This document shows positions 1-25,916 of a stretch of DNA of 25,916 nt, piece by piece (position 1 is the first letter of the stretch; every line of letters starts with the position of its first letter). The DNA comes from a virus, in IMG/VR virus record IMGVR_UViG_3300017959_000001, positions 1-25,916 of that record. One strand, 5' to 3'. Made by a program: the position numbers and the translations under genes. The notes under the pieces are model-generated. The model worked only from the letters and a program-made list of their open reading frames with translations. It had not been told where the DNA came from and searched no databases.

Positions 1-1582
1 CAGTTTCAACTATACGAAGATCATTAGATGAAGAGTTGGTCTCCATATGCCAAACTTTGTTTGAGGTTGAGTTAGTTAATTTCAAATGAGTATCTGAAGC
101 GTTTAAAAATGATCTGCCATGTACTAAATCACCATATTGTCCAGCGTCCGCACCACTATCCATTTTGTACTTTAGCATAACACCAGAACCACTACCATTA
201 TATGTGAAACCTACATAATCACCATAATCTCCGTCCATCCAACCCATTAAACCGTTCGTGGTTGAACCTTTTTGCATTAGTAAAGTTTGAACCATACCAT
301 AAGTATCAATATTAAATGAATTAGTAGTTTTACCAGCTTGACCAACTTTTAATGATCTGGCATCAATGAAAGTTGCTGATAATGTACCAGTTTTAATTGC
401 TGAAGCATCAATTCCAATTGCGTTAATTGTTGCAGCATCAAGTTGAGCTGTACTAATTTTACCAGACAACTCGCCTAAATCAGTTCTTGTTAATTTCGCC
501 CAAGCAGTTCCATTCCATTGATACCAAGTATTCGCAATATATGGTGTCGTTACACCTGTAGTTGCGAGCCAAACTTGACCAGCATATGGACTTGATGGTG
601 GTGTAGCTGATTTAACAATTGCTGCCTCTTTTGCTGCAATCAATGTATTTGCAGCATCAGTTATCGCTTTTTGTAAATTAGCTTTTTCTGTATAATAAGT
701 TGAGAAATATGAACGTACTGTTGCACCAACAATATTGTCAGTTGTTGTTAAGTTTGCTAAATAAGGAGTTATGACGTTATTTAACAAATTTGTATAAGCA
801 GTATCATATTTTGTTGTTGGAATTGAATATCCTGTGGCTTGAGAATCGAGAACCGTTTTCTCAGCAGTAATTGCATCAGTTTCTTTTTTCAATGCCATTT
901 TTTCAATAGGTGTAAGTTTATTATCACTTGTCATATCGCTAATTGAACCTTCAATACTTGAAGTTCTATTAGTAATAGTGTTAGTGAATTTAGTTAAATT
1001 AACAGGTACAATAGCACCATTGATTGTTTCGGTATATTCACCTGTTACCGCACTATCAAATAATGTTGTCCAAGTTGTTCCATCAACAGAAACTTGAGTT
1101 TTTGTGCCATGATATGTTCTTCCATCAGAATAGTAATACCATACTTGAATATAATCTAAATCTTCATAAACCGCACCTAAATCTAGTTGAACCCATTGTA
1201 AACCAGTACCGAAAGTTGAGTAGTTATTTGTGCTTATTATTTCATCCGTACAATAAACTGGGTTTGACAATGTTGCACTTGATGTAACAACAATTCCTTT
1301 TGCTCGGTTTGTTGTACCAGCCATAGCTTTCAATTCGGTTAAATGGTTTGAACCATTTGCCGAGTTACCTTTTGACCAAATTTTAATATATCTAACTTTT
1401 TGTAAACCATTGATAATTTGTTGAGTTGGTGGATTAACCCAGTTACCGCCTGATGAAACTAATGTTAGACCTGTTGTTGGGTTATACCATTGTGCTCCAT
1501 CCATTAAAGGAGTAGGAGGTGTTGTTTGAACAACTAAATCATTGGTTTGAGTAATAGTAAATTGACCTTGTATACTTGCCAT
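1..1582 (-). CDS. Tail fibre / receptor-binding-like protein, discoidin-like domain (3' end outside window)
   Basis: The minus-strand frame is open from ATG at 1582 to the left edge (527 codons, no stop), with AGGAG about 10 nt before the start, and lies directly downstream of Tal. In order I see a short N-terminal segment; a beta-rich region at about residues 50-190 with the F5/8 type C (discoidin, galactose-binding) look, including VQLDLGAVYEDLDYIQVW and VSVDGTTWTTLF; a helical LTPIEK module at about 215-305 that resembles one in Tal; then a glycine/threonine-rich fibre-like region with IDASAIKTGTLSATFIDA-type repeats. Position and composition suggest a distal tail or baseplate protein that contacts the host surface, perhaps binding sugars. 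Domain naming is by eye. The C-terminal receptor-binding or chaperone part, if any, is outside the window. Confidence 0.8.
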   Translation of the reverse strand, partial: MASIQGQFTITQTNDLVVQTTPPTPLMDGAQWYNPTTGLTLVSSGGNWVNPPTQQIINGLQKVRYIKIWSKGNSANGSNHLTELKAMAGTTNRAKGIVVTSSATLSNPVYCTDEIISTNNYSTFGTGLQWVQLDLGAVYEDLDYIQVWYYYSDGRTYHGTKTQVSVDGTTWTTLFDSAVTGEYTETINGAIVPVNLTKFTNTITNRTSSIEGSISDMTSDNKLTPIEKMALKKETDAITAEKTVLDSQATGYSIPTTKYDTAYTNLLNNVITPYLANLTTTDNIVGATVRSYFSTYYTEKANLQKAITDAANTLIAAKEAAIVKSATPPSSPYAGQVWLATTGVTTPYIANTWYQWNGTAWAKLTRTDLGELSGKISTAQLDAATINAIGIDASAIKTGTLSATFIDARSLKVGQAGKTTNSFNIDTYGMVQTLLMQKGSTTNGLMGWMDGDYGDYVGFTYNGSGSGVMLKYKMDSGADAGQYGDLVHGRSFLNASDTHLKLTNSTSNKVWHMETNSSSNDLRIVET

Positions 1583-1600
1583 TGTTTATCCTCTCCTTTT

Positions 1601-3316
1601 TTAAGATGTTGTTACATTACAGAAAAATGTTGCTTTACCAGTAACATCAGTTGGACTTACTGTTAAAGTTTGTGTCGCTGGGTCTTTAAATGATGGGTCA
1701 ACCGTACCATCAGACTTAAATTTCTCCCAGTTATAAGTAACAGTATCAGGTGCATACAGATCACCATTTTTATACAATAATGCTGTTAGAACCGTACCTA
1801 TACCAGCACCATTTTTGAATACATTACCATTTGAAGAATTAATAACTACTTGTATTGAATGGTCTTCACTCATTCTCTTTAGTAAGTTTGCTCTTCTTGT
1901 GAAATAAGTATCAAATAATCCATTTATGGTAGGACTATCAATAACCGTTGTAATCGTCATATCAGCTAAAAGATTATTTGACGATACATAGTTTAATACG
2001 TTGTTAACAGCTAAAACGTAATCGTTTAACTCGTTTTGTATTGCGGTTGAAGATTGTGTCGTAAAATTATCACGTTCAAGTGTTATTTCATTTAACTTAT
2101 TTTGTAAAGTTTGCTTTTCGTTTGGTGTCAACCTAGCATCATTAAATAAATCATTAATTGCCGAAGCTACATAATCCGCACTTGCTTGAGCTAATGCAAC
2201 ATTTTTTGTGTTTGCACTCAATTGTGATTTAATGCTAGTGATTTCATCTGTTATATTAGATTGAACTTCTTTGAAGTTTGCTAGTGTACATTCGTTTTTG
2301 CTGTCGTCAGTAAATGAAACTTTTAATTGAGATACACGAGCGTCTAAATATAAAGGTGGTGTAAATTCATTATCAATTACATAAACCGTATCACCTATTG
2401 AAACCTCTGAATCAGATAAAAGAATTGTTTTCATATCATATGAAATTTTTGGTTGATTACGAAGTTGTAATGCTTGTCTTGTTAAAGTAAGCAATTCTGC
2501 TGCAGAACTACATTCACTATTTGAATAAACACCAAAAATATGATAACCGTTACGATTCCATCTTTTATAAGAATCATCATCTCCAACCCAATCTTGATCT
2601 AAGGGTTTGTCATCGGCTTGTGCAGTTTTAAAATCAAGTCCATCCTTACCTACACCATACAATGCAGTCGCTAATTCACTTGAATCAACTTTTTTCTGAA
2701 CTTCTGCCATATTTGAGCCATAAGCAAAACGATAACCCCTAAAGTCACCACGTTGTTCATAGACATTTATATATTTACCAACTATTTTACCGCCACGAAT
2801 ATCAACCGAATAACTTATTTCTACATCATATTTATTAATAACCCAATCTTGAATTAATTGATAAACGGTAGTCATATCGGTAATATCAACACTTAAAACA
2901 GTATCAGTGGGAAAACTAATCTCTCCAACTTCCCATTCAGTGTCTTGTAAAATAACGTTTAAAAATTGTTCTATGTTTGCCGAAGGCATACTTACTGGTC
3001 TAACGTACTCATTTAATAAACCAATACCAGCCATTTCACAATAAACAGTTTTCATAAATTGGTCATTATGTACGTCAGTAACATTGATAATTTCAAACAT
3101 TTTGCAATCATGTTGAAATTCAAAAGCAACATAATTACCAACTACCAAGTTTTGAGCTTGAGGTGTAGTTGCTAATGTACTAAATGTAAATGTTTCAGCT
3201 CCTGATGCTAAATCCATCATATATTCATCATCAAAAAATGGTGTTGCTAAGTTTGAACCATTCATTTCTGATAAAGTACCAACAACTTGTTCTTTGTTGT
3301 TCAATATAAAAAGCAT
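1601..3316 (-). CDS. Tail tip protein Tal (prophage endopeptidase-tail family)
   Basis: 571 aa. I chose ATG at 3316 because AAAGGAGG sits 7 nt upstream; the longer TTG start at 3397 would run through the promoter-like leader. Residues 1-350 have the layout of the phage minor structural protein/Tal N-terminal region, the hub that closes the tail tube below Dit: a beta-rich start MLFILNNKEQVVGTL, then DITDMTTVYQLIQDWV, and a VSIGDTVYVID segment. About 365-390 is helical, about 393-485 is a helical LTPNEK module shared with the downstream fibre gene, and about 487-571 looks like an Ig-like fold ending LTVSPTDVTGKATFFC. I see no convincing peptidase or muramidase active site, so enzymatic activity is not claimed. 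The gene follows the reversed cassette and appears to have its own late-type promoter motif. The fibre gene starts 18 nt after its stop. Confidence 0.82.
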   Translation of the reverse strand: MLFILNNKEQVVGTLSEMNGSNLATPFFDDEYMMDLASGAETFTFSTLATTPQAQNLVVGNYVAFEFQHDCKMFEIINVTDVHNDQFMKTVYCEMAGIGLLNEYVRPVSMPSANIEQFLNVILQDTEWEVGEISFPTDTVLSVDITDMTTVYQLIQDWVINKYDVEISYSVDIRGGKIVGKYINVYEQRGDFRGYRFAYGSNMAEVQKKVDSSELATALYGVGKDGLDFKTAQADDKPLDQDWVGDDDSYKRWNRNGYHIFGVYSNSECSSAAELLTLTRQALQLRNQPKISYDMKTILLSDSEVSIGDTVYVIDNEFTPPLYLDARVSQLKVSFTDDSKNECTLANFKEVQSNITDEITSIKSQLSANTKNVALAQASADYVASAINDLFNDARLTPNEKQTLQNKLNEITLERDNFTTQSSTAIQNELNDYVLAVNNVLNYVSSNNLLADMTITTVIDSPTINGLFDTYFTRRANLLKRMSEDHSIQVVINSSNGNVFKNGAGIGTVLTALLYKNGDLYAPDTVTYNWEKFKSDGTVDPSFKDPATQTLTVSPTDVTGKATFFCNVTTS

Positions 3317-3328
3317 TTGTGTCCTCCT

Positions 3329-3353
3329 TTCAACCCTTATAATATATACATGG
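3329..3353 (-). promoter_or_regulatory. Late-type promoter motif, copy 1 (before Tal)
   Basis: On the minus strand this reads CATGTATATATTATAAGGG followed by TTGAA, ending just before the Tal ribosome binding site. It nearly matches the motif at 15375-15399 (CATATATTTATTATAGGGG then TTGAA) and resembles those at 11401-11421 and 21377-21394. A TTGACT lies upstream, but 19 or more bases away. Promoter function is inferred from repetition and position. Confidence 0.55.
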
Positions 3354-3389
3354 ACTGTAGGCGAAAAAGTCAACAATTCTAAATAAAAT

Positions 3390-3412
3390 CTCAACAAAAG
3401 TGTTGAGTTTTT
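3390..3412 (+). terminator. Hairpin / possible bidirectional terminator
   Basis: CTCAACA (3390-3396), loop AAAG, TGTTGAG (3401-3407), followed on the plus strand by T5. On the minus strand the stem is followed by ATTTTATTT, so it may work both ways. Its right arm contains the -35 box of cassette promoter 1. Confidence 0.55.
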
Positions 3413-3456
3413 GATTAATATGTTATATGATCAATTTGTAAGGAAGTTACTTACAA
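3403..3456 (+). promoter_or_regulatory. Cassette promoter 1 with downstream dyad
   Basis: TTGAGT (3403-3408), 17-bp spacer, TATGAT (3426-3431): a good vegetative sigma-type promoter. It is followed by CAATTTGTAAGGAA, shared with promoter 2. The dyad TTGTAAG (3436-3442) / CTTACAA (3450-3456) lies at or just after the expected transcription start and could be an operator or a 5' mRNA hairpin. Confidence 0.7.
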
Positions 3457-3482
3457 AATAAATAATGAAGAGGTTGTTAAAA

Positions 3483-3695
3483 ATGAGAAAAGAGTGGAAA
3501 GTGTTAGAAATTATAGCAAGAGAAGGACAATTTGGTGAAGTAGAGGGTAGAAAGTTATTTGAATATGGTAAACAATTAAAAACATTAAGAGAAGATGGCT
3601 TAATAAAAAGAAGAGATACGGAGTTTGGTTTTAAAATGAGTTTTTATAGCCTAACACATAAAGGTTCACGATTATTAGCGGAAGCTGGGGTTTAA
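3483..3695 (+). CDS. Small winged-helix DNA-binding-like protein
   Basis: 70 aa from ATG 3483. The upstream ATG at 3465 has no well-placed ribosome binding site, whereas AAGAGG lies about 9 nt before 3483. The protein begins MRKEWKVLEIIAREGQFG, then has KQLKTLREDGLIKRRD (a typical recognition helix plus wing) and ends with LTHKGSRLLAEAGV, the C-terminal pattern of small MarR/PadR-like winged-helix proteins. It is probably a transcription factor that could act on the three cassette promoters; that target is inference. It is the first gene of the reversed cassette, with its own promoter upstream. Its stop codon sits in the loop of its terminator. Confidence 0.7.
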   Translation: MRKEWKVLEIIAREGQFGEVEGRKLFEYGKQLKTLREDGLIKRRDTEFGFKMSFYSLTHKGSRLLAEAGV

Positions 3696-3708
3696 CCCTA
3701 GCTTTTTT
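3683..3708 (+). terminator. Intrinsic terminator of the winged-helix gene
   Basis: AGCTGGGG (3683-3690), loop TTTAA, CCCTAGCT (3696-3703) followed by T5. The stem is 8 bp with one G-T pair. The gene's TAA is in the loop. Confidence 0.85.
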
Positions 3709-3722
3709 ATTTCAAAAAACTG

Positions 3723-3775
3723 TTGACACTTATCAGTATTTATGTTATGATCAATTTGTAAGGAACACATTACAA
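3723..3775 (+). promoter_or_regulatory. Cassette promoter 2 with downstream dyad
   Basis: TTGACA (3723-3728), 17-bp spacer, TATGAT (3746-3751): a perfect -35 and near-perfect -10. The sequence TTATGTTATGATCA is shared with promoter 3, and CAATTTGTAAGGAA with promoter 1. The dyad TTGTAA (3756-3761) / TTACAA (3770-3775) follows the -10. Confidence 0.85.
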
Positions 3776-3787
3776 GGAGTGGTTAAA

Positions 3788-4024
3788 ATGCAACAAAAAT
3801 TCGAAATAGCACAAAAACATATTAATGATATTGATTTAAGAATTAAAATGTTTACAGATTCAATTGCAAGAGAAAACAGCCAATTACAAGAATACCTTAA
3901 AACAGAAAATTACTACTGGGTAAATATTTGTGCAAAAAAAATTACAGAGTATTATAATGATTTAACAATAGAACAAACAAAGAAAAAAGAAATGCAAGAG
4001 TTATTAAACTTTTTAACAAAATAA
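3788..4024 (+). CDS. Small coiled-coil protein, paralogue of the zinc-ribbon gene at 4361
   Basis: 78 aa from ATG 3788, with AAGGAG at 3774-3779, 8 nt before the start; the GTG at 3779 overlaps this site and is rejected. The protein is almost entirely helical and charged. It aligns end to end with the C-terminal part of the protein at 4361-4720: both have I-x-D/L-R/K-I repeats, an aromatic pair before a conserved WV (YYWVN and FHWVR), a following A-x-x-I-x-x-Y, and a C-terminus of the form MQELLNF / LQEILDF. No known domain is recognised. It may oligomerise with its paralogue. It is transcribed from promoter 2, with the HTH gene next in the same direction. Confidence 0.72.
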   Translation: MQQKFEIAQKHINDIDLRIKMFTDSIARENSQLQEYLKTENYYWVNICAKKITEYYNDLTIEQTKKKEMQELLNFLTK

Positions 4025-4045
4025 GAGGGTTAACCCCCTCTTTTC
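4024..4045 (+). terminator. Hairpin / terminator after the coiled-coil gene
   Basis: AGAGGG (4024-4029), loop TTAACC, CCCTCT (4036-4041) then TTT. The short T tract suggests partial read-through into the HTH gene, which has no separate recognisable promoter. Confidence 0.65.
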
Positions 4046-4061
4046 TAAGGAGCTAAACAAC

Positions 4062-4295
4062 ATGACTTTAACAGAAGAAATAATGCAAGAAATACAAGTT
4101 TATAGATTATATCATTCTTTTCTTTTTTTAGAAGCCTCTAGATATGTTTTAAGAAAACGTGGTTATTCTTATGAAGAAATAGGCGAGTTAACTCAAGCAA
4201 GTGCAAGTGCGGTTAAACAGTATTTAACAAGATTAGACAAAAAATTAATTGAAAAACCTTATTTTTATACTAATTTAGATGAATTGATGAGTTGA
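4062..4295 (+). CDS. Small HTH protein (sigma region 4-like fold)
   Basis: 77 aa, start ATG 4062, with AAGGAG at 4047-4052, 9 nt upstream. The centre, LRKRGYSYEEIGELTQASAS then AVKQYLTRLDKKL, is a clear helix-turn-helix of the kind seen in sigma-70 region 4 and small phage regulators (Y-S-x-E-E-I-A/G-x-x ... S-x-x-A-V-K-x-x-L). The N-terminal 30 residues are helical and hydrophobic and may form an interaction surface. It could be a DNA-binding regulator or an RNA polymerase-binding protein; the target is unknown. Its stop codon TGA overlaps the -35 box of promoter 3, so the two units are packed as tightly as possible. Confidence 0.72.
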   Translation: MTLTEEIMQEIQVYRLYHSFLFLEASRYVLRKRGYSYEEIGELTQASASAVKQYLTRLDKKLIEKPYFYTNLDELMS

Positions 4296-4310
4296 CAGCT
4301 CATCTTTTTT
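4286..4310 (+). terminator. Terminator whose loop holds the next -35 box
   Basis: GATGAG (4286-4291), loop TTGACAG, CTCATC (4299-4304), then T6. The loop includes TTGACA, the -35 of cassette promoter 3. Confidence 0.78.
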
Positions 4311-4320
4311 ATGTTATGAT
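4292..4320 (+). promoter_or_regulatory. Cassette promoter 3
   Basis: TTGACA (4292-4297), 17-bp spacer, TATGAT (4315-4320), followed by CATTATGTAAGGAACATTA, closely matching promoters 1 and 2 downstream of the -10. The inverted repeat is shorter here (ATGT/ACAT). Confidence 0.85.
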
Positions 4321-4360
4321 CATTATGTAAGGAACATTAAAACTTTAGGAGGTCATTGAT

Positions 4361-4720
4361 ATGACAAACATGGTATGTAACGATTGTAAAAGAGGTTTCA
4401 CAAAAGAATTTGGAAATGAAGATTATTGCCCCCATTGTGGTTGTTTTGATATAAAAGAAATGGACATTAAAAACGAGGGTTTGGAAGTGGAAAACAAACT
4501 AGATGTAATTAAAAGAAGAATTAAGAATTTAGATGCAAAAATTGAAGGTGCTAAAAACAAAATAATGTTAAACCATGATTGTATTAATAAATACATGGAT
4601 CAAAATAGTTTTCATTGGGTTAGAAATGCTGCAGAAGGTATTGCGAAATATTGTGCAGAATTAGAAAAATATGAAGAAATGAAACGTGAATTACAAGAGA
4701 TTTTAGATTTTTTTAACTAA
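4361..4720 (+). CDS. Zinc-ribbon plus coiled-coil protein
   Basis: 119 aa, start ATG 4361, with AGGAGG at 4347-4352. Residues 6-9 are CNDC and 24-27 CPHC (GNEDYCPHCGC), a CxxC...CxxC zinc ribbon with a further Cys after the second pair. Residues about 45-119 form a charged helical region homologous to the whole 78-aa product of 3788-4024, so this is the same module with a zinc ribbon added at the front. It has its own promoter (4292-4320) and a very strong terminator. A nucleic-acid- or protein-binding role is possible; no specific function is recognised. Confidence 0.75.
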   Translation: MTNMVCNDCKRGFTKEFGNEDYCPHCGCFDIKEMDIKNEGLEVENKLDVIKRRIKNLDAKIEGAKNKIMLNHDCINKYMDQNSFHWVRNAAEGIAKYCAELEKYEEMKRELQEILDFFN

Positions 4721-4732
4721 ATAAAATAATCA

Positions 4733-4758
4733 AGAGGGGTTTTCGCCCCTCTTTTTTT
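4733..4758 (+). terminator. Strong intrinsic terminator closing the reversed cassette
   Basis: AGAGGGG (4733-4739), loop TTTTCG, CCCCTCT (4746-4752), then T6. It ends plus-strand transcription before the convergent Dit gene. On the minus strand there is no good T tract. Confidence 0.9.
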
Positions 4759-4780
4759 ATTCCATTTTTTAAACGTTGGT

Positions 4781-4805
4781 ATATCAAGGTTTATAGCCTC
4801 GATAT
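4781..4805 (-). other. Hairpin downstream of Dit
   Basis: Inverted repeat ATATCAAGG (4781-4789) / CCTCGATAT (4797-4805): 9 bp with one G-T pair and a 7-nt loop. No T run follows on the minus strand, so it may be an mRNA 3'-end structure or a weak terminator for the Dit message. Confidence 0.45.
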
Positions 4806-4829
4806 TCTAAATAAAATGTTGCTTTTACT

Positions 4830-6848
4830 TTAAATCCAGCGGTCATTCATTGTGGCGTGTACATCACAAGTATCATCATCGGTTACACAAATAAACTCTG
4901 ATTCACCAGTTGGAATACTAAAGAATTGACTACCAATATCAAGTTCTTCCATAAATGGTTGTCCATTTAAAGTTATTGTTTGTGTTTCACTATCAATTAA
5001 CAATTCGTCTCCTTGATGGAATATTGGTTTAATATCATTGAACGTCAATCCTGTCCACTCAATAACCTCAACATCAGTTACAGACATAACACTACAAGCT
5101 GGGTCACCTTTGAATTGTGAGAAGTAAGCAACAACATTGTTTAATTGTCCTGTTGGATAACTTGTGCTTGATAAGTTGTTTGTGTAAATGTGTTTTGCAA
5201 CTTTACCATCAACAATTTTATCAACTTGTGCAAACCAAATCTGTTTACCCTTGCTATCAGTTGTTCGTCTAATTTTAAACTCAGCGTACATATCGTTCCA
5301 ATCACCATATTTACCACTGTCAAGAGATTGTTTAACAAATTTACCATTAGAAGGGTCTTTTACATAACCTACTTTTGGGATTGGTGATTTTCTTTTGTCA
5401 TCTAAAACTAGAATGTTACCAAAATAAACCTCAGGCTGAGAATACTCATAAAAGAATTCACTATCACGAGCAACAAATTTGAATAGTTTTGCACCGTTTT
5501 TATCAAAGCCATAAATCTCAAGTAATCCACGTTGATTCTCAACACTAGGAGGCATTGGAACTGAGAAAACTTCCGCATCGTAAGAAGTTACCTTTGCTTT
5601 TCTCAAATAAGTCATGTAAACATAACCACTTTTGCCACCATAATAAACTTTACCCCAACCACTCTTGATGTCACTTACAGAAAGTGATGTATTTTTAGGT
5701 ATTGTTTTTAAAGTTTTATATTTTGTACCACGATCTGAACGCATTGATGTACTTGAATTTGTCATGTAATTACCAGTTGATTTAATAGGCAATGGTGGTT
5801 TTTGAATACTCATGAATCCCATACCAACATAACCAGTTTTACCGTTGTAAGTTACTTGTCCAAAGTTTTTATCAACATTTGAAACAGATACTAACTTACC
5901 TTTTGGAATAACTGTTAACTGAATCGAACTTGCAGAACGTGATTGACGAAGTTTAACATCAGACGCTGCATAATAATTTCTCGGTGCTGGTGATGGTGGT
6001 AATTTTGTTGAACCAATTTGTTTCATATCACCTTTTGAGCTGTGCTCAACTCTTACACGAATCTCAAAATCTGTCAGATCTTTACCAATACTTCTTCTCA
6101 CCGCAGGTCCATGCCAAGCCTTATCACTTGAACCAAAGTCATTTGGTATAATAGCATAACCGCCACCATTGACTGTGATATTACCCATAATCTCACGATT
6201 TGGATCTAGCACGTTGCCAGTAGGAAGCCAGTTTGTAGTAGTTGAGCAATCTTCTTTAAACATAAATGGTAATAATCTCATAGGTACTTCAGAATCTGGT
6301 CTGTTACCTAGTAAAATAGTTTGTCCATCATAGTTAGTAGCTTGAAAAAAGTAAGAATCACTATTAAAACTTGCACCAATACGAGGGTATGTTTCAACCG
6401 TACCAGCGTTTTCAACCGTAAGTTTCTTGCTATCATCACCCTCATAAACATATTCTTCAACAGAATATAAATAAGGGTCATGACAAATAAATGTTATTGA
6501 GAATTGACCATGATTACCAACTTTTTCAACACTAATTGCACCATCTGGAATCGCCCACATATATTTTTCAGGCTCATCTGAAATAATTAATTGTTGAGGT
6601 TGAGATACGTTGAGAACATCAGAAATTGTGTTGATTGCGTCCATGTGTTCTTCAGCTGAAGTTGCGGTAATAAAACAATCCAAAACGAGTTGTTTTGGAC
6701 TGTATTTATACCCTGTGTAGTATTCACCAAACATTGAAGGAATATCTTTTGAGAAATTCTTTCTTTCTGGTAATACTGTTCTATGAACCTTTAGGATACC
6801 CATATATTGGTCGATATCCACACCATTAAAATTTACTTGATAACCCAT
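4830..6848 (-). CDS. Evolved distal tail protein (Dit) with two inserted SH3b domains
   Basis: 672 aa. ATG 6848 overlaps the tape-measure stop (TAATG). Residues 1-135 are a typical siphovirus Dit N-terminus (MGYQVNFNGVDI..., YKYSPKQLVLDC, FICHDPYLYS). After this comes a beta-rich carbohydrate-binding-like region (about 195-275). Then come two tandem SH3b domains at about 290-350 and 358-418, each with the pattern start-NV/MRS, KG/KN...V, FGQVTYNGKTGYV and WGKVYYGGKSGYV. The beta region resumes to about 600, and the C-terminus (about 605-672, LLIDSETQTITLNGQPF) matches the Dit end. Dit forms the hexameric tail-tip hub between tube and Tal. The inserted SH3b pair probably binds the cell wall. 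A typical Dit is about 250 aa. Confidence 0.85.
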   Translation of the reverse strand: MGYQVNFNGVDIDQYMGILKVHRTVLPERKNFSKDIPSMFGEYYTGYKYSPKQLVLDCFITATSAEEHMDAINTISDVLNVSQPQQLIISDEPEKYMWAIPDGAISVEKVGNHGQFSITFICHDPYLYSVEEYVYEGDDSKKLTVENAGTVETYPRIGASFNSDSYFFQATNYDGQTILLGNRPDSEVPMRLLPFMFKEDCSTTTNWLPTGNVLDPNREIMGNITVNGGGYAIIPNDFGSSDKAWHGPAVRRSIGKDLTDFEIRVRVEHSSKGDMKQIGSTKLPPSPAPRNYYAASDVKLRQSRSASSIQLTVIPKGKLVSVSNVDKNFGQVTYNGKTGYVGMGFMSIQKPPLPIKSTGNYMTNSSTSMRSDRGTKYKTLKTIPKNTSLSVSDIKSGWGKVYYGGKSGYVYMTYLRKAKVTSYDAEVFSVPMPPSVENQRGLLEIYGFDKNGAKLFKFVARDSEFFYEYSQPEVYFGNILVLDDKRKSPIPKVGYVKDPSNGKFVKQSLDSGKYGDWNDMYAEFKIRRTTDSKGKQIWFAQVDKIVDGKVAKHIYTNNLSSTSYPTGQLNNVVAYFSQFKGDPACSVMSVTDVEVIEWTGLTFNDIKPIFHQGDELLIDSETQTITLNGQPFMEELDIGSQFFSIPTGESEFICVTDDDTCDVHATMNDRWI

Positions 6849-9800
6849 TAGAAACTTCCTCCAAGTCTAGTATTTTTATAGTTTATATCATTAATTGCCT
6901 GATTCATATAACGTGCCGAAGCTTGAGCAATTGTTTTTCCGTCAAGTTGAACGCTAACGTCAACAGGTTTATGTTGATTTTGTTGATGTTGTTGAGCTAT
7001 TAAACCAATCAATTGACGAAGTAAATCATTGTTTTCGTTTTGTTTCTTATCTGCTAGTGAAGAAGGTGTGTATTTTGCAACAGTACCACTTGCAGCATAG
7101 TTACCACTAGAGTAATCAAGCGAACCAAGTGTGCTTGAGAAATCGGAAATAGAACCTAAAAGTCCACCACCTGAAGCACTTACAGCCATTTCAGATCCTA
7201 CACCAACACCTTCTGCTGTAGCACCTATTTGACCTGTTTGAGCACTTACATTGATACTAGATGTACTAGCACCAAAAACACCCTTAACTTTATTGATAGC
7301 ACCTTTTACTCCGCCCATGATACCATCAATAGCATTTTGAGCTGCTTTGAAAGGGTGCGTTAAAATGTTTTCAAGACCGTTCCACACGTTTGAAATAGTT
7401 GATTTAACACTATTAACCGCACCACTAATAAATGATTTGATACCGTCCCAAACACTACTAATAGCCTTTGAAATACCGTTCCAAATACTTACAGTTGTAC
7501 TTTTAATCGAGTTCCAGTGGCTATAAATAAACGAAACAATCCAACCGATAGGTCCACTAACAATTACAAGAATTGTTGAGCCCCATTTTTTGAAGAATCC
7601 TAGAATTGCATTGATACCTTCATTAGTCAAACTTTTTGCTTTTTGCCAACCACTCTCAAACCATTTAGCAATACCGTTCCACATACTAGCAATTGCACTA
7701 CCTAATTTTTTAGACCATGCAACAATTGTATCCCAGTTTTTATACAATAGAACACCTATTGCAATAGCAGCTGCAATACCTAAAAGAACCAAACCGATTG
7801 GTCCTAATAAGAAATCAATCGCAGTTGCAAGTGCAGAAGTTGTTGCTGCAGCAGCAGTACTTACAACTTCCCATATTCCCCCAGCTGCTGAGAGTTTTGC
7901 AAACACGCCTACAATCGCACCTATACTCGTAATCATTTGACCAGCAATGATTAATACAGGTCCTAACGCAGCTGCAAGTGCAGCAAAAACTAAAATTGTT
8001 CTTTTAGTTCCTTCACTTAAATGTGCAAACCAGTTTACTAATTCTTGAAGTTTTTGAACAACAGGTAAAATAGCTGGTAAAATTTCTGTACCAAATGTAA
8101 CACCTACTGTATGCAAAGTTTCTTTCAATTTTTTAAATTGGTTTACTGGAGTATTTGCCATTTGAGCAGATAATTTTTTTGTCTCTCCATTGGCATTTTT
8201 TGCTCGATCTGATAATTGTCCTAAATAGTCTCCACCTTTATGTAAAAGGATATTCCAACTTGATAATGACTCCTTACCAGTAATAGTAGCAATTGCAGCA
8301 TTCTTTTGTTGGTCTGTCCAACCTTTTGTGCCTTTTTCCATTTCATTTAAAATGGTCGGTAAATCTTTCATTTTACCTTTTGCATCAAATGCTGAGAAAC
8401 CCATGTCAGCCATAGCTTCCTTCATTTTTTTAGTCGGTTTTGTTAAGTTAACCAAACCAGCTTTTAATGAGGTTGCAGCTGTATTAGCATCTACACCATT
8501 CGATTCCAGAACACCGATTGCAGTTGCAGTTTGCTCCATTGGAATACCTAAAGCGTGTGCTGTACTACCAACCGTACTAAATGCCGAACCCAAAGAAGTG
8601 ATACTTGCTTTCGTATGATTTGCGACAAATGCAAATGTATCAGACATATGTTGCATATTTTTAGTTGTTGTAGCAGCATCTTTTGCCTTCATCCCATAAG
8701 CCTCAAGAGAAGAACCCATTTGGTCAACAACTACTGATAATTTCTCATTTGCACCACGAGAAGTATCAAGTGATGTTCTCATTACATCCATAGCCTCTTT
8801 TGCAGAGTAACCGTCCTTAACCAGTGTTAAAAGACCTTCATTAATATCACCTGTTGAAACACCGTAATCCTGTGACCATTGTAAAGAATTTTTACCCATA
8901 TCACTCATGACTTGATTTAATTCTTTTGTGTTCGGTATTTGAGCAGCAACTTCTTTTCGTACGTCAGCCATTTCATGTTGAAATTCTGCAGCAGAGTGTA
9001 CTGATGCTGTAAACGCACCTACAATCGGAGCAGTAACACCAATTGACATAGTTTGTCCCATGTGTTTCATGCTATCGCCAACAGCAGTTATTTGATGAGA
9101 AAGATTTTGAAGTGGCATACTTCTTAATCGACTATCTAATCTAATAAGTTCTGCTTCAGTGTTGTTAGCTTCAACTTTAAAACCATGTAACTTGTTTTCT
9201 GCAGCTTGAATACCAGCCTCTGAGTTGTAGAATTCACTTTTTAAACCAACTAATTTTTGTTCAAGTTTTTGAACTTCTGTTGAGTTTTCTCCAAACTTCG
9301 CCTTTGCTTGTACAAGTTCGTTTTCAGTTTTTGTAATTGCTCCGCCTAATTCACTATGTTTAGCTTGACTTTTAGTAATTGTGTCGTTTAGCTTTGCAAT
9401 TTCACCATTATAAACATCAAGTGTCGCTCTAGCTGTATCAGTTGCGTTTTTTTGCTTATTTAATTCATTAGCAAATTTTTGAGAAGAACTACCAAGTTGT
9501 GCTAATTTAGAATCCATCAAATTAAATTGAGACTGAGCCAATTGTGAAGTTCTATTGATAGCTGCTAGTTTTTGGTCGTAAGTTTGAGTTTTGTTTGTGA
9601 GTTTATCAAAAGATTCTTGAGAAGTTTTTAATTCTCTTGAAAGTTTAGACATTTCTCCCTCAGTTGATTTAATATCTGAACCGAGTTTCCCTAATTTTTG
9701 AGAATTTTTTTGAACTAATTCAGCTTGTTTTTGCCACTCAGGAGAAGTTTTTCCTAATGTTTGCTCAATTTCGTTTAGTTTTTTAACCTGTTTATCAATA

Positions 9801-10060
9801 GTGCTTTGCAACTTTTCATGTTCTGTTTTTTGAACCGTTAGTTTTTTATTATACAGATCCATTTTTTGAGTTGCAGTTGACATTTTTTGAGATAAACCAT
9901 TGAAAGTGTTTTCGAAATTACTAACACCTTTACCAGCGTTCTTGAAATCTTTGTCCAAATTTTTGATTTCACTATTAATAGCGGAAATGGACTTTTGAAA
10001 TTTACCACTATCAAGAGCAAGAGTTACCGACAGACTTGCTATTTCTTGATTTATTGCCAT
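6848..10060 (-). CDS. Tape measure protein
   Basis: 1070 aa, the longest gene, in the canonical place between gpG/gpGT and Dit. ATG 10060 has GAGAGGTG just upstream. Residues about 25-310 are a long coiled coil rich in K, Q, E, L and N. Residues about 325-660 are the TP901-type tape-measure core (AEFQHEMADVRKEV; MGKNSLQWSQDYGVSTGDI; LLTLVKDGYSAKEAMDVM). Hydrophobic, probably membrane-inserting segments lie at about 688-722 and 745-773, with another near 825-850. After these come repeated W-N-G-I segments (SMWNGIAKWF, SIWNGISKAI, NVWNGLENIL). The protein sets tail length and is probably ejected into the membrane. No muralytic domain is apparent. By the usual scale of about 0.15 nm per residue the tail would be roughly 160 nm long (inference). 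Confidence 0.93.
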   Translation of the reverse strand: MAINQEIASLSVTLALDSGKFQKSISAINSEIKNLDKDFKNAGKGVSNFENTFNGLSQKMSTATQKMDLYNKKLTVQKTEHEKLQSTIDKQVKKLNEIEQTLGKTSPEWQKQAELVQKNSQKLGKLGSDIKSTEGEMSKLSRELKTSQESFDKLTNKTQTYDQKLAAINRTSQLAQSQFNLMDSKLAQLGSSSQKFANELNKQKNATDTARATLDVYNGEIAKLNDTITKSQAKHSELGGAITKTENELVQAKAKFGENSTEVQKLEQKLVGLKSEFYNSEAGIQAAENKLHGFKVEANNTEAELIRLDSRLRSMPLQNLSHQITAVGDSMKHMGQTMSIGVTAPIVGAFTASVHSAAEFQHEMADVRKEVAAQIPNTKELNQVMSDMGKNSLQWSQDYGVSTGDINEGLLTLVKDGYSAKEAMDVMRTSLDTSRGANEKLSVVVDQMGSSLEAYGMKAKDAATTTKNMQHMSDTFAFVANHTKASITSLGSAFSTVGSTAHALGIPMEQTATAIGVLESNGVDANTAATSLKAGLVNLTKPTKKMKEAMADMGFSAFDAKGKMKDLPTILNEMEKGTKGWTDQQKNAAIATITGKESLSSWNILLHKGGDYLGQLSDRAKNANGETKKLSAQMANTPVNQFKKLKETLHTVGVTFGTEILPAILPVVQKLQELVNWFAHLSEGTKRTILVFAALAAALGPVLIIAGQMITSIGAIVGVFAKLSAAGGIWEVVSTAAAATTSALATAIDFLLGPIGLVLLGIAAAIAIGVLLYKNWDTIVAWSKKLGSAIASMWNGIAKWFESGWQKAKSLTNEGINAILGFFKKWGSTILVIVSGPIGWIVSFIYSHWNSIKSTTVSIWNGISKAISSVWDGIKSFISGAVNSVKSTISNVWNGLENILTHPFKAAQNAIDGIMGGVKGAINKVKGVFGASTSSINVSAQTGQIGATAEGVGVGSEMAVSASGGGLLGSISDFSSTLGSLDYSSGNYAASGTVAKYTPSSLADKKQNENNDLLRQLIGLIAQQHQQNQHKPVDVSVQLDGKTIAQASARYMNQAINDINYKNTRLGGSF

Positions 10061-10090
10061 TTATATCAACACCTCTCAAAATTTTTGATA

Positions 10091-10128
10091 AAAAAAATAA
10101 TGGCTATGATAACCTCGTATCATAGCCA
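10091..10128 (-). terminator. Strong intrinsic terminator at the gpGT / tape measure junction
   Basis: On the minus strand TGGCTATGATA (10128-10118), loop CGAGGT, TATCATAGCCA (10111-10101), then TTATTTTTTTTA. This is an 11-bp perfect stem lying within the late block. The gpGT stop codon is inside the stem. The tape-measure gene begins about 30 nt downstream. Confidence 0.9.
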
Positions 10129-10640
10129 AATTACTTCTTCGTCGTTGTTGTTTTGTTGTTTCTCATCGCTATTAATTTTAATGTGAATATCTAGTTGAGA
10201 AAACAAGATACGAGGGGTTTGTTCCCAGAAATCTTCGTGGCGTTGTAACACCGTATGCCAACAATATTGAAGATAATCTAAGTCCCAATCTTCATCTTTG
10301 CTTTGACTTTTTAAGGGCGATTCGCTCCCACTTACTTTTTTTGAGATGGAAGTGCTTTCTCAACTAAGTCAGCTAAAAATGTAAAAACATTTTCAAGTTC
10401 ATCAAATGTTAAATGTTCTTCAATTTGTTCTCTAGGAATTTGAGGTTGCACTCGTAAAATTGATTGAACTACAATTTCACTAATAACTGCAAAGTTTTGT
10501 TCCTCGATTTCTTTAAAGATTTGTTGGAATGTTAATTTAATTCCTTGTTTTTTAAGTTCTGTTTGTACCTTGCCAAGTGCCAAGAAATCTAAAATAGCTC
10601 GGTATTTTTGTTCTTTAAATTCAACTGTAGAGTGTTTCAT
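10120..10640 (-). CDS. Tail assembly chaperone gpGT-like, made by -1 frameshift
   Basis: Frameshift product complement(join(10120..10335,10335..10640)), about 173 aa. The zero frame ends CAA AAA AAG TAA. The slippery heptamer A AAA AAG lies immediately before the stop, and a -1 slip continues in an open frame of 71 codons rich in W, H and acidic residues (DLDYLQYCWHTVLQRHEDFW, then LFSQLDIHIKI) to TGA at 10122-10120. This mirrors lambda gpG/gpGT and the equivalent Gram-positive pairs: the short form coats the tape measure and the long form recruits the tail tube subunit. The WH and RHEDFWEQTPR segments look like the usual gpT part. The -1 frame has no start codon or ribosome binding site of its own, supporting frameshifting. 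Confidence 0.85.
10332..10640 (-). CDS. Tail assembly chaperone gpG-like (short form)
   Basis: 102 aa. ATG 10640 has AAAGGGG 7 nt upstream. It is a helical acidic/basic protein (MKHSTVEFKEQKYRAILDF ... FTFLADLVEKALPSQKK) between the major tail protein and tape measure, the fixed place of tail assembly chaperones. It ends at TAA right after the slippery AAAAAAAG, so this is the product when no frameshift occurs and should be the more abundant form. No sequence motif identifies it alone; the call rests on synteny and the frameshift architecture. Confidence 0.85.
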   Translation of the reverse strand: MKHSTVEFKEQKYRAILDFLALGKVQTELKKQGIKLTFQQIFKEIEEQNFAVISEIVVQSILRVQPQIPREQIEEHLTFDELENVFTFLADLVEKALPSQKK

Positions 10641-10682
10641 ATTTATACCCCTTTAATTTAATTTACCGTCCTTTGTGTTACA

Positions 10683-10745
10683 TTTTCGATTAACACAAAT
10701 CAAAAATCGAAAACATAATTCAAAGGGAGAAGGATAAACCTTCTC
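10683..10745 (-). other. Two hairpins between major tail protein and gpG
   Basis: Minus strand: GAGAAGG/CCTTCTC with a 5-nt loop (10745-10727) right after the tail protein stop, then a 9-bp stem TTTTCGATT/AATCGAAAA (10713-10683). Neither is followed by a T run, so they are more likely mRNA stability or processing structures than terminators. No gene fits in this 110-nt gap. Confidence 0.5.
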
Positions 10746-10750
10746 ACTTA

Positions 10751-11353
10751 TTATTTTGTTGTTTGAGTTGTTACAGGTGCTGTAATTGGTAAAATTGACG
10801 GTGCAGTTGTGTACCAACCAGTAATTTGAGTTGCATCAACACCAACCTCAGAAGTATCAAGTGTGCGGTAAATTGCATTGTCATCGAAAGCACGAATTGA
10901 GAATTTTAATTCTGCTAATTCTTCTTCAATTTTATCTTCTGTTGTTTTTGCAGTAATAGAAGATGGAGCAAACTTACAAGCATAGATACAATAAAGAACT
11001 TTTTGAGTTGTTCCTAATTTGTTACGCTCAAATAAAATTGCCATTTCTTGAGATACATCAGAAGCACGAACAGTAAGGTTACCTTTGTCATCGTTTGTTG
11101 CACCGAATAGTAATTCTGTTTCAGCATTAGTTAAACCACTTACTTTTAACGTTCCATCTCCGCCTGTAAAGATGTAATCTGAGTAATCAATTGTATTATC
11201 AGAATAGAATTTTACAGCGTCATAGTTTAATGTTGCATCAATTTCTTTTGCACCAGTTAAAGGCACTGGTACGCTAAATTTACCTGATACTGGGTCGATT
11301 GGTGAAATATAAATATTCTTTAAACCGCCCAGACGTTTTTTCAATGTAGTCAT
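10751..11353 (-). CDS. Major tail (tube) protein
   Basis: 200 aa. ATG 11353 has GGAGGT 8 nt upstream; a TTG two codons earlier lies in that spacer and is rejected. The sequence starts MTTLKKRLGGLKNIYISPID, then has beta-rich segments (KEIDATLNYDAVKFYSDN, YIFTGGDGTLKVSGL, ELLFGATNDDKGNLTVRASD, LGTTQKVLYCIYACKF), typical of the phi13/TP901-type major tail protein. The C-terminus is threonine-rich (TAPVTTQTTK). It should polymerise into the tail tube. The gene is preceded by a late-type promoter motif and a leader hairpin and has an SD matching the anti-SD well, as expected for an abundant protein. Confidence 0.88.
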   Translation of the reverse strand: MTTLKKRLGGLKNIYISPIDPVSGKFSVPVPLTGAKEIDATLNYDAVKFYSDNTIDYSDYIFTGGDGTLKVSGLTNAETELLFGATNDDKGNLTVRASDVSQEMAILFERNKLGTTQKVLYCIYACKFAPSSITAKTTEDKIEEELAELKFSIRAFDDNAIYRTLDTSEVGVDATQITGWYTTAPSILPITAPVTTQTTK

Positions 11354-11364
11354 TAACAACGACC

Positions 11365-11398
11365 TCCGTTTATTAGTAATAAATAAGTTGATTACTTA
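11365..11398 (-). other. Leader hairpin before the major tail protein
   Basis: On the minus strand AAATAAGT-AATCA-ACTTATTT forms an 8-bp stem between the promoter-like motif (11401-11421) and the GGAGGT ribosome binding site. The flank is AT-rich without a clear T run; it may stabilise the message 5' end. Confidence 0.4.
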
Positions 11399-11400
11399 TT

Positions 11401-11421
11401 TATCCCCTTGATATATATATG
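11401..11421 (-). promoter_or_regulatory. Late-type promoter motif, copy 2 (before major tail protein)
   Basis: Minus strand CATATATATATCAAGGGG followed by ATA. It is nearest to copy 4 (CATATAGATATCAAGAGC at 21377-21394) and shares CATATAT and the G run with copies 1 and 3. Function is inferred from recurrence before major transcription steps. Confidence 0.5.
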
Positions 11422-11455
11422 TTTATCGAGGGAATTAATAAATAAAATTATACTT

Positions 11456-11806
11456 TTAAAGGTAATTTATATAGATAAAATCTATGTTTTTACCAAAACT
11501 GTTTTCGTTAAATAAATCATTTGCACCGTCATAATGAAAACCAGCATCTTTCATTAACTTTCTAATTTGAGCCACTTTTGCAAAATCCTCAGGGTGGTCA
11601 TACCAGAAAGAAACTTGAACATAATAAGTTTCTGAATCATTAGTGTCATCTGCAAAGTCAGTTTCCTCATCATTGTAAATGCTAAACAAACAATATGCGG
11701 TTGCTTTTTGATCTGTTTCATAACGTAAATATACAATTGGAATACCAAGAGGTTTCAAAGTATTAACAACCAATTCATTAATTACAAAATCTGAACCTTC
11801 TGCCAT
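11456..11806 (-). CDS. Tail terminator / tail completion protein
   Basis: 116 aa. ATG 11806 overlaps the preceding stop (TAATG). The sequence has the alpha-beta layout of siphovirus tail terminators (DUF3168/gpU-like): an N-terminal helix MAEGSDFVINELVVNTLKPL, then strands (IVYLRYETDQKATAYCLFSI, YYVQVSFWYD), a helix with KVAQIRKLMKDAGF, and a final strand IDFIYINYL. It should cap the tail tube and join it to the head connector. The position directly before the major tail protein is the canonical one. Identification relies on synteny and fold pattern rather than catalytic residues. Confidence 0.75.
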   Translation of the reverse strand: MAEGSDFVINELVVNTLKPLGIPIVYLRYETDQKATAYCLFSIYNDEETDFADDTNDSETYYVQVSFWYDHPEDFAKVAQIRKLMKDAGFHYDGANDLFNENSFGKNIDFIYINYL

Positions 11807-12186
11807 TAATTCTTCAACCCCTTCTGTATTTCATTTACAATAATTCTATTTGCTAAACTTCTTGATTTAATCCAAGAACGTTTCATCCAATGTGTACCAG
11901 CAAAATGTTTTGTTCCCCACTCTTGATAAAAACCATATTGTAATTGTTTATACAATAAAGGGTTTATACCAATTTGCACTTTTCTGTTTGTGCCTGTGCC
12001 TTTTATTTTGCCAATCATTAAAGAGTGTTCCAATTTGTGCGTATCTTTTGGAACCTCGATAGCTTGTTCAGCCAAAACTACTATTGCAGATTTTTTAAGT
12101 GCATTGTCTGTTAAATCTTTTGACAATTTTTTAGGCATTTCTTCTAATTGATGTTGTAATTGAGAGAAATCAACTTTTAATCCCAT
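11806..12186 (-). CDS. HK97 gp10-like head-tail / tail completion protein
   Basis: 126 aa, with a start overlap typical of this cluster. It starts MGLKVDFSQLQHQLEEMPKK, followed by VPKDTHKLEHSLMIGKI, then YGFYQEWGTKHFAGTHWMKR, which contains the hallmark (Y-x-x-x-x-E-x-G-T-x-x-x-x-x-x-P/W-M/F) of the HK97 gp10 family. The C-terminal helix is basic. Members complete the head-tail joint between head-closure protein and tail terminator, matching its neighbours here. It is translationally coupled upstream (12186) and downstream (11806). Confidence 0.85.
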   Translation of the reverse strand: MGLKVDFSQLQHQLEEMPKKLSKDLTDNALKKSAIVVLAEQAIEVPKDTHKLEHSLMIGKIKGTGTNRKVQIGINPLLYKQLQYGFYQEWGTKHFAGTHWMKRSWIKSRSLANRIIVNEIQKGLKN

Positions 12187-12524
12187 TAATGATCAAAATC
12201 CTTCAATAGAATCTCAACATAAAATTCATCTAATTCATCAACACCAAAAATATTAAATAATCTATTTCTAAACGTTGCGTAATGGTGGTCTGTAATAGTG
12301 AAATCACGTCGTCTTCTAACAATTAGTTTGTAACTAGCTTTGATATCAGAAACACCCATATTTAAAAATTCTCGTGTTTTCAACGTTTTTGACTTACATC
12401 TTGTTTTAATAAGTGTTTTATATGTCGAAGCATTGAAACCGTTTGAATCTATACCTTCAACCCTTTCAGAAATCTCGACAAACTCTTTTAATTCTCCAGC
12501 ATCAACTTTTGTGGTTAATCTCAT
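12186..12524 (-). CDS. Head closure protein (SPP1 gp16 / phage head-tail joining family)
   Basis: 112 aa, ATG 12524 overlapping the upstream TGA (ATGA). The sequence has the beta-barrel pattern of head-tail joining proteins: a strand with VEISERVEGIDSNGFNAS, a basic stretch KTRCKSKTLKTREFL, then IKASYKLIVRRRRDFTITDH and FRNRLFNIFGVDEL, ending in an acidic strand YVEILLKDFDH. It seals the bottom of the connector after packaging. The order connector, closure, gp10-like, terminator is the classic siphovirus arrangement. Confidence 0.82.
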   Translation of the reverse strand: MRLTTKVDAGELKEFVEISERVEGIDSNGFNASTYKTLIKTRCKSKTLKTREFLNMGVSDIKASYKLIVRRRRDFTITDHHYATFRNRLFNIFGVDELDEFYVEILLKDFDH

Positions 12525-12838
12525 AGTAAGTTCACCACTGGGTCGCCATTACCTAAATTATAAGTTCTGATTTGTTTAACCATTTCTGCATAAAGTGGGT
12601 CAACAGCAACATCGGTTGAAGTAGATCTGTTTGCATAAAAATCTGAAACTACTTTTAAAAGCAGAATAATTGAAATTCTTTTACCATCAAGGTCAGTAGG
12701 GTCTTGTGTATCAGCTAAGTTGAGAATAAATTCTCTTGCTACTTCTAAAAAAACACCTAATTGAACATCATCTTCTGTCCAATCAATGTGTAAATATTCT
12801 TTAACAAATTCAAAATCAATTGTTGAGAATGTTTGCAT
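12521..12838 (-). CDS. Head-tail connector protein (HK97 gp6-like)
   Basis: 105 aa from ATG 12838; GAGGAG lies 8 nt upstream, so the GTG three codons earlier is not the start. The all-helical sequence (FEFVKEYLHIDWTEDDVQL, FLEVAREFILNLAD, ISIILLLKVVSDFYANRST, YAEMVKQIRTYN) matches the gp6-like connector family, including the V/K-x-Y-L-x-I-D-x-x-x-D-D start and the final conserved Arg-x-Tyr. It attaches to the portal and forms the adaptor ring. It begins 5 nt after the upstream small head gene. Confidence 0.85.
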   Translation of the reverse strand: MQTFSTIDFEFVKEYLHIDWTEDDVQLGVFLEVAREFILNLADTQDPTDLDGKRISIILLLKVVSDFYANRSTSTDVAVDPLYAEMVKQIRTYNLGNGDPVVNLL

Positions 12839-12843
12839 TGTTA

Positions 12844-13032
12844 TCACTCCTCAACTTTCTTGTTTGTTTTTCTTTTTGGAACAGTAACCTCTTTTTCCTC
12901 TTTAATTTCTTGAGCAAAACCAGCTTCAATATATTCTTTAGCTTCTTTGTCATCTAATTCAGTAGTGAAACCATGATGAAAAAAGGTTTTTCCATCACAC
13001 TTAAAAAATGAAGTTATAAATTTTACTTTCAT
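12844..13032 (-). CDS. Small head-region protein of unknown function
   Basis: 62 aa. ATG 13032 is preceded by TAGGAGGT, spaced 6-7 nt. The sequence is MKVKFITSFFKCDGKTFFHH then TTELDDKEAKEYIEAGFA, followed by a Lys/Glu tail. The form K-x-x-F-I-x-x-x-x-x-D-G...x-G...L-D-x-x-x-A-x-x-Y-I-x-A-G-F/Y-A is common among small proteins coded right after HK97-type capsids. It may be a structural accessory or a tail-end peptide. It lies just after the capsid terminator, so it is the first gene of the less-expressed connector group. Confidence 0.6.
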   Translation of the reverse strand: MKVKFITSFFKCDGKTFFHHGFTTELDDKEAKEYIEAGFAQEIKEEKEVTVPKRKTNKKVEE

Positions 13033-13073
13033 AGTGTTAACCTCCTAGTTAGCGTTTCTTAAAATTCTTGAAA

Positions 13074-13111
13074 TAAAAAAACATGGCAACCTCGAGAGAA
13101 GTCGCCATGTT
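13074..13111 (-). terminator. Intrinsic terminator after the capsid gene
   Basis: Minus strand AACATGGCGAC (13111-13101), 10-nt loop, GTTGCCATGTT (13090-13080), then a T run. An 11-bp stem located 6 nt after the capsid stop, with more head genes downstream, probably acts as an attenuator. Confidence 0.9.
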
Positions 13112-13116
13112 ATTAA

Positions 13117-14283
13117 TTATTTTACTGCTAAGAAACGAATCGCTTGAGGGTCAACGATTTTAGCATCAGCATATACATCTAATACTAAAGTATGAGAACC
13201 ACGAAGAGCGTTTTGAGTATCAGCATTGATTTGTTTTAACTCAACGTCTTTTTTGATCATACCAGCGTAAGCACGAGAGAAGTTAACAAGGTAAGCTGCA
13301 GTTTTACCAGTAGCTGGTGCATCAACAACATCAGAAATTAAAATGTCGTTACCAAATAAACGGTAAACTGGTTTTCCTTCAACAACATCACGAGTTAGGT
13401 AGTAGTGACCCATACCGTCCTTAATTTTTGCAACAGCGTTGAAAAGTGGACGTGAGAATACCCATACAGCACCAGCTTGTAAAGTTGGGTGTAAGCTGTT
13501 TAATGTATCCATTAAGTCATCAATAGAAACAACACCAGCAGCTGCAGTTGTAACTTCGCTATCAACTGGAGTATTTACTAAACCTTCGAAAGAATCAGCT
13601 GCAATTGTACCAGTTACAACAGCACGATCAAGAGCAAATCCTAAACGTTGATATAGTTTTTCTTTTGCGTAAGCAACAATATCAATACCTGAGTCATTGA
13701 TTAATTGTTGAGATAATTCAAGAGCAGATCCAGCACGACGTTGTTCTAACTTAACTTTACGGTTTGTAAAATCAGAAGTTGAAACGTTATCAAATTCTCC
13801 AACCCAACCAGCAGTACCAATGCCAGTTTCAGCAAGAATTTCTAAGTTACCGTTTACTGGTGTTAATTTTGGAATCATAGCGAATAGAGGTGCAACCTCG
13901 TTTAATTGCTCGATGATTTCAGTACTTAAATGTGTAGGTACAACATTACCTTGAGTAGTTGTTGTTAATGAACGAACTTCTTCACCATCTTGACGACGAA
14001 TAAATTGCTCTAAACCACGAACTTCTAATTCTTTATTCATAGATTTTTCTTCTCCTCTTTTTTCTGAGTTTTCAACAACTTCAGTAACAGTTTCTTCAAC
14101 TGCTTGTGCTTTTAAAAGCTCAATAGTTTCATCTAAGTTGCGAACTTCTGCAGTAATACTTTCAAATTTTTCTTTTTCCTCTGCGGAAATTGAACGTACT
14201 TCAGTCTCAACAGCATCTAAAAGTTCTTTTGCTTGTGAGTTAAGTGCGTTACGTTTCTCAACTAATGCTTTAATTTTATTCAT
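13117..14283 (-). CDS. Major capsid protein (HK97 gp5-like) with N-terminal delta domain
   Basis: 388 aa. ATG 14283 has AAGGAGG 9 nt upstream and overlaps the protease end by 8 nt. Residues about 1-100 are a charged helical delta (scaffolding) domain (EKRNALNSQAKELLDA, EVRNLDETIELLKAQ). From about 105 the HK97 fold begins: STEIIEQLNEVAPLFAMI, IGTAGWVGEF, LELSQQLINDSGIDI, FALDRAVVTGT, VFSRPLFNAVAKIKDGMGHY, GNDILISDVVDAP, and the C-terminal VLDVYADAKIVDPQAIRFL. The neighbouring protease should remove the delta domain, perhaps near EEVRS-LTTTT (about residue 104; inference). An in-frame internal ATG at 14040 also has an AGAGGAG before it. The gene is followed at once by a terminator. Confidence 0.93.
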   Translation of the reverse strand: MNKIKALVEKRNALNSQAKELLDAVETEVRSISAEEKEKFESITAEVRNLDETIELLKAQAVEETVTEVVENSEKRGEEKSMNKELEVRGLEQFIRRQDGEEVRSLTTTTQGNVVPTHLSTEIIEQLNEVAPLFAMIPKLTPVNGNLEILAETGIGTAGWVGEFDNVSTSDFTNRKVKLEQRRAGSALELSQQLINDSGIDIVAYAKEKLYQRLGFALDRAVVTGTIAADSFEGLVNTPVDSEVTTAAAGVVSIDDLMDTLNSLHPTLQAGAVWVFSRPLFNAVAKIKDGMGHYYLTRDVVEGKPVYRLFGNDILISDVVDAPATGKTAAYLVNFSRAYAGMIKKDVELKQINADTQNALRGSHTLVLDVYADAKIVDPQAIRFLAVK

Positions 14284-15316
14284 TAATTAAGTCCTCCTTA
14301 ATCATTTTGCGTAATTCCGTAAAATCAATTTTTTCTTCAGAACGTTTTTCTTCAACTACTTCAGGCTCAACTTTTTCAGTTTCAGAAACTTTTTCTTCTG
14401 TTTTCTCAACAGTAGTTTCGTTGTTTCTTTCTTCGCCTTCTTCAATTGCGTCATCATCTGCAACTTCATCTTCATCATCTTCTTGATTGATAATTGAAGT
14501 AATTGCCTCAATGATTTGATCTGTAATTGGTTCTTCTACAGGTTTTTGAGTTTGTAGAATTAAAATATCAGAAGAAACTTGAATTGTTTTTTGTAATTGA
14601 GTTAAGATAGCAGTGTTTTCTGGTGTATTTTCAGAAACAAATTTAAGTAATTGCGTACTAGCAGAAATTAAATTTAAACAAGTATTAACCGCATCATCAC
14701 TGTCGTCAATGCTATAAAAATAAGCTCTTTTTTCAATTTCATTTTTGATTTCCAACTCTGATTCTTCCTCCTTTTCTTCAGAAATATCAGGAATTTCAAC
14801 GTCCTCAACAACATTTAAACCTCGAGCAACAATGGCAGATTGTGTATAAGCTGGATTTCGTACAACCGAAACTTCACGCAAATCTAAATCATTGATTACA
14901 CGTTGGTAAACGCCAGTAATACCTTTACTCCATGTATCACTAATAACTTTCATACCGAAAGACATATGATTAACCATTTTTTCTTTCATTAACTCATAAA
15001 TATCTTTACCATAAGAAGTTTGAGCGATTTTTGCTCTCATTTTTAAACCTTGATCGTCCTCAAGTAGTTCCAATGAACCGTTTTCAGTTGTTGCTAGTAA
15101 TTTTGTGTTATCGTGTTCAACCAAGAAATCAATTCGTGGTGCTCTTGCAATAGCTTTCGCAAAAACTCCCTTTGAGATTTTCTCAACAAACTTACGATTT
15201 AAACCAAGTTCTTGTGACCAAGAATCAGTTTGGTTTACTAAGCCTTCACAATAAAGGTTTCCATCGTCGTCTACCGAAATTTCTGTTGGAATCAAACGTA
15301 ACTCAATATTTTCCAT
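14276..15316 (-). CDS. Prohead protease (HK97 / U35 family) with long acidic C-terminal tail
   Basis: 346 aa. ATG 15316 has AAAGGAG upstream. Residues 1-167 form the U35 prohead protease domain: LYCEGLVNQTDSWSQELG, the catalytic His68 in FLVEHDNTKLLA, Ser119 in MVNHMSFGMKV, and LDLREVSVVRNPAYTQS. The remaining roughly 180 residues are acidic and helical (SEEKEEESELEIKNE, EDDEDEVADDDAIEEGEE, then VEEKRSEEKIDFTELRKM). HK97 protease is about 225 aa, so the tail is an extension that may help load the enzyme into the prohead or add to scaffolding. It resembles the charge pattern of the capsid delta domain. The enzyme matures the capsid and itself inside proheads. Confidence 0.9.
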   Translation of the reverse strand: MENIELRLIPTEISVDDDGNLYCEGLVNQTDSWSQELGLNRKFVEKISKGVFAKAIARAPRIDFLVEHDNTKLLATTENGSLELLEDDQGLKMRAKIAQTSYGKDIYELMKEKMVNHMSFGMKVISDTWSKGITGVYQRVINDLDLREVSVVRNPAYTQSAIVARGLNVVEDVEIPDISEEKEEESELEIKNEIEKRAYFYSIDDSDDAVNTCLNLISASTQLLKFVSENTPENTAILTQLQKTIQVSSDILILQTQKPVEEPITDQIIEAITSIINQEDDEDEVADDDAIEEGEERNNETTVEKTEEKVSETEKVEPEVVEEKRSEEKIDFTELRKMIKEDLINE

Positions 15317-15340
15317 TGTTCCAACAACTCCTTTTAGGAT

Positions 15341-15372
15341 AAAAAAATAGACATAACTAAAACGTCATGTCT
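15341..15372 (-). terminator. Terminator / leader hairpin before the protease gene
   Basis: Minus strand AGACATGAC (15372-15364), loop GTTTTA, GTTATGTCT (15357-15349), then A and T7. It probably ends transcripts from the terminase-portal unit; it also becomes the very start of any message from the motif at 15375-15399. Confidence 0.82.
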
Positions 15373-15374
15373 TG

Positions 15375-15399
15375 TTCAACCCCTATAATAAATATATGG
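15375..15399 (-). promoter_or_regulatory. Late-type promoter motif, copy 3 (before protease-capsid)
   Basis: Minus strand CATATATTTATTATAGGGG followed by TTGAA, nearly the same as copy 1 before Tal. TTGAGT lies about 5 nt upstream on the same strand. This 131-nt gap holds only this motif and the hairpin. Confidence 0.55.
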
Positions 15400-15447
15400 A
15401 TAACTCAACTGAAAGTAAACGAAACATCAACTTTATTTGAGTTTTTT

Positions 15448-15651
15448 TTATCTTTTTTTCGGTTTATTTACTTCAATAACAATGCTAATTAAAACTAATA
15501 AAGCACCGATACTCAAAATAAGAGTATCAGTACCAAACTTATCATAAACAAAGTGAAGAATACAGCCAATACCAATAACCAAACAATAGTTTGAGATATT
15601 AGTAAACAAATGACGAAAAAACAAAGCAATTGCGGTAAGAAAACTATTCAT
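15448..15651 (-). CDS. Small two-helix membrane protein
   Basis: 67 aa. The correct start is ATG 15651 with GGAGGT 7 nt upstream; the frame can be extended to 15759, but that part overlaps the portal gene and is low-complexity. The protein reads MNSFLTAIALFFRHLFTNIS, then two hydrophobic segments (about residues 20-36, YCLVIGIGCILHFVY, and 42-60, LILSIGALLVLISIVIEV), and a basic end NKPKKR. It overlaps the portal 3' end by 8 nt. Comparable small membrane proteins occur between portal and protease in some Gram-positive phages. It is holin-like in size, but the location argues against calling it a holin. Confidence 0.65.
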   Translation of the reverse strand: MNSFLTAIALFFRHLFTNISNYCLVIGIGCILHFVYDKFGTDTLILSIGALLVLISIVIEVNKPKKR

Positions 15652-17014
15652 TTGCTTTACCTCCGTTATCACCACTATTATCAGGTTGAGGTTTTGTTGT
15701 TGACGTTGGCATTGGTGCATTTGGATCTTGTGGTTTTGGTAAATCACCAGAGTTTTCACCGTTTACAATACCAGCACCTGTATTTGGAATCATCATTTCA
15801 CCAGTATGTGGGTTGTAAAGCACGTTGCCAAGTGACCATTTCATAATATCATCTTTAATAGATGGTAAGTTAAGTTTACCACGAGCCTCGTTCATAGATA
15901 GAACGCCACTGTCTAAACCAGTTTTAATAGTATTGTATTTTTCTTGCTCAGTTGTGCGTAAAATTTCAGACGTGTCAAAAGCAAAGAACAAGCCTTCTTC
16001 TTTTTCCGTTTCCAATAGCAATGATTTGTTTAAACCAGATTCAAAGTTTGCTAAAATCGGTGATAAACAATATTGTAAGAAGTAAATGTTGTTTTGTTCT
16101 AATGAACCGTATTTGTTAGCTTGTGGGTTTACTAAACTTTCTGGAATGTTGAACATTTTACAAATTTCTGCACGATTGTCTTTCTTGCTGTCGGCAAGTT
16201 GCAGATCATTTGGGTTCAATGTTAGTGGTTGATATTTCAAGCCTTCTTCAAGCACTACAACCTTCCCAGCGTTGCGAACTCCACCGTAAAGATTCTGCCA
16301 AGCATTTCTCAAACTATCGGCAACTGCTCTTGTTAAACGCCCCTCAGTTTGTAAAATACCCATTGGCAAAGCACCATTTCTATAAATGTTCTCAACATAT
16401 TGATTTTCGCCTTTTACAATGTTGAAAAGTTGTTTGCCATGTCTTAAAATACCTCGACCAGTTACACCGTCATAGCTATGTTGTAACACTTTAACCATAT
16501 CATAGTCTTTAAACTCAAGATTACCGCCTTCACTAGAGTAGTAAAAGTTTACATCGCTAAGGAATGCACCATTTTTATAGAATTTCTCAATACTAACTCG
16601 GTCATTCTCAAGGTTGTGTAAAGATACTACATTATTACCGACTTTCTCAATATAAACATAGCTACCACCATACACCAAATAGTTTTTGACCATTTCTTTT
16701 TTAAGACTAAAAGCGTTTGTGAATTCACTAGCCTCATTATTTAATAGAAACTCACGCTTGTCGCCTGTAACTTTTGTAATACTGCCATCTGAATCCTCTC
16801 TGTAAAGGTAGATAGGCATTTGAGCAATTGTACCTGTGATAATTTCTAAACAAGCCTGAACCGTTGGTATAGCAATAATATCATAGTAACCTACATATTC
16901 TTCAGTGTTGAAAAGACTTGTAAATGAAGTATTATTGTTTGGTGTAGTAGTATATTCATCATCACGTTTCTCAATACTTCTGTTTTCATTATTTAAAAAA
17001 TCAAAGAATCCCAT
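15644..17014 (-). CDS. Portal protein (HK97 family)
   Basis: 456 aa. ATG 17014 has AAAGGTGG upstream, 17 nt after TerL. It begins MGFFDFLNNENRSIEKR. Family signatures include VQACLEIITGTIAQMPIYLY, then DSDGSITKV, LNNEASEFTNAFSLKKEMVK, YLVYGGSYVYIEK, GRGILRHGKQLF, RNGALPMGILQTEGRL and LVNPQANKYGSLEQNNIYFL, and MNEARGKLNLPSI near the C-terminus. The last about 45 residues are Pro/Asn/Gly-rich and disordered. It forms the dodecameric DNA channel at the capsid vertex and docks TerL and the gp6-like connector. Confidence 0.93.
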   Translation of the reverse strand: MGFFDFLNNENRSIEKRDDEYTTTPNNNTSFTSLFNTEEYVGYYDIIAIPTVQACLEIITGTIAQMPIYLYREDSDGSITKVTGDKREFLLNNEASEFTNAFSLKKEMVKNYLVYGGSYVYIEKVGNNVVSLHNLENDRVSIEKFYKNGAFLSDVNFYYSSEGGNLEFKDYDMVKVLQHSYDGVTGRGILRHGKQLFNIVKGENQYVENIYRNGALPMGILQTEGRLTRAVADSLRNAWQNLYGGVRNAGKVVVLEEGLKYQPLTLNPNDLQLADSKKDNRAEICKMFNIPESLVNPQANKYGSLEQNNIYFLQYCLSPILANFESGLNKSLLLETEKEEGLFFAFDTSEILRTTEQEKYNTIKTGLDSGVLSMNEARGKLNLPSIKDDIMKWSLGNVLYNPHTGEMMIPNTGAGIVNGENSGDLPKPQDPNAPMPTSTTKPQPDNSGDNGGKANE

Positions 17015-17031
17015 TTATATTTTCCACCTTT

Positions 17032-18777
17032 TTATATAATTAAGAAAGCATCAGGTCTTTCATCTGTGCCATAAATAGTAATTTTGTTTTGTTTCATATC
17101 TAACTCCCAAAGTGCTATTGAGTTAATCAATGAAGCGACCATATCAACTTTACCTTTTGAACGTTTCTTGTTGATATAAGTATTTAAGTTGTTATCCTTC
17201 ATTTCCCTTGCATTTGCAAAGTTGATTTCTAAAAGTCGGTTTTTGTCATACTCAAAATTTCTTTTTAAAATCATTTCTTTGAGCCACTTTGTAGCTGGGT
17301 GCAAGTTTAAAGCACGTTGAGGAACCTCAATTGTTTCCAGACCTTCGTTATGCCATTTGTTCACAGATGAAATTGCATTGTATCGGTCATATGCAATACC
17401 CAAAACATTTACACCGTACTCATAAGTCAATTCAGAAACGAATTTCTCAATAAACCCATAGTCAATAATATTGTCACCACATGGAAAACAATAACCTTGC
17501 TCTGCCATTAGTCTGTAATCAACTTTCTCAATTTTAGTTTTTACATTAACTTTATCTTCAGGCAAGAACGCCCAAGACCTAGCAACAATTTTGTCCTCAT
17601 TTGGTAAATAAGTAGAAATTGATACACCGCAGTTATCACTTGATTGAGATAAATCGACACCAATGTAAACATCATGACCACGCCATTCAAAATCATCTTC
17701 ACGCTTACATTTTTGTAATTCTATCAGATCAACATATTGCTCCGCATCGCCACCACTAATATACTCGTTGAGAATTTTTACTCGGAACTCACGCATTGAT
17801 GAAGGTACGTCTAAACCTTTCTTAAACTCTTGACGTAAGAAATCACGACCATTCTCAAAAGTCATTTGAAGTGGTGAAGCCTTGATCCAGTTTTTCTCAT
17901 CTGTGAAATCATCTTTCTCATCGATTTCAAAAATAAGTCCAAATGTATTTGTTGTATCTCCTTGAAGTGCTAATATTCGTTTGTGGTAATCACATAACTC
18001 CCTAAAAGCATTTACTTCTAAGTCATAAGCAGTTGAGATATAAATTGATAAACGTTCTTTTGTATTCATCTGTGATAGCTTTAATGCACCGATAACATCT
18101 TGTGATTCCTGATTGGCTACTTCATCAACGATAAATGAACTAAGTAGCAAACCATTGATGTTATTAGCTTCACCACTAAGAGCCTTCATGAATGATTCAT
18201 TAATTGTACAAGTGATTTTCTCACGAGTGATTTTAAAATACTTTGCAATTAATGGACTTGCTTTAATTAACTGTTCTGTTTCACGTTTTACAATTGAAGA
18301 AATATCACGAGTTTTCCCAGCGATTGCGTGTTGAGCAAATCGTGGACTTCTCAACATAATAAGTATCTCAAGTAATGCACATAAAAACGATTTACCTGAT
18401 TTACGTCCTACTTGTAAATATACTTCCTCAATCATTCTTTTTTTCAAACCGTTTTCATCTTCGTTTTTATCAAACCAGCAGAAGATATTCTCAATAATCA
18501 TCGCCTGAAACCCAGCTAAATGGTCTGATATTGGCTCTCCAACACGAAATCCTGTTGAATAATTAACCAAACTCAACAAATTCATAACGATTTGAGCCTC
18601 TTTGTAGTTGAATTCAAACTTAAAATTTGGGTCATATTGCTTTGTTTCAAGGCGTTCAATGTAGCGTTCACACTCAAGTTTTACCCATTTATTGGCGACA
18701 AAATCACCATTTACAACCTCTTTCGCCCATTTATAACCCATCAAATCGTCGTTTTCTTTAATAATAAAGCGTTTCAT
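17032..18777 (-). CDS. terL: Terminase large subunit (Terminase_1 / HK97-P27 type)
   Basis: 581 aa. ATG 18777 with GGGGGTG upstream. The N-terminal ATPase has Walker A VGRKSGKS (123-130), Walker B SSFIVDEV (about 213-220, D218 and E219) and a coupling motif region YISTAYD (246-252). The C-terminal RNase H-like nuclease has YIGVDLSQSSDNCG (D375), AYDRYNA and KVDMVASLINSIAL acid/lysine motifs. It drives DNA packaging and cuts genome ends, working with the P27-type TerS coded upstream. Unusually, TerS and TerL are separated by an HNH gene and about 0.9 kb of tRNA genes. A terminator hairpin lies between tRNAs and TerL. Confidence 0.95.
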   Translation of the reverse strand: MKRFIIKENDDLMGYKWAKEVVNGDFVANKWVKLECERYIERLETKQYDPNFKFEFNYKEAQIVMNLLSLVNYSTGFRVGEPISDHLAGFQAMIIENIFCWFDKNEDENGLKKRMIEEVYLQVGRKSGKSFLCALLEILIMLRSPRFAQHAIAGKTRDISSIVKRETEQLIKASPLIAKYFKITREKITCTINESFMKALSGEANNINGLLLSSFIVDEVANQESQDVIGALKLSQMNTKERLSIYISTAYDLEVNAFRELCDYHKRILALQGDTTNTFGLIFEIDEKDDFTDEKNWIKASPLQMTFENGRDFLRQEFKKGLDVPSSMREFRVKILNEYISGGDAEQYVDLIELQKCKREDDFEWRGHDVYIGVDLSQSSDNCGVSISTYLPNEDKIVARSWAFLPEDKVNVKTKIEKVDYRLMAEQGYCFPCGDNIIDYGFIEKFVSELTYEYGVNVLGIAYDRYNAISSVNKWHNEGLETIEVPQRALNLHPATKWLKEMILKRNFEYDKNRLLEINFANAREMKDNNLNTYINKKRSKGKVDMVASLINSIALWELDMKQNKITIYGTDERPDAFLII

Positions 18778-18829
18778 ACTAGATTCACCCCCAAAATCGC
18801 CAATAAAATACTTGTTTTATAAACACGAG

Positions 18830-18872
18830 AAAAAAGCCTATCACCTTAATCACTAAAGAAAAAAGGTAATAG
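18830..18872 (-). terminator. Terminator between the tRNA cluster and TerL
   Basis: Minus strand CTATTACCTT (18872-18863) / AAGGTGATAG (18847-18838): a 10-bp stem with one T-G pair and a 15-nt loop, then GCTTTTTT. TerL starts 53 nt downstream, so terL expression requires read-through or another start. Confidence 0.78.
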
Positions 18873-18948
18873 ACTAATAGTTGTATGTATGTTGTTGATA
18901 CTAGACTCTCAACACCCCATACCGAGAAAAGAGGGTCAAGCAAGTTAA

Positions 18949-19031
18949 GGAGATAGAGGGATTCGAACCCCCAAAGCTGTTACGCCCAACGGTTTTCAAG
19001 ACCGTCCCAATACCGTTATGTCTATATCTCC
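18949..19031 (-). tRNA. tRNA-Ser(UGA)
   Basis: Acceptor GGAGATA/TATCTCC. The anticodon arm ACGGT-CTTGAAA-ACCGT gives anticodon UGA. There is a long variable arm containing GGGCGTAACAGCTT (type II, as expected for Ser), and a T arm GGGGG-TTCGAAT-CCCTC. The discriminator is U; CCA is not encoded. The D arm is weak. Confidence 0.85.
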
Positions 19032-19035
19032 ATTA

Positions 19036-19123
19036 TGGAGGAGTGTACTGGATTCGAACCAGTGGAACTGTTACGTTCGTCTGTTTAGCAAACAGGTTGT
19101 TTAAACCACTCACACAACACTCC
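19036..19123 (-). tRNA. tRNA-Ser(GCU)
   Basis: Acceptor GGAGTGT/ACACTCC, D arm TGTGAGTGGTTTAAACA, anticodon loop TTGCTAA (GCU). The variable arm GAAC-GTAACA-GTTC forms a perfect stem, and the T arm is ACTGG-TTCGAAT-CCAGT. The discriminator is U and CCA is encoded. Serves AGC/AGU codons. Confidence 0.88.
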
Positions 19124-19127
19124 GTAT

Positions 19128-19222
19128 GGTCGGAACGAGGTGGAATCGAACCACCTAACAGTTGGTTAAGGCTTTTCGTCGTATTTGAAATCACCATTTA
19201 AACTGTTACGCCTAGTCTGACC
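19128..19222 (-). tRNA. Irregular tRNA-like gene, about 95 nt, identity unclear
   Basis: The minus strand has a clear T arm (GGTGG-TTCGATT-CCACC). The ends GGTCAGA and TCCGACC pair with one mismatch, but four extra bases separate the T stem from the 3' acceptor strand. No standard anticodon stem forms; the best loop is TTCAAAT with a stem carrying two mismatches. Long-range complementarities AACAGTT/AACTGTT and AGGC/GCCT cross each other. The CGTAACAG string seen in the variable arms of both Ser tRNAs here lies near the 5' end. It could be a decayed tRNA, a recombinant of two tRNAs, or an unusual structured RNA. Confidence 0.5.
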
Positions 19223-19227
19223 GATAA

Positions 19228-19302
19228 TGGCGAGGATAACGAGATTCGAACTCGTGTTACTTGATAGACAGTCAAGTGTGTTAACCACTACACTATATCC
19301 CC
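19228..19302 (-). tRNA. tRNA-Asp(GUC)
   Basis: Acceptor GGGGATA/TATCCTC with one G-U pair, anticodon arm CTTGA-CTGTCTA-TCAAG (GUC), T arm ACGAG-TTCGAAT-CTCGT. The discriminator is G and CCA is encoded. A canonical cloverleaf. Confidence 0.92.
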
Positions 19303-19304
19303 AA

Positions 19305-19381
19305 TGGTGCGGATAGTAGGACTCGAACCTACAATCTCAACGTCCCAAACGTTGCGGATTAACCAATTTTCCTATATCCAC
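19305..19381 (-). tRNA. tRNA-Pro(UGG)
   Basis: Acceptor GTGGATA/TATCCGC, anticodon arm CAACG-TTTGGGA-CGTTG (UGG), T arm GTAGG-TTCGAGT-CCTAC. The discriminator is A and CCA is encoded. Confidence 0.92.
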
Positions 19382-19382
19382 A

Positions 19383-19459
19383 TGGCGTACTCGATAGGAC
19401 TTGAACCTATGACTTCCTCCTTAACAGGGAGGCACTCTGACCAACTGAGTTACGAGCAC
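19383..19459 (-). tRNA. tRNA-Asn(GUU)
   Basis: Acceptor GTGCTCG/CGAGTAC with one G-U pair, D arm ACTCAGTTGGTCAGAGT, anticodon arm CCTCC-CTGTTAA-GGAGG (GUU), T arm ATAGG-TTCAAGT-CCTAT. CCA is encoded. Confidence 0.93.
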
Positions 19460-19461
19460 AT

Positions 19462-19535
19462 TGGCAAGTGTTAAAGGAATCAAACCTCTCATTCCAGTTT
19501 TGGAGACTGGCGTGTAATCACTACACTAAACACCC
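19462..19535 (-). tRNA. tRNA-Trp(CCA)
   Basis: Acceptor GGGTGTT/AACACTT with two G-U pairs, anticodon arm CCAGT-CTCCAAA-ACTGG (CCA), T arm AGAGG-TTTGATT-CCTTT. The discriminator is G and 3' CCA is encoded. Confidence 0.92.
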
Positions 19536-19581
19536 ATAACCGAGGGTTTTAAAGCGGAACTCCCCCAACGCAATGATCATT

Positions 19582-19627
19582 TTAATTTATAGGCGAGTCA
19601 TTCGACTGTCGCTTCAACCTATAATTT
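19582..19627 (-). other. Long hairpin in the tRNA cluster spacer
   Basis: The 98-nt gap between tRNA-Trp and the next tRNA-like gene contains TATAGG/CCTATA enclosing a second stem, AGTC-GAAT-GACT with a flanking GCG/CGC. No T run follows. It may be an RNA-processing element or the remnant of a lost tRNA; I recognise no known RNA family. Confidence 0.4.
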
Positions 19628-19633
19628 ATTTTG

Positions 19634-19704
19634 TGGTGGGCGTAGGTGGGAATCGAACCCACATGACAAACGAATAATTTCATAAGTCGCTGACCGTCAC
19701 GCCC
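19634..19704 (-). tRNA. Irregular short tRNA-like gene, identity unclear
   Basis: GGGCGTG/TACGCCC is a perfect acceptor (one G-U), the discriminator is A, CCA is encoded, and the T arm GTGGG-TTCGATT-CCCAC is clear. One extra C follows the T stem. The remaining middle is too short for both a normal D arm and anticodon arm: GGTC-AGC-GACT would make a D stem with a 3-nt loop, and no well-paired 7-nt anticodon loop follows. The candidate ATGAAAT loop (GAA, Phe) has a stem with two mismatches and would leave no D arm. It may be a decayed tRNA or one with a reduced D arm. Confidence 0.5.
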
Positions 19705-19713
19705 ATATAATGT

Positions 19714-19825
19714 TGGAGAAAGGAGGTCTCGAACCTCCATATTAGGCATACCACAGCCACGACGAGTCGAACGTCTTTTAGTCGGATTTGATTTCCAACT
19801 GCTTTACCGATTAAGCTATTTCCCC
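19714..19825 (-). tRNA. Irregular tRNA-like gene with two T-arm-like hairpins, UCA-like anticodon
   Basis: About 112 nt. Acceptor GGGGAAA/TTTCTCC, D arm GCTTAATCGGTAAAGC and T arm GGAGG-TTCGAGA-CCTCC are all good. The anticodon stem TTGGA/TCCGA encloses AATCAAA, which would present UCA but lacks the usual U33. Between it and the T arm lie about 42 nt with a second T-arm-like hairpin GACG-TTCGACT-CGTC and a GGC...GCC hairpin. CCA is not encoded. Options are an opal-reading or Sec-like tRNA with a giant variable region, a tRNA carrying an insertion, or a fusion of two tRNAs. Confidence 0.5.
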
Positions 19826-19826
19826 T

Positions 19827-19876
19827 TGTAAGCTATTAACTAACTTACATATACATTATGGCAACTTGCAGATCAA
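19827..19876 (-). promoter_or_regulatory. Promoter candidate for the tRNA cluster
   Basis: Minus strand TTGATC (19876-19871), 17-bp spacer, TATATG (19853-19848). The following TGTAAG (19849-19844) / CTTACA (19832-19827) dyad resembles the TGTAAG dyads after cassette promoters 1 and 2. It lies between the HNH gene stop and the first tRNA-like gene. Confidence 0.55.
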
Positions 19877-19884
19877 AGTGTAAA

Positions 19885-20301
19885 CTATTTTAAAGCTTCA
19901 TTTACATCTTTCTCAAATTGTTCAAGTGCCTCTGGTTTCATGTACTTTTGAAGTATCCAAATTGAATAAGTTAAGTTATGAATACCAAAGCCTTTACCCC
20001 TATGATGTTTAGCACATAAAGGCATCATTTGTGCTTTGTTATCAACGTCCACAAATTCTGGATAGTCCTTAATTACTTTCTCCCAATCAACTTCTGATGA
20101 AGCAGCATACTCAATTATGCTATGATGAATCTCAACATTACCTTCACATTTACCGTTGTCGATAAAGCATTTTGCATGGTTTTTATGAAATTCTTGTTTG
20201 ACTTTTCTGAACTCAGCACTTTCAGATCTTTGTTCATGGTCTTCATAATGTGCAACTTCAATCAACTCGTGAATGTGAGAGTGTGCTTTTACTATACTCA
20301 T
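19885..20301 (-). CDS. HNH-type nuclease-like protein next to terminase
   Basis: 138 aa. ATG 20301 overlaps the TerS stop (TAATG), so it is translationally coupled. It has Cys/His clusters AKCFIDNGKCEGNVEIHHSI and MMPLCAKHHRGKGFGIHNLT, the ββα-metal pattern of HNH-related proteins, with a helical N-terminus (HIHELIEVAHYEDHE). HNH proteins next to terminase genes are often required for packaging-linked cutting in cos phages; alternatively it may be a homing endonuclease, and the tRNA cluster just downstream would fit a mobile hot spot. I cannot decide from sequence alone. Confidence 0.7.
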   Translation of the reverse strand: MSIVKAHSHIHELIEVAHYEDHEQRSESAEFRKVKQEFHKNHAKCFIDNGKCEGNVEIHHSIIEYAASSEVDWEKVIKDYPEFVDVDNKAQMMPLCAKHHRGKGFGIHNLTYSIWILQKYMKPEALEQFEKDVNEALK

Positions 20302-20807
20302 TAAACGTCACCTCTTAATATTTTTAAAACTGGGTCTTCTTCATCTTGTTTTGCTTGAAGTTGAAGACCAGCAAGTTGAGCTCTTGCACTAGGACTTAAA
20401 CAAAGTTGAGTTCCTAATTGTTTAAATTGATTTAAATATTGCATTTTGGTTTTAACTGCAGGGTTTTCAACCGATACAAGTTGTCCACCTCTATCTTTGC
20501 GGTAAATAATTAAACCTTCTTCATTTAGTAACATATCAAGTTGTCTAATTTTACTTAAACAATCTGCGGTTTGTTCTAACAATGGTATATCCAAGTTTGA
20601 TAATATACCACCAATCTCAAGTTCCGTTGTTAAGAACTTATAATATGCCTTTGCAAGATCATCAAGGTAATCAGGTATTTCACTTATTTTTTCTTGTCCA
20701 CCGAGCAAACGTTTCTCTTGTTCTTCTCGTATTTTTAATTGTTCTTTTGATTCAGATCTACCTTTTTTAACACTTGCAGAGGAACGTGGTCTTCCACCTT
20801 GATTCAT
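20301..20807 (-). CDS. terS: Terminase small subunit (P27 family)
   Basis: 168 aa. ATG 20807 with AAGGAGG upstream, overlapping the end region of the upstream HNH gene. It has a basic N-terminus (NQGGRPRSSASVKKGRSESK), a central helical region (YLDDLAKAYYKFLTTELEIG, LLEQTADCLSKIRQLDMLLN) and the family end NPAVKTKMQYLNQFKQLGTQ then LSPSARAQLAGL. These are the characteristic P27-type small subunit features. It recognises phage DNA and loads TerL. Its TerL partner lies 1.5 kb downstream, beyond an HNH gene and the tRNA cluster, rather than adjacent as is usual. Confidence 0.9.
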   Translation of the reverse strand: MNQGGRPRSSASVKKGRSESKEQLKIREEQEKRLLGGQEKISEIPDYLDDLAKAYYKFLTTELEIGGILSNLDIPLLEQTADCLSKIRQLDMLLNEEGLIIYRKDRGGQLVSVENPAVKTKMQYLNQFKQLGTQLCLSPSARAQLAGLQLQAKQDEEDPVLKILRGDV

Positions 20808-20819
20808 AATAGTTCCTCC

Positions 20820-21218
20820 TTATAATGTAAAATTGTATTCAACACTTTTTGGCACGAATAAGAAATCAAGTTCTTCATCTGTACCAAGTTGAAGATTACA
20901 CGTTTTGCACAAAGTTACTAAATTAGTTTCCTCAAATATCAGATCCTCATATTTATGTCGTGGCTTGATATGGTGTACTTCTAATCTTCCCTTTGTTAGT
21001 ATTTTGTATTTAATCCAACACCGTTGACAATGGAAATCGTCACGTTCTAATATACGTTTTCTAAGTTTTCTCCAACGTGTGGTATTCATTAACTTTGATG
21101 TTTCTACATATTTCTCGAGTGATTCTTTTGTAAACCTGTGCTTTTGTACACAACAAGTTTCGTTGTATGCAATCTTTTTACCACATTTGCATAATTTGTA
21201 TCTTACTCTATCACTCAT
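20820..21218 (-). CDS. HNH endonuclease
   Basis: 132 aa from ATG 21218, which overlaps the end of the 43-aa zinc-ribbon gene by 8 nt; the TTG seven codons earlier is inside that gene. The N-terminus has a Cys-rich segment CKCGKKIAYNETCC. The HNH domain follows: MNTTRWRKLRKRILERDDFH, CQRCW, LEVHHIKPRHKYEDL, NLVTLCKTCNLQL. All expected metal-binding Cys and catalytic His residues are present (HHIKP...N...C-x-x-C). It is probably linked to cos cleavage with the neighbouring terminase, as in many P27-type phages, or to mobility. TerS starts 12 nt after its stop. Confidence 0.85.
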   Translation of the reverse strand: MSDRVRYKLCKCGKKIAYNETCCVQKHRFTKESLEKYVETSKLMNTTRWRKLRKRILERDDFHCQRCWIKYKILTKGRLEVHHIKPRHKYEDLIFEETNLVTLCKTCNLQLGTDEELDFLFVPKSVEYNFTL

Positions 21219-21342
21219 CTTCTTCAACTTCTTCTTCAATTATTGGTGTGTAATCATCGTTGCCACCACAATATTGACATTCTAATTCATTGCCAATTCT
21301 TATTAGAGCACTATTACACTCTTTACACATTACTTCTTTCAT
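21211..21342 (-). CDS. 43-aa zinc-ribbon protein
   Basis: Short frame with ATG 21342, preceded by AAAGGA at 7 nt. The translation begins MKEVMCKECNSALIRIGNEL, then ECQYCGGND, and ends in an acidic tail IIEEEVEEDE. Two CxxC knuckles (residues 6-9 and 22-25) define a zinc ribbon. It is coupled to the HNH gene by an 8-nt overlap and is the first gene after late-type promoter motif copy 4. The function is unknown; it may assist the HNH protein or bind nucleic acid. Confidence 0.72.
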   Translation of the reverse strand: MKEVMCKECNSALIRIGNELECQYCGGNDDYTPIIEEEVEEDE

Positions 21343-21376
21343 GTTGATTTCCTTTCTACAAGATAACGTTCACGAT

Positions 21377-21394
21377 GCTCTTGATATCTATATG
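21377..21394 (-). promoter_or_regulatory. Late-type promoter motif, copy 4 (head of the late block)
   Basis: Minus strand CATATAGATATCAAGAGC, closest to copy 2. It sits between the terminator of the early leftward unit and the first late gene, the expected place of the main late promoter. Confidence 0.5.
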
Positions 21395-21397
21395 CAC

Positions 21398-21434
21398 AAA
21401 AAAAGACGAAGTAAACATAGTTCACTCCGTCTTT
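21398..21434 (-). terminator. Terminator of the protease gene
   Basis: Minus strand AAAGACGGAGT (21434-21424) / ACTTCGTCTTT (21412-21402): 11 bp with one G-T pair, then T-rich. It separates the early leftward unit from the late block. Confidence 0.88.
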
Positions 21435-21437
21435 ACC

Positions 21438-22484
21438 TTACATATTTTGTAGCGTGATTAGTGCTTTCTCAGCATCTTCTTTGCTTGTAAATGTACCAAT
21501 TGTGAAGTTGTTACCTTGAGGAATAATAGTTAAAGCCTCGGCAACTGGTGGTGTAAAACTTTGATCTGATTTTAAAACTACTAGACCATTACCTTCACCA
21601 CGTTTATCAATACCTAAATCAACAGTGTTTGATAATAGTAACTCAACAATTTCAGTTTCATACATCGTGTAACCAGCTTGTTGTTCATGTAGTGCAATTA
21701 ATAGAGCAACCGCACCACTAACATGAGGTGTAGCCATTGAAGTTCCACTTAAAAGTTGATAGCCACCATTAAGAGCCAATGAGTAAACATCAACACCTAA
21801 AGCAACACAATCTAACTCAACATTTGTATCAGAGAACCTTGCAAGTTGTTTGTTAATATCAACCGCACCAACCTCAACAACTTCATCAAAGTAAGATGGA
21901 TAAGAAATCTCATCTGTATCTGTTGAGCCATCGCCACTATTACCTGAAGCACATACAACAACAACGCCATTTTTTACTGCATAACGAACAGCCTCATGTA
22001 ATTGGTCATCATAATATGGTCCACCTAATGACAACGAAATAACCCTAGCACGTTCACCATTTGGTCCACGCCAATCAACCGCCCAAAATATTCCTTGAAT
22101 AATAGTAGCGTAATCACCGCCACCTCTACTATCTAGAACTTTACCAATAAGCAATTGACATTCAGGTGCAACACCAACAATACCACTGCCAAAATTATTT
22201 GCAGCAATTGTTCCAGCAACGTGTGTACCATGAAAATTGTTATCATAAAAGTTATTTGGATCTGCGTTCCAATCATTTGTAAAGTTCTTACCGCCAATGA
22301 TTTGACCTTGTAAATCAGGGTGGTCAGTTGCACAACCAGTATCCAACACCGCAACAACAATGCCTTTACCTTTTGTTTGACCCCATATTTCTGGAGCGTT
22401 AATCATTTGTACTCCATTTGGTATTCCGTTTTGTGGTGGTGTAACCACATCTTGAATAGTAATAGGAGGTAATTTAACTGTCAT
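21438..22484 (-). CDS. Subtilisin-like S8 serine protease, intracellular (ISP-like)
   Basis: 348 aa. ATG 22484 with AAAGGGAG upstream. No signal peptide is visible, so the enzyme should act in the cytoplasm or virion. It has a short N-terminal extension (KLPPITIQDVV) where intracellular subtilisins carry their LIPY-type inhibitory propeptide, then GVQMINAPEIWGQTKGKGIV. The catalytic triad is complete: Asp48 in VAVLDTGCATDHPDL, His85 in FHGTHVAGT, Ser249 in SGTSMATPHVSG; the oxyanion Asn182 is in ASGNSG. The last about 40 residues (NNFTIGTFTSKEDAEKALIT) look like a small added domain. The gene lies in the early leftward unit with an HNH gene. Possible targets are host defence or regulatory proteins; unknown. 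Confidence 0.9.
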   Translation of the reverse strand: MTVKLPPITIQDVVTPPQNGIPNGVQMINAPEIWGQTKGKGIVVAVLDTGCATDHPDLQGQIIGGKNFTNDWNADPNNFYDNNFHGTHVAGTIAANNFGSGIVGVAPECQLLIGKVLDSRGGGDYATIIQGIFWAVDWRGPNGERARVISLSLGGPYYDDQLHEAVRYAVKNGVVVVCASGNSGDGSTDTDEISYPSYFDEVVEVGAVDINKQLARFSDTNVELDCVALGVDVYSLALNGGYQLLSGTSMATPHVSGAVALLIALHEQQAGYTMYETEIVELLLSNTVDLGIDKRGEGNGLVVLKSDQSFTPPVAEALTIIPQGNNFTIGTFTSKEDAEKALITLQNM

Positions 22485-22512
22485 TTATAGAAAACTCCCT
22501 TTATAAAATATT

Positions 22513-22538
22513 TGGACAAAGCTAAATAACTTTGTCCA
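22513..22538 (-). terminator. Hairpin between HNH and protease genes
   Basis: Minus strand TGGACAAAG (22538-22530) / CTTTGTCCA (22521-22513), a 9-bp perfect stem followed by AATATTTTATAA. A moderate terminator or processing site just before the protease ribosome binding site. Confidence 0.6.
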
Positions 22539-22549
22539 TTTTGTATTAC

Positions 22550-23053
22550 TTATTTTGGTAACTTATGTGTTTTTCCATTTAAAATATTGAACACAGTTGA
22601 ACGAGAATTTATTTTAAATTTTTTACATAATGCTGATATACCGTATTCTTTGTCATTTGGAATATAATTTTTCCTAATATAAGCAACTTGCTCATTTGTT
22701 AATTTTACATTAGGACGTTTTTTACCTTTTAATAAACCAGTTTGAACAGCGTGTATCATATTTTCAGAACGATTACACCATTCTAAATTGGTTAATTTAT
22801 TATTTTGTTTATTACCATCAATGTGGTTTACGTCTGGTTTGTTTTCTGGGTTTTCAATAAATGCCCCACAGACTATACGGTGCATTTTGTACTGAGTTTT
22901 AACACCGTCTTTATTAAGGTTTTTAACTAAATAACCATTACTTCTTAATGTAGGTTTTAAAAGTTTTCCTTTTGAGTTTTTTATGTGACCTAAATTGCTT
23001 ACTTTATAAAGTCCCTCATACCCTTTGACGTCTTTCCAAATTTCATTCTCCAT
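22550..23053 (-). CDS. NUMOD4-HNH homing endonuclease-like protein
   Basis: 167 aa from ATG 23053, with AAGGGGG 7 nt upstream; a longer frame to 23089 lacks this site. Domains: NUMOD4 at about 4-50 (IWKDVKGYEGLYKVSNLGHI), HNH at about 58-103 (YKMHRIVCGAFIENP, DVNHIDGNKQNN, LTNLEWCNRSENM), and a C-terminal DNA-binding part with VKLTNEQVAYIRKNY and a NUMOD1-like HTH (ISALCKKFKINSRSTVFNIL). This is the standard free-standing phage homing nuclease. It is the first gene after the leftward early promoter; no interrupted target gene is visible in the window. Confidence 0.88.
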   Translation of the reverse strand: MENEIWKDVKGYEGLYKVSNLGHIKNSKGKLLKPTLRSNGYLVKNLNKDGVKTQYKMHRIVCGAFIENPENKPDVNHIDGNKQNNKLTNLEWCNRSENMIHAVQTGLLKGKKRPNVKLTNEQVAYIRKNYIPNDKEYGISALCKKFKINSRSTVFNILNGKTHKLPK

Positions 23054-23103
23054 AATTAAACCCCCTTTGTTAATAATTGGTTGCCACAATTACTAACACT
23101 GTT

Positions 23104-23132
23104 ATTATGGTGAAAACGTTTTCGAAGTGTAA
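23104..23132 (-). promoter_or_regulatory. Leftward early promoter with palindromic operator candidate
   Basis: Minus strand TTACAC (23132-23127), 17-bp spacer, CATAAT (23109-23104). The spacer contains the perfect palindrome GAAAACGTTTTC (23112-23123), well placed for repressor binding. It matches the promoters at 23390 and 25545. Confidence 0.65.
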
Positions 23133-23150
23133 TTGCAAAGATACGCCCCA

Positions 23151-23191
23151 CTTGTAAATATACTGAAACGAAGTGAAAGTATATTTACAAG
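23151..23191. repeat. Perfect 14-bp inverted repeat
   Basis: CTTGTAAATATACT (23151-23164) and AGTATATTTACAAG (23178-23191) with a 13-bp centre. No T run fits a terminator on either strand. It lies in the divergent control region, flanking the GATC cluster. Confidence 0.85.
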
Positions 23192-23196
23192 AAGAA

Positions 23197-23274
23197 GATC
23201 TTGATCTTTATATAGATCTATTATATGATCACTGATCTATGATCTATATACTGATCTATACTGATCTACTGATC
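23197..23274. repeat. Cluster of nine GATC sites / CTGATCTA iteron-like repeats
   Basis: GATC occurs at 23197, 23203, 23215, 23227, 23234, 23241, 23253, 23263 and 23271, several within a CTGATCTAT or similar unit spaced 7-12 bp. An AT-rich tract follows (about 23282-23335). The 397-bp gap between the HNH and helicase genes holds this array, the inverted repeat and two promoters, but no convincing gene. It may be an origin of replication or a regulator-binding array. Confidence 0.7.
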
Positions 23275-23389
23275 ATCAGAGAATAATTTTAAAAAACAAT
23301 TTAATTTTTTTAACCCTCTAATAAATCTATGTATTGTCACAACCTGAGTAAACAATAAATATGAAAAAACTTTTCTTTTTTCTACTATT

Positions 23390-23418
23390 TTACACTTTTC
23401 GAAATATTCTCCCATAAT
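23390..23418 (+). promoter_or_regulatory. Rightward early promoter (before the helicase)
   Basis: TTACAC (23390-23395), 17-bp spacer, CATAAT (23413-23418), about 32 nt before the helicase ATG. Shares TTTTACACTTT and CCATAAT with the promoter at 25545 and TTACACTT with the leftward one. Confidence 0.65.
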
Positions 23419-23450
23419 GCAAGTGTATAAATTGCAAGGGAGAATTGAAT

Positions 23451-25469
23451 ATGGAAAAAACTTATAAAGCAGAGGTTAGAAGTATTATTTTTCCAAAAGG
23501 AGTTAAAGTTGCCGAATCCTTTTGTATTGTTAATGCTCGTGTAAATGGCTTAACTAGAAAAGTTTTAGTTGGTGCAAATGTTAACCCTACAATTAAAGTA
23601 GGCACTAAATTTGAATTTATTGGACATGAAGAAACAAACCAATACGGTTCGCAATTAGTAGTTGATAGTTTGTTGTTTGGTGATATCAATGATGAAAATG
23701 TTTTACATTCAATATTAGCAAACGTAACAAGTGAACAACTTGCAACTGAAATTTTACAACTAGAAAACGCACAGCAAGTTCTTGAAGATGGTGACATTGA
23801 AACGTTAATAACAATCAATGGCATTGGTCGAGTTCGTGCAGCACAAATCATTAACAACTACAGAAAGTTCAAAGAGGGTTCGAGTAATTCACAAAAACTT
23901 GTTAAGTTAATGACCGAATTGAGTAGTTTAGGTTGTACAAGTGAAATGCTTACTAAACTAGCAAACAACACAAATGAGGTTACAATTGACCGAGTTAAAG
24001 AGAAACAAGATGTTTTCTTTTTAATGTATGAAAGTAATTGTTCATATAATGACATTTTCAAAGGGTTCAATTGTGACATTAATGATACTAAAACAATTGC
24101 AGCTCATTTATATAATGAAATGTATAATTGGATGTATCAAAGCAACAAAACTTACTTACCATTTGAAACAACGTTTGCAAACCAACAAGCAAAAGATTTA
24201 TTAATCAATTATGAACTGCTTGTACACATTGAAAATGTTGGCTACTCATTAAAAGCGGTTTGGAAAATTAAAAAACAAATTATTGATTTTGTTGAAGTTA
24301 ACCATAATGTTGACGTTGAAGTCGACGAAGATTTAATACATGATTGTATTGAAAATGCACCGTTTAAACTTAACAGAAAGCAACGACAAGCGGTGATAGA
24401 AGGTTTAAGGAGTAAATTGTTTATCCTATGTGGATACGCTGGTACAGGTAAGACAACAACTTTAAAAGTTATGTCTGATTACTTCATGAAAAAAGGCAAA
24501 CACATTGTACAAGTTGCATTGAGTGGTAAAGCAGCTCAACGTATGGCGGAAGCAACAGGACTTCCAGCTAGTACAATACACCGAGCACTATACCAAGAGA
24601 AGTTTGTATATGCCGATGTGGTTATTTTGGACGAAGCGAGTATGGTAGGTGCAGAATTGTTTGCTCAAATGTTGTCGGCTATTCAGAAGGGCGTACAAGT
24701 TATTATAGTCGGTGATGATGTTCAATTACCTCCAATTGGTTTTGGTAACGTATTTGTTGATTTATTAAATAGTCCAGTTAGAAAAGTAAAACTAGATGAA
24801 GTAATGAGACAACAAGGTGAAAGCGGTATTTTAGATATTGCAACCAAGATTAGAGATGGCGAACGTGTTGAGAGATTTGACTATGATGACTTTGAGTTTA
24901 ATCATGGTGATATTATTAACGTTTGGTTAAACAATAGGGAATCACAAATTATTGCACCAAGTAAAAAGACTTGTACCGCAATTAATACACGAGTACAAAG
25001 TATTCTGTTTTCAGATCATTCACCAATATATGAAAACAAGTTTTGGAAATTATTTATTGGTGACAAGGTAATCAATACAAAGAATAACTATTCTATCACA
25101 ACGCTAGACGGTGGACAAGTGCCTATATTTAACGGTAACATTGGTTATATAGTTTCATATGAAGACGACGCTTTCATTGTGAGATTTGGCGAATATGAAT
25201 GTTTAATTACAAATGACCATATAGATAATATCATGCCAGCATATGCAATTACAGTACATAAGGCACAAGGGAGTGAAGCCGATACAATCCTATGTTATTA
25301 CATGATTGATAGTTGGGCTCATACTGTTAATAGTGTTTATACTGCAATTACTAGAGCAAAAGCTAAATGTTACTTATGGATTGCCGATGTTAATTGTGTA
25401 TTAGGCAAATACGAAAATGATAAGGATACAATTTTGAAGAAAATTTTTACCACTGAAAGGCAAGGGTAA
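23451..25469 (+). CDS. RecD-like (SF1) DNA helicase
   Basis: 672 aa from ATG 23451, with AAGGGAG 8 nt upstream; a TTG two codons earlier is within the spacer. The N-terminal 90 residues are beta-rich (an OB-like start typical of RecD2). About 119-138 is a helix-hairpin-helix (TLITINGIGRVRAAQIINNY). The helicase core follows: Walker A GYAGTGKTTTLK (about 328-339), motif Ia VALSGKAAQRM, Walker B VVILDEASMVGAE (about 390-402), motif III IIVGDDVQLPPIG, motif IV region DEVMRQQGES, and C-terminal ITVHKAQGSEADT and YTAITRAKAKCYLW. It probably unwinds DNA in phage replication or recombination. It lies next to the GATC array and starts the early rightward unit, which ends in a terminator. Confidence 0.93.
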   Translation: MEKTYKAEVRSIIFPKGVKVAESFCIVNARVNGLTRKVLVGANVNPTIKVGTKFEFIGHEETNQYGSQLVVDSLLFGDINDENVLHSILANVTSEQLATEILQLENAQQVLEDGDIETLITINGIGRVRAAQIINNYRKFKEGSSNSQKLVKLMTELSSLGCTSEMLTKLANNTNEVTIDRVKEKQDVFFLMYESNCSYNDIFKGFNCDINDTKTIAAHLYNEMYNWMYQSNKTYLPFETTFANQQAKDLLINYELLVHIENVGYSLKAVWKIKKQIIDFVEVNHNVDVEVDEDLIHDCIENAPFKLNRKQRQAVIEGLRSKLFILCGYAGTGKTTTLKVMSDYFMKKGKHIVQVALSGKAAQRMAEATGLPASTIHRALYQEKFVYADVVILDEASMVGAELFAQMLSAIQKGVQVIIVGDDVQLPPIGFGNVFVDLLNSPVRKVKLDEVMRQQGESGILDIATKIRDGERVERFDYDDFEFNHGDIINVWLNNRESQIIAPSKKTCTAINTRVQSILFSDHSPIYENKFWKLFIGDKVINTKNNYSITTLDGGQVPIFNGNIGYIVSYEDDAFIVRFGEYECLITNDHIDNIMPAYAITVHKAQGSEADTILCYYMIDSWAHTVNSVYTAITRAKAKCYLWIADVNCVLGKYENDKDTILKKIFTTERQG

Positions 25470-25499
25470 TGCCTTAAACCAAATATTTCATTTGTGGGA

Positions 25500-25529
25500 A
25501 GAGTAGGACTATATGTTCTACTCTTTTTT
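25500..25529 (+). terminator. Terminator after the helicase
   Basis: AGAGTAGGAC (25500-25509), loop TATAT, GTTCTACTCT (25515-25524), then T5: a 10-bp stem with one G-T pair. Confidence 0.9.
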
Positions 25530-25544
25530 GTTGTAATTATTGTT

Positions 25545-25573
25545 TTACACTTTAGATTACTTTTAACCATAAT
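25545..25573 (+). promoter_or_regulatory. Early promoter before the antirepressor-like gene
   Basis: TTACAC (25545-25550), 17-bp spacer, CATAAT (25568-25573), the same pattern as the helicase promoter. Transcription should start near 25580. Confidence 0.68.
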
Positions 25574-25605
25574 GACCTCGTAAAACAAAACAACAGGAGG
25601 TCATT
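25571..25605 (+). promoter_or_regulatory. Inverted repeat hiding the ribosome binding site
   Basis: AATGACCTC (25571-25579) pairs perfectly with GAGGTCATT (25597-25605), which includes most of the SD AGGAGG (25595-25600). The left arm overlaps the -10 box, so it could also be a DNA operator. Confidence 0.7.
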
Positions 25606-25609
25606 TAAA

Positions 25610-25916
25610 ATGGCAAACGAACTACAAGTATTTAACAACGGACTATTTGGCGAGGTACGTTTTTTACAATTAGATGGAAAAGAATATGCGGTTGCGGTTG
25701 ATGTTGCGAAATCATTAGGTTACAGAGATACAACAAACGCAATTAAACAACATTGTCGTGGGGTGGTAAAACACCACCTCATAGATAATTTAGGAAGAAA
25801 CCAAACAGTTAATATTATTGGTGAATCTGACATATACCGATTAATATTTAAATCGAAACTACCACAAGCCGAAGCATTTGAATGTTGGGTAATGGAAGAA
25901 GTATTACCACAAATTA
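25610..25916 (+). CDS. Bro-N family antirepressor-like protein (3' end outside window)
   Basis: The frame is open from ATG 25610 to the right edge (102 codons seen), with AGGAGG about 9 nt before the start. The sequence reads MANELQVFNNGLFGEVRFLQ, then YAVAVDVAKSLGYRDTTNAI, HCRGV, IIGESDIYRLIFKSKLPQAE and AFECWVMEEVLPQI. This is the Bro-N domain of phage antirepressors and related DNA-binding proteins (V-x-D-V-A-x-x-L-G-Y ... E-S-x-x-Y-x-L-I-x-x-S-K-L-P-x-A-x-x-F-x-x-W-V). Many such proteins have a C-terminal ANT or KilA-C domain, not visible here. Its own early promoter and an SD-hiding repeat suggest tight control. Confidence 0.88.
   Translation, partial: MANELQVFNNGLFGEVRFLQLDGKEYAVAVDVAKSLGYRDTTNAIKQHCRGVVKHHLIDNLGRNQTVNIIGESDIYRLIFKSKLPQAEAFECWVMEEVLPQI

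Follow-up and report, generated by a model that had tools for sequence, protein, structure and literature searches.

How do four small genes come to lie, on the opposite strand, between two phage tail genes that are normally neighbours? We addressed this question in the window, i.e., the whole stretch of DNA that was analysed, which is the 25,916-base virus record IMGVR_UViG_3300017959_000001 of IMG/VR, a metagenomic fragment from which the rest of the genome is missing. The phage is an unclassified siphovirus, and its late operon lies on the minus strand and encodes terminase, portal, protease, capsid, connectors, tape measure, Dit, Tal, and a fibre-like gene. Its TerL is closest to that of 80-90 kb Enterococcus and Geobacillus phages (~43% identity). 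Dit and Tal are closest to those of Terrisporobacter phages, and the best relative of Tal has only 45% identity. The locus has the following features:

1601-3316, minus strand: Tal, tail endopeptidase/tip protein (Prophage_tail, 7e-30), downstream neighbour of the island
3329-3348, minus strand: Tal leader motif TATATATTATAAGGGTTGAA, 20 bases
3376-3389: left copy of the 14-bp direct repeat ATTCTAAATAAAAT
3390-3407: left-edge stem-loop, terminator-like on both strands
3403-3447, plus strand: P1, TTGAGT-17-TATGAT, core TATGATCAATTTGTAAGGAA, promoter score 9/12
3465-3695, plus strand: gene 1, 76 aa, possible winged-helix protein
3680-3706, plus strand: intrinsic terminator downstream of gene 1
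3723-3767, plus strand: P2, TTGACA-17-TATGAT with extended -10, score 11/12
3779-4024, plus strand: gene 2, 81 aa, helical protein
4023-4042: weak stem-loop with a short T run, between genes 2 and 3
4062-4295, plus strand: gene 3, 77 aa, helix-turn-helix (HTH) protein like sigma-70 region 4, with a ribosome-binding site
4286-4304, plus strand: terminator downstream of gene 3, with the -35 box of P3 inside its loop
4292-4336, plus strand: P3, TTGACA-17-TATGAT with extended -10, score 11/12
4361-4720, plus strand: gene 4, 119 aa, modelled N-terminal zinc ribbon (CxxC-x13-CxxC) and two-helix hairpin
4732-4753: strong right-edge terminator, whose stem works both ways
4804-4817: right copy of the 14-bp direct repeat ATTCTAAATAAAAT
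4830-6848, minus strand: Dit, distal tail protein with two SH3 domains (PHROG 202, 6e-82), upstream neighbour of the island in the late operon

Thus, ~1.4 kb with four plus-strand ORFs keeps the stop codon of Dit (4830) apart from the ATG of Tal (3316), which is preceded by its own GGAGG ribosome-binding site. In 2,000 Markov sequences of the same region, the number of ORFs of at least 76 aa on this strand averages 0.03 and never exceeds 2. A codon model built from the other genes of the phage gave each of the four a positive score in the annotated frame only. Given their length and a codon usage restricted to the annotated frame, we regard them as real genes, which confirms the reversed four-gene island that the first-pass annotation had placed between Dit and Tal.

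The same annotation had stated that Dit and Tal normally adjoin, and this is what the relatives show. The two genes are contiguous in 80 IMG/VR loci and 3 bacterial contigs, representing 17 groups at 80% identity. The largest true gap is 76 bases, since the apparent gaps of 238-325 bases in IMG/VR loci are alignments starting inside Tal. Where the Tal ORF could be resolved, it starts within ~15 bases of Dit, and the two minus-strand ORFs listed at these loci lie inside Tal. There is also no gene at the junction of Dit and the next tail gene in Terrisporobacter TPDSL_ph2 and TVCOM_ph1, Paenibacillus C7Cdelta, Geobacillus GR1, and Listeria A006, among which GR1 is a weaker comparator because the gene after Dit is annotated as an adhesin. 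Since the junction is uninterrupted in all the relatives examined, the island is an insertion, and among the material examined it is unique to this phage. We searched past the stop of Dit for a remnant of its C-terminus, but the candidate (an out-of-frame MTAGFKVKATFYLEYRGYKP ending in a stop) was rejected, as Dit has the normal NERW-type end of its family. Between its two halves, Dit carries two bacterial SH3 (SH3_3) domains, an arrangement that is also apparent in the Dit of Terrisporobacter phages.

Just beyond the edge hairpins, the island is flanked on both sides by a 14-bp direct repeat whose two copies match perfectly. No common string of at least 14 bases was found between the flanks in any of 3,000 composition-matched simulations, which were devised once the repeat had been noticed. 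The island has a GC content of 27.9%, against 32-36% in the adjacent genes, and the GC3 of its genes (0.13-0.22) is that of the phage's own genes, so that silent sites do not support a recent foreign origin.

The transcription signals of the island are repetitive. Upstream of genes 1, 2, and 4 lies a 46-nt repeat, whose 20-nt core TATGATCAWTWTGTAAGGAA is present in three mismatch-free copies in the window and nowhere else in it at up to 3 mismatches (mean of 0.04 in shuffled sequences). The three promoter elements are near-identical and make up a single family. P2 and P3 are sigma-A-like sites matching at 11/12 positions, of which ~0.03 are expected by simulation per 25.9-kb strand. P1 is weaker (9/12), yet its 20-bp core is identical to that of P2. 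These elements correspond to the three promoters proposed in the first-pass annotation. The core runs ~14 nt beyond the -10 box, where P1 and P2 have TTGTAA...TTACAA inverted repeats (TTGTAAG/CTTACAA downstream of the -10 in P1), which may be operators or 5' mRNA hairpins; P3 has the left half of this repeat and lacks the right one. When searched as a DNA pattern in IMG/VR, the promoter core gave one match, in an unrelated phage, which we judged to be due to chance; this pattern search revealed no relative carrying the terminator-promoter modules.

These promoters belong to another family than those found elsewhere in the window, which have three exact copies outside the island and none inside:

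23389-23419, plus strand: TTTACACTTT-N14-CATAATG, before the helicase gene
25544-25574, plus strand: TTTACACTTT-N14-CATAATG, before the antirepressor gene
19854-19884, minus strand: TTTACACTTT-N14-CATAATG, upstream of the late operon's tRNA/terminase end

The difference between the families argues for a separate control of the island. A further copy of the phage's own promoter, with 3 mismatches, lies at 23103-23133 (minus strand). In the leader of the antirepressor gene (25570-25612, plus strand), a possible 9-bp hairpin, AATGACCTC...GAGGTCATT (-11.4 kcal/mol, z -4.9), would mask the gene's own GGAGG ribosome-binding site.

The minus strand has other peculiarities. A 348-aa gene upstream of the terminase genes (21438-22484) matches a phage protease family (PHROG 3677), and three HNH endonuclease genes (19885-20301, 20820-21239, and 22550-23089) surround the small terminase and this protease gene. 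A tRNA cluster (18948-19825) holds six tRNAs identified by ARAGORN and a seventh found by Rfam only (19714-19825), of unusual length (112 nt), while 19130-19225 and 19640-19710 resemble additional atypical tRNAs. A possible small hydrophobic protein (15448-15651, ~67 aa from the ATG) lies between portal and protease and overlaps the end of the portal gene.

We found five distinct stem-loops in the island, where ~1 terminator-like site is expected in the scanned region. This is one more than the four terminators initially reported, and the stem-loop at 4023-4042 is probably leaky and read through. Gene 3 follows this weak stem-loop and lacks a separate promoter, so it is probably transcribed together with gene 2 as a leaky operon. 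The predicted hairpins at the edges can act in both directions. Terminators and promoters overlap, the -35 box being inside or against a hairpin in two of the three modules (that of P1 shares bases with the 3' arm of the hairpin at the left edge). As for the restart of the minus strand at Tal by a late-type promoter, the motif of the Tal leader does recur, with 1 mismatch, at 15375-15394 (minus strand), but a terminator-like hairpin lies directly after this second copy, so that the motif is at best a putative late promoter. This copy precedes the prohead protease gene, and together with its hairpin (15349-15394, minus strand) it looks attenuator-like.

The four products had all been described as nucleic-acid-binding or interaction proteins, which is too strong. 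The HTH of gene 3, whose similarity to sigma-70 region 4 (Pfam, 7.7e-5) falls under the curated cut-off, has reasonable support, as has the zinc ribbon of gene 4, from its CxxC...CxxC pattern and from a model with the helical hairpin at a pLDDT of 87. The winged helix of gene 1 is weakly supported: the sub-threshold similarities to HxlR, PadR, and HTH_45 reach 9e-4 at best, and the AlphaFold model is of low confidence (60.6) with no wing visible. The coiled-coil product of gene 2 gave no sign of nucleic-acid binding. Instead, it resembles the hairpin of gene 4 (E-value of 2e-10 in a single comparison, 23% identity, common W-V-x3-A-x2-I-x2-Y), with a score that coiled-coil bias may have inflated. 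The aligned tryptophan, the full-length collinearity, and the matching promoters lead us to favour a duplication, in which gene 2 would be a paralogue of the C-terminal part of gene 4, with the same promoter ahead of each gene.

Database searches did not place these proteins further. No family of Pfam, NCBIfam, PHROGs, or PADLOC convincingly claims any of them, and PADLOC gave no meaningful match to a defence system component. Foldseek with the gene 4 model returned only generic coiled-coil and zinc-ribbon matches, none with an E-value of 0.001 or less. We found no homologues in INPHARED (best E-value of 0.3), nor in IMG/VR with a search that depends on almost exact matches of 8 residues and performs poorly on short proteins. 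Gene 4 has none in 15 related records, and genes 1, 3, and 4 have none in 291 genomes of the class of the Terrisporobacter genome, in a search run without a positive control. Rfam gave sub-threshold noise across the island.

By definition, morons are genes that bring their own promoter and terminator and have been inserted between two genes which are neighbours in relatives (PMC4378225). The island lies between genes adjacent in related phages and has its own promoters and terminators, as judged by sequence. Together with the empty junction in relatives, these signals support the autonomously transcribed reversed insertion suggested by the first-pass annotation and make a moron interpretation well supported. 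We consider it probable that the locus is an insulated moron island of ~1.4 kb, acquired at the exact Dit/Tal boundary and expressed outside late control. Some observations count against this: P1 scores only 9/12, P3 lacks the right half of the repeat, GC3 is phage-like, and no homologous copy elsewhere indicates mobility.

Under the moron interpretation, acquisition probably took place by recombination at or near the short repeat. Transcription would then involve three head-to-tail units (P1-gene 1; P2-gene 2-gene 3; P3-gene 4), each starting with a terminator/promoter module and presumably read by the host sigma-A RNA polymerase, early in infection and/or constitutively, without being subject to late control. 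Since the near-identical core extends past the -10 box, we infer that the three units form one co-regulated set. A regulator might bind the TTGTAA...TTACAA repeat, be it the product of gene 1, that of gene 3, or a host factor, and TTGTAAGGAAGTTACTTACAA is a candidate target for autoregulation by the product of gene 1 or gene 3. The edge hairpins would block island transcripts from entering the antisense strand of Dit and would also halt late antisense transcription arriving from Dit, with Tal and the fibre gene restarted by their own leader signal. That the products are small accessory regulators or host-interaction proteins is a tentative suggestion, which we make with low confidence.

The phage-like GC3 also fits another scenario, to which we give serious weight even if we would not bet on it: the genes could stem from the early genes of this phage or of a relative, have been recombined into the late region through repeated terminator-promoter modules, and function in host takeover, rather than being a foreign moron. 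PeSLs, reportedly composite promoter-terminator motifs of T4-like phages and said to have been described by Arbiol in 2010 and Comeau in 2014, would be the model. PMC4503421 presents them as repeated early-type promoter and stem-loop modules before small ORFs, proposed to mediate gene shuffling. In the island, a promoter joined to a stem-loop is likewise repeated before small ORFs, three times, and in two of these modules the -35 lies within the hairpin or overlaps it; genes 2 and 4 resemble a duplicated module-plus-gene, and the orientation is that of the plus-strand helicase and antirepressor genes. However, the modules are unlike the promoters at 19884, 23389, and 25544, which are the phage's own, and no copy of them is present elsewhere in the window, itself a part of the genome, or in IMG/VR beyond the chance match. 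The likeness to PeSLs is thus one of architecture, with three copies in one island of a siphovirus with relatives in Firmicutes hosts, and the genome-wide repetition typical of PeSLs was not observed within the 25.9-kb fragment. HGTV-1 has a comparable conserved promoter and inverted repeat motif, repeated TATA-box/inverted-repeat elements before many small ORFs (PMC3950731), but it is an archaeal myovirus, in which one half of the genome has the motif in front of the majority of its ORFs.

The initial proposal that the genes act in lysogenic conversion or superinfection immunity, expressed from a repressed prophage, seems unlikely to us. Independent sigma-A-like promoters and insulation would allow it, and the DNA-binding-like products and the antirepressor gene at 25610 would fit, but the 25.9-kb fragment has no integrase or repressor gene, the temperate lifestyle is only putative, and neither PADLOC nor homologues lend support to it or to the conjectured role in host defence. 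A mobile element that left a 14-bp target-site duplication is improbable: the exact repeat at the outer edges is what one would expect, but 14 bp is long for a target duplication, and the island has no transposase, recombinase, endonuclease, or terminal inverted repeats. We strongly doubt that the island acts as a switch that regulates the receptor-binding end of the virion, breaking the late operon between Dit and Tal; if it were, the HTH products would control the separate leader signal of Tal and the fibre gene, and the tail-tip/host-range genes would be dosed apart from the remaining tail genes. An assembly chimera is hardly credible. This is a single metagenomic record with no close relative confirming the junctions, but two junctions would be required, the codon usage fits the phage, and the 14-bp repeat is shorter than usual assembly k-mers.

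Like known phage morons, those of lambdoid phages and ORFs 8-10 of SPP1, the island has its own signals and lies between normally adjacent genes. In SPP1, the late genes are interrupted by a segment 'bracketed between transcriptional signals' that holds three moron genes and oriR (PMC6316719); we saw no origin iterons as in oriR in the island. Unlike known morons, the island is made of three linked units with one common promoter element and two paralogues, has a bracketing direct repeat, and sits at the Dit-Tal boundary. Its kind is known, and it stands out for its modular construction, for the repeat that brackets it, and for its orphan contents; the gene 2/4 paralogy, the repeat, the contrasting promoter families, and the terminator-promoter overlap were not in the first-pass annotation. 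The entry of morons into essential gene clusters has been termed mysterious, with insertion sites showing no recognisable common recombinase target (PMC4378225). Here, the 14-bp direct repeat is a concrete scar that can be tested: it lies just outside an insulated, modular insert, and no relative examined has an interruption at this junction. The island also hints that terminator-promoter modules like those of PeSLs may have arisen in siphoviruses whose relatives infect Gram-positive hosts.
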